From: Plumapathes pennacea
Taxonomy: Eukaryota; Cnidaria; Anthozoa; Antipatharia; Myriopathidae
Assembly: GCA_964036295.1 (NCBI GenBank)
Contig: OZ038463.1
Span: forward strand, 13,467,569-13,531,568
Reading direction: 5' to 3'
Length of the DNA: 64,000 nt
A model generated the notes under the pieces. It searched no databases. It was not told where the DNA came from and worked only from the letters and a program-made list of their open reading frames with translations. Of the stretch, positions 1-64,000 are shown in pieces. Both the position numbers and the translations under genes were made by a program. Numbering within the stretch: position 1 is the stretch's first letter; each line of letters starts with the position of its first letter.

Positions 1-560
1 TCGTGCTATAACACCATTTTTAGCAGATTAAATTCTCTCCGCAAGAAAACAACTGAAAGGAGAAGCAGCTGGGGTCGGTCGACTACAAACATCATCGAAA
101 TATCCCGGGACAATTTGAAAACTCGTTTGTTAGAAATAACAGGGTTCTTTTGATAAAAAATTACAGTTTATTGATCTCTTTTGTTCGGAATCATTTGAAC
201 TGAAAATTTGATAAATTTGGAGAAGGGGACATTTTAGACCAGAGGGGGACAATTTAACCTGGACCAGAATGTCCGGCTGGGCATTTTAGCCCGGGCCAAA
301 ATGTCCGGAGGTACATTCTGGCCAGATGGAAAAAACAGCTATTTACACGGTCGGTCGACAGTCGACGGACTGTCAGCAGCGCAATCAACCAACTATCAGT
401 CGACAGTCGACCGACGGCAGCTAAAGTGCACTCGCTTTGGTCTCAGCTGGTCAGAATTTCAATTCTTCCAAGACACTACTCATTTCAGGACATTTTGAGA
501 GAAGTAAAGGGCCCTGATTTTGTTGATCTTACAACTTTATCTTTTTTCTTCTCCGCACAG
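1..560 (+). other. intron 5' of the cupin-protein last exon
   Basis: Non-coding as far as can be seen. A pyrimidine-rich tract ending in CACAG at 541-560 forms a good splice acceptor for the exon that follows. Positions 228-330 hold several degenerate copies of a motif like gaccagaatgtccgg, and 348-417 hold an inverted repeat built of GTCGAC units. The 5' exons of the gene must lie left of the window. Confidence 0.5.
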
Positions 561-1099
561 GTATCAACATTCAAAGCGCCCAATCTCTCTTGCTGATCCA
601 AGTTCCTGAAGCAAATACCAGCATGAGTCACGTGACGTTGGAAGAAGGGTGGTGTCAGCTGACGTCACTGGTGCCTGACTTCCCGCGGGACGTACCGCTG
701 TTCAAATCGCCTCAGTTTGAAGTTGGAACATCCACGTTTGACCCAAGAGCGATGCTGGATGCCCAGAAGGCGACCAGTAAGGAACACGCAGCCATCAAGA
801 ACTACCGAATTAAGGTGAACGTGTGGTTTTGTCCCGCCAAGACTGACTGCGGGATCCATGACCACCACGCTGATCCCGAGATCCTCGAAGTGCACACTCA
901 GATCTATGGCACTGGAAGGATGCAGAAATTTCACGAGAAAGAGTACCAGAGTTTGTACGAGGATGTGATCATGAGTCCAGGCTTCACTCACGTGCCTTTC
1001 ACAGGCCTCCGGGAAGATGAGCAGTTTTACTACGGCTGGCATCAATATTATGCCGATACTGATTGTATCTGGATGGCAATCGAGTACCATCCGGCCTAG
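561..1099 (+). CDS. cupin-fold protein, last exon only (partial)
   Basis: Open frame entered in phase from the acceptor at 559-560 (first full codon at 563) and closed by TAG at 1097-1099, about 178 codons. The C-terminal half carries a cupin-like pattern: a GIHDHHADPEILEVHTQ segment with clustered His and Glu suited to binding a metal, then a glycine turn (YGTGRMQKF) and a second strand with FTHVPF. It recalls the cupin domain of the aldos-2-ulose dehydratase family, but this is recalled similarity, not a search. No signal peptide or membrane segment is in this exon. The upstream exons are outside the window, so the start is unknown. It could equally be a sugar isomerase-type or dioxygenase-type cupin; the substrate cannot be read from sequence. 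Confidence 0.6.
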
Positions 1100-4000
1100 T
1101 GTGTCACGAACTAGTGGTATCTGGATAAATGCGAGTGTTCTACTGAGGCTTTAGTTTTAGTTATAGCTTGTAATATCACTTCCGTTTCTGTTTGTTATAC
1201 GCATTCTATGCAAGTTGTATGTTGCTCGCCTTCTTGCAAGCTCAATCAATCAATCAACAACTTTATTAAGCTATCGGTTTTTTTAGTGGGTAAGTAAGGT
1301 CTATATTTACCGAGAGTGGCACGTTAAATAGCAGAGCCAATAAACTTATAGTCGGGCACATGTGCTCTAGTAATAGGGGATTGCGTTTTGTGTTTGTCTC
1401 GTGTCGCATTGCAATTCCTCTCCATCCAGTCACACAACTCATAACAGTTTTCACTGCCATTTCATTTTACTGCCCATTTCAAACTTTATATGTCAATTTC
1501 TAAGTGAAATTTGCTCCAGATTCCTACTAGTGTCGATTTGATTATTGGTCCGTTTCATAGTCAGACTTGAAATTCCCCACCCCCGTGATTGCGGTCGAAT
1601 GTCCCACCCCAGGAATGGAGCCCGCCTACCTGGGCAAGGGAGAGCGTCAAAAAGCTACAGCAAAGCTTATCCAGCACCTTTTTGCCCATACAAATCCACT
1701 CAACACTTCTCACCTAAAGAAACTCAGCTCACTTACCAAGCTCTAAATGCTGATTCTCCCAACCATTCAAGAGGAAAATGTATGAATCATGTGAGTAGTA
1801 TTCATAGTTCAATCAGCTGTCATCTAAGCAAAGTAGCAAAAGCCAAGTTCTCCTTACCGTATAATTTCTGGTGAAATTAAAGTTGATCACTCTTGAACGT
1901 GAAAGGGCTAACCTAATGTTTCTCGTGCTTTCCATTTCTGGAACAAAAAATCAAATCAAATCAAAGTCTCGCTCTACTCCAAATAAAACTTAGTGCTATA
2001 TAAAGGTACAGATATTTTAGCAGAAAAAACGAACAAGAAATGATTTTCAGCATAAATATTATGCGGTACATTCCACATACTCTTCTCAAGCAAAATAATG
2101 TTTGTATCAGAAGTACTCTGCTGATCTTCAAAATTGGTTCACACAAGAAAAAATATAGTAAGCACGATACATAATCCTTAATATTAAAAATCTCAAACAC
2201 ACAACCACACCATATGCAGTTTATATGAAATGTTACAAATACAATCCTATTTTGTAACTGCAGCACGAGGTCACGTGACACGGCATTTAAAAGAAAAGGG
2301 AAAAAGCATAAAGTATGGATGTTACTAAACGGGGAATGGGGCGAAGAAGCCGACAGAGCAAAATCTTGTAGGCCGGTTAGGTTAGAATTTTATGATGAGT
2401 TGTTTTGATGTTTAACCGTTTAACCATAAACCTAAGGCTGCATTCATTAAAAACGATTGGGGAAAAGGGGGGAGGAGGAAATGAGAGGGGACAACAAATT
2501 CTTTGTGCGTTAAAAGGGGATATATATTTTAAAGTGATATCAAGGGAGGGGGTGGGAAACTTTTTTGAGATGATAAAGCAAATAATACTCAGATTCAATC
2601 AGCACTTTTTCTGCTTAAACCCTGAAAATGCAGAAAACGGTGTTTCAGGGAATCTAGATTTCAAAATTTTCCGGGATTATACCCCCCTAGCAGCTCGCGC
2701 CTATGGCTCTCAAACTCCCCTAATCTGCCCCAGCTTTCTTTTATTAATGAAATATTCAACTATTAGCTATTGAGAACAATTAACTATATTGTAGTATTTA
2801 TCATGCTTTCAGACATTCCAACCCTCTCGATTTTTTTATGCAATCTCCCGATCTCCTGAATTTTACCGAGATCTCCCGAATTTTCAAGCAATTAGGAAAT
2901 ATATAAATATGCTGCCTGAAACCTTCAAATTTTATTGAAATTTCACTGAAAAACGCTCTCAAAATGCAGAAAATGCCATTTCAGAAGAAAACATTTTCCG
3001 GACCCCCCTAGGTGCTCGAGACTTCGGCGCTCGCAAAATCTCCATACTTTAGCTCTATGGGCTGGAATGTCTGCGCTTTATATATTTTTAAGTTACAAAA
3101 CGACGTACTAATAAATTTTCAATCATATAATATTTATGAATAAGTGAGGTGGGATTATTCCGCTTCCACCCCGACTCTGTAGGTAAAGCTTGATGCTTGA
3201 CATAAAGCTGGGATTTGTTGTTTTAATGTGAAGTGAGGCTCCAAGAGGGGGGCGCATATACAATAAAGGTGCACTTTTTAAATTTTCCTCCTCCCCCTTC
3301 CTAGTTTTAAGGAATGCAGCTTAACCCACCTCTTTGAACCCATTCTTCATTTTAGTAGCATCCTAAAAAAAATTGTAAACATGCAAAAGTTCATAGCACT
3401 TATAAATCAAATTTTGTGGCACTTCAAAGTTCAGAAATACTAAGAGAATTTATATGGGAAAAGCTGCTCGATTTCAAGGTCATGACATGCAGGAACTTAA
3501 TGAAAAAATGTCGTCCAATTTGATCTTGTGAAGCTATAGCTACGAACCAGAATTCCTGCATTCTACATGTATAGTATGACCCGCCTTACGGCCACCTCGT
3601 TATTACGGTCACTGTTTTTTGCCCTGCGGAACAAACGCCCAGTCATTTTCTTATCTGAAAACCCCGTTAATACGGCCAGATTTTTATGTCCGATGGTGAC
3701 CGTATTAACGGGGTTTCACTGTATTTCCATTTTGGCACTCAAAAAGCCAGAGGTTATGAATTTCCAGTCATGTTGTAAATTGTATACCATGTGGCCTTGC
3801 ACTGCAAGTTATAAATTTCCACTGGTTTGCCGTGGTGTGGACTCTTATTTACCACGATTTACGTCATCACGTGGTCAAAATGTTGTGGACTCACGAGGCG
3901 CTTCGCAGTGTAAGATAAATTATCCAGATAAGTTCAATGCTACATCAATTTATTGTGCACAATATTTCAAAACTAAAGAATGATTTGTAGTGGGTAAAGT

Positions 4001-4520
4001 ACATGTACTCAAAGACTGTACAGTGCAATTTGGCAAAACTGGCTTTGCGTTCACTGAAACATTGATAATGCAGGCAATCATTAGATGTCACGAGAGTTTT
4101 CCATATAATTTTCTTCTTGAAAGACTTGCAACAGTTGCAGTGCTACAGTACACACTAGCATACAGTGGAAATATGTTTTTGACCATGTGATCACCTTATT
4201 TTTCAAGTTACTAGTATTGAAATGACAGCAAATTCACGTTCAGTTTTCACAGTAAGTTCCTCTAGAGTTGGTCGGGAAAGTCAAACTTGACACTTACACT
4301 CAATACTCGAGTATAAGTTAATTGGTTCAACGTTATTTTCTGTAACATAATTTGGGCACAAGAAAAATTGGGCTTGCACAAAGATGTGAAATGCTACCTC
4401 TGTTTATATGGCATTATGATCCGTCAAATATTTCCTTACACACATGATTGGCGAAATCATTACATGTGACCCAATAACCCTCGGCTGACAAACTGTTGCC
4501 AGTTATTGACAATATCCGAA
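1100..4520. other. intergenic: 3' flank of the cupin gene and far 3' flank of E2F
   Basis: No coding exon recognised. Contents: AT-rich spacer, one pogo-like MITE at 3570-3723, and part of a dispersed repeat near 4300-4385 (a block ending in gggcttgcac) that recurs near 28535-28612 and 42210-42275. A minus-strand AATAAA at 4525-4530 is a possible polyadenylation signal for the E2F gene, about 660 bp past its stop. Confidence 0.4.
3570..3723. mobile_element. pogo/Tc1-like MITE
   Basis: About 154 bp flanked by TA, with imperfect terminal inverted repeats: left TATAGTATGACCCGCC, and the right end read in reverse TACAGTGAAACCCCGTTA. Non-coding. Related termini occur at 29124-29278 and 60961-61119. 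Confidence 0.65.
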
Positions 4521-5193
4521 ATCATTTATTGTCTATTTAGTCACAAAAACATTACGAGATGACTACCGAGGAGTACATCAACAAAAGCAGTTCCAGAAAA
4601 TACCAAAATGCTTCACAGTTCCCACACAATTATTTTCGCTGTGAGAGGAAATATTTGAAGGGTAATGGAGACAATAAACTACTTCTGGCTTTAAAAATAT
4701 GCTCGGATAATAATTGTCCTTGGACATCATCTGTTCCTTAAAGCTCTAGGAAGAGATAATATCCTATTTACTCGCCAAAAGTAGTTAATATTGTTTATAT
4801 AAACATTGAGTGACTCAAAAACATATTTCCATAGTGCCCAACCTGTGTCTATAATTGGCCCTAAACTTTTCATGTACAGTTCTAGTAAGCTCTTTTAGTT
4901 AAAATATGAAATACTGAAAAAGCTATACATCTTTCTGCTCTCAAGGCAAGTTCATTGATTGGTAGTGGTGGTTTAGGATGGGAAGCATTACTATCATCCC
5001 ATGAGGTGTCATGATGAAGTCTTACACAATGGAATAACTTCCTTCTTCACCATGCTGATCTACCATATTTAAGCCACCTGGCCCAGACCAGTTTTCGTCC
5101 TTAACCAGTGAAAAGGTTCAGGCTGGACGTGCTCTCAACTTAATGAAGTCAGTATATTATCATATCACTCTGGACAAGAGAAGTTTCTCTTTG

Positions 5194-8100
5194 CTATGAT
5201 GGCGTCATAGGGCCAGGTAGAGGTATATCCAAGTTTGGGATGTCGAACAGATCACATACTCCCTCTGAGTCATCCAGATTGAAGTAGTAATCATGCTCTC
5301 CAGGTGGAGGTGACAGTCGCAGTAAAGGAGCATAAGCTACAAAAGATCAGCATCAGATCGTCTTAGTCAAAATATCAATGAGAAAAAAATTCCTGAATTT
5401 TCAAATATGGCCATGGGTGTCTGTCCATTTTTGTGTGCACTGTAGGTGTTATGTGTGCGCACTTGTGTGTGACAGTAGGACGGAGAGAGATTTATGCACA
5501 GCACAGTACACAAATATGAATATGGTAAAAAAAAAAAAAAAAAAAAAAAAAAGTGTCTAAGAATTGGATTTCTTAATACCAACTTCCTATATTTGATGCC
5601 AATGTTTTGGTGAAAATGTGCAAGACCTGCAGCTACGGTACACTAACTTACTTTCTGCAGACATGAGTTCATCTATGATTTCATCAGAAGTGGGTCCTGC
5701 TGTTTCTGCAAATCAATCCACAGGAAATACATTACACACTGCTATTATTTTACTGGTAATTTATTTATTACATTATACTGTAGCAATTTTCGGATTACTT
5801 TTGTAAAACCAAAATCTTATTTAGCAAGTACACCACCAGTCACAGAAAGAAACAGTTTCAACCAATCAGAAGCCAAAACAATCTGCATTTTATTTGAAGA
5901 AACCAATCAGCAGTGCAAGGAGATTGTAAATGGGTTTTTCTTGTGCTTTTGATTGGTCACGAATGCTGCCACACTTGTTTGGATGGTCAAAAGGCATAGC
6001 AGCAGCAAAAGCAAAACAGACTTTGCATGGTTATTTTCAAAGTCATCCAAAAAACGCTCTATGCCCATGACATACCTTTGTTGCCAGTTCCAAATATAAT
6101 GTCATTAGCCACTTCTTTCAGCTCATTTGCTGCAGAAAGCATGCAAAGCAAATCCTGAGACAATGTCTTTGAAACACCTAAAGCCTGCTTGTTTACTGTA
6201 AGGATTATTCTCCAGCAAATTCTTTTAAGTGGTAAAATGTCTCATTCATACAGTACAGCAGAATCCCAATAACTTGAACCTAAGATACATCTCAAACTAT
6301 TTTCTGGGTCCCTTGACAACAATTTCACATTTGATAACTAAAACTCATTACTTAATTTCAATTAGGGTTTGGGCTTCCAGGATTCTACTGCACACGCTCT
6401 TGAAAGGCAAACTTCTCCTTTCAAGATATAGCCATCTGCATGGTGACTAGTATTGGGAGAATGGCTGGTGAGCTCTTGCCTTGCCCTTGTCTTAGGCTAA
6501 AGACCATTATTACTATCAAGACCATCATTATCATCATAACACTATTCATACATGTTGCTCAGGACAAGTTGATACAACGTTAGTCTTAGAGACTAGAGTT
6601 GAGGGGAATAGTCTCAAATTTAAGATAACAGAAACCATGTATAAGCCATCCACAGATGCATCAGTCACATTTGAAACTTATGGCAACAATCAGCAAGGAG
6701 CAATGATTTCTTTATAAGTGCAATGCTATCAGTGAGCAAGAAGGACTGTGGGTACATCTGTATTCTACAATGTGTTTCCCTGCTAGACAGAGGTTTCAAA
6801 CAAACAAATATCATTGGCAGACAGACTTCTCTTTTGATTCATTGCAATTCTCCACCTTGTGTTAAATGTTGCACAATTTTACCTCTGGCACTTGACACTG
6901 TGGATACACTTGGTGGACATGATCAGATGTGACCCATAAGCAACCAATAATGATGCATTTATATAGCGCAAATTCTATGTGTATAATGCATCAATCAATT
7001 CCAGCTGTTACCATCTCCCCATCTCCCCCCCCCCCCCCCCCCCCCTGGGCAAATAAAAAATGGCAAATTTAATTTAATCTTCCACTCTTTTCCTATTAAC
7101 TTTTTAGGGTTCTCATGCAAATTCCCTGCCCCCAGGGCACCCAGGTCTGACAAATCCCCAGGGTTGCCCGGGGGGAGATGGTTACAGCTGGAATTGATCT
7201 ACACTGTATGCATAATATTCAAATGCACTTTACAGTGATCTCTGAATTAGTGATATGGTAATGGAGGACAGTACACCGCACGGGGGAAATTCCCCTGCTC
7301 TTTTCGAGAAGTGTGTGAATTCTTTAAAGTCCCTCATATTGGGTTAGTGAAGGTTGAGAGACTAGCCCAAGGACAGACGGTAGCTCAGACAGGAACACAG
7401 TGCTTCCCACTTACGGCGTTAATGGTGAAAGACTGGCACGCTAACTGCTCGGCCACCTGAACACCCTCAGTATGAACTCTTTTGTTTGTAAGAAAACACA
7501 TTTCTTTCACCCATGGTTGTGGAACCACGAAAGAACCAAACAGCTTGCATTCAGCAGTTCCTTTCTCCTTGGAACCACCATCTAGCAGAGTAACTAACTT
7601 CCATACAATACATGGTAACAAGTACATCACTATAAGAAATATTTTGACCAGGGAATCTATAAGTTCTCTTACCTTGGCTACTATCTAAAACTTCTGTTTT
7701 GACTTCTGCTTGTGCAGTTGCATTGGGTTGCTCTGAGTCAGTGGAATTCTTGCCGGGAGCATCGGAGATTTCCATTGGTTCCTCTCTTGATTTGATGGCT
7801 GGGGGACCATTCTTATGGACTTCTGTAGAGGGCGGTGGTACGGGTGTCACCACTGGTGTTCCAGCAGAGACATCTTTGTTCACTAACAGGACATGGATAG
7901 GACCATTTTGACTTTTGAGGTGGATTTGGTATCTCTTGGGAGTACCAGCAGCCTGTAAGAACCAAACATTTGCATTACTTGACTGACGAATAAATATGTT
8001 ATACACTAATGATGTACATGCATCACATCTAGGGGCTTTGCTGCTGCCATTCCTTAACCACACACTTCAAATATGTGCCATTAGAGTGTTTAAAATTATC

Positions 8101-11100
8101 TTATGAGCATCTAGGCACTGTTATTCCAACAGGCCCAAACAGATGTACCATGCATAATTACAGTTCAATTTCTCGTAGTACAAACCAGTTATAAAATAAT
8201 ACTCCACAAGTTGTCAGTTGAATGAGTCTCAAAAGTCTCATCTCTGGGATGCCTTACATTCAACTATGATGATGTTTACATTCAACCATGTATAGTACCT
8301 GCACTGTGTGCATACACCAATAGAAGTCAAATTTTCTGAGATTTCATCCAACAAGAAATTTCTCTTTCTGGCCTTTCCTAATTTTTGAGCAGGCTTGTGC
8401 ACATTATGAAACTTAGGTACACCAGCAATTTTCAGGGTCATCAACATTTCCATTATGTTGATGAGGATGGGGGGACAGAGTGGGCAACTGAAGGGGAAGG
8501 GGAAGGGGATGTTTTTTTCTTTCCCCCCAGTGTGAAAAAAAAAAAGAAAAAAAAAAGTGGGTCAATTTTTTAAACCAGAATAATGTTTTTTGAAGAGAAC
8601 ATTTCAAACTACTGTACAATACTTACAGTACACTCCAAACATTTCTCCAGAAAACTAGCATGGCTGCTGCTGATATTGTAATACACTTACTTCCTCTGGT
8701 ATTGGCACTTCCAACTGTGTACCAGATGGTGCCTGCACAGCCAACAGTGTATCTCCTTTGAAACTACAGCAGACATCCTCATACGTCACATATGCTAGTT
8801 GCTCATTTTCTGGATCTTCCGAGACATTCTTGAGGCTTTGTTGTACCCATAATCTTTGTTCATCAAGTTCTCTTTCTTTTTCATCCAAGGATTCTAGTTC
8901 TTTCTTGACTTCGACAAGCTTGTCTGATATCTCTCTGGTGTTGCATCCAGGACCTGCTCCTCTGAAAGAAACAAGAGCGAAATATAATATAATAAGCCCA
9001 TTTTTGGATGACTGCCAAAAGTACAGTAACTGTGTGATTTGCTTTTGCATCTGCTGTGCTTTTAGATTGGTTTAAATACTGTATGCTTTGCAGCCAATCA
9101 GGAACCAATGCAAACCCCAGTATTACATAGAGAATAATACATGGGCATGCGGAGATATGAAAGTTATCTTCGAGTGTTCATCTCGATATCTCACAAGTGA
9201 GCGTGAGATATCGAGATGAACACGAGAAGATAAATTTCATATCTCCAAGCGTCCATGTATTATTCTGTTTATTTCATAAAAACTCTGGTGTGATACAGAG
9301 ATTTCCGCCACTACAAAATGCAAAAACATGCAAGATCACTGCTTGGCTGATATTAACACACGTAAAAAATATCGTATTTTTACGTGTGTTCACATACGAC
9401 ATTTCTCAGTGGCGGAAATCTCTATATCACACCAGGGTTTATGTAATAAAATCTTCTTGTGTGAGCACACAAGTGGTGATGGCATTTTCTTGCACTGCTG
9501 ATTGGTTTCTTCTTCAGAGTAAAACTAAAATGCCAGTTACCCCAGCTTCTGGTTGGTTGAAAGTGTTTTCTTACAGCCCTTGGTGCTGTGTAGGCCTTTT
9601 GCAGCTAAAGGTCGCATGACTCAAATTCACCACCCAACTAAAAACAGGGTTTGTATTATTTTGAGCTTTTGAAATTCCATGACTTTCCATGACCTTTTAA
9701 AGTTTTCCATGACCTAAAGTTGACCAGTTGTTTTCGAAAATTAACAAAACTGTCCGTTTCCCGACTCATTTTCGCTTTTTTCATTCACAAAAAATATATT
9801 TCGTACAATGAACGTCGTTCTCCATGACTTTCCATGACCCACACTTAAATTTCATCACTTTCCAGGCCTGGAAAATGAAATTCGAAAATTCCATGACTTT
9901 CCAGGTTTTCCATACCCGTACGAACCCTGAAAAATTCATTATCTCAGATATTTTGAGCGCCATAAATGGAAAGAGCGTCAACAAAATTTCAGGTCTGTAG
10001 CATTAAAACATGAAATTTGATGACATTCAAAGTTCAGAAATATTAGAAGAGTTGCTGGTTGGCAAGGTCCATGCCAGCCACGTCATCGAGGAACTGAGTT
10101 AGGAAGACCTTTTCGGAAAAGAACTTGTTCTGTATGTAATGACCATTAGCTAACATCCTAGTTTACACAATTAGTGTGTGACACTATGCCACAATTCAAA
10201 TGCCTCACAGATCAACATGGCCTCAATGGCCTCCACAATTCTTGTTGATATCACAGATTTCCTGAAGACAGAGTGAAAACACTGGTAAAAGAATCTGGGT
10301 AAAGAACCAGGAACCAGATGTTTTGTGGGAATTTCTTGATGAGTGTCAGAGACTGGCTAGATAAGTTATTGATAATCGACATTTTGCAAAACCAAGTGAC
10401 ACATGATCTGAACATATTGTGATTGTTGTTTTTGGGGCAGCCGATAGTTTTTCATGTAATTTACTCTTATTACTATACCTTGGAAATTAAACCTGCGATT
10501 CTTTACTTCGTATCCAAAAGGTGATTTGTCTCGCTGATTTGGGAGGCACAATTTGCAATACAGTCAATTTTTACCCTCTTCCTAAAAACCTATTTTTTTA
10601 TAATTTCAGAAAGCAGAAATGTTTCCAACTATAATAGAACTACTGTAAGTTATAAAATAACACAGAAGAGGCTAACACATTCTTTAGATTATCATTATTA
10701 TTATTATATATATTTTTGCAGTTTATCTTTTTTTTTTTCATTGGCACATTGCAAACACTACTACATTGTATATTTGAGATGTTTGGTGACTTGTAGTTTT
10801 GTACATGTACTCTTGATACATGCTATCGCCTTCAGGCTACCCTCTGCCTACAAATTCCACAGGCCTATCTGCACATTTTCGAGAAATTTGCAAAAAGCCA
10901 TGTACATGTATTGTGCACAACAGCACTCTGAAACGTAGGAAATACAGAGAAATTTTCTGGGGGAGCATGCCAATCCTTCTATAATCTTGCACCTTCAGCA
11001 CTTAAACACCTCTTCCAACTTTCCTATAATGATTGGTAAAGTATCAGTTCAGTATGTGTTCTTATCGATGGATTATATCAGAAAGGGTGTAGAGTGTGTG

Positions 11101-12270
11101 TGGGAATAGTTGTTCTCTGAAAAAGCAATGCAGTAAGAGTTGAGAGTGCTTTTGAGTTATAGATACAGCACCAGCTCTGACTGTGTTTTAAAGAGAGTTT
11201 CACCTCCAAACACCTTCCTTCTTTCCAAGCTTCAACTGCGATTTTCTCTATGCACAGTTTGTAGCTAGTACTAATTTCACACTAAAATAAAGGATTGGAC
11301 AAAAGACAAAATCGCATCTAATGCATTTGGAAATGACTATATTCTTATCATCTGGTGTATCTTACGGAAACAAAGAACGATAAAAACAAACCTCAAAATG
11401 CAGTACCTGCAACCCAATAACACAAATCTAGCTATTCGGGCAGATTTCCTGTGAACCGCATAATTTTATCCAATCTCCGATCGCTTCGATATAAATTGTG
11501 TTTGCCTCGCACCCGTTGCATTAGCTCACCCACCCCTGTGTTTTTTACGCTCTTTGTCCTGTGTACACGTAGTTCTTTAAATTTTCTGAAGCGCTAAAGA
11601 TTCGTGAAAGCGAAAAAGTAGAGAAATCCGTCTTCACCAACCGGAAGCATAGCGGTTACACGATGCGGCGAGGCAAGTGAAGGCTTGTGACTTTTCCAAA
11701 GTCTTTTCGGGTCGACGCTAAAATGAAACTTCCCTCGGAAAAGACACGAGAAACCCCTTTTCGTAAGAACATAATCATTATCACAGTGATTGTTTAAAGA
11801 ACACACGGCATCAAAAGCAAGCGGGAATGCGCTGGAATTCCAACTTCGATTTTCGGCGACGCGGAGGCAAGGCTTCATTTTCCTCTTTCGGAACCATGTG
11901 ATCACATTCACTTACTTCCACTGGATGCTGTTCTTTGATTTCTTCTCGATGAGTCCTATCCCTTCCAAAACGTTCGTAATGTCGTAGATTCGGCGTTTCT
12001 GGCGGACGGCAAGCGTATCTGCAGCCTGAAACATGAAGGTAAACAGTTCAAAGGCGACTGGAAATGCTAATTGTTACCCGTCCCTGTTCAATGAAGGGAA
12101 TGAAAAACACTCCGTACAACAATTACTGGTCATAAAGTAGTTATACTTACGACTTTAAGGTCCAACACGCCATCTTTCGCTTCCTGAAGTAAACTAACAA
12201 ACTTTGTAGTGAGTAATCCTAATGATTTTTCATGTCTACTCGGCGTTCCCGGAGAACCAAAGTCCGCCAT
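5194..12270 (-). CDS. E2F4/5-like: E2F transcription factor of the E2F4/E2F5 class, complete, seven coding exons
   Basis: Exons (minus strand, 5' to 3'): 12151-12270, 11916-12025, 8691-8961, 7673-7952, 6076-6195, 5652-5705, 5194-5336. All have GT/AG borders and the phases join without a break into 365 residues plus stop. Residues 11-78 are the winged-helix DNA-binding domain, with [14 protein letters not shown] and the signature [19 protein letters not shown]. Exon 3 starts with the [11 protein letters not shown] linker, followed by a leucine-rich dimerisation coil and marked box. The last exon holds the pocket-protein-binding transactivation motif, with [15 protein letters not shown] (residues about 338-352), nearly as in vertebrate E2F4. 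There is no N-terminal cyclin A-binding extension, which excludes E2F1-3; the pocket motif excludes E2F6-8. It should bind DNA with a DP partner and be controlled by p107/p130-type proteins in the nucleus. An E2F-type site lies upstream. Confidence 0.96.
6994..7198. mobile_element. MITE with about 27-bp terminal inverted repeats
   Basis: Left end ATCAATTCCAGCTGTTACC matches the right end in reverse (ATCAATTCCAGCTGTAACC). The interior is non-coding and includes a poly-C run at about 7024-7045. It lies in the intron between E2F exons 4 and 5. An internal block resembles part of the MITE at 34702-34907. Confidence 0.75.
9131..9266. mobile_element. hairpin MITE (first of an adjacent pair)
   Basis: Near-perfect foldback of about 136 bp. 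agaataatacatgg at the left is matched in reverse by ccatgtattattct at the right, and an inner palindrome is centred on a gatatctcac/gtgagatatc core. It lies in the E2F intron upstream of exon 3. Confidence 0.75.
9268..9452. mobile_element. hairpin MITE (second of an adjacent pair)
   Basis: A separate foldback abutting the previous one. Arms ctctggtgtgatacagagatttccgcc and its near reverse complement at 9408-9437; the inner palindrome is cgtaaaaaatatcgtatttttacg. Confidence 0.7.
9645..9929. mobile_element. MITE with CAGGGTTYGTA termini and internal ccatgacttt repeats
   Basis: Ends CAGGGTTTGTA and TACGAACCCTG are inverted repeats of the hAT type, although no clean 8-bp target duplication is visible. 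The interior has several copies of ccatgactttccatgac. It lies in the E2F intron between exons 2 and 3. Confidence 0.6.
9930..11915. other. rest of E2F intron 2
   Basis: AT-rich intron sequence without recognisable exons or complete repeats; short TTA-rich and poly-T tracts near 10690-10740. Confidence 0.4.
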
Positions 12271-13960
12271 GTTCTCCGAGCTACATGCTGCACAAAGACT
12301 GTGCGTTTATCTGATTGGTTAATAGAAAGATTTAAATAGTGCGCCCGTTGAACGCTGCGGCTCTGCGGTAACTCGTCCAGGGGAGGATTGAGTGGTCCTT
12401 ATTCTCTTCCTTTATAAAACCTTTCAAGATACAAAGATATCTATGTATAACACGCTACCAAAGCTACTGAAGATTAAATAAAGTAGGGATTGCTCTAGAA
12501 TATACGTCTAAAGTATGTATAGGGCCATTTTCCATTTGGTCTACTTACTCCTCCCCTATTAGGAAAAAATTGTCGTTGTCCGTTCGTTCCCAGGGTCCAG
12601 GATGACCCTGGCAGATTTTCCCGCGCGCGGGTTTTTGCACGGGCCGGTCTGTGGTCATTTCAGAAAACGAGCGCTTATTCGCAATATTCTTCTGAAGAAC
12701 TCGCCATTTGGAACAGGCCGTCAACAGGTAAGTCTAATAATATAAATGCGTTTTTTCAGACTAACGCGATTTGGTTTTGTTTATCCTCTTGCTTCATTCG
12801 TCGTAATGAAGATTTATTTGACGAATGCAAAGAAACTGACTGCGAGCAAAGTGGCTCTGGCCGATCTTTACCTGCTTAATATCATCCGGAGCGGAACTCT
12901 GGAAGATTCGGGGATAAGTATAAACGAAATGTACTAGTCTACTATTTCCTTCTTCCTTCTCCAAAATTTGTACTATATTCAAGCGAAACATTAGTCATAT
13001 CCAAACCCGAAAATCGTCCGGCCGTTCCTTCGGCGTTACACGTACCAAACGACAAAAACACCACCGGAACTGATATCAGGAGAACTGCCCTCTCTGTCGC
13101 GTCAGTGGCATCAGAGCTTTTTTGGCCACGTTTTTGCATCTTAAAAAATCTACTGTTTTTCTGGCATGGAGTTCACAGTCCGCAGGGCGGCTTGCCGCCA
13201 TTTGAAGAACAGTACTGCTGCCAAGCAACTTGTGTTGCTGTCCATGTTTGGGGGGGGGGGGGGGGGGGGGGGGGGGGAATGCAAACGTTAACAAGACAGC
13301 GCCGGTTTGCATTACATATTTTTGGATGGTCAAACATTTTGTTGTTCATGTTTTGGTGTCCCCACCCTTTAGGATACCAGTGCCTTAAAATACCGAGCTT
13401 GCGTTCGGTAAGAACGGGTGGGGAAAGGCAAACCGCACTTCCTGGCATTCTTTGGGGTTCTAAAATTCATTAGTCGGTTGAGAAGTCGCGTTGTCGAGTC
13501 AGTTGCATTTATCTAGACGTCTTTCTGTTCAGAGGCATAAAAAGGGGGCAAATTTTTTCTAGAGGTATATAAAAGGGTAACGGGTTGGAGCCTTGGCAGA
13601 GCCTCATCATATCAAAACTCTTCAAGTGCCCCCCCCTTCCCGGGGCGGCCCTTGACTATTATGCAAAATTTTTTAAAACTTTACATGGGGATTAGAAGAA
13701 TGCCCTCAATCAATCAGATAACAAATGAATAATAGCATTCATATCTTATTATAGTAATTGCTGAACTTTGACATAATTTTACATATTTATCACAGTTTTG
13801 AGTATCCTCATATAACTGATAAGATTAATATTTAAGAATGCCAGTAGAAGACAAAACTTGCTGAGTAGGAGATTCATAATAAATTTGTGATGGCCAGCAT
13901 GCAGCCCAACATGCAGCCCAGCTGATAATGGGATCTGTTACTTTTCATTCTGTGATTAAT

Positions 13961-13998
<38 letters not shown>

Positions 13999-14746
13999 AT
14001 ACCTCTGTTTTATATACAATTTATATAAAATATGCTGAATATATGAAACATGAATTACAAATTATAGCATTCAAGTTTCTTATACCTTCTCTCTCAAAAA
14101 TAAGATATATTGCATCTCTGGTAAATAAGCTGATTCGTGCTACTATCGTAGACTTAATTAAGCATCAATATTGGTGATATGTACATGTATAACCAAACAA
14201 TATAATGAAACTACAGTATTTCACATGTATGCAAAACCCAACCACATGATACTTAATCAGTGCATACACTGTAGGTTGAATTTGTATGTATAAGATACAG
14301 TAAGAGATTTAAAAAGTGTTTACATACATAGTGCAAAATGATATGTGAATAATGTGCATTGATGTAGTACCTATTATACAATAATATATACAAAATTAAC
14401 AAAAACTTGTATTTTCTTGCTTTTCACTTTTGGCCAGTGAAAAAAGTATATAAACTGACTTTGCAAAATTATTGTATTGTTTCTTTTTCTTATACAGTAA
14501 AGAAAGTCATTTTTTTTTATATAGTTGATATACAGTACTGTGTTTTTTGCTATATTTAGTACTTTCAAACTGCTGTGACTGACAAATATATACAAACCAC
14601 ATTATTATAAATTATGGTTTGTCTGCCATTGAAGACATAAAACTAATACTCAGACAAAAATTGAGTAAAGTTGTTCCTCCTGGGCATACAATGTTAATAA
14701 TAATATTGTTACTACTCAAAAGCAACTTCAGAGCAAAAGACATTAT
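12271..14746. other. intergenic: E2F 5' flank and PSKH1 3' flank
   Basis: Contains the GC-rich promoter-like block around 12600-12735, a plus-strand CAG/GTAAGT donor-like site at about 12731-12737 that could end a divergent non-coding first exon, a 27-bp poly-G run at about 13251-13277 and an (AT)n tract at about 13965-13995. No coding exon is recognised; open frames across the poly-G run are low-complexity artefacts. Confidence 0.4.
12616..12631. promoter_or_regulatory. E2F-type binding site upstream of the E2F4/5 gene
   Basis: TTTTCCCGCGCGCGGG contains the E2F consensus TTTSSCGC on the plus strand and is part of a GC-rich palindrome. It lies about 350 bp upstream of the ATG at 12270, in a position suited to autoregulation. 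The assignment rests on motif match only. Confidence 0.5.
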
Positions 14747-17700
14747 TTATCTGGGGACAGGTGACAGTGGGTGCACCCTTGCCTTTGGGGGGAGCTCCAA
14801 AAACACCCTGTTACCCTCTAATTTGGCAGCTCTACAAAGCTCTTCATTTTGCAGGCCCAGTTTTGGGCCACCTGAGAGCTGTATTACTTCCTCTGCGTCT
14901 TCAAAATCACTGCTAGAGAAGAAGTTGTCCCTCATTGTCTGTAGTGCTGCAGCTTCTGGGCTTGCTCCCTGCCCATCAGTAGATGCAGTGCCTGCTGCTG
15001 GAGTCTCTTCCTCGCAATAGCTGCTTTCCAGATTAGAAAATACAGCAACTTGACCATTTTGAGGACAGGGCCCTGGTTCCTCCTCCTGAGGTATTTCTTG
15101 TATTGACAACAGGGTAGTGTTCACAGCATCCATCTGATTGCTGGGAATCTTTATACCAGTGCTGTCAATGGGGGATTTGCCTTCACTATAACTGGTATTG
15201 GACTGGCACTTCTCCAATAGCTGCTTGCTCAGCTTTACTTGGGTATCCCCTTCTCGAGAAACACCTCCTGTCTTCAGTCGTGTCTCTTGTCTATGTTTGG
15301 TCGCAGAGGCTGAACCTCCCTCTGTTGCGATACCAACTGTGCCCTTCTGAGAGTGGTTTGACTTGCCAGACTTTGACCGTTGAGAACGGTTTGACCTTGC
15401 ACTGCCACTTCTGGAGGCAGAATGCTTGCGCCAATTCTGTGTAAATGAACCATGAAGATTCTTCTGGCTTGATAAAGCAGCACTTGATGCTATCCAGTGG
15501 TGCTTCATAGCATCCTCTGCTGTCAGGCGAGTTTCTGGATCAAGAACTAGCAGTCTATCAATGAAGTCCTTGGCTGTACGAGACACATCTTTCCATGGCT
15601 GTGGACAAATAAAGAGACTAATAATTAGTAATAATTATTATACTTTACATGCAGTAATAGGACCTATATTGAGTATCAGAGGTACCTAAAATAACCTACC
15701 ACAGTTTACAAGGTAAAATGCAAAATAACCAAAAAAATGCTTGTTTGTCTAAATGGTTTCTATGGAAACTAAATGTTTGAAGATTACTGCAGACAGCCCT
15801 CTTGGCACAGTACACAAATAATTTGGCATAGGGTAAAACATCAAATGAACAATCATTTGAGTCATGATCCTCTTCACCACAGAAACCTTGCAACTTCTCT
15901 GCTCACCACAGGAATGATAAACACTAATAACCCAACATTTCAAGTGTGAAATGCCAGGCGTCTGGTTAAAAGTTAAGGTCATGCAGCAGTTGGTCTGCAC
16001 CAAACCCATTCATCCATACCACATCACTCATTACCTTCATTTTGCATCCCTCTATCACATTCTATCATTGCCTATTCACAGCTTTTCTCTCTTCCATGAC
16101 AACATAATTTGAAATCATGGCTTACTTTTTCACCATTCAGTTTCAACATTAAATCTGGGTCATGATCCTCTTCAACACAGAAACCTTGCAACTTTTCTGC
16201 TCACCACGGGAATAATAAGCACTAAAAGCCCAACATTTCAAGTATGAAATGCCAGGCGTCTGGTTAAGTCAAGGTCATGCAGCAGTTAGTCTGCACCAAA
16301 CCCATTCATCCATACCACATCACTCATTACCTTCATTTTGCATCCCTCTATCACATTCTATCATTGCCTATTCACAGCTTTTCTCTCTTCCATGACAACA
16401 TAATTTAAAATCATGGCTTACTTTTTCACCATTCAGTTTCAACATTAAATCTGGGTCATGATCCTCTTTAACACAGAAACCTTGCAACTTTTCTGCTCAC
16501 CACGGGAATAATAAGCACTAAAAGCCCAACATTTCAAGTATGAAATGCCAGGCGTCTGGTTAAGTCAAGGTCATGCAGCAGTTAGTCTGCACCAAACCCA
16601 TTCATCCATACCACATCACTCATTACCTTCATTTTGCATCCCTCTATCACATTCTATCATTGCCTATTCACAGCTTTTCTCTCTTCCATGACAACATAAT
16701 TTAAAATCATGGCTTACTTTTTCACCATTCAGTTTCAACATTAAATCTGGGTCATGATCCTCTTTAACACAGAAACCTTGCAACTTTTCTGCTCACCACG
16801 GGAATAATAAGCACTAAAAGCCCAACATTTCAAGTATGAAATGCCAGGCGTCTGGTTAAGTCAAGGTCATGCAGCAGTTAGTCTGCACCAAACCCATTCA
16901 TCCATACCATACCACTCATTACCTTCATTTTGCATCCCTCTATCACATTCTATCATTGCCTATTCACAGCTTTTCTCTCTTCCATGACAACATAATTTGA
17001 AATCATGGCTCACTTTTTTGCCAGTCATGATCCTCTTCACCACAGGAATGAAAAACACTTAACCCAACATTTCAAGTATGAAATGCTAGGCATCTTTTAT
17101 GCCTGGTTTAAAAAGTCAAGGTCGTGCAGGCAGTTAGTCTGCACCAAACCCATCCACCCATGCCACGCCACTCATTACCTTCATTTTGCATCACTCTATC
17201 ACATTCTATCATATTTGTCTATTCACAGCTTTTCTCTCTTCCATGACAACATGATATGAAATCATGGCTTACTTTTTCACCATTCAGTATAACATTACAA
17301 TACATCTCTTTTATCTTATCATAACATTGTTCCACCTCAAAACTAATCAACTCCATCTGGCCTTATATAATCTTCACAGCAGTAAAGTTAGGGCCGAGTC
17401 GCACTAGGAAGTTTAGTCAATAATAACTCAGTATCAAGAGCAATGCAACTGCGGCTTCTTCAATGTTTGGCTGACATATATTTTTGGCAACAAGTGCTGT
17501 TTGCACTTCAAATGATGCAAATGTCGATATTATTGTTGTTAAAGCTAGGAGTGTGACCGGAGCCATAGTGACTGTGCTGCCCTCTTTGACCACAGAAATT
17601 CCTGATTTCAGTATGATCACTTTGATCGTGCAGGTCATCTGGGAAAAAATGGCTATCAGGGCAATTCTTGCCAATCATATGGAAACACAGTCATCAGAGG

Positions 17701-20700
17701 CAATCCACTTGTCTCAGATGATAGGGGTGATTGAAATGTTTTAATGGAAACCCTGAACTCAGCAATCCTAATGATTATGATACTTGAAACATTCAGAGAT
17801 TCCATTAGCCAGTGTTTTACCAATAAAAATCGTATTGTTCCAGAAAAATTTGAGGCTGCTGGTATTCCGTACCAGAAGAATATGAAGTACAAAACCACAA
17901 ACTTTTTCCTCATGGCACACTGGATATTTTACTCATTCTAATGAAAAAATGCTCCGAAACCTTAAAAAAAATCAAAGAGATACGATTGTCTCATGTCCAG
18001 CTCCATCCCCTGGGCATTCTGAACCTTTGGTGTGTGGAACTGGACACAAATCAATTGTATCTCATCAAATTTTTGACCATTTCAGACCATTTTTTCATGA
18101 ATCTCCTGTGTGGGCTCCCTGTGTCCTGTCAAAAGGAATTCTCACCACAAAGAAATAGCAAGTACCATTTAACATAACTTCAAGAACAGGCATGATTCAT
18201 AACGCGCACCGTAATGTGCGTGTAAATTGAATCACAAGGTTTAAGCCATGTTTAGCAGTTTTACATGTTATGATATTGCTGTTTCTTAAAGCACTTCCAA
18301 TAAAATTATTGCAAACCACCACACTTTTTCTGATTGTACTATGTAGTCCGATAAAAGATACTCATTGCTGCCGAATGTTTCATTTTTATTGAAAGTAGAC
18401 ATGGCGCAGTGCCCCATCTCTTCGTTTTTTTCCCCAAGTCTTATGAGAGGCTTTGAGCAGCACAAATTCTGACAAAGAAACATCCACCACGACCGAGGGT
18501 AATGAAGAAAAACAGGAAAAGTTGACTGAAGCTGTAGCAGAAGAATCCACTATTTTGCTTCACTTATATGTTGCACTGGTTCTAGGTGACTCAGTTCCGG
18601 AAAAAATATTTCCTACCGGTACACTGTACCAGCTGATCACGAATCTACTGGAATCTTTGAACATTACCACAACACTATCAATAGCAACAAAGATGAATAA
18701 AGAAGCCTTGAATACTAATAGATCATCTGTTGATGGCTTACATCACTTTGAATGAAATTAGATGACTGTGCCAGCAATTATTCATTCACTGTGCCAGTGA
18801 TCACACTGATCGATGATCCTTATGAATGATCATATTGAAACCAGGAGCAGTGTTCACCAAACTTGCGTACGAACAAAAATGTTCATAAGTATGACTTATG
18901 CATCAGAACAATGACTTACACACACTATCTTGAGTGAGATAGTATGTGCAAGTCAAACTTACACTGCATAAGTAACATACTTGAACATTTTTGTTCATAC
19001 GCAAGTTTGGTGAATACAGCCCCAGGCTTTAGTAGTAATGATTCTGTCCATCACAACAATAAACATAAACAACACTCAAAGTCACAAATACAAGGACTCC
19101 CAATAGAGTGGTAAAGTGATGATGTCATAAAAATATTTTTTCGGAAATAATGGACTGCAATTCTTCGGAATGGCCTATCTAAAAAAAGTTCACACAGAAA
19201 AAATTGGCTCTTTAGTGCATTAAACAGCTGAGATATAGGCTTTTGAAGTTCAAATTGCTTCATACTAAACCCTCTTATTTGGTGTTGGTTCCTTTGATTT
19301 GGAACCAATGCTAAATAAGAGAGTTTAGTAAGACTATCTCAAACTTTAAACTTCTCTATCTTCGTTTTCAGTAGGGCTAGCGATTTGAAATTTTGCACAC
19401 GTTCTTTCAGCAGCTGTGTATATCGCATGATGTGGTTTTGAGGTTTAAATGGAAAAGTTTGCTAAATGATGACGTTACACTTTACCACTCTACGTTCATG
19501 GCTGTTTTGCTATTCGAAAGCTTCCAATTTCTTACTTCATCTAATTCACTATGCATTCCATCTTGCCTGTTCAGGATTTTTGTCTATTCTATCTGTCAAT
19601 ATTTGACATTTCCAGTACACTACACTATAAACCTCCTACTTGGACATGGACATTTCCAACAGCTGCAGTTTTACTTGTCACTGAACTGAACTTATTTCCA
19701 TCATTCCTTTGTACAATGAAACATATCACATGCTGGGTTTAAATCACTCAAGCCCACACACAGCCATAAAAACAGTCATTATATTGAGTAAAACGTAGTA
19801 AATAAATTAAACTTGTACAAAACAGAGCAGACATACATCAAAGCAAAACATGATCTGTCATTCTGTCCCAGTGAAATATGCTTTTCTTTTCCAAGATAAA
19901 AGGTTATGGTAATAATGAGCAACATTCCATCATCAACCCATAATTGATAACTTGATAGTATTGTAGCAGCACTGCATAATTGGGTTGTTCTGTTTGAACA
20001 TGACATACCCCTCAGTCTATAACAAGATTGCTTTCATCACGGGAATGATTAGCACTCCATTCCAAGTCAGAAATGTAGTTCAGCCTCTGTTGTTGCCTAA
20101 CTATGCTCCTAGCTGCAAAGAGATAAGCTTTCATCTCTTCTTGTCAGCTAGCTATATTGCCAGCAGGATGTCCTGGTGGCACAGTTGGCAGGGCACTGGT
20201 TCTCGCCGGCACCGACTGCTATGTTCTCAGTTCAATCCCCAAATTGTAACAATTCAGTGTGGAAAAAGAAAAAGAATTCTTATTTTCCTGTCTGTGGTAT
20301 ACAGTACCTGTAAACCAGCTGTTGTAGCTAAGAGTACCACCATGATAAATGCAGTATTTACCATACATTACTGTTCAGGGCTCTTTCATAACAATCTTAA
20401 ATCATGGCTCCCTTTTTTGCCAGTATCTGTTAGATATGCAAATGCATCTTTTTATCCTATTGTACTGTTGATCATGCTCACACCAAATTTCCACCTGAAC
20501 TTCTAACAGCTGCATTCCTATAAAACCACAGTAATCATCCTAACATTAGAATGTTCTGCATGGGCTTGGCAGTAAAACATTTATGGGTCATCAGAAATAC
20601 TGAACTTTTAGTGTTATACTTAAAACCATTGAGAGATGATTTTACCTGAAACTCAAGGAGCCAAAAAATACAATTTAACATTTCAAAGAATTCTTCTTTA

Positions 20701-22752
20701 CTTTCTTATCAAGTACATGTCATCTGTCATAAAATGATCCCAGCAATATCCTAACAACAAAGTAACCCTTTTTTTATAGTAAAATAAAAATATAAAACTT
20801 CCCACCATGAAAACCTTAAGATTTTCAAATACAATGTGGACTTGCATGGGCACAAAAAATTATTGCCAGGACAAGACTGCATCCACCAGAACCCAGCATA
20901 GAAGGCTTCCATGTGTGTTGAAGCAGGCGAAATTTTATCACACAACTTTTTCGATGTAATCTTGATAGTTCCTGTCTATGTGTGGGGCAACCTAAATACA
21001 TTCTGGGCACCCACCCATATCGAAGCTGCAGGAGATGCGCCTACTTGAACGTTTTTCGCTGGAAACAAAAAGCTTCACGTCCTGTTTACGCAGTGTACAA
21101 AACATGGTGAAATTATCTTCTGTCGCCGAGTAATGGAATAAAAACTATATCCTGGCCGATAAATGAGTTCAATAGTCACACGTACTGCATGTATAGGCTA
21201 TGAATGTGAATGCTAAATCTGGTGAGCATATACCACAAGCGGAAGGAAACACACGGGTTACGCTAAACAAAACATGTTACGCACATACATTAATTTACAA
21301 TAAATAGTGGTTCAACGCAAACCGGCAAAGGAGTTTGTTTACGTAAGTTGTTAAGGTGGAAATTTCCATGACGAATATTCTGGACCATTTCTAAAAGCGC
21401 TAGCTCTCGCGGTGTAATTGGACGGGGTTTATTTGTTTCTTGCTGTCGCTCAGTGACTCCCTTCCAAAAATAAAAAGGATAGAAATTTTAAAAAATTCAG
21501 TTAAAGAAACAACAAGCGTATAGAATTTTGAATCTTGCTGTTTATAATCACTTCGGGCCAGGCCCAAGGTTCAAGGGTAATAGTCTAATTGTCTTGATGG
21601 AACAAAGCATCGTTTGACAAGCATCGTTTAACGTGCACCGCACGAATGCACAACATAAGTTTCCATACCAATACGTGCACAACTTTGCGACATTGTGGAA
21701 AACTATAGATTCTCAGCTCCATGCAAGAGCCCGCACTTAATTAACTCCACGCATCAATCTATTGATATCTGTTTCGTGGTCACGTCCCGAAGAGTGCGCA
21801 AACATGCAACGAACTTCAATCACTAATAAACACCTCAAATCGACCATTTTGAAGAAGGTACAACTGCACAAGATCTTCATAACAACAAGAAATAATTACT
21901 AACCTCGCCTCTGTACGAGTACTTCGCCTTGTTAATTCGTCGGTACAGCCGTGCTTGGCTGTCATCCGCAAAAGGCATATTTCCGCTCAACAGTATGTAG
22001 GTTATCACTCCGACTGCCCACATGTCGACGGCATTGGTGTAGGAGGTTTTCGCCAGCATCTCAGGAGCGAAATATTCCGGTGAGCCACACGTTGTCTCCA
22101 TTGTATCGCCTGGGTTTTGTAGCGACTTGGCAAAACCGAAGTCCGTTATCATAATTTTTGATTCGTTTCCAGGATGGTAGTATAACAAATTCTCTGGTTT
22201 GAGGTCTCTGTGAGTGATTCCTTGAGAGTGAAGATACTTCACTCCATCCAAGACCATATACAACACCCGAGTGGCGTCCCGTTCGGTGAAGTACCCTCTG
22301 GAAACGATGCGTTCGAACAACTCACCGCCGGTTGCAAGTTCCATCACCACGTAGAGCCTGCCAGGGCATTCAAACACTTCATAATGTTGAACAATGTTGG
22401 GATGTTTGAGCCTCCTCAAAACATCTATATCAGCTTCAAGATTTAAGACTTCCTTCGTAGGAGTCGACTTCGATCCACGAACTTCGATCACTTTGATAGC
22501 GTAGGGTTGCTTCGTTTCCTTGTGTTCTACGCGCACAACACGAGCGAAACTTCCTCTTCCGATCGTAGCCTTGATTTCATACTTCTCAGAAACCACGGGG
22601 TCGAAACGATACTTAGTGAATTTGCCTTTCTTCTTCGTGTTTTTCCCCTTTTCAATGTCACTGGGCTTTAGTACATGTGATTCTTTGGGCAGCTGAGCGT
22701 CATTGCAATATAATTCTGGGGGCTCTTTCGTCTTACTCTTGAAGCAACCCAT
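14747..22752 (-). CDS. PSKH1: PSKH1-type serine/threonine kinase, complete, two coding exons
   Basis: Exon 1 is 21904-22752 and exon 2 is 14747-15598, joined in phase 0 for 566 residues plus stop. The start at 22750-22752 is chosen because it gives MGCFKSK, an N-myristoylation and palmitoylation signal as in vertebrate PSKH1, predicting anchoring to Golgi or plasma membrane. Kinase domain about residues 59-318: glycine loop GRGSFARV (65-72), catalytic K87, HRDLKPEN (181-188), DFG (204-206), CGSPEYFAPE (222-231), DMWAVG. Exon 2 opens with PWKDVSRTAKDFIDRLL and ends the kinase fold at HHWIASSA, followed by the KNLHGSFTQNW and Ser/Arg-rich tail typical of PSKH1. All catalytic residues are present. 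The tail runs about 140 residues longer than the human protein (424 aa as recalled) and is acidic and Ser-rich. Confidence 0.96.
15861..17290. repeat. tandem array of a 296-bp unit, about 4.8 copies
   Basis: The phrase gtcatgatcctctt recurs at 15861, 16159, 16455, 16751 and 17024, giving periods of 298, 296, 296 and 273 bp. The central copies are almost identical; the outer copies have diverged and the last has a deletion. Non-coding and wholly inside the PSKH1 intron. Confidence 0.93.
18843..19024. mobile_element. hairpin MITE (TTCACCAAACTTGCG arms)
   Basis: Left arm ttcaccaaacttgcgtacg and right arm catacgcaagtttggtgaa are inverted repeats, extended inward by matching attatgca-like blocks. 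About 180 bp, non-coding. Confidence 0.8.
19104..19492. mobile_element. TA-flanked MITE, about 390 bp
   Basis: Termini GAGTGGTAAAGTG are inverted and flanked on both sides by TA, as for Tc1/mariner-type elements. A central foldback pairs ctcttatttggtgttggttcc with ggaaccaatgctaaataagag. Confidence 0.8.
20170..20245 (+). mobile_element. tRNA-derived SINE head (degenerate)
   Basis: An A-box-like TGGCACAGTTGG at 20177-20188 and a B-box-like AGTTCAATCCCC at 20230-20240 are spaced as in a tRNA, but no clean cloverleaf closes. The following sequence is A-rich. Best read as an old SINE inside the PSKH1 intron. Confidence 0.45.
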
Positions 22753-24606
22753 CCTCCTTTCGGCATGGCGATTCGCTCTGTTTTGGTTTGCTATTCCTGT
22801 ATAAACCACAAAATGCCCAGTACCTCAAGAAAGCGGCAACTACGTCATGTTCACAAGGGAATGACAGTTACCAATGACTACGCGTTCCTCGATTACGGGA
22901 GCCGTCGTGTGTAAGATTTCAAAACAAGAGGCAAAAGACCTCACACTTTGAATACAAAGAAAAAGTAAACAGTTTTGTTGTATGTTACGAACTGTTTAGA
23001 CGCAACTGGAAGCTTCCCAATCTTTTGTCGACCGAGAGAAAGCATCCGAAGAAGTAATTGCCTTGCCAAGTTTCGTTTTCAGTTGTTTTCAAACGCTTAA
23101 TAATTTAATTGTATCTTCTTTTTTCGACGAATAGGGTACTCTCTGGTCGGAAGGGAGATGAAAACTAGCACAAAGCAAATTTTGGTCCACGCTTGGCTAA
23201 GTCACTACAAGCACCAAAATGCGCTTTTGACAGGTGTCAATCATGCTTTTCCAAAACACCGCGGTTCCACTTTCCCGCCCGACTGTGTTTTCTGTCCGCA
23301 CAGTGGGAATGATTTGCAGCGTTTGACACCAGAAATCCTTACCTCCTCAAAAAGCTTTTGGTCACTCGTTATAATTTCCAAGCAACGAGCACCCTTCTTC
23401 ATTGCCAATTCCTGGCATTATTATCATTGTATTCGTTCTATGTTTCTTTGCTCAACCTTGACCTTGATGGAAGTTCATAGCACCGCAAATTAAGCAAATT
23501 TGTCTTTCCGGTGCGAAGTGCCCCACACATGCAATGATGGATGTATTCCTTTGACCGTATCGTTTAGTACTATGTAAACCCTGGCTAGTTTTTATAAAAA
23601 TCTGCGCGGAACCCCCCCCCCCCCAACAGGGAACCGGTTAATACCAGGAGAAGCAGAGTTCAGTTGGTCAAAGGCGAACAGTTTTACGGTTCTGACTACG
23701 TTCTTTAAGAACAGTTCATATTCTGGAGCGGGGTTCAAGCGCCGAAGCTCACTAGGGTGGGTGCTGCTCAGTGGAAGCCCAGACTACTACGTCGAAATTC
23801 ACGGGAATAATGAGCGGCTTACGAAGACCGAACAATTTTTTTTTTAATTTAGTTTTCATCCTCCTGAAATGGCAGTAAGTGGTGTTTTGGAGAGCCAAAT
23901 ATCTCTCTTTTCCGGGAAGCATGCCCCTCAACTGCTTAGGATATCGCGCCTTCGGCGCTGGCACATTTAGAATCCGGCAGATCCGCCTTGAAGTACGTCC
24001 TCCATCGGAGAGGTTTTTATGACGCTACGATTGAAGTGAAAAAGCCGCTCCGGAAGGCTGACCTCGTGTCACACCGACGTTTCTTAGGTTTCCGGGACCC
24101 GCAAAGTGATGACGCATCCTGTTTAAGATGCACAGGAAACTACAAGTGATAAACGATACATACTGTTGACCTTCAGTATCCATCACGCAAACCCTAGTAG
24201 ACTTACCGTTTTAACCCAGTGAACTGAGTTAGTAAACGATTATTATACGTAGAGTGTTCTCTAATTTTTTATATTAACGCAGTATTCATTTTTCCGGAAC
24301 ATTCGAAAGCAGCTGTGGTGATCAGAGTGATCAATTATTAAACTCCAAGGGTAAAACAAAACCAGGCAACTGTGCAACAGCATGAGGTTTATTTAGCATA
24401 ACTTGATTTGCATGAGAACTTTGAAATTATACTAACCACAACTATCAGGGTTTCATTCCAACATCTAAGCGCAGACATAACGTATAAAAGTATAAAATCG
24501 AGGGCACGTAATGTTAACAAAATAAATAAACTTGCGTCACATATCGAACCAAGGTACATTGAGAAGTAATGTTACTTTTAGTTTCTCGTTTAACGTCAAG
24601 GGTGGT
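22753..24606. other. intergenic: PSKH1 5' flank and WDR89 3' flank
   Basis: No coding exon recognised; the open frames present lack family resemblance. A minus-strand AATAAA at 24388-24393, 214 bp past the WDR89 stop, is a likely polyadenylation signal. A poly-C run lies at about 23611-23623. Confidence 0.45.
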
Positions 24607-27600
24607 TCACTTCTTGGCATTCTTTCGTCCTTTGCTTCGATTCTCGTATGGTTTGCTGCCACGGACTCTTAGGTGATTCAAGGCTCCCGACAAGGCCTGA
24701 AAAATGACACAGAGAAAATGAAAAACAAACAAAAAACCAAGGAGAGCCGAATGGAGGGGTATTATAAAGGCTGCGGATTTATGGATGGAGGTTTTTCGGT
24801 CATGGTCTTGGATTTTCCAATGCAGTAAAACCTCTGTGGCAGAGTTCCTGGAGCGCTTACCCATTCCGCCCAGCTACCATCCTCGCTTCGCACAGTTCTT
24901 CCCTAATTTAGTATAGGTGGCGCGAAAGAGCAACGCGTAGGGTCACCGTTCCCCCCAGGGAGTAGGGTAGTTCATTCGGGGGTTCTGCCCGGACATTCTC
25001 CAGCCTTTGGCAGTCGGATAAACGAATAAATCAAATAACAATAAGAATCAAATAAGACGAAAAGAAAAATTATTCAAAGCTACTTTTACATACCTTTCCA
25101 GCCTTGCTTGTTCGGCCATCTATTTCTTTGTGGTCGGCTTCCCAACAGCAAACGAGCGAGTCCTCTCCTCCGGTCACGATGCATTCAGACTGTGATGCAA
25201 AAAATGAGACACTAAACGATGAGTGGTTTACAACTAAATTTCTTCACAGCACAGCTAGCATTTGTCAATAACTAAAATAAATAGCAGGAATGATCTTATA
25301 CATTGCTGTCATGGTTAATTCACTGCCCCCGCATCGTCACTTTTTTGTCTCCACTTTGTCTGCATGCAATAGGATTAGGATGATAACCAGGAGTTCCATA
25401 TATCGGAGTCATGTGCCAAACGCTAAAGCTTTTTAAAACCTTCTACACTTGTGATCTGTGCCAAGAAAAGCTTTCAATAATGTTCGCTCTATATTGGATT
25501 TTACAGCCATGTTTAGAAACAACTCAACTCAAAAGGCATCTTGTTTTCAACCTTCTCGACCTTTCTTTTTAACTTTTTTGCTAATCAAGACTTCGACAAT
25601 GTAGGTACTATTATCATCCATAAATGAAGCAGTAGCATAAACGTAGAAATACTATTTACAAAATTTGTTATACTGTCAAGTTCATGGAGTCAACAAACAA
25701 CTGTGCAGATGCCCAGACAGACGGAAAACAGCTGAGAGTCGCCGCACAAGGTCCAGACCGACACAGACAGGTCATTATCGATTTACCCACGTGGTGGATT
25801 TTAGTCATGTGACCAGCCTGATGCAAACGGCCTATATATAGCACATGCATTCATTGACAAGCGACATTACCCTATTCCAACACAGGACAAGGTGGAGTCC
25901 AGTTCATTTTACAATCATACGAGTGCGAAGTTTTATGTCGCCATCACTCGGGCTTATTATAACACACTGACACGAACAATCCGGATAAACTAAGAGGGTC
26001 TGGGTACCATCAAATACAGCTTTCAAAAACCCTTTACAAATACTTCATTTTGCGAAGCTTTAGACTTCTTTTCTTGTGGTAGTTCATATCAAGCTGTGTT
26101 TGGTTCACTCTTTGCTGGTCCCGGATTATGCACCAATCATCGTTCGAGAAAAATGTAAAATTCGTGATCAAGGTTTTCGGAACAATTTCCAATCCTCCTA
26201 AAGGCGTTTTCATGTTGTGTAGACAAGAATTTCAACAACCACATCTATTTCCTTTTTTCTTTTTTCAGGTGATTTCCGTCCTGATGTTTCAATAGTATTT
26301 CTCCAATCAAGAATTTCCATAGTATGGTGTTATTGGACAAAACTAATTTTACTTTATGGAAGAGGTCCAATTTTTCTAATGCAGGTTTATTTATTTCTTG
26401 AACTCGAGAAAAATTTCACGGCCTGTGCTGCATTACTATACGGTATGCTGAACATATATGTGTTAGTAGTAGTATTAGCTTGACAGCTACATATTACACC
26501 AACATCACATAGACCTTACTCATAATTAGATGCATTTAGAAGGTTGACTTTTACGATAAAACTTCTAATGCCACATCAAGCTTTGTGCAATTTTGAACGG
26601 TGCATACTGAATTTTAGCGAACTTATCCGTATGTAAAGTGCAGCAAATACATGCGGAAGCGAGGCTTGGTAGGCCAGACTGTCTTTCTCCATACAAATCC
26701 CTATAAATTGAAACGGCTGTAACTTTGCAGACTTTTAACCTACAACACACAAATTTTTCCAGATTTCTAATTTGTGTGTTTTAATGCATACAAATAATTT
26801 CTTGCACTGATGCAGCAATGCTGTGAAACAGAGGACACGCCTGTATGAGTACGGTCTATAGTGGCCATGAACATGTGAATTAATGACTTAATAAACTATT
26901 TTGTGAAAAAAAACTAACCCGCCAGTTCCACTGCACACAACGTACAGTTGCCACGTGACCGCCTCGGAGGTGGCAAACTTGCTGTACGTCAGTGCGATCA
27001 ACATCATACAAACGCAGACTGCCGCTAGAGATGACAAGAAAGACTACAACATCAGTGAAGCTAACAGGATAAATTCTCCAAGCTGTAAGACAAATCGATT
27101 TTGTTCTGCCAGCTCGAAACGTCACCCAACACGATATTCCTTACAACCTTCAGTTCATATCCATGTAACCCAAGTTAGAAGTGAAGAAAAAGAAGGCAAG
27201 GGTCTTTGGCAAAAGTAATTTATATTACACTAGCCGCTGTAGAGAGGTATCGTTAAAACAAAAAGCTTCTTATGTTGAACAAGGGAAGGGATATTAGAGT
27301 GGGGGCGGGGGCTTATAACAGGGATGCACAAAAATGTTCTCAAGTTTGTAAACAGAAAACTGCTTTTTGACTGAGCACTAGAGCTTTCTTGCTTTGTTTA
27401 ACATTACGATATTAATGAACAGTTCTATGTAGATAATAGAAGCCAATGTTCAGAGCTCTGTAACTCTATGTGAAGTGGTAGGTGAGCACATAAAGGTGAG
27501 AGGGAATTTTTGTTATGAGACTAATGGGCCTAAGTATTCATGACAAGGGTTTAATAACCGGGATTTTACGGTGTGTGTTTAATATCGTATATGTGTCACT

Positions 27601-30600
27601 TAACCATCGAGAACAAAGTAACTATACAGTTAAGGTGAAAACATGACTAACGCCTCGTCATAACTTCTGTTAGTCCTTAGTCGATCGTGCGTTTCAAAAG
27701 GTTTTCTGTATAGTTCGACAACCGAATCGTAAACACTGCCAAAATTGCACGTAATGTTGCTGAAGTTGAACCAAGTTCGACTTCAGCAAAAATTGCGCGC
27801 AACATTTGCACCGTGTGTCCACCATTGCGTGCAACTGAGAACAATGTTCCACTATGTGTCCGTTCCATGTATACCGCGATTAAAGCCCAACCTACACTTA
27901 AATGCGATTATATCACATATTTTCAACTGACTAGTTTTAACAAAGACCTCCACGGTAGATAGTTTTATGTGTTAGGTGTTTTGAAAACAGTGCTTGTTTG
28001 GACGTCGCTGGAGAACAACGGACAGTGCTATTTGGCTTTGATTTAAAAAGTGAAGAACAAATACATTCACTAAAAAGCAAACCCTCATTGTAAGAATGGT
28101 TATTTCATGCTCCAAGATAAACAATCCCAAAAACAGTACATTCCGTTATTTACAAAAAAAAAAAGATCAAAGCTGCCCGTTATAATCCTGGTGGTTAATA
28201 GGAGATTACCGTACCACGTTGTGTGTACAATAGGAAGTAAAATACTAAAACTCGCAGCTTGAACATTCGCATACCCAGTTGGAATAAATGCGGTCAGAAA
28301 TCGTTTCACGCATGAATATTTTGCAAAAACAAAAACAACCCAGGCTTCCGGAACAAACGGAGTCTAATTAACAGCAGTCTGGAAAAGACACCGCGTAAAT
28401 ACGTGCGATCACCTTATTTTCGAGTCAGCGGTCATCGCACAGGATTGTCGAAACTACAGCAAATACAAGTGCAGTCAGTTTCGTAGTTCATGTAATGCTT
28501 GTAAAACCTCAAGAAGCTCAAAGTTAGTACTTAATACTCGAGTTATTACAAGTTCAATACATTTCCTTTTACATAAGTTGTGCACAAGAAAACTGGGCTT
28601 GCACAGCATACGATACGAAATCAGAGAAATGGCGACGAACGCTGATCAGCGGAAGTGACGTCATTTAAGAGCGCATCTTGGTGGGTGCTTCAGGATGCCA
28701 TCCGGGAAAGAGAAGAGGGTTACAAAACAAGAAACTGAAACACACCTGTGGGTGCCTCCAAGCATGAACAACTTGTCAGTAGGTGGCTCATAAAGACAGT
28801 CCACAAGGTATTCCGTTTGCTCTCCACCCTGTGGAGATAATGCGCAAAGGCACTTTTCTTTAAAAAAAAATGTAACAATTACTTGACATGCTCAATTTGT
28901 GAGCCTTCAAATAGTGAATTCTAATTAATTTACTCACTTTGTTGTTGTCTCTAATATCCGCAAAATTTGCCGTGAGAGATGCCTGTAGCAGATGAGACAT
29001 TTCCAGGTAAAGTAAATGAGCGCGGAGAGTTAATAATAACGTAAGTATGTACCAAACTGAACCGTGGAGGTAAGGTTTGTACAGCACTTTCCCCACACAT
29101 GGGCGCACTCACAGCGGCACTAATACAGTCAACTCCCTCTTAATGGACGCCCTCAGGACCAGCTCCAGTGTCCGTCTTAAAAAGAGTTCAGTAGGAAATT
29201 ACTAAAGAAACCACATGGATCGCTCGTACCAGGTGTCCGTCTTAGATGGGTGTCCGCAGTAAAAGGGAGTTGTCTGTAATCAGCTTTAGGTATCCTGCAG
29301 TTGTAGCGTCCCGAATTGGCGTCAACAATTTTAACATTTTAAACAAATGTAACGAAGGCAGCTACCATAAAAGCGTACAGCAAGATAACGAGAGTTACAG
29401 AGCATATACTCAATTATTGCCGTCTTCTACCTCGGGTATGTTCCAGAGCTGAAGAGTTTCGATGTGCGTGATGCAGTACAAATTATCGTACTGTGGCCCA
29501 AAATATCCCACCTGGCTCTGCAACACCAACAAAGTTCAATCACTGAAAATTTCAACGACTGAATGCCCGACTGTTGTATTAAAATGAAACGGTTCTGTAC
29601 TTGTTGGGTATTACAGTAGTAGTCACACTCAAATATTGTCTTGCCGCATATGCTACTAAAAATTAAACAGGGCTTCACTTTTTACAGCTGTCACACTTCA
29701 TCTGTGCAATTCATCGCAAATTCATTTATTTGATTGTATTAGTTTCCCCAGTGCTTTTTTAATAGTCAACTCTCAGGATGCAGCTTTTTGTTTGCTACAA
29801 CATTGTCAGAAGCAATTTCATGCAGGTAATCCTGGATTAAGTCGCTTAATCTGCAAGTTTTGCACACGTACCACAGATGTTTCACAATTCAGGACAGAAT
29901 CAAGTGCATCCTCTTCGTTATTCTTTGACGTGTCAAACAGACAGATTAACCCATCCTGCAAGAAGGAACCAACATTTGTGAGAATGTTACACCAGGAGAG
30001 GGTACTCCCATTGATGGGCTATGAAAGGGTCCACGCTCTGCATGAAAGGGGCCCCTTTTGATGCCTCAGGTATCAGAGCAGGAGTGCAGAGACGTCACTT
30101 TACTCTCCCGCATACGAGCATAATTTCGTATTTCTCCCGCACACTCATCTCCAGCTTTAGAGCCCCAATTCGAACTTTTTTCTTCAAGGCGGTGTAATAT
30201 TTAGAGTCAGTTCCAAACTACCTCCGTTCCCAGGCTCTCTTCCCAACTGACCGAGTGGGGCCCAGACCCTCAGCCGCATGGAATTTTTGAGTTGACAATT
30301 TTGGGAGTGTAATTTTAAAAATCTGCCCAGGGGGAGACCATGTAGCTCAAATAAATCACTGAAGTTGTGGTGTGTTCTTTTACAATATATAATAATTATA
30401 TATATATAATAATTATTATTTTATTGTTCCTTTCAAAGGTTTCTGGAAAGAGCCTCATTGCACAAAGTTTTTTGAGTATCCCCCTCCCCAGTGACTAAAA
30501 ATGTCCCATTCGAAAATACTTGTGGACCACCTTCCCTTCCTTCTGATAAACCCAGCTACTCTTACATCGTGACTCCACTTACAGTTGAACAAGATGCTAA

Positions 30601-33335
30601 CTGATGAGTCCGTGTTGGATGGAACTTCACCTAGAAAATGAAAACCCTTTGAATGCTATTTTCATAGCTGAAAGATGTCATAACGTCTCAGCACTAGGCA
30701 GAAATGTACTTTTAAATATCATGCATTCAAATGAAGACTGTTACATGGGGCATAATTGCCAAAAAAGAAAACTAAAATAGAACCTCAGAACTCAAACATA
30801 AAGTGGGCATGGCTATATCATTCAAGCTTTATTGTTTTTTATATTTACAGTACTTGTATACCTGTGTGAGGTCATCATCATGAGAATCCTCAAACACTGT
30901 TTGTGGTTGGCTGTTACTCAATTTCCTTGTATCCCTGAAAGATGCAGTCGTGTAGAATATGCATTACTCTTGGCCATATTGCGTGGGGGGAGGGTTGTTA
31001 GTCACATGTACATGTAACAAATCCTGGAAGTGCAGGGGTGCATATTTCAAATTTAGGAGTGCGAGGGGGCAGTTATTTACTTTTTACCAAATCATAGCCA
31101 AATGGTCATTTTTTTTTGTAATGCAAAACATTTGCTCATAAACAATGACATAACATATTTGCCATCTGCATAGTCCTAATAGGCACACACTTCATAGAAT
31201 TTCATTTTGTTAGTTTGCCAAATATCTTCCCAAAATGTTTTGTGCAAAAACAACAAAATAGAGGGAAAGGGGCACTTATTCCAAATTTTGGCTGACAGGA
31301 GGGGCGCTTATTCGAGGATTCATGGTATGTATATTAGATTATTAATAGTTTACCATAAATATAGAAATACATCATCCCCTGTCTTCTCAGTACCAGATGC
31401 AATAATTTCGTCAGAACAGTTGAGTCCACAGCATGTAAAACGGGACTCCTTTGGACCTATAAAAGGTTCAAAACTGTAATGTAATAGATGTATAAAACAA
31501 ATAGTTGTATTACTAGGTTTAACTATGACTTAATAATTAATAAGAAATTAATAATTATATTGTTGTCACATACAACACTGTAAAAAAATTAAGCACACTG
31601 TATAAAATATTATATATTTTTAAAATGTATATAAGTATACATGTTTATTTAAACATATTTGAGTGTTCACCCCAAGAACTCAAGGCTCATTAAGGGGGCT
31701 TACTTTAAAATATTGTAAGGCTGTACCAATTTGGTTTGGGCAAATAAGATTGATTGATTGATTTAAACATACTCTGTACTTTGTGCACAGGACTGGAGTA
31801 TCCTTTTCTTGTATCCCAGCAACTGAAACAAATGCCAGAGTGATAGTGCATTTAATAATTAAATGCTCCATTTTTACCAAAATTTAGCATACGGTAATGC
31901 CAGAAAATATTAAGAGGATTTCGTGCTTGAGTAAACAGTATATATACATACCTTAGTGTACCACCAAGTGATGATATCCACAATAAGCTTGGAGAGTTAT
32001 GAGCAAACTCCACTCCTGTGACAGGATGAGTGTGTTCTGGGAATTGTAGAAAAACCCACATAATGCTGTACAATATTCCTGATCATTCATCTGTTTCGTG
32101 TAACAACAAATTGATGTAAAAATAAAATATTTTAATTTTTTTTCTATGATTGTTCAGAACAGTTCCTATACATTTTGTTATGTGTCACATTTCCTGCTAT
32201 ATACAAATCTTCAAGCTAAAACTAACCTTTGATTTTCCCCAAGGATGTAGAGGTATCCAACTGGAACAAACTGACTGCACCATCTGAGTCTAAATAGATA
32301 AGTCCAGTTAGTAATAATAATATTGTAGGTTGGTTGTGATTGTCCAGGTTAGAGTTTTCTTTTTTCATCTTTAAGAAAGTGGGTCTCCTAGCTAGTGATC
32401 GAGGCAGAGGAAACTTTTTTGAGCCCTGACCTGTGCTGCACCCACAAATAAAATAAATAGAGAATGAAAATACATACCCCCAGCAGCTATTAGCTTGAAT
32501 TCTGGACTGCAAGTACACAAGTTGGTACAAATTCAGTATGTTCTCGTATGTTTTCCATGGCACCTTTGAGTTTCAACAAATTTGTATGTAGTATTGACAG
32601 TATTAAATTAAGAAATATATAATGCGTCACTGTGTAATATAGCCTCATCTAAACACGCAGGAAGTTGGGAGAACACGAGAGTAGCATAAGGAAACCACGA
32701 GGCCCCCAAGTGGTTTCCGGTGCTACTCGAGTATTCTCCCAACTTCCCAAGTGTTTAGATGAGGCTATATTACACAGGAACACGTTATATTATTTCTTCT
32801 ATAAAATAATTAGTTAAGTAGAATACATCAAGTATCGTGTCAGCGTGTAATATACTCTCATCTTACACGGTTATTTAGCCAATCAGGGCACGCATAGTAT
32901 AAATCATAGTTATTTTATAATTCTTACTCTCGAACCTGAATATTGTTTCAGGAAAACACCATAATATAACTAATAGATAACGTTGACAGATGTTACAACT
33001 CTTTTTAACAGTATAAACCTTTGGTTATAGTACCAGTGTTTATACTTCTTCGTGACAAAGGTCTTGAATAAAGACCATTTGGAAGTACACTGGGATCCGA
33101 TCATCTACCCATGCCAGTAACCATAGCTGGCAAACGTGCATTGGACAAATACATATCTCACTCGGTAAAAAAAATATGACTGGAATAGTACACGATAGTC
33201 ACTTTTTATCCACACTAACCTTGAAGAAAGATGTGTTATGTAGAGTGTTTCATCGCTCGAACTGCTTGGTAAGGGAAGGCTCGAGAAACGATGCAAAATT
33301 TGAAAACCTCGGACATTCCTCACATCGCCCGCCAT
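24607..33335 (-). CDS. WDR89: WDR89-type WD-repeat protein, complete, fifteen coding exons
   Basis: Exons (minus, 5' to 3'): 33220-33335, 32478-32506, 32227-32289, 31952-32036, 31773-31822, 31354-31456, 30862-30934, 30583-30630, 29872-29955, 29431-29517, 28938-28982, 28746-28828, 26919-27024, 25094-25189, 24607-24696. Every border is GT/AG, the phases close, and the sum is 385 residues plus stop, against 387 recalled for human WDR89. Diagnostic matches along the chain: GTLRSCWDTR, CNCSDEIIASGTEK-like block in exon 6, DSHDDDLTQ, VKFHPTR, DGLICLFD with NNEEDALD, DNLYCITH, FADIRD, LFMLGGTH, LRGGHVATVRCVQWN, IVTGGEDSLVCCWE, and a basic C-terminal tail (RSKGRKNAKK). It should fold as a beta-propeller scaffold. 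A microexon of 29 nt (exon 2) is present. Confidence 0.95.
29124..29278. mobile_element. pogo/Tc1-like MITE (TACAGTCAACTCCCT termini)
   Basis: TA-flanked, left TACAGTCAACTCCCTCTTAA, right AAGGGAGTTGTCTGTA in inverted orientation. In the WDR89 intron between exons 10 and 11. A half copy occurs at about 39650-39710. Confidence 0.7.
32609..32920. mobile_element. foldback repeat, copy 1 of a two-copy family
   Basis: Arms tagcctcatctaaacacgc and gtgtttagatgaggcta form a long hairpin around a ggtttcc core, followed by a shared 120-bp tail ending near gttattttata. About 90 percent alike by eye to 63212-63531. In WDR89 intron 1. Confidence 0.8.
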
Positions 33336-35412
33336 ATCTTTTTCTGCCGAGGTGGCTTGGGCTCACCAGTTACCAGTTCCCGGCCGAGTCCTCACGCAGT
33401 TAGCTCGTAAAACGAAAATACGCTTCTGTAGCAGCGCTTTCATGGAACCACCTGGCCGGCTGTCGGGCCATGTAGAGCAAACGGTCAATTCACAAATGGT
33501 TTAGTTTTACACCCGTACCTACAAACATTTAGGTCCATTCTCAACCTTGCCCCAAAACATAATTTCCAAGTCTAGCCACCATCTTTGGCGGTGCCTAAAA
33601 GTTTACAATATATCTCCCAGCCAGCATGCCCGTGTGTCAGAAAGTATTCCCCACTGGGATTTACTGACTGAAGGCGTTTACTCTTTCCCATGTGACTCTT
33701 TGTAAAACAGGTCGTCCGGAGCCGCAAAGAAAAAAGTCTATTCGTGACTTCACTACTCAGTCTATATCATGCACAACTTAAATTCGACACCTAAATATTT
33801 ATCAGGGGCCATAATACTCCAGCCTGGGCTACATTCAAACTAAGTACGTGCGTAAAGAAAACTACGCCTTTCTTCTTTTGGCTGAGTTTCAAGTTGAATA
33901 TATTAGTGAAATGTGATACACGTGTTGACATGTACTTGCGGTTTTGGTCAATTGTATTCACTTTCGGATTCTTCTTCTTCCAGTTGTGTACAGTATTTTT
34001 TATTGCTGGCAAAAATTAAGCGAAGCAAAGCAAATATAATCAAATGATAGAAATATTTCGACAAGCTGAAGCCGCTCCGGGCCATCACGGATCTTTCATC
34101 TTTGACCGCGCTTGTCAAACAACCGAGAATTTACCAAAACCTCTGTGATAATCGTTCTGAAATACAACAGATTGACTGGCAAGTCATGAGTACAATGATA
34201 ACAATCAAAACAACTCCAGAAAACGTCTTCCTATCTACTAAAATTTCTTCATGTGTATTCGCTGATGCCCATATTTGGAAGTCAATTGTTGACACAGCAT
34301 GACTGACTGACTGACGCAATCTTGACTGCAATAAGGTCGTGCTTCCCACTTAAGTGGGATGCCGACCTTAAAAGAGTGGAATACAGGTCTGAGAGTGAGA
34401 ATCTTGGGATGCAGGTCTGAAATATTTTCAGGAGTAACAAGCGGAAAATCCACCTGTTCTCGCAGGCGAAAGTTGAGTGGGTTATACGTGATCTCGAGTT
34501 CCCTGTCTCTTCGTTCGTTTGTTTCCGTTTTCTTAAAATTCTTCTTAAAGTCCGTGTGTTGCGCGAAACTTGCGTTACTACAGTCAATCGATCTGATACA
34601 ACCATCGCCTTAACTCACTCGAGACGTGAGCCGGGTGGACAATTGTGGTTTGTGTTAAGTGCCCATAAAATCTGCCTGCGCACGTCAGATTATGCTTCAT
34701 TATGCATCGATCAATTTTCCAACAGTGTACCCCAGCTCACCCCGACCCGGGAACATTCCAGCGTGGCTACAAATTCCCTAACCCCGGGCAAGGAAAACTG
34801 GCGGTTTCGTTTTAGTAATTTTTTTTTTTTTTTCGATTCCCCGCCCTTGGGCAGCCAGGACTGACAAAATCATCGGTTGAAATAGTTACAAAAATTGATC
34901 GATGCATGACCGCAAACTATTAAAGCACACCCGTTTTTATTTGTTTGTTTGTTTGTTTGTTGTTACCTGAGAATGAGACGGGAACGGGAACGAAGGTTAC
35001 AACATCCTCAGTGACAGGTTTATCTCAATCAGGTCAGATCCATGCAGACTGTCACGTCTTTACTAAGCCAATCGTATCTTTTTTATTTACACCGTTTATG
35101 TCTGAGTCACGAGGCAATCTCATGCAGGAAACGGAATTTGACCCGTGGCAGACGTCACAAACGATATCGCTTCTGACCACCCTATTTCCACGCTATTACG
35201 CTAATTTCCCTTTGTAATAAACGGAAACTACTTTACGGGTTCTTTGCGTCAGTAAATTTTTTTTCCCTCTGTAGCCCTTGAGAGGCAATACTCACACGTT
35301 CTGGGTGACACGTTTGTGAATAGAGTTTGTTGAATGAGAGCCAACAGTTTTTTTCCGTCAGTATAGACATACGGGCATTTATCTCGAGGAGGAATAAATA
35401 AAATAATAAAAT
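33336..35412. other. intergenic: WDR89 5' flank and ankyrin gene 3' flank
   Basis: No coding exon recognised. Holds a MITE at 34702-34907, a poly-T run at about 34820-34834 and a minus-strand AATAAA at 35082-35087 that could serve the ankyrin gene, about 330 bp past its stop. Confidence 0.4.
34702..34907. mobile_element. MITE with ATGCATCGATCAATTTT termini
   Basis: Seventeen-base inverted repeats at 34702-34718 and 34891-34907. The interior shares a cccttgggcagccaggactgac-like block with the MITE at 6994-7198. Confidence 0.7.
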
Positions 35413-36198
35413 TTAGACGCGGCCGTAATCCGCAATTCGCAATTTGCACTGAGTTAATTCTGAGGTAAACTGAAAGTCTCTGGTTTGCCTGTAATAACTA
35501 TCTTTCTGTGCATACGCTGAAGTTAATATTTTGATCATTTCTTTGTCTCTTTGTCCCACTGCAATATGAACTGGCGTGACTCCTTCGTTGTTTCGCGCCC
35601 TAACATCGGCGCCGTGTTTTACAAGGTACGCCGCGCACAGCCTGCTCCCGCCACAGACTGCGGCGTGAAGCGGGTTCCAGCCGTCCCGATCTCTCAGATC
35701 CAAATCAGCACCAAATTGAACCAAAATATCCACGCAGCGAAGTTTGCCGTCGAACGCAGCATCATGGAGCGCTGAGGCTCCACCAGAGTTCAGCTGATTC
35801 ACATTAGCAGCACCAGAGAGAATTATATTCTTCAATCCGGCGGGGTCGTCGGCCGCAACTGCTGAGCAAACTGCGTAAGACGGGTGCAATAAACCAACAT
35901 TGGCTTCTCGTCTCTTAAAAGTTTCCCATGTTGCTGTAGCTTTAGTTTCGGGCATTGCGTCTTCGTCCATAGCCTTATCAATGATGATTTTAGGAATGAT
36001 CAAGTTCGCAGTTTTGCTTGCTTGTAAAACAGACTGCCGAGGAAACCAGAGATTTCTGTAAACTTGTGGGTCAAGGCCTTTTGAAAGCCTAGTTAATTTC
36101 TTCTTTGGTCGATTCACACTGTTTTTCCGTGATGTGGCGGGGGTTCCAAGTCCTGCAACTCCGAAGCCGCCAGACTTCGGTGTTAACACAGGCATCAT
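35413..36198 (-). CDS. ankyrin-repeat protein, single exon
   Basis: Uninterrupted frame of 261 residues. The ATG at 36198 (MMPVLTPKSGG) is the first in frame; an ATG codon follows directly at 36195. Residues 1-110 are basic and probably disordered (RPKKKLTRLSK). Residues about 115-228 form four ankyrin repeats, with GASALHDAAFDGKLRCVDIL, DGWNPLHAAVCGGSRLCA and EGVTPVHIAVGQRDKEM. The pattern of an N-terminal basic stretch and few repeats recalls PP1 regulatory subunits of the MYPT/PPP1R27 group, but no clear RVxF docking motif is seen, so the partner is unknown. No membrane or signal segment. Confidence 0.8.
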   Translation of the reverse strand: MMPVLTPKSGGFGVAGLGTPATSRKNSVNRPKKKLTRLSKGLDPQVYRNLWFPRQSVLQASKTANLIIPKIIIDKAMDEDAMPETKATATWETFKRREANVGLLHPSYAVCSAVAADDPAGLKNIILSGAANVNQLNSGGASALHDAAFDGKLRCVDILVQFGADLDLRDRDGWNPLHAAVCGGSRLCAAYLVKHGADVRARNNEGVTPVHIAVGQRDKEMIKILTSAYAQKDSYYRQTRDFQFTSELTQCKLRIADYGRV

Positions 36199-39100
36199 TA
36201 TTTCGTTCACCAACAGGGAAGTTGTTCCTTCTCTGCGATAAGCAAGCACTCTGTTATTGTTTTCTCTGCCGAAAAATCTTGAATTTTACGACACAGTTTT
36301 CCTCGTCTCAGTTGCGCATCAAATGTGGTCGGAGCTGAACGGTTTTCAGAATATATGTCATTCACTGAATAAAATTCTAATTTACACGGGTAGCAACAGC
36401 TCATTCATCCAGAGAGAGAACTGACGTATGGATTATCAAGGAAGACAAACAAGAAAGGGAATAATCACCAGTCGAAAAGCGTTGGAATACAAACGTCCAG
36501 GATCTTTGTTCACGCCGCTTGAGTCACCAAATTAAAGTTTTTTTTTTCTTCGAGCGTGTTTTGGTGAAAGGGCGGAAATGAGGTGAACCCACAGCCCACG
36601 GTAAGTTGCGAATGACGTCAATTCATTCTTGAGCGCATCCAAGATCTGTTTTCACAACTCACTATTCACTTCATTAATATGGTGACATTTGCGTATTAAG
36701 CAAACTCAGAGTGACAATTGATCAGGTATTTATAGCGTGTCTCTCGCCTCAAAATCAACCAATAGAAAGAAATAAATAAAAAATAGGTGCAATGTGAGAT
36801 TTCAGCAGTTTCGTGTTGACGCAATCAATTCGTTTTCGAACACCCTGACTGTGGTAATCGCATGATGAATTCAGGCCACATGACGTGGGTATCTGATTTG
36901 AATACTACTTAAAAAGTATATTAGGTAGTTACCATAGCTTTCCCACGGGTTCTTTTGCCGAGAAAAGGATTCCTGTTTTCATAATTATCTCTTATCATTG
37001 CCTGATTATTAACGTTTTGCCTGATTCCTATCGTGCCGTTTGTATTGTTTGGCGAATAAAGCGGAAAAGGCCGGTCCTGCTTCGGAAAATCGTCATTTCT
37101 GACCAAAGCGACTATTAAATTTCCTGTGCAGATAAATTTGGCGAACATGGTATGACGGCTGCAAGTTTCTGTTTTAGTCGCCATACTTGGGGGTGATTGC
37201 ATAAATATGACTATTTTAGTTTGAAGTGAGGTTTATTTTAATACGCGCCAGTGACGCAATTGCCACCTTACCAACAAGGCTGAGTAAACTAAATATCTCA
37301 ATTTAAAAATATCATACCAGTCTCTGTAGCACGGAATGCTTTTTAGTGTGAAATAGAACCGGACAGAGAGTTATGCAGGCGAGACGGCAGAGCGGATCCA
37401 GAGACCACGGTAAAAAAAAAAAAAAAAAAATTGTCTAACTTTTCCAAGTTCTCATGATATCACACAATTGAAATGTCCCACTCGAACCTCGGTCACTCTT
37501 CTGTGGTGGACTGATACATGCGGAATGTGTTGGCTCCTTGGAAGTGCAAACAATTCTCTGTGGGCAGAGCCGAACATCTCGCGTCATTAATATGAGCATA
37601 CATTGCCAGCTGGGACGGATGCCAGCTAGGGCTATAAATCCGCCTGTGTGTGCCACACATATTTACATTACAGATATACGCACGGTCAAAATAAGCTCAA
37701 TACACAAAAATCCGAAGACAGACATAATTCTATTAATATACATGCACTCCCTCAGTTACATACTTCCTCTTGGCAGTCGGCCATAACTAAAGTGACATTC
37801 AGCCTGAGGTGGTAACTGATAACATAACCCCTCTTTGTTTGGTATTGGAAAGTTTAATAATACTAAAAGCATCTATTTTGGGATGCTCCCAAATGCTAAG
37901 GCTTCTTTCCGACGCAAATCCGGTTAAAAAGCAACGCTAAATTATATTTCTCGAAGGTTTAAAATCTTCTATAATCTACCTTTATGAAGAGGCCTTTTTG
38001 TGTGTGTAGCTCGAAACAGCTGCTTATTGTGGTTGGCATTCTATATTCATACTCGTGGTTCTTGTTTTACTGTATGCCACGTCGCATCAAATTGCGATTT
38101 TCCTGCGACTTTACTGACGCATTCTGCCGCCGCGCTGTAGTCTTGGCTTTTCTGTACAAAGTTTGCTGTTCTCGCTGATTTTACCACCTTAATAGCGGCG
38201 CGTCAGCAGAAAAACATGACAAACACGAATTGACTTCCTTTTCGGCTGAAGACCGCGGCGCTTCTGGTGCGTCACTGCGTTGCCTGTGTTGCGCTCCATT
38301 TCCAATTCACAAGGATAATTTAGTATCGTGCAAAAATCTAATCGACACATGGCATATCATTATCGAGTAATGAGTAAAAGCGACAGATCAGTCAGTCGAT
38401 AGGTCGAATAGCAGATCCGCAAAGTCTCTTCGGATTGTTTTCTATTCTTGCAAGAAAATACGGCAACTGCTACGATATATTCATTTGTTTTATTCGCTTT
38501 ATTCTCTAACACTGTGCATCAGGATTTCCCCATTCCTTCTTTCTACTGGGCTTCAGTCTACGACAGTCGAAGGGAAATTCGCAAAATGTATAGAATCGAT
38601 GGTAAAATAGCAATTTCAGGCCATAACGAAGCAAGCCATCTTCTCAAAACGAGTCGAATGCCAAATATGATCGGCTTCACTTCCGGGGCCCTTCTAAGAA
38701 GCCGTCGTGTGAGATTATCCGTCTAGTGCGAACGGGTTCGGCGGAATAAACAGAAAGTAATAATTTTGTTAACGCTTTCGTGTACGCGTACAAGGACGTT
38801 CGTGCTAGGCGGATCCAGTGGACTGGTTGGAAGGACTGACCTTTTGATTACATTTCTCCTGTCACAGTCTCAACAAGAAAAATTAGGACTAAACGTCAGC
38901 CAATCGAAGGCGTCTTGCACACCGACTTACAGTGTAAGCTCTCGCCAGTCTGATGAATGTCTTTCATTCGTTCCCAGTCCACTACTGTAGGACGTTGTAA
39001 CAGTCCGCTTCTTCTTTATGTGACAATTTTGTTGAGACATGAGGCGGCTCTGTAATGTTGCTACTCTCGTAGCTAATCTCTGCACTTCGTCCTGAGAGTA

Positions 39101-39337
39101 AAAACTTCGCTGTTAACACCTTACTCAGACGGAAAGCTGATTGAACTATCAATTCTCACTACATCACTTATACATAGTGTTGAGAGAATCTGCATTTTGA
39201 GCTTGAGAGTGAGGGGCAGTGCCATGAGATGCGCATGCGCGCACGGATCTTAAAAAATCATTCACCCAATGTTTCCAAGATGGCGTCTACAACGGCGGTG
39301 AACGGCCGAGCAGCAGATCCACATCATGCGCATACCT
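36199..39337. other. intergenic between the ankyrin gene and the left GPCR
   Basis: Contains a poly-A run at about 37411-37430, and a promoter-like GC block at 39229-39300 with NRF1-like and YY1-like motifs. A minus-strand frame of about 90 codons at 36921-37202 is open but unrecognised. Nothing else can be supported. Confidence 0.35.
39229..39300 (+). promoter_or_regulatory. promoter-like block with NRF1-like and YY1-like motifs
   Basis: TGCGCATGCGCGC at about 39230-39242 fits the NRF1 consensus, and CCAAGATGGCGTC at 39276-39288 fits a YY1 site that often marks a transcription start. An ATG within it (39281) begins a 25-codon frame with a GCG/GTGAAC donor-like site. It abuts the 3' end of the minus-strand receptor, so a plus-strand antisense or divergent transcript is possible. 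Confidence 0.35.
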
Positions 39338-42300
39338 TTAAAGAGGGGATTGAATAAAAAAAGACGTCTGGCGTACCTGCAGTTCTTGGTGCCTTCTTTC
39401 TAAAGGGATTTCATCAATGTTCAGTTGTGAACCATCTGTGGGCCGCGAGAATGAAATGTCACAAATCTGGGAGGGAGCGTCTGGAGTGGTTCTTCGAAGT
39501 GCGCGGGAAAGGAGGAACTGTGACAAAGAACGCACACGATGAAATAAACCACAGAGCAACAACGACATCCAACCATGAAAATCATACAACACCTTGAAAA
39601 CCCAAAAACCTTTTAAAACGACTTAATCGTCAGTTTAGCGCGAAAGTACAGTCAACTCTAAGAAGGATACCGAAGGTGTCCGTTCCAGAGAGCCGTTAAC
39701 TGTAACTCCTAACCCAAGGCCTAAAATGCCTATAATGGCAAGAACGATATTCTCAAAATCAAATCTTATGATTGTATTAGCGAAGAGTTTAGAAGAATAA
39801 ATGTCATAAGTGAAAAACCAAATGATATACGGAGACTCAAAGACGGATGAATGGAGGGGAAGTGACAACCTCGTTCCCAGGCTCTTTCAACTCCCGGGAA
39901 CCGGGAGGTGAAAGAGCCTGAGAACGAAGTTGGGTAAGTGAGTTTGCTCGGTTATCAAACCTTATGCGCCCCAAGGAGCCCAAGCATTAGCGTTGCGGTT
40001 ACGTGGATAGCTGACACCTCAGATGCATATGTTATATCCGGGTTTGTGTAGTTTCTGGTGGCAATCCTGTGGAAAAAGGAAGGTCGACGCAAGAGGTGAA
40101 CTGAGCAGGTAGTGACGCATAAAGCACATAGTGGTGACGTGTATAGATTTATATATAATGAGATGCATAAGATACAATTTTAGGGGGAGGGGAGGGGTGG
40201 TGTTAAAAAAGGTTTTCCTTTCTCATTTCCCTTTTTCAATTTTCTGGACCAAGACTTCTGGTGGCTTTGCGGCTTGCGCTTCTGAGGTGCTTAACTTACC
40301 ACCGTGCTACCGACTCATGTTAGCGTAATGTGATAATTTAGCTAGTGATGAGTGATTGAAAAGGGAATAAAAGAGATGCAAATGTGAGGTAAGAATATTT
40401 TATTCTTTTGTCAAAGTCTACATGTCTTATAACTCCGCTTCCACCGGCTTCACTTTCAAACTTAGGTTTTTTAATTGTTTACGTAGTTCTTCTACGTGTT
40501 CCTGCTTTTACTTGTCATGTTTCTTGCATTTTCTGCTCTTTAGGACCCTAAGGGCGCGTTTGATTGGGTTTATTCCGGAATAGGAATAGCACCGTTGATC
40601 GGTAAAATTCTTTGGTTTGGAGCTGATTAGGGTTAGAATGAATTGGGAGCTGCTCAAAATGCAAGCATGAGGTTTTTAAAATAATTTCGAACAAAATCTC
40701 CCCCAGAACAGGCAAAACTTTGGATCATTTTAGCTATTCCTATTCCGGAATAAACTCAATCGAACGCACCCTAAGATACTATGCCCCCTCCCTGCACTGT
40801 ATAGATGAAGATATCGATGAGTGAATAAATCAAAGGCTCCTGTGAGCCAACTCGTGAATGAGAAACGCTAAAGATCTATCCTCTGTATATAGCATTGGAA
40901 AATACAGCATTGAAGCCATACACAAGTACTGTGATTTTAGCCAACGCTACGGTTCAAAAGTGCTAAAAAGCTTTCGATCGATCGAACTGTAAAAACCAGG
41001 TAAAGTCCGCAGTTCGGTCTTAATTTTTAAGAACATGTGCCTTGAGAATCAAAGGACATTAACAAAATTATCCTTGGATTTTACTCAAACTGGACACGTA
41101 CTGAATGTTTATGTGATAGAAAATTGGTGGGCAACATTATGTTGTTTTGTGTGGTAATCAGGTGCAAGGAAAAACTAAATTTGGAAATATTTGGCTTTTT
41201 GCTAATTTGGAGCTGTTGTCTCGGTCGCTGTTGATTGACAAGTGGCTCTCCATCAATATTTTCAATCGGCTTAATTCCGGGGGGGGGGGGGGGGGATATT
41301 AAGTGCTGTATCCGGACTATTATGGTAGAAACTGTGTGCGCTAAAGGCCAGGGCCTGGTTTTTCGAAAGCCGATTAAGCTAATCCAGGATTAACGAAATT
41401 CTTTCTGACACCTCTCTGCCGATAAAATGCAGGGTTTTGTTGAAATATGGATTAAAAAGCTTGTTTTAGCTGAAAATGTATCAAGGAAATCGTTGCAGGA
41501 CAAAATCTTCACATTTTCAGGCTTATAAATGACAAGAAAGTTTACACCTAATCCAGGATTAGCCTAATCGTGCTTTGAAAAACCGGGACCAGCGCTTTAG
41601 CTAAATAGCCTTACCCGAATGTACTCAGACAAGTGGCAAACATAGTGCAGTAAATGGCGATGGCGATGTACTTGCTCTCGTTGTACGCTGGAGGAACTTT
41701 TCGTACTCTGTTGCTCAACCACATTCCCCAAACGAGCAGTGAGATGTCACCTGCAAAATAAAGCCTTCATCTCTTCTTATTTGGTGTAACACTGTCTCAT
41801 GCCCTGCATGCACCGCGGAAATACGTTTTCCGTCTTGCAATTAACTCATTTTTTTGTCTCAGCGGTTAAAGCAAAACTGACTAAGTTTCGACTGAAGTAG
41901 ACTTGGAACGCTTGTTAAAACCTCCAGACTTGACAAGGATCGTAAGTGTGCTGCTAAAAGCAACCGAAAATGAAGAGCTAGCGATGCTTTCTTTTCAGGT
42001 TAAACATAGGCTTCGCAATAAATCGGAAAGAGCCACACTGGATAGTCGAGTCGACAATGTTTTAGCTCAGTATGGGATTAGCTCAGTACAGAATTCCCAA
42101 CGTCAAATTTCGATCTCCGTCAAAAGACAAGTTACTGAATGGACACAAAATGTTTTTATTTTCGAGAAGGTTAATCTAAAATCAGTCCAAAATGGCTTAG
42201 GCGCGATGTTAATGTATGACTTAATTCAATATTTTTTTGTAACATAAGTTGTGCATAGTATAAAGGAGCTTGCACGTGAGTGGGAAATTTGCATGCCTAA

Positions 42301-44061
42301 CCCCCACCTCCACCCCTCCTTCCCCAGCAGCACGTGACTAACCTGCGATAACTACTGCGTTATACCACGTGACAGTACACCGTGTATACTTGAGCCCGCT
42401 CACAGTGGTGGCAACTTCCAACTGAGGAGGCTGGGTAACCGCCCACACCGCCAGAAAACCAGCATACGAAAGTGTTATGGCCACGAGACGGCGAAACAGC
42501 AGCATGTCTGTCAGGAAAATCCTTTGTGCCGACCGAACGCGGAAGATCATCGATATTCTGGAGAGAGAAACACACACTGATTTGGTAGTCACAATCTTTA
42601 ATTTATCCACATTATCGTTTTCTTTCTCTTTTTTTATCTTGTTGTTCCATTTGACCTGCGTTCCCCTTGTTTGCTTTTTCTCGCATTATCTTTGTTGTTT
42701 GTTTGTTTGTTTGTTTGTTTGTTTGTTTCTTTACTTACTTGCTTGCTTACTTGGGAGGACCGTGATATTTGTTCAATTCTTCCTCGATCATTCTCTCATG
42801 GCTCAATTATCGCCAGAAAATAATCATAATGCCAAAACCATGCAAACAGTTAGCTTCTGCTGCTGTAATCCAGAAACCCCACATACTTGATTATCTTACA
42901 GAAAGGGGGTCAATTTAAATTTATCAAAGTTGTCTTACTTCTTCTTCTTCTTCTTCTTATCTTATGTATCTTTCTGTCTTCCGAGCCTTTTAGATTTGCC
43001 CAAAGGGACACTCAGAAATCAGAGTTAAAGAAATCAACATAGCTGTCAGTCATGGTGGCCACATGTGAACCAATATCCTTTCTTCACCTGGAAGTCATGT
43101 GACATACAGATAAATAGATAATGGAAATGTTACCTCCATGTTTTTAATGCAAGTGATCCGTAGGCCAATGCAAATCCAACATGGTACACAGACAGTTGTA
43201 GCATACAAAGAGTACTTGTTGGTTTAAGAAACAACACGATGACCTGCCGACACAACAGGTGTTAATACAGTAAATACTCCAATAAGCCCCCCCCTCTGCA
43301 AGGTCAAATTTGGAAATGAGCCCCACCCGATTTTTCGGATGACTGTTGGAAACCAAAACCAAATTAAAGTACACCACCAATCAGAAAACACATTCAACCA
43401 ATCAGAAGCCAAACTAATAATATTTGTGTTTGGTTTTACTCTTAACTGAGCGACCATTTATCATTACAAGGAAATGCCATCGACACTAATGATTTCTTTT
43501 GTGAGAATATCGAAATAAAGTTTCTTTTTTGTTCCTGATTGGCCTAGAATGTTGTAAACCTGGTTTGAACCATGTTGTAAAACTTGCTTGGACCAATCCG
43601 AAAGCGTAGGAAACACAAAACCCAAGCAGCTGACACAATTAATTTCGACAGTCATCTGATCAACAACTCTAGTTCAACCAAATAAGATAACGGCATGACT
43701 TTGTATTGCACTCATACTCACATTTTACCCTTACATCCTGGTTACAGTTTACAAAACACTTTACCTTGAGGTACATGAGCAAGGTTCCGAGAATAGTCAA
43801 CTCTAAAAAGCGTGGACTTGAGGCTTTAAAAATCTGCAAACAACAAATTTATGCAATAACATAAACATGAGGTTTCAGTGCACAAGAAGCCTCGCCTTCA
43901 GGCCAGTGATAACTTCATGATGTTGTCAATTCCCAAAACTAGTAGGCAATTGGACACCCTCCCCCCCACCCCCCATCCAGTTGCATTAATGGCTCAACTA
44001 GTTTTTTAACAGTAGTCTATAGTTTATAGTTTTGAAGGGGTTACCCTGTTGAATATTTATA

Positions 44062-44126
<65 letters not shown>

Positions 44127-44157
44127 GCTATTGTTATTGTGTTATTATCATTATTAC

Positions 44158-44206
<49 letters not shown>

Positions 44207-47200
44207 GTTGTTGTTATTATTATCATCATTATTAAGTATTAACTCATCTCTTGGACATGTTGCAGAGCTTACTTGAGTGGTCACACCTTTATAGGCTTCA
44301 AGATGATTCAAGAATTTCAATAAAGATATCTGTAGGCTTATGGCTTTACATGTATTTTGTCACGTTTGGAATGCACGCTTGTCGCGGTAGCTCGGACATG
44401 TTGGTATTCACTCTGTTTATAGTTGTGAAGTGTACATGACTATTCGTGAGAAGGTACGGTATATAAGGTCTGTTTCACAAGCAAGTGTCACTCGACGGCA
44501 TCTCTCGTTTACCTTCCGTCAACTATGACCGAAAAGGGCAGTGATTTTTCATTATTACACCCTGCACAAGGAAGCCAAGAAGAGAACGGCTTATCTGGTG
44601 AAGAAACGATAAACTTAATTTCCCGCCTCCTCGACTCAAAGCTTGACCAGAAGTTTACTCAGTTTCAACGCAGTCTCGAGCAGAAGGAGCTTGCGACTAC
44701 CTCTCAGATCAAGAAATTGAAAACAGAAGCGAAGGCTGCCAGCAGTTTTCAGTTCAAGGGAAACAAGTTGCAGTTTGAATTCAATTCGAGTTTGTTGGAC
44801 TCGGTTAACTCAGCGTCCGCTCATCTGCTGGAAGGCAACTTAACCGGAGTTAATCAAGAACTGGAAAACGCCAGAGCCTTGCTGAACAAGCGCAACAAAG
44901 CTATACGCTTTGCCGACAAGAGTCCGGCTGGTTGGACGGCGGTTGAAGAGTACGAATCCGACGGCTTAGCTGACGATTCAGAGGATGAAAAGAAACTTCG
45001 AGCAGCAGAAAGAAGGGCGCTTTCCAAGCTTCGTGGGCGTAAGTAATTTCGGAGTGCTGTTCAAAATCGTTTTGGGCTCCTCAGGATGCATTCCACGTGG
45101 CTGGTAACTCTAACTTCTGATGTTCTCACAAAACTTAAATTTTGGCACGAGCATTTGCAGAGCCTAAATTCTAGACCTATGTGGAGGAAACATCTCTTAC
45201 CTTCGCGAGTTGTTAGTTATTTCGACGCTAGTAAGGTGGGTTGTGCGGCCTTTATATGTATGAATGATAGTCCAGTTTCGCACAAAAACTGGGACGCGAT
45301 TGAAACACAACAAAGTTCCACAGGGAGAGAGCTTATGTCTGTCAAACACGCATTGCAGAGTTTTGCTGAAAGAAAACTATGTGAAGTGGTACACGGATAA
45401 CCAGGGCGTTGCTACTATTGTTAAGTCGGGCAGCACTAAGGCTCACCTGCATATACTCGCCATGGACATTTTTTGGCTTTCTAAGGAACACAATGTTATT
45501 ATCGATATTGAGTGGATTCCGCGTTCAGAGAATGAAGTTGCTGATTATTTGAGCAAGATTGTCGATTTCGACGACTGGAGTATCAAGGATTCGTATTTTC
45601 GGGCTGTTGATTCCACTTGGGGGCCCTTTACAGTCGACTGTTTTGCCATTTCCATTAATACTAAAGTTCCTAGGTTTTATTCGTTGTTTTATCAACCTGG
45701 TAGCTTGGGCGTAGACTCTCTTGCCTTCGATTGGGTTCAGGAAAATTGCTCATGCATTTTCTTAATTGTCACTCTCAAGGCGTTTTGGTCGTTCCGTTCT
45801 GGTCTTCGTCACTGTTTTAGTCTTATTTAATTCAGCAGAACGGCGCCTTTAGGAAATTTGTTGTTGACTATTTTTTCGTTGAAAATGGTAGCAGTGTTTT
45901 TGTTCAAGGCGCGAACAAGCAAACAATTTTTGGTTCGCCTTCCTTCAGTACTCCGGTGTTGTTTTTGAAATTCGATGCCACTCAAACTTCACTGGACCAC
46001 TGGGACAAAGCTTAATCTCAAAGCATTGTGTCCGCTGGGACAAAGAGCTTATTGTTTGCATCTCATTGGTCCACTGGGACCTTACGAATACTATAGGTCC
46101 ACTGGGACCTTGTACCTGGTGTTAATATTTTGGCACGTACATGCCGCAGTTTGTTGCAGAGGCAATTTGTTACGTTGTTAATGTACATGCTTTTACTTAT
46201 TTCTTTGTTTGCCTGTTTATCCTCACAAGGTGCAAGGGCTCCGTTGGCGTTTGCTGTATCCTTTAGGGATCCTGAATTTAGTTGTTTGGCAAGTTGTTTG
46301 CCTTTCCGTACTTTAGGAGCAAAAGCTGATTGAGGTAGTTTTGGATGCTTTTTCTCAGCTAGGTTTCTATCCCAAATTATTTGGTCTCCACAGTCTTAGA
46401 TCTGGAGGCGCTACTGCTGCTGCCAACGCAGGCGTTAATGATAGATTGTTTAAGCGCCATGGTCGGTTGCGATCTGATAAAGCTAAGGATGGTTACGTCA
46501 AGGATAGTTTAGGTGCCTTGCTTTCAGTTTCTAAAAGCTTGGAACTTTAGTGTGTTGTCCTTTCTCTTTCTTTATATTCGACAATGGGGGCGATAGTCTA
46601 GCTATCAATAAACGAGATGCCCATTCCTGATTCTTGTATGTTTGATGGTAATTAGTGTCAAAATGATTTGTTCTCGTTTCACTGCAGAGTGATTAGAGAA
46701 TAAATGTATTTTGTCACGTTTGGAATGCACGCTTGTCGCGGTAGCTCGGACATGTTGGTATTCACTCTGTTTATAGTTGTGAAGTGTACATGACTATTCG
46801 TGAGAAGGTACGGTATATAAGGTCTGTTTCACAAGCAAGTGTCACTCGACGGCATCTCTCGTTTACCTTCCGTCAAATTTCTTTAGTTTTGTTACGGTGT
46901 GCAAGTTAATCATTATTGCCCTTGTTAAAAATTACTATTGTGTGCCAGATATCAATGGATATTGTATTAGTCCTCATACATTGTTAAGTGGCTACTGTTT
47001 CACTGCCCATTATATTGTAAGCCTGGCTATCAATAAACGAGATGCCCATTCCTGATTCTTGTATGTTTGATGGTAATTAGTGTCAAAATGATTTGTTCTC
47101 GTTTCACTGCAGAGTGATTAGAGAATAACTTGTTTTTCCACTTTAGAAAGACAGACACTGCGAATCCCAAGGCTATAACAACACATACTCCCGTGATCAC

Positions 47201-48400
47201 CAGGAGCCCGAGCCACAAACCCTTGAACTCAGTGAAAACGCACGGGCTGTCGTCCACACACTCGATACAACCACGACTGCATCTCATGCACTCGAACCCG
47301 TGCTCGTAGAGGTTCGGCTCTTTACGGAAGAGTTTGTCATATTCCGATTCGACAATGCTGCCATTGAATGCCTTTACAGTGGAGTCTGGTGACGGAAAAT
47401 AGTAACCGCGCCTGCACTCACACACGTAGCTGCCACGTTTGAAGCCTTGCCCGCGAACAGGGACGCACTGTAAGGCAAAGTGCACAGAGAATGAACTGTT
47501 GATGGCAGCGCTGAGGAGTTTGCTTGTTTTCCATCATGTAAAACTCTCTATATTGACCTACACGATAGATACCGCAGAACGATTGCATCGCGGGCGCGCA
47601 AAGGTATCGCGCCCGCGATGCAGTTGTCCTGAGGTATCTTTCGTGTAGGTCAATATATAGTGTTTCACATGTTGGAAGCAAGCAAACTCCCCGGTGGAGC
47701 GCTAACGGAACAGATAGCAAGTTATATTTCTCTTTTTGCCATCACGTGACGTATTCACGAAACGGAAGGCCTGCAGCACTGATGCTAGAAATCAATAACA
47801 TTTCCCCTTCGTTCTGGAGTTCATCTGCTTTGTATAATTCTAAATTATACTGTTGAAGAAGAGGTTTAATTTTTAGCTGTTTTCAGTTGTCACGTGGACG
47901 TACCTCGCGCAACGTTGCTAAAGGAAAATTGTACAGTGGAAAACGTTTATAGTCCTGTGACATTTGTAAAATTGATTATAGAATAACTATGATACTACGC
48001 GCGTTCTAATTGGCTAAGAAACATTTTATAATATAAGTACAATGACATGGTTGCATGTTCTTACAGGTGTTAACGTTAAGTTATTTTATAAAATCAATAT
48101 GACACGCGTTTCCATGTCTATGTACTCTTATATAAACACTTGGGATGTTGTGAGAACATAAGAAAAAGTTCAAAATCTTGTTGTATGTTGAGATATAATT
48201 CCGAGATCCCTAACAGCCACCAAACCATTTAAGGTTGGATACGGGTAGTACCCTTTTAGACGCACCATATCACGTGACTCGTTACTACCAGAAACCTATT
48301 CAGACTCAAAATAGGGTTGCTCATATTTCGATAACATTGTCACTTATATTGTTCGTAGAACTGTGGTCGTGGTCCCACCGAAGTTTCTGTTTTGTTGTGA

Positions 48401-48435
<35 letters not shown>

Positions 48436-48833
48436 ACCTTAGTGGATGCCTTGCAGCGATGAGTTCCCAAGAATGCCTTCAACTGGTCACCGGTCTCCTT
48501 TCCGTTTGTTCTGACGTCTGATGAGCTGTGTGGGTCGCATTGGTTGATGTCAATATGACTGAGTATGATGTCAATACTGACAGTGCCACTGAAAATTATA
48601 AACAGCACATTGGTAAGCTGTGACACACAACATTGCTCTGTTTGTCTCAGTACGAAAACCACGTGAGACTCTGTGGCGCAATGGTAGCGCGTCTGACTCC
48701 AGATCAGAAGGCTGCGTGTTCGAGTCACGTCAGGGTCACTATAATTTTTCCGGGTCTGCAGTAATAACCGTTGTGGTGTCCCCGACTTCTTGCTCTTTTT
48801 GTTAAATCAAGCGAAGCAAAATAAATAATTACA

Positions 48834-48869
<36 letters not shown>

Positions 48870-51800
48870 ATAAATAAATAAATAAATAATATAAATAAAT
48901 AAATAGATAAATATATTGTTACATTTTTCCTCATATTTATTATTGTTACATTTTTCCATCACTGTTGATATTTGTATTTTTAGTTTTTGTCGGCACAAGT
49001 GGCACGTCCACTTGAATGTTTCTTTAACTGTCACTGTAGCACCCTCCTTTCTTTCACAATGTATAACTTAAGCCCTCTTTTTTTGTTCTGAAGACGACTT
49101 TCGTTTCAGTGCATTTTTCACCTGCAGTTTATAACGATCACAAAGATAACCAAGAAGCCGTAACTGTTTATTCATGCTGAAACATGCACCATTATATTAT
49201 GTCACATGACTAAAAACCACCTACTCCATTTAGACAGGTAGCCGTCACTTTAACTGAATTGGTACCTTCAAGTTAACCTGCCAGTTGATTGTTGATTGTC
49301 ATTTGTTTGCTTGTGTTCTCGCAGCATAAAAAATAAACTCCATCCTCTAAGGGCCTCTATGATTCGAATTCACTGATTAGAGCGGTTTTCGAATGACTGT
49401 CGAAAGTAATCGTGTGATTGCTTTGGTTTTGCTTTGGTTTTGCGTTTGCTTTGCAGTCTGATTGGTCGACAGAAAAAGGCGCGAGTCGTCGGCCAATCAG
49501 ACGTGAAAGTAACACCAATCGTGTGTTTGGTTTTACTCGTCATCATCACGAAAGAATTTTTTTCATTTTTTTTTTCCTTCCCTACAGTGCACATGTTGTG
49601 TTGTTTCGTTTCTTAGTTTCTGGTCATGTGAAAGGCGTCTGTATGTCGAGCTTTTGAGCTTTTTTTTGCCGTTGTTGTTCATCGACTCGGGTCGAGTCGT
49701 TTCGTCAAGTTAGCGGCGGACAAGCGTATTTCAAGCAGCTAAACATGTGGAGATCTCAACACGAACTGGAGAAACGGTTCACTGGCTAGCGAAGGACGAT
49801 GGCTTGGAGACAGAACCAGTTCGGTGGCGTTTACAAGAGAGGTTCTTCATATCCCATGCAGAAGCGCTACCAAATTGTTGCGTCCTACCTTGAAAGTGGC
49901 AGTCTAACCGAGGCTTCGGTAGCAAATATGTGCACTTACGACACTGCAAAATCTGTGACTTTGAAATTTCTAAACACCGGAAGCTTTGAACCCGGGAATA
50001 GAGGGTCTCCTCCGACGATCATGAACCCATGGAAAGTTGCATACCTTGAATCTCTGGTTTGCCACGACCCCTTCATGTACCTATCTGAAATGCAGCAGGC
50101 TCTTCAGGACGATCTACAATTGGAACATTTTGCAGTGCCCTCCATTCCCACCACCTGCAAAACTCTCCAGAGTTTAGACTTAACCCGATATAAAGCATCG
50201 AAAGTGCCGTTAGAAAGATTCACGGAAGTAAACATTGCCAGGCGCACTGCTTTTGTTAACTGGCGAAGATCTGTTGATCCCAGAAGGTTGTATTTCGTTG
50301 ACGAGACTGCAGTTCAATTGGCAGACGGAGTGAGAAGAATTGGGCGATGCCATACAAATCACAACCTCCCTCTAGTGACCAACAGAGCAGACGAAAGAGA
50401 GAAAATGTCAGTCCTCAGTGTGGTTGGATACGACGCGGGAGTACTGGACGCCTATCCAATTTATGGAAGCTTCAACAGAATTCAATTTAATGATGGTATG
50501 AACCAGCATTTTGTACATCTTATTCCTCGCGATTCTTACCTTGTAATGGATAATGCTTCAATTCATAACGAACGAGATTTGATCAACATGCTTGCACCAA
50601 ATAACATCACGCTCGTTAAATTACCACCGTATTCCTACGATTTTAATCCTATAGAACTGGTTTTTGGCATTGTTAAAAGCTATGTTCGTAGGTGGCCAGA
50701 GTTGCTGAGATCAAACACGCCATTAGCCATTGTGAACGCATTTGCTCAAGTCTCAGTAAACAGTGTAAGAAGATTTTATCACAAGTGCTGGCAAGTTGCA
50801 AGCTGAAACATATGTACATATATTTTGGTTGGACGAGCTCAATTTGCATGGCAATCTACCTGGTTTTTAAAATGCCTTTACAGTATTTTGTGAGCTCAAC
50901 CAAAAAACTGTCTTACAAAAGATATTTCAGAAATGGTGTGGTGTACAACGACAATGACATTTTATAAATATCCAGAAAGAATATGAATTTCTACAGTTAC
51001 TTTTCTCTGACAAAACTTTGACTTTAATCATTCTGCATTAAGAGAATTACAGTCATGCACAAAATTCCTGATGACAATAGACTATTTTTACAATTTCGTA
51101 CATTGTATGATTGTGACAGCTTGTGAACTACCAGTTATACAGAATGAAATATTTTATAGCCATGGTAACAACACAGACCCTTTTCCAGCTAAAAATTATT
51201 TGCATGCATATTTGCATTTTTAGATGACTGTCAATAGGATCAGTGAATAGTTTTGATTTTGCATTTGCTGTTTGGATTGGTTACACAAAATGTTGTGATG
51301 CAATGTACTTTCACTTGGCAAATGGTTTGAATCCAGGAGTCTCAACAGTTAATTTGTGATTGTCTGGGTGGTAGTCAGTAGTCTTCAGGAAGATTGGTCC
51401 TGTTGTCTGATGTGTTCACTACCTGAACAGAGGTCATCTTTGACTCTGACAACTTCTGCTCTGGTAGTCGAAGGCATCAGTCAACAGTAACAATCTTCCT
51501 GAGGACTACTGACTACCACCTGGACAATCACAATCAAAAAATATTTTACAGATTTCCATCAGATCAAAGGCTGGTGGTGGTGTCATAATAGTGGTCCAAC
51601 TTGTGAAATACACATGGCCCTTGATTTTCAACAGTCTTTTCAATCCACTTTGTTATTGCCTTTCACATGACCAGACACTTTAATTACTTGATGTCCTGTG
51701 TATCTACATGTATGTGCTAATGTATTTAAGCAGTGTCGTCTTTTTATATATTCAATAAATTTTGAAAACTAGAATAATAATCATTTAATTTCCTCTTTTG

Positions 51801-54096
51801 TCCTGAAAATGGCCCCCACTGATTTTGGTACAGAAAACAGTGGTCGTGTTTACAGTTATAAAGCACATAAAATTACTATAAATAGTCAAAGTTCCCAGTT
51901 TACAAATTACTGCCCAAGCCTCATCTTTTCCTGTGTGCAAAATTCCATACACAGCTCAATCTGAATTATTTGTTTGGAAAAATATTTACATTCAATGATA
52001 TTTACATTTGTACATTTAAAAACCATGCACAGTTCCTGAGCTGAAATATTCTGCTGGACCATTGGTAAATAAAACTATGACAAAGCACACAGTCAAACAC
52101 CACTGAGCCAAACGTGAAGGCCGATTTACACAGTGCAATTTTAGCTAAACAGTAACTGTTGATTGCATCAGTCAACAGCAACAGTCTGCCTGAAGACTAC
52201 TGACTAATACCCAGACAATCACATCCAATCATGTTTTTCAAAACAAAATCAAACACATTTCTATTTTTGGCATTTAATTGCAGACTGTGTCAGTGTAATA
52301 TACAATACATATGCAATAATGTGCAATGCCGGACATGTTTTTGCGTGGCGTTAGGCTGTCCGACGCGACCGCGTACAGATATACCAATTTTCGCGCGCTA
52401 AAATATCCCACGCCATCGGCGCGCTGTGCTGTTCCATCAACACAAACAAATCAGAGAACACACCTTTCCTTCGAAGATCAAGAATGTAATAGCCTATTTT
52501 CAACGCTGGCTCAGTCAGTTCCCGATCAGTTGCGAATAAAGTTCACGTCGATCAACACACTGGATCAAGCAAACATTCATCCTAGCGATTCATGCGGTAA
52601 AGAAATCATGCGATTTTCGACCCAGCTAAACGAAAAAGTATGTACTTACACTTCCAAGAGGCGTGAGATGTTAAAAGACGGAACAAAGTCTATGATTTCT
52701 CGACTGTGAAGTCAATTACTTTCACAACTTCAGTCGACAGGTACGGCGATCGCAGCGACTCCGTGAACGAAATAATGACTTGTAAGACAAACACCATAGC
52801 AACCTCTGCTTCAATCCACTTTATTCCAATTGGCATCATCGTGAATTGCAGAAGAATTACAAGCATTTCCATTTTCGAGACGAAATCAGCGACCCTCTTC
52901 CACTCGGCATTCCTTCGGACCTTCTCTGAGCGGCTCACGCCATACCTCGAACAGCTCGAGATTTCATTGGCTAGTAAACGCAAGTAAACACACGATTGCG
53001 TTTGCTCGCCTCTCTGATTGGTTAGTAAAACCAAAACCAAACCCGATGTATTGCGTTTGGTTTTGCTCGCACTTCTGATTGGTCGGACGTGTTTTTGCTC
53101 GCGTCTCTGATTGGCTTTGTGATTGCTTTGGTTTTGCTTTGGTTTTGGTTTTCGACAGTCATTCGAAAACCGCTCTAAACTCTGTCGGTCAGTCATAGTT
53201 AACTTGTATTATGTGGTGAAGTAACTATAAAAATGATTTTCTACTTACAGGAACTCGTTCGTCTCATTAAAAATGGGAGCGAGATAGGTGACCATCCAAA
53301 CCCTCCCACCAAAGCAGTCAAAGTACGGTCGGGTCCAAACACCGTCGTCAAACGCAACTAAGGGCAGTGTGACATTTATCGACCTGCTGCCAAAGTCTTC
53401 TTCTCGTCTCGGCATAGTAAAATAATCCGTCGTCTGCACTGTTGCATTCAATTTTGAGACTTTATTTGCGATGTCAGACCACCAAATGGCGTTCGCATCT
53501 GTCGCGTAGTCGTAACTGTCGACGGCCGCAATGTCGAAGACATGAAGTTTCCCGCCACGAGTTTTATCTCTGTATGCGTACGGGCAAAAGCGCGCGTAGT
53601 TTCGATACTGATTTGGCGCGAAACAGACGACAGAGCCAAAGATAGCCGGTGAAGACATGACATTCGCGCGGGCCAGATTAAAAAGAAATGTGGCATTGGA
53701 TGCGATCGAGAATCCATCTTGGCCTTTCACACGCCACAAGGCCGTAAGAAGATTTGCGGCTTGAACCGTTACCATCGCTTCCTTTTTCCAACGACTCCGG
53801 TCGAATGAAATGTTCAAAGCAGCAACCTCACTGCATCCTGTTCTATTGCGAAGTCGGCTCTCAACTTCTGCCACGTACTGTAATGCGATAATCAGTCTAT
53901 TCTTAAGGTTTTGATGATCCTCTTCTGATGATGCATCTCTTCTTTTGCGAACGTTGTGTATGATACGTGTTGAGCGGACAAGAGCCATAGCTTCAGCCGC
54001 TTCAGGAGCTCGAGTAGGATCTGTAGCGGCTCCTTGAACTTTTCCAAATGAAGAACTCCATAAGAGAAAAGTTGTTACTACTTGCTGAATCCGCAT
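39338..54096 (-). CDS. GPR158-like: GPR158/179-like class C GPCR, left paralog, interrupted at the exon 3 donor
   Basis: Exons (minus): 53249-54096, 48438-48588, 47129-47467, 43765-43833, 43134-43243, 42343-42557, 41615-41750, 39961-40066, and a last exon from 39517 running to a stop at 39338 or spliced at GTACGC (39376). With the stop at 39338 the frame is 717 residues. Signal peptide, then a Cache-type ectodomain with FCPYAYRD and WTRPYFDCFGG near the end of exon 1; exon 2 has IDINQCDP; exon 3 has the Cys-rich EGF-like part (GSYVCECRRGYYFP, CMRCSRGCIECVDDSPC) and TM1; exons 4-8 carry TM2-TM7 (e.g. RFLELTILG, GFALAYGSLALKTWR, VPPAYNESKYIAIAIY). The family includes the glycine receptor GPR158. 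A DIRS/Ngaro element occupies the exon 3/intron 3 junction, so the junction now reads AAG followed by TTATTC rather than a GT. Read-through gives about 32 foreign residues and a stop after TM1. Confidence 0.92.
40552..40771. mobile_element. PIF/Harbinger-like MITE, TAA target duplication
   Basis: Termini GGGCGCGTTTGATTGGG and its near reverse complement, each followed inward by TTTATTCCGGAATAGGAATAGC; flanked by TAA at 40549-40551 and 40772-40774. Second copy at 54405-54620. In the left receptor's intron 7. Confidence 0.8.
41351..41590. mobile_element. MITE with GGGCCTGGTTTTTCGAAAGC termini
   Basis: Long inverted ends, including a shared taatccaggatta block. It stops about 25 bp short of receptor exon 7 (41615), so it forms part of the donor-side intron sequence. 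Confidence 0.75.
44061..44235. repeat. (TTA)n microsatellite
   Basis: Interrupted TTA/ATT trinucleotide run in receptor intron 3, a little left of the Ngaro element. Long open frames here are repeat artefacts. Confidence 0.95.
44525..45046 (+). CDS. gag-like protein of the Ngaro element
   Basis: 173 residues starting just inside A1. Acidic and helical, with a coiled-coil-like stretch (TINLISRLLDSKLDQKFTQF) and a C-terminal charged tail. This is the usual first frame of DIRS/Ngaro elements; no zinc knuckle is present. It ends cleanly, but the reverse transcriptase frame that should follow is missing. Confidence 0.65.
   Translation: MTEKGSDFSLLHPAQGSQEENGLSGEETINLISRLLDSKLDQKFTQFQRSLEQKELATTSQIKKLKTEAKAASSFQFKGNKLQFEFNSSLLDSVNSASAHLLEGNLTGVNQELENARALLNKRNKAIRFADKSPAGWTAVEEYESDGLADDSEDEKKLRAAERRALSKLRGRK
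45086..45830 (+). pseudogene. RNase H remnant of the Ngaro element, frameshifted
   Basis: Two overlapping frames (45086-45400 and 45264-45830) together read like the RNase H part of a DIRS polyprotein: VVSYFDASKVGCAAF with its first Asp, STGRELMSVKHALQ with the Glu, then after a frameshift near 45365 YTDNQGVATIVKSGS and EWIPRSENEVADYLSK. The reverse transcriptase palm is not present upstream. Described as broken; no repaired version is offered. Confidence 0.7.
46341..46550 (+). pseudogene. tyrosine recombinase C-terminal fragment of the Ngaro element
   Basis: About 69 residues with the HSLRSGGATAAANAG box (HxxR catalytic motif) and a downstream YVKDSL with the likely nucleophile Tyr. The N-terminal half with the first catalytic Arg is missing or scrambled in 45830-46340, where degenerate copies of tccactgggacct occur. 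Confidence 0.7.
47513..47697. mobile_element. hairpin MITE with a GC-rich tip, left receptor intron 2
   Basis: Arms pair tattgacctacacga with tcgtgtaggtcaata and gcatcgcgggcgcg with cgcgcccgcgatgc; outer ends gagtttgcttg and caagcaaactc. It ends about 50 bp from the exon 3 acceptor. Confidence 0.8.
48402..48434. repeat. (TTG)n microsatellite next to a splice donor
   Basis: Eleven or so TTG units on the plus strand, (CAA)n in the receptor's sense, beginning within a few bases of the exon 2 donor at 48436-48437. Confidence 0.95.
48667..48738 (+). tRNA. tRNA-Trp (CCA)
   Basis: Seventy-two nucleotides fold as a cloverleaf: acceptor GACTCTG with CAGGGTC (one T-G wobble) and discriminator A738; D arm GCGC/GCGC; anticodon stem TCTGA/TCAGA with loop CTCCAGA, anticodon CCA; T arm GCGTG/CACGT. 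Box A TGGCGCAATGG and box B GTTCGAGTC are intact and a TTTTT terminator follows at about 48745. It lies antisense in intron 1 of the left receptor. The AAATA-repeat tail further 3' leaves open that it heads a SINE. Confidence 0.85.
48829..48912. repeat. (AAAT)n tract
   Basis: Tandem aaat units 90 bp downstream of the tRNA-Trp, possibly the tail of a tRNA-headed SINE. Confidence 0.85.
49378..53177 (+). mobile_element. TA-flanked Tc1/mariner superfamily transposon, 3.8 kb
   Basis: Terminal inverted repeats GAGCGGTTTTCGAATGACTG (left, from 49380) and their reverse complement ending at 53175, about 26 bp, both bordered by TA. Inside is an intact transposase at 49799-50806 and 2.3 kb of non-coding DNA with an internal inverted repeat at about 51355-51530. 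A 29-bp block (gtgattgctttggttttgct...) sits next to each TIR in direct, not inverted, orientation (49414 and 53119). It lies in intron 1 of the left receptor. Confidence 0.85.
49799..50806 (+). CDS. Tc1/IS630-type DDE transposase, intact
   Basis: 335 residues, uninterrupted. N-terminal paired-like helix-turn-helix (residues about 18-75, with YQIVASYLESGSLTEASVA and NTGSFEPGNRGSPP), then the RNase H-fold catalytic core: first Asp in YFVDETAVQ (about 170), second Asp in LVMDNASIHN, and Glu in LPPYSYDFNPIE with 34 residues between the last two, giving DD34E. Cuts and pastes the element at TA sites. All three acidic residues and the reading frame are kept, so it may be functional. Confidence 0.92.
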   Translation: MAWRQNQFGGVYKRGSSYPMQKRYQIVASYLESGSLTEASVANMCTYDTAKSVTLKFLNTGSFEPGNRGSPPTIMNPWKVAYLESLVCHDPFMYLSEMQQALQDDLQLEHFAVPSIPTTCKTLQSLDLTRYKASKVPLERFTEVNIARRTAFVNWRRSVDPRRLYFVDETAVQLADGVRRIGRCHTNHNLPLVTNRADEREKMSVLSVVGYDAGVLDAYPIYGSFNRIQFNDGMNQHFVHLIPRDSYLVMDNASIHNERDLINMLAPNNITLVKLPPYSYDFNPIELVFGIVKSYVRRWPELLRSNTPLAIVNAFAQVSVNSVRRFYHKCWQVAS

Positions 54097-54404
54097 ATTT
54101 ATAGTCAAATAGTCTATCTGGAGTTAACTAGCGCTAAGGAAACCCCATCGTGTACTCAAAGCCCGATGGATGCAAATTTGATTACAATAACCAAGTCCTA
54201 CTGTCAATGTAGACATCCGCCGATTTTCATTGTAGCTATATTTAAATCCATGGGCAGCTGTTTAAATGAAAAACAGCGTAATCTTTTATTCAAGTGTGGA
54301 ATTATTGAACCCACTAAACTCATTGGCATGGACTGACTTCCGAAGACTAGGTAATTACGTACACAAGTATTGAATACCTTGTGAAATGATTCCCTGTGAC
54401 TTAA

Positions 54405-54620
54405 AGTGCGTTTGATTGACCGTATCCCAGAACAGAAATAGCTAAAATGACCCAAAGTTTTGCTTGTTTGGGGGAAGTTTTTTTTCCGAAAACTCCCTTC
54501 ACGCTGACATTTCGTTAGAACAGCTCCCGATACATCTCGACATAATTCAGCTCCAAAGCAAAATATTTTATCAATCAGTATCGCTATTCCTATTCCGGAA
54601 TAGACCCAATCGGCGCGCCC
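54405..54620. mobile_element. PIF/Harbinger-like MITE, second copy
   Basis: Shares gtgcgtttgattgac at one end and gctattcctattccggaata near the other with the element at 40552-40771. Confidence 0.7.
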
Positions 54621-54842
54621 GCTCAGTCAAACCACGCACACTACTAAACATTTATCTGCCGGAAAAACCCAACTAGTAATTCCTGTCATTTCCTTCCCCT
54701 GCCCTCCCACACACAGAAAAGAAATCTGAGAAACAAAAGATGGAAAATAGCACTGAGCACTGATTACATTTTACTATTATTTTATTCCAGGATCTTTCTG
54801 TAAAACACTTTCGGGTGAAGTAGGCCTCCTGAATAAAGACTA

Positions 54843-55024
<182 letters not shown>

Positions 55025-55071
55025 TGTAGCATGAGGTCCAAACACATGTACAATGTTAAATACCTTCTACA

Positions 55072-55646
55072 GTGTTTGCTGTTTCAGCTTATGACGTCAT
55101 AGACTTATCATTCAAAACCAGATAGAAAGTTGATTCATCGTTTGGGTTCGAACTCTTTAACGAGACTGAGAGTGGCTTTACTTTGTCGACGCGAGACAGT
55201 GAATCAGTGAATCTGTAATTTGGTCAGCAACTCTCTGACGAGAGGGGGGGGGGTGGAAGAGGGTGGAGTTTTTAGCCCCTAAGGGAAATTTTTGGTATAC
55301 AGGTTAGAAATATGGTTGCAAATGATATATTATGGTCTGATATGCTCGAAAAATTGTGTTTGCTGTTTCAGATTATGACGTCATAGACTTATCATTCGAA
55401 ACCAGATAAAGAAAGTTGATTCATCGTTTGAGTTCGAACTCTTTAACGAGACTGAGAGTGGCTTTACTTTGTCGACGCGAGACAGTGAATCAGTAAATCT
55501 GTAATTTGGTCAGCAACTCTCTGACGAGAGGGAGGGGGGAGGGTGGAAGAGGGTGGAGTTTTTAGCCCCTAAGGGAAATTTTTGGTATACAGGTTAGAAA
55601 TATGGTTGCAAATGATATATTTTGGTCTGATATGCTCGAAAAATTG
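55072..55646. repeat. direct tandem duplication, 284-bp period
   Basis: gtgtttgctgtttcag begins at 55072 and again at 55356; the two copies share the poly-G-rich block and the end tatgctcgaaaaattg with few differences. Confidence 0.9.
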
Positions 55647-56488
55647 AATATTTGGGTCTGAAATAAATCTGTTTTTCAGAACCAGGCGGCACACCCCAAC
55701 CTAAAATTACGAGGAGTTCCTGGGGACGAACTAAATGGCAGAAATAGAAAATCGCTTCTCCTGGAGCTGTGCTATCATGACAGCATAACAGGATCAAGTT
55801 AATCGTCATTATTTCGCAATAGCACCCCGCCCCGTCTTCTTTACATTTTACATTCGAGCGTGTATTTGCATTTTAATTTTCGAGTCATTTTCTTTACATT
55901 AATGTGTGTAAATATCAGCTAGTCTTACCGAACAAAGGCCCTGTCCGGTGGGGAAAAAAAGAAAGAAACACGAAAAGACAAAGAAAAAGAAACTGTGAAA
56001 AGAAAATTAATCGAGAGAAAATTAAACAATCGAATATTCGAAGTTTTTAACTCGTTATGTCAAATAATCAGTATGATAGACAGTTATTAAAATGTATTGA
56101 AATTTTTTCTTGGACGCTGAAAGCTAGAAATGGCCGATAAAATCGGAAGCAGCCGGGCCTAAAAAGGATCTGAGTCTCGTTCATATCCAACTTATGCTCT
56201 GCTGCAATCTAAGTAATGCCTGGAAGGTTTTTAGTAAATGTAAATAAATTAGTCTCGAAAGGACTCGTGCATACAAAACAGCTGCCAAAATACTCGATAT
56301 TGACAGGCAGACACTGCCCTCAGCATGACATTTTGATCCTGCTCAAGTGTATACATACATAAATTGAAATTCAAAACTTTGTACAGTGCTCGTGACGTCG
56401 TGCTTTGACTTGCGGCCCCCTGTATAAACGGTCGGGACGTGTGACAGTTAACCCTCCGTGAACAGTCCCGCTCGGTTATACCCTCAAG

Positions 56489-59400
56489 ATGTACGGGTTA
56501 TCAGGAACCGGGCACAGTGTGTGCTCTCTGGCACAGTCGTGGTGGTTTTTACTGCTAATCTGTCACGCACTGGTTTGTACGAATTCTCTGAGCCATGAGA
56601 GCCGATCAGAGGCTCAAGGACGGCAATCTTTACCTGCCGAGCAACTGCAGGCCGACAGTTTTATACATTCGCATCGTAGAATTCCAAAGTCCGCAGATCG
56701 TGGCGACGAGGTCCGCAAGGCTTTACAGCACGTTCAACAGGATGTTACCTCTGTTTGTGCGCATAAGAATCGTTCAGTTGTGTTGGACATAAGCCTCGAC
56801 AACAGCCGATGGAAAAGCGAGGCTCTTCTTGCAGTAGAAGTCGCTAATCTCCTTACATCCCTTTGGAGAATCAAAGCGCCTGATGGGAGATCACTAGCTG
56901 AGAACGACACACTTCTATACAAGCTCGTCAGATCTAACTTGCTCTTCTTACCGTCCGTTTTCGGCTCTGTAATTTGCTTCGAAAGAAATCAGTACCGTGA
57001 CTTCGAACGCTTTTGTCCATACGCCTACAGGGATCAAAAGCTGGATAGAAACATTCATGTAATCGATCTTTCGGTGGAGATCGATTACTTGACCAGCAAC
57101 GAGACAATATGGTGGCGGGAGCCGCGTAAGAAAGCGCTGAACTTGACGCCGGAGAAAATCACAGAGTTCTATTCTGTACGCTTGAACGCGAGCACAGCAG
57201 AGCAACGCAAGAACCACTCTACTCCTGTGGTGAGGTACAAGGATGGGTTTTGGACCAGACCCTATTTCGATTGCTTCGGAGGCAAAATTTGGATGGTGAC
57301 CTACTTGGCGCCGTTCTTCGACGAAACCGACAATTTCCTGTGAGTAATGGTTTAATGTTAAAGTAGATATTCACTTTGCGGTGTGTTTGTGTGATGGTGT
57401 TGTGTCTCTGTTCTTATAACTACGTTAGTTGCGGATTGTATTCTTGTGATCGTTAATTTTGTCTTATTTATAGCGCGTGGCTCGCTCACTCCATGATCCC
57501 CGCTTGGTCCGCACTCTATTTCCTAATGGGTCGCTCGCACGCGGCTGATCGAAGCGGCCCGGTCACTAATAATACTCGTTTGTTTTTATATACAAAGAAC
57601 TGCATACATAAAGATGAATAATTAATATTCGCCGTGCTGTCATCGTTAATTTCTCTTCTTGACATTAGAAGCCACGGTGCGATCAAAGATTTAGTTGTGG
57701 ATTTTTCGAACTTAATTTTGGGTGATGGTGACAATTTTCAGTTCCAAGTTTATAAACTTGGATGATTTTTTACGGTGTATAGGCATACTGTACGTATGTG
57801 TGTATGTGTGTGATATGCGTCGGAAAGCAGCGCGACCGTCGCCCCTTCGAACTCGCCCCCTCGAGAATTTATACAAGTGATTAGTTTATGGCTCTTTTTC
57901 AGTGATGTTCAGCCCAAAGCATTGGAAATATTGAAACCTAAATCTCCTTGCGGAAGCGTCTATGTGGGACTGATTGAAGAGTTCAGCTTATTGTATTATA
58001 TTCTAATCAATAAATACGTGCTCGCTATCTTTCTTGTTTCCGGCGTGTGTCACCAGGTCACTCGTGACAACGACTTTCTTATCTTTGAGATATATTTATT
58101 TTCGATGAGTCATCCGCAAAAGATAAGGAAATATTTCACTTTTTTCGCACGTTACTTAGTTCCAACTTTCGAGCCTGTGCGGCACCTGTAACAACAAAGC
58201 TCAGTGTCCTTTTTTTAACTCTTTTTATTCATCTTTTTTTTTAAACAACGTGGATCCTTACCACTAATTCCTCACCAGGAAATGTTAATAGAACCACTCT
58301 GACCTGTAGATGGCTGGTTTGTTAAGCCGACGTGGCAACTGAATGCCCCCCCCCCCCCCCCCGTCCCCCGGGGGGTACTCCTCAAAATTATGGGTGGGAG
58401 TGTGTCACCCGGGACTGAAAACCTTTACCCTATTTCAGACCAAAATGTGCGATTTTCGACCCTATTTCGGACCAAATATTAAAATCTCCGACCCTATTCC
58501 AGACCAAAGGTTCAAAATTGATACCCTATTTCAGATTAAATTGCTGAAAATGATACCCCTCCCCTTGCCGGGCTGAATGCCTCATGGGTTACTTTAGCCA
58601 AGTCCAAGCTTGAAGCGATACCAAACTTGCCAACAGGGTTTTTCAATTTAGGAGTTCTATTTTGCTTGACGCAATTACCTAACACGGCCAAACCTTGGTC
58701 AAACTGATAAATCGCTTATTATCTACATAGGACAAAGAGAATCCACAAGAATTATATTAGGCATGGCGTGGTGGTTTGGCAACCCCCATTATCTGTCATC
58801 ATATATCTTGAGGCAGTACAAATATTTCCCGACTGATTATTTTAAGACAATCGAAAGGACAGTTTTCAAGAATTGCGGAAAATTAGGCCCCCCCCCCCTT
58901 TTTTTTTCGAATCGTTTGTTTTATGTCAACATTCGACTCAATTCTGCCTGTAGTTTATGCACATTGAAACTGTTGTCATTTTCATTACCGAACAGGCTTC
59001 TTTATTTATCGCAAAACTTTGTAGACCCTGATGATTGTCGTATTTTGTGAGTTTAATTTTAATTTAATTTTAATTTTAAGGAAGAGTGATCGATGAGCTC
59101 TAATCACTTCAGCCTTAGTTGGCCTTCAGTTTAAAGGAATCAGTTGCCACTAACCTCTTAGCTTTACTTCTATTCATCTACAGTCAATTAGAATACAGCA
59201 AAACAAGTGCAGCATAAATTTTAAATATTAATCATGCATATTGTTAAATGTGACTACAGGTGAAGATGGTAAACATCTAAGTATTGAGGGTTAAATTAAG
59301 ACACACTAGCGGGACTCGTATAACTAAGGTGATCGGATTTACTTTTTCTTTTTTTTTTCCTAGTTTTTTTTTCTTTCTTTTCTTCTTTTGAAGTCCAGTT

Positions 59401-62400
59401 TGAGCATCTTGAAGTCAGGTTACAGTGTCAAAGTACAAACCATATGGGCTAGCAGGACGATGGCTCCAATTCAATTAATTATAAAGCGACCGTGAACTCG
59501 GTCTAAACGAACCTTGTAAAAAAATCAAGTGATGTACCTGGTGTTTGGTGGTTTTGAGCTAAAATCGTTTTTAACTGTGAACGGAAGTATAGTTTGAATT
59601 GAAATCGATACGAAGTATTAATGGCTAAACAACAGGACAATTTAGCTTCCCTTTGAGGTTTCCCTATTTAAAGGACAGCAACTTTTCAGGTTGTTGTACT
59701 GTCGGCGCTGTAGGATACATCTATTTCAATTTTTTGGAAATAATTACTTCCGAAGCATCGACGCAGGGTGTTATCACCTGCCTGCTAATCAGAATGTACG
59801 AACTTCTTCTCTTTCCTCTATTATTTACTACCAATCCGTCTTGAATCTGTAAATGTAAAGGGAAATATATTTTTTCAGTGAGGTTTGTACGCTCGTCTTT
59901 AATATGTTTGATCGAAAATAAACCTCACAGAAGGGATCGTATCGGACAATTGTTTTTCTCTGTGTTCTGTTTATCTTTCTTTCCTTATTTCCGGACTTTC
60001 TTTCGTAACTATCGGCAATCGAAAATTCTCATTTTAAGAAAAGAACTCGTGACTGAAGAAAAATAACGCATTGTTTCTTTTTCTGTGTGTGATCTCCGAC
60101 CTATAAGTAGCTTTTTCTTCACTGTATACATAACTTACATAAGGTCTCTCGATCGTTCCAGATAGCTCCTGGAGCAGACGTGAAAAACAATTGATGTTTA
60201 CATAAAAAAATAATAAAAAATAAACAGAAATACAACAGAATATTGTGCCATGACAAGCGACGGCAGCACGTGCTAACGAGGCTTGCGCATGCAATAAATA
60301 GTTATATTGTTATTAATATTAGTTTAAAATGGGTTGCTTTATTCTGTAGTTTGGCTGAGAAATAGATAAAAAGCAAACAACTAGTACGAATTCAACCAGC
60401 GTTTCTATATATTTGTGCTAAGTATAAACACAAGGTTTCATTGAAGAGGCGCCATTAGCAAACCCACAGGAAATGACGGTGAGCATGACTAAATATGGAG
60501 CTGATATATGTCGCTATAAATTATCAGTTGTCAGTCGTTTGCCCACACACTTTCTGAGCCCATGATCAATGAATTAGTGCATGCAAAGAGTCTGTTCTTT
60601 TTCCTTTATACCAATGTCTTGTTACTAAACTTCAGAATACAAAAATACATCCGGAAAATTAAGCTGAGGCTTTCTCTCTATTTATTGTCGGTGGGCTTTG
60701 TAAAGGCCTGCCAGCCCGTTTATCTTGGGTTTAGTGACACAGCTATACAAACCTGTCTGTCTATGTGTTACGACCAATGTAAAGCCAAGTTGATTGTTAG
60801 GCTGGTTTGTCAGGCAGCTCAGCAAATAGTCGCTTCTAAAGCTCTCAAGCTCCGGCTACGAAATGAAATGGTCATTCGAGCTGAGTTTTGATTTATTTTT
60901 ATTTTTTTAATCTGCTTTCGCAACTTGATACAAATGCATGTAATGCAATATAAAAATAGATACAGTCAAACCTCACTATTTCAAACTCGGTTAATTCGAA
61001 GTCCCCATTATTTCGAATCCCCGTGGATTTACTTTTTCAGTCATTTACTATCAGCTATTGCGAAACCCCGCTATTTCGAACTATTCCGTGCAGCTTCGAA
61101 ATAGCGGGGCTCGACTGTATTAGTTTTTATTTTTAATTTACTGGTATGCCATCAGTTCGTTACCCTGGGTTCCAGAGGTTTCTCGCTCTCGGAAGTTCCT
61201 GTGCGGCCGCGTAAGGCTGGGGGCGAAACCAAGGGCGGCGTAGGGCTGGGTTCACGGCCGCACCGGACCTTTCGAGAGCGAGAAACTTCTAGAAACCAGG
61301 GTATCTGTTCGTCGATCACATATGAAAACTTTTAGGCGCGGTTCCCAAAAGCCTGCTAAGAATGCGCAAGTACAATAGTTACCCTGTTTTTATATCCAGA
61401 CGGATGTCTGTAAACTTGGTCAACTGGAAATCTTGTGACTTGACGTGTCCAGATTTGAATAGGGCATGCATACAATAACAGCCCTTTCCCCAGACAGAGA
61501 ATGGACAACTTTGGACAAAGACCCATGCCGAACGTCGTTAATGGCCGCATGTCGCCTTCTATGATGCAAACCGCCTACGGAAGCCGCTACCAGCGTAGCT
61601 TGGTTGACCTTGGGTGTCACGTTCATTAACTGCAATTTACTACTCGTAAATGCTGTATATGCATGTTTACGTTTTTAAAAGCTGCATGTCGAAAAACGCC
61701 ATCCGTGAGCCGGTCACTGGCCTTATTTATAACTTAAATCGAAACGTTGGCGTTCCTAAACACGAGACAATTTTCCCTGCAATTTGTCTCGCAACGCTGA
61801 CGACAGCATATGTTTTAGGGTTATCGTTTTCAAGTATTTTACTCTGAAATAATGTATAATTGTTTCTGTTTTGGTCTGGAATAGGGTTTTACATTTCATC
61901 TGTTTTGGTATTCGATCCGAAATGGGATACATGTGTGAAATAGAGTGTAAATTTTGGGATACAGGTCTGAATTAGGTTGCAAATTTTGATGCAGTGGTAA
62001 GAAATAGGGTGCAAAATTTGGGCTACATTTGAAAAGTCTAAAAATCGTACAGTTTGCAATGAAATAGGGTAAGGGTTTTGAGAAGCTTGCGGCACAACCC
62101 CCACGCAAAACCCCGGGTTCTTTTTATTTCTTTTTTATGTTTTAATTTAACTGTCAGATGGTTGCTGAAGTCTTTGTTGTTTTACTACAGTGGCGTGGTC
62201 AGCATAGACATCGAACTAAGCGACGTGGACATCAACCAGTGCGATGGCAATACCTCTGCGCGAGGTTCTGGAGATTCTGAGGGGAGTGACAAGACCGGGA
62301 AGACAGACGAAGGAAAGCTGATGGAATTTCTTGGAACCCACCGGTGTAAAAAATCCACATTGGTAAGGAAACAGCAATCTTGACGCAATGAAATGTTGTG

Positions 62401-63904
62401 CAGTGCATACAATGTAATGTAGTGTAGTGTAGCATAATATAGTGAATGTAATGTAGTGAAGTGTGGTATTGTTGTGACTTCATCTTGGGGATGAGGGATG
62501 TCGGACGCGTAGCCTGCAATGCAGGCGTTCCCGTTTGTTTTCAGGCAAAATTCGTTCGTTCCCGTTCGCTTTCAGGCAAAATCCACTCGGTATTAGGACT
62601 GGAGCGAGCGCCACCTTTGTTCCAGTCCTACTCCCGAACGAATTTTGCCTGAAAACGAACGGGAACGCCTGCATTGCAGGCTATCGGACGCGTTGCACGG
62701 AGGGAGGAATGTGATGACATAACATTGATCATATATATTTTCCTTTGTTTTTATAGTGCGAGGCCATTCCAAACCAGGGCTTCAAACGCGGTAGCTACCT
62801 GTGCAAATGCAAACCTGGTTACTACTTCCCCAACCCGAAAGCAGCGATCAAAAAGTTCAACGGCTCCGTCATCGAAGCAGACCACGATAGCGCCCTTCAC
62901 AATAAACCGAACCGCGATGACTTCGAGTGTTTGAAGTGCAGCAAGGGTTGCACAGTTTGTGACAGTGACCGCCCGTGTGTCTACACTGGTCAGGACGTTT
63001 TATGGACATTTCTGCTTGTCTTCAACGGCTGCACGATAGTGCTATCTATTGTCTTTGGGATAGTGGTTTATATTCATCGTGAAAACAAGGTTGGATTTGG
63101 AGGAAGGGGTTAGGGCTATAGGAGGCGGCTTACGGTTTTAAACGTCACAACGGCTTTAAACGGTTTTCCATTGGCTTTCGAAAACCAAACCCAATCATAA
63201 AAGCTGCGAGACTTAAGAAATATATAACGCGTCACCGTGTAGTATAGCCTCATCTAAACACGCGGGAAGTTGGGAGAACACGAGAGTAGCGTAAGGAAAC
63301 CAGTAAGGAAACCACGAGGCCGCCGAGTGGTTTCCGGCGCTACTCGAGTGTTCTCCCAACTTCCCAAGTGTTTAGACGAGGCTATATTACACGGGAACAC
63401 GTTATATATTTCCTTTATAAAATAATTAGTCAAGTAAAAAACATCGCGTATCGCGTCAGCGTGTAATATACTCTCATCTAACACGGTTATTTAGCCAATC
63501 AGGGCGCGCGGAGTATCATAGTTATTTTATAAAACACTTTTAACTAACTGAAATCAAAGTAATTTGCGATTGGTTCGAAGACCTATTAGTCTCCAACAGT
63601 TGCGAGACTAAAGACCAATCAGTAGTGCGAGAAAACGTCATCGCCACTTGCCGGCTTGCCTTAGCAATCACGAACATCGTTTAGGGTGATCATGATATTT
63701 TACCACTTTTATTGCATTAATGTTGTTTGGCCTATTCAGGAGCCGTCAAAGGTTTTTGTGGCTCATTTAAGATCGTTAAATGGAATGAGCCGGGTGGGAT
63801 TTTAATGAATTTTGTATTTACACTTTGTATGGCAGATTTTTCACAGCGCAAGCGTTCTGTTCCTGGAGTTGGCTCTCGTTGGTGCAGTTCTGATGTTTAC
63901 TGCA
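56489..63904 (+). CDS. GPR158-like: GPR158/179-like class C GPCR, right paralog, 5' four exons (partial)
   Basis: Exons 56489-57339, 62191-62362, 62757-63089 and 63836-63904 join in phase for 475 codons; TM3 onward lies beyond the right edge. Start MYGLSGTGHS leads to a hydrophobic signal segment (WWFLLLICHALVC). The ectodomain mirrors the left gene: LDISLDNSRWKSEALLAVE, VFGSVICFERNQYRDFERF, CPYAYRD, WTRPYFDCFGGKIWMVTYL. Exon 2: GVVSIDIELSDVDINQCD. Exon 3: the Cys-rich EGF-like part (GSYLCKCKPGYYFP, CLKCSKGCTVCDSDRPC) and TM1. Exon 4: IFHSASVLFLELALVGAVLMF (TM2). Intron positions and phases match the left paralog exactly. Expected to be a plasma-membrane receptor for a small ligand, by family glycine-like; the ligand is inferred, not seen. 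The exon 3 donor (AAG/GTTGGA) is intact here. Confidence 0.93.
58343..58575. repeat. dispersed repeat with tandem gaccctatttcagacca units
   Basis: Five diverged units of about 30-35 bp after a poly-C/poly-G foldback. An inverted relative with tgaaatagggt units occurs at 61870-62115. Confidence 0.7.
60961..61119. mobile_element. pogo-like MITE
   Basis: TA-flanked, left TACAGTCAAACCTCACTATTTC, right GAAATAGCGGGGCTCGACTGTA in inverted orientation. Confidence 0.75.
61161..61303. mobile_element. hairpin MITE (taccctggg termini)
   Basis: taccctgggttccagaggtt and its near reverse complement at the other end, with tttctcgctctcg and gcggccg inside the arms. Confidence 0.7.
61870..62115. repeat. inverted relative of the gaccctatttc repeat
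   Basis: Repeated units such as ctggaatagggtttt, gtgtgaaatagagtg and gaaatagggtgcaaa, complementary in sense to 58343-58575. It ends about 75 bp before exon 2. Confidence 0.65.
62511..62682. mobile_element. Mutator-like foldback MITE with a 10-bp target duplication
   Basis: Arms of about 48 bp from AGCCTGCAATGCAGGCGTTC to its reverse complement ending GCAGGCT, flanked by TCGGACGCGT directly on the left and after one base on the right. Long TIRs with a 9-10 bp duplication suggest a MULE. In intron 2 of the right receptor, 75 bp before exon 3. Confidence 0.8.
63212..63531. mobile_element. foldback repeat, copy 2 of a two-copy family
   Basis: Same order of arms and tail as 32609-32920, with a short internal duplication (gtaaggaaacca twice). 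In intron 3 of the right receptor. Confidence 0.8.
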
Positions 63905-64000
63905 GTAAGTAGAGCGAACTGACAAGTAAACAAAATAAACCAACCTCGAACGCTCTTCCCAGTAACTACATAGATATACATAATATCTGCGCACAAGTTC

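Follow-up and report, generated by a model that had tools for sequence, protein, structure and literature searches.

A probable PAT-like retrotransposon insertion at the exon-3 splice donor of a GPR158/179-like receptor gene in the antipatharian coral Plumapathes pennacea

A retroelement copy of Plumapathes pennacea lies exactly between the last base of exon 3 of a class C receptor gene and the GT of the splice donor belonging to that exon. The stretch analysed, referred to here as the window, covers 64,000 nucleotides of contig C2 (C2:13467569-13531568) in the 290-Mb genome; feature positions are given in window coordinates and are collected in Table 1. The sequence supports the removal of the exon-3 donor by a recent retroelement insertion, exons 1-8 of the receptor being otherwise open. 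The preferred reading, with a probability of about 0.8, is that a PAT-like insertion recently split the donor and that this allele consequently yields no full-length 7TM receptor. The lesion itself is of an ordinary, well-known kind; its value is that of a clean natural allele.

Table 1 Features of the receptor locus, its neighbour and the inserted element (window coordinates)
Feature	Position	Strand	Remarks
Receptor exon 1	53249..54096	-	signal-peptide-like start (by eye); Cache/PDC: MCP-like_PDC_1 PF22673, 57.9 bits (cut-off 27)
Receptor exon 2	48438..48588	-	
Receptor exon 3	47129..47467	-	Cys-rich stalk and TM1; 339 bp, phase 0-0, donor lost; GPR158_179_EC 31.6 bits (cut-off 28.1)
Receptor exon 4	43765..43833	-	
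Receptor exon 5	43134..43243	-	
Receptor exon 6	42343..42557	-	7tm_3 18.7 bits, below cut-off 33.5
Receptor exon 7	41615..41750	-	7tm_3 34.8 bits (cut-off 33.5)
Receptor exon 8, TM7	39961..40066	-	
Neighbour paralog exons 1-4	56489-57339, 62191-62362, 62757-63089, 63836-63904	+	exons 5-8 past window; exon 8 ends at C2:13539304
Element interrupting exon-3 donor	44350..47128	own sense +, antisense to receptor	2,779 bp; copy of a PAT-like (probable) split-direct-repeat tyrosine-recombinase retrotransposon, internally deleted
Displaced host donor bases GTAAAG	44344..44349	-	host sequence resuming at 44349 after element
Repeat A1	47020..47128	-	outer end, abuts exon 3
Repeat B1, internal	46704..46876	-	173/173 identical to B2
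Repeat A2, internal	46595..46703	-	B1/A2 reproduces circle-type junction
Repeat B2	44350..44522	-	outer end, abuts host GTAAAG
Gag-like open frame	44450..45043	+	stops before the CCHC zinc knuckle known from longer relatives
RNase H remnant and start of Dam/methyltransferase-like domain	45264..45827	+	RVT_3 24.6 bits (cut-off 21.6); Dam 20.2 bits, below cut-off 28.1
Deletion point	45114..45115		1,146 bp absent relative to L042 (gag end and RT region)
Deletion point	46331..46332		682 bp absent relative to L042 (central recombinase region)
Stretch before weak in-frame GT	47108..47128	-	21 bp; GCA/GTGAAA, last exon base would be 47108; +7 residues

Insertion site and element architecture

On the minus strand, exon 3 of the receptor ends ...AAAAACAAG at position 47129 and is followed directly by the element. 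Its placement between this exon and the GT of the donor, proposed in the initial annotation, proved right to the base, as did the loss of the donor with the element in place, every other splice site of exons 1-8 having the canonical GT and AG. There is no target duplication, and the empty site would read AAG/GTAAAG.

In the order of the gene strand, the element begins with TTATTC and ends with ACAT, and it is composed of A1 (109 bp), a spacer, B1 (173 bp), A2 (109 bp), the body and B2 (173 bp). The ends are fixed by the internal B1/A2 junction (46704/46703), since it reproduces the join of B2 to A1, the two being identical over 24 bp; the TTAT start and the ACAT end are also found in other copies, at unrelated places. 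A1 and A2 are identical at 107 of 109 positions. Concerning the coding remnants, the Gag-like frame gave no Pfam hit (one match only, E 0.16) and resembles, by inspection, the gag frames of two longer relatives, L042 and L053, whose zinc-knuckle region falls in the part missing from the window copy.

A sibling copy is present at C2:980475, at an unrelated site; it is 99.7% identical, 8 of the 2,780 aligned columns being different. Such a copy on the same contig might suggest that the insertion is an assembly artefact, i.e. a misplaced repeat copy; the two copies nevertheless have different flanks as well as the 8 differences, and both ends are precise at the receptor. This explanation is thus very unlikely, the near-identical copy lying on the same contig but at an unrelated position.

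An empty copy of the locus was not found in the assembly, either by the nucleotide search (best 40 of 399 candidates scored) or by the exon-3 protein search (4/4 scored), the latter recovering the receptor locus once. Exon 3 with its upstream flank has a full match only to itself among the matches listed, the other 82 corresponding to a palindromic repeat at query positions 5-195, in the intron. This repeat (window 47508-47690, intron 2) is found on either strand at numerous genomic positions and is probably a small inverted-repeat element. Since the assembly offers one haploid sequence only, the insertion may be rare or heterozygous.

The receptor gene and its paralogs

The eight receptor exons, leading from the N-terminus to the last membrane helix, comprise 658 codons without a stop, TM1 corresponding to residues 419-437. 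The domain content—a Cache/PDC domain, the Cys-rich GPR158_179_EC segment and 7tm_3 helices—is shared with GPR158 and GPR179, members of class C (GPR158 being also the metabotropic glycine receptor), and on that basis the product is classified as a GPR158/179-like class C receptor. The relationship is a distant one: the best solved-structure (PDB) matches of exon 6 are weak (GPR179, E 0.051; GPR158, E 0.35), and exon 1 alone matches the bacterial sensor protein 3lic (E 5.6e-11), not GPR158/179. The exon 1 frame scored 18.3 bits with GPR158_179_EC, i.e. below the cut-off of 28.1, and exon 8 alone gave no Pfam hit.

A neighbour paralog lies in divergent orientation and has the same eight exons, the end phases being 2,0,0,0,2,1,2,0 in both genes. 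The intact neighbour invoked in the initial annotation is indeed present: it is open over the same exons 1-8, its 666 codons containing no stop, and shares 278/632 aligned residues (44%) with the receptor. A third, more distant locus is situated on contig C10 (32% identity over 189 residues of exon 1 and 40% over 106 residues of exon 3), so that the exon searches, with 4/4 candidates scored in each, found three such loci in the genome. At the homologous exon-3 boundary, the neighbour reads AAG/GTTGGA, as had been annotated, and the C10 gene AAG/GTAAGG; AAG/GT is therefore seen in 2/2 paralogs.

The receptor and its neighbour differ at the end of TM7, where the former reads GLLGAHK and the latter LLVFLPK. 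The GAHK end is a possible sign of drift or of changed function; as the TM7 exon lacks both the FLPK end and a Pfam hit of its own, the gene may have drifted before the insertion took place. A receptor that was already decaying, with an insertion of no consequence of its own, would be consistent with this end and with the neighbour being open over the same exons. It is nonetheless considered improbable, because exons 1-8 contain no stop, frameshift or broken splice site apart from the insertion.

Other features were seen in the same region. Intron 1 of the receptor contains a tRNA-Trp (cca) gene on the opposite strand (window 48667-48739, plus strand), approximately 80 bp upstream of exon 2, and an open frame of 338 amino acids (49790-50803, plus strand) with a DDE_3 transposase domain (65.7 bits) and, at the N-terminus of the frame, weak similarity to a paired box (19.3 bits against a cut-off of 22). 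Long arrays of (TAT)n occur twice, at 44060-44234, just downstream of the insertion in the direction of the gene, and at 54841-55023.

Family, age and target sites of the element

Ngaro insertions occur without target duplication, and the present element shares this property with them, together with split direct repeats and a tyrosine recombinase. The Ngaro label given in the initial annotation is not supported, owing to a methyltransferase-like domain that exceeds the Pfam cut-off in the longer relative L042. A CCHC zinc knuckle (zf-CCHC) is encoded by both L042 and L053, along with a reverse transcriptase (RT, 56 bits), RNase H and, following them, a Dam/methyltransferase-like domain. The match to Dam (PF05869) reaches 30.2 bits in L042, over the cut-off of 28.1, with partial coverage of the model (9-80 of 169); the corresponding match in L053 amounts to 24.6 bits, so that L042 alone is above the cut-off. 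As for the recombinase, L053:3401-4315, i.e. 305 residues of a 379-residue open frame, matches Cre recombinase chains (E 9.5e-05), Phage_integrase of Pfam remaining under its cut-off on this frame (16.8 bits versus 27.1); the search with the split frames of L042 gave weak unrelated matches or none. In the relatives, the tyrosine recombinase has the same orientation as the other element genes, and the internal pair of the split direct repeats is positioned downstream of it.

According to an excerpt of the literature, a methyltransferase domain separates DIRS/PAT from Ngaro and a zinc finger is carried by Pat1-like elements (PMC4157794); Ngaro elements are given without a methyltransferase-like domain in an excerpt of another source (PMC9210276), whereas at least one relative of the window copy has this domain above the cut-off. 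Since the longer relatives carry the methyltransferase-like domain along with the CCHC zinc finger, the element is probably PAT-like (Pat1-like) and not Ngaro. With the PAT-like, or Pat1-like, form of echinoderms within the order DIRS, as outlined in excerpts of PMC4157794 and PMC6681497, it has in common the split direct repeats, the internal repeats downstream of the recombinase and the same-strand recombinase, its longer relatives sharing in addition the CCHC zinc knuckle in Gag, RT, RNase H and the methyltransferase-like domain. The window copy differs from that form in being internally deleted, with no RT core and with a broken recombinase, and the assignment is made here by repeats and domains, the methyltransferase-like match covering only a part of its model.

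With regard to age, the A and B repeats should be almost identical at the time of insertion, as stated in an excerpt of PMC6681497, and the identity of B1 and B2 over 173 bp agrees with a recent event, as does the closeness of the sibling copy (8 of 2,780 columns different); the insertion thus looks recent. The divergence between A1 and A2 was rejected as a clock, because the sibling copy has the same two differences, which are therefore inherited.

Among the A1-B1 units (best 40 of 120 candidates scored, the counts being lower bounds), a listed A2 match comes after 6, and the other 34 lack one; these 34 look like solo units, possibly originating from recombination between B1 and B2. Solo A1-spacer-B1 units of approximately 425 bp represent the commonest family form seen (34/40 scored); they comprise L011, L014-L025, L027-L038 and L044-L052, and nearly all those examined share the ends of the full copies, the exceptions being L029 and L030. 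In L042, another A-repeat piece (positions 955-1060; 106 bp, 99%) directly adjoins the end of B2, as if two units had been joined at the circle-type junction.

For the target sites, 30 independent sites were retained from the 37 listed, seven having been left out: L022, L027, L046 and L050 as judged duplicates, L029 and L030 for their altered ends (L030 being also a duplicate), and L042, whose right-hand flank consists of element sequence. None of the longer copies L003-L008, L012, L013 and L026 entered the set of target sites. T is found in the right flank at +1 in 19/30 sites and at +2 in 17/30, and A in the left flank at -7 in 17/30. Compared with the element's own junction, the sites have a mean of 8.17 matches out of 24, as against 6.61 for random nearby positions, the observed value having been reached in none of 2000 draws. 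GT at the right flank is found at just one of the 30 sites, the receptor site. The idea that the element seeks splice donors, the exact placement being then a result of targeting, would draw on this one receptor site and is extremely unlikely in view of that count and of the preference seen, the favoured DNA being similar to the junction of the element itself. With only 1/30 sites starting with GT, the exact placement at the donor is best read as chance.

Predicted splicing and consequences for the allele

The preferred reading would involve an internally deleted member of the PAT-like family whose recent integration separated exon 3 from the GT that opens the intron. The copy was probably mobilised by proteins of longer relatives, since it is already internally deleted, and a circle-type intermediate may have been joined to the target without duplication. 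The donor AAG/GTAAAG, expected to bind U1, would thereby be split by the element, and because of this, transcripts should mostly skip exon 3 or read into the element.

Donors were scored with a human weight matrix, the host being a coral. With this human matrix, the rejoined AAG/GTAAAG scores 2.80, which corresponds to the 97.7th percentile of all GT of the window on both strands, and the remaining donors of the two genes range from 0.18 to 6.52 (12/15 scored, the set leaving aside the donors of exons 2 and 8 in the receptor and of exon 8 in the neighbour). Between 47175 and 47020 there are seven GT sites, with scores of -3.59 to -10.22 under the human matrix; four are in frame, of which two belong to the TM1 part of exon 3 and the other two to the element. 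The GT one base before the junction (CAA/GTTATT; -4.11 with the human matrix) shifts the frame, as the initial annotation held, and leads to a stop after 455 residues. GT sites scoring up to 8.29 exist in the element, but beyond the in-frame stop.

Exon-3 skipping would be in frame, exon 3 being 339 bp long with phase 0-0; the product over exons 1-8 would retain 545 of 658 residues without a stop, having lost the 113 residues 334-446, TM1 among them. The alternative transcript would read into the element and stop at a TGA after 32 extra residues, the product being expected to be degraded or truncated. Concerning the splicing outcome outlined in the initial annotation, its read-through of about 32 residues is correct, and what it missed are exon-3 skipping and the in-frame GT located 21 bp inside the element.

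The latter GT might provide a partial rescue: its use at GCA/GTGAAA would add LFSNHSA to the first intracellular loop, so that the allele would be altered and not null. In favour of this, the seven residues keep the frame, giving 665 amino acids over exons 1-8 without a stop, and a real donor of the neighbour likewise has GCA before GT (GCA/GTAAGT). The site, although the best of the seven, scores only -3.59 with the human matrix, which places it at the 67th percentile of window GT and below all 12 donors scored; such a rescue is consequently regarded as quite unlikely. A broader possibility, also an unlikely one, is that the allele is not null but remodelled, a stable variant—either without the stalk and TM1 or with a first intracellular loop enlarged by the seven residues from the element—being kept beside the intact neighbour.

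The mouse mutation T-Wis offers a comparison, since an ETn element there sits in the exon-7 splice donor of the T gene, 5/8 transcripts skipping exons and 4 containing element sequence (PMC6466679, excerpt). In both cases a retroelement lies within a splice donor and runs antisense to the gene (PMC6466679, same excerpt), exon skipping and element-containing transcripts being expected. They differ in the class of the element and in the gene; transcripts are described for T-Wis, whereas the present case is one of sequence alone.

Returning to the donor split by a PAT-like insertion, a full-length receptor from this allele is unlikely on the evidence of the sequence. The 'natural knockout' of the initial annotation, and the 'buffering' by the neighbour suggested with it, are inferences.

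The finding represents a precisely mapped and apparently recent disruption of a GPR158/179-like receptor in a genome in which three such loci were found, and it suggests that the PAT-like family has moved recently in this lineage. Should the insertion be polymorphic, the comparison of carriers with non-carriers would be a natural test of the role of the receptor and of compensation by its neighbour.
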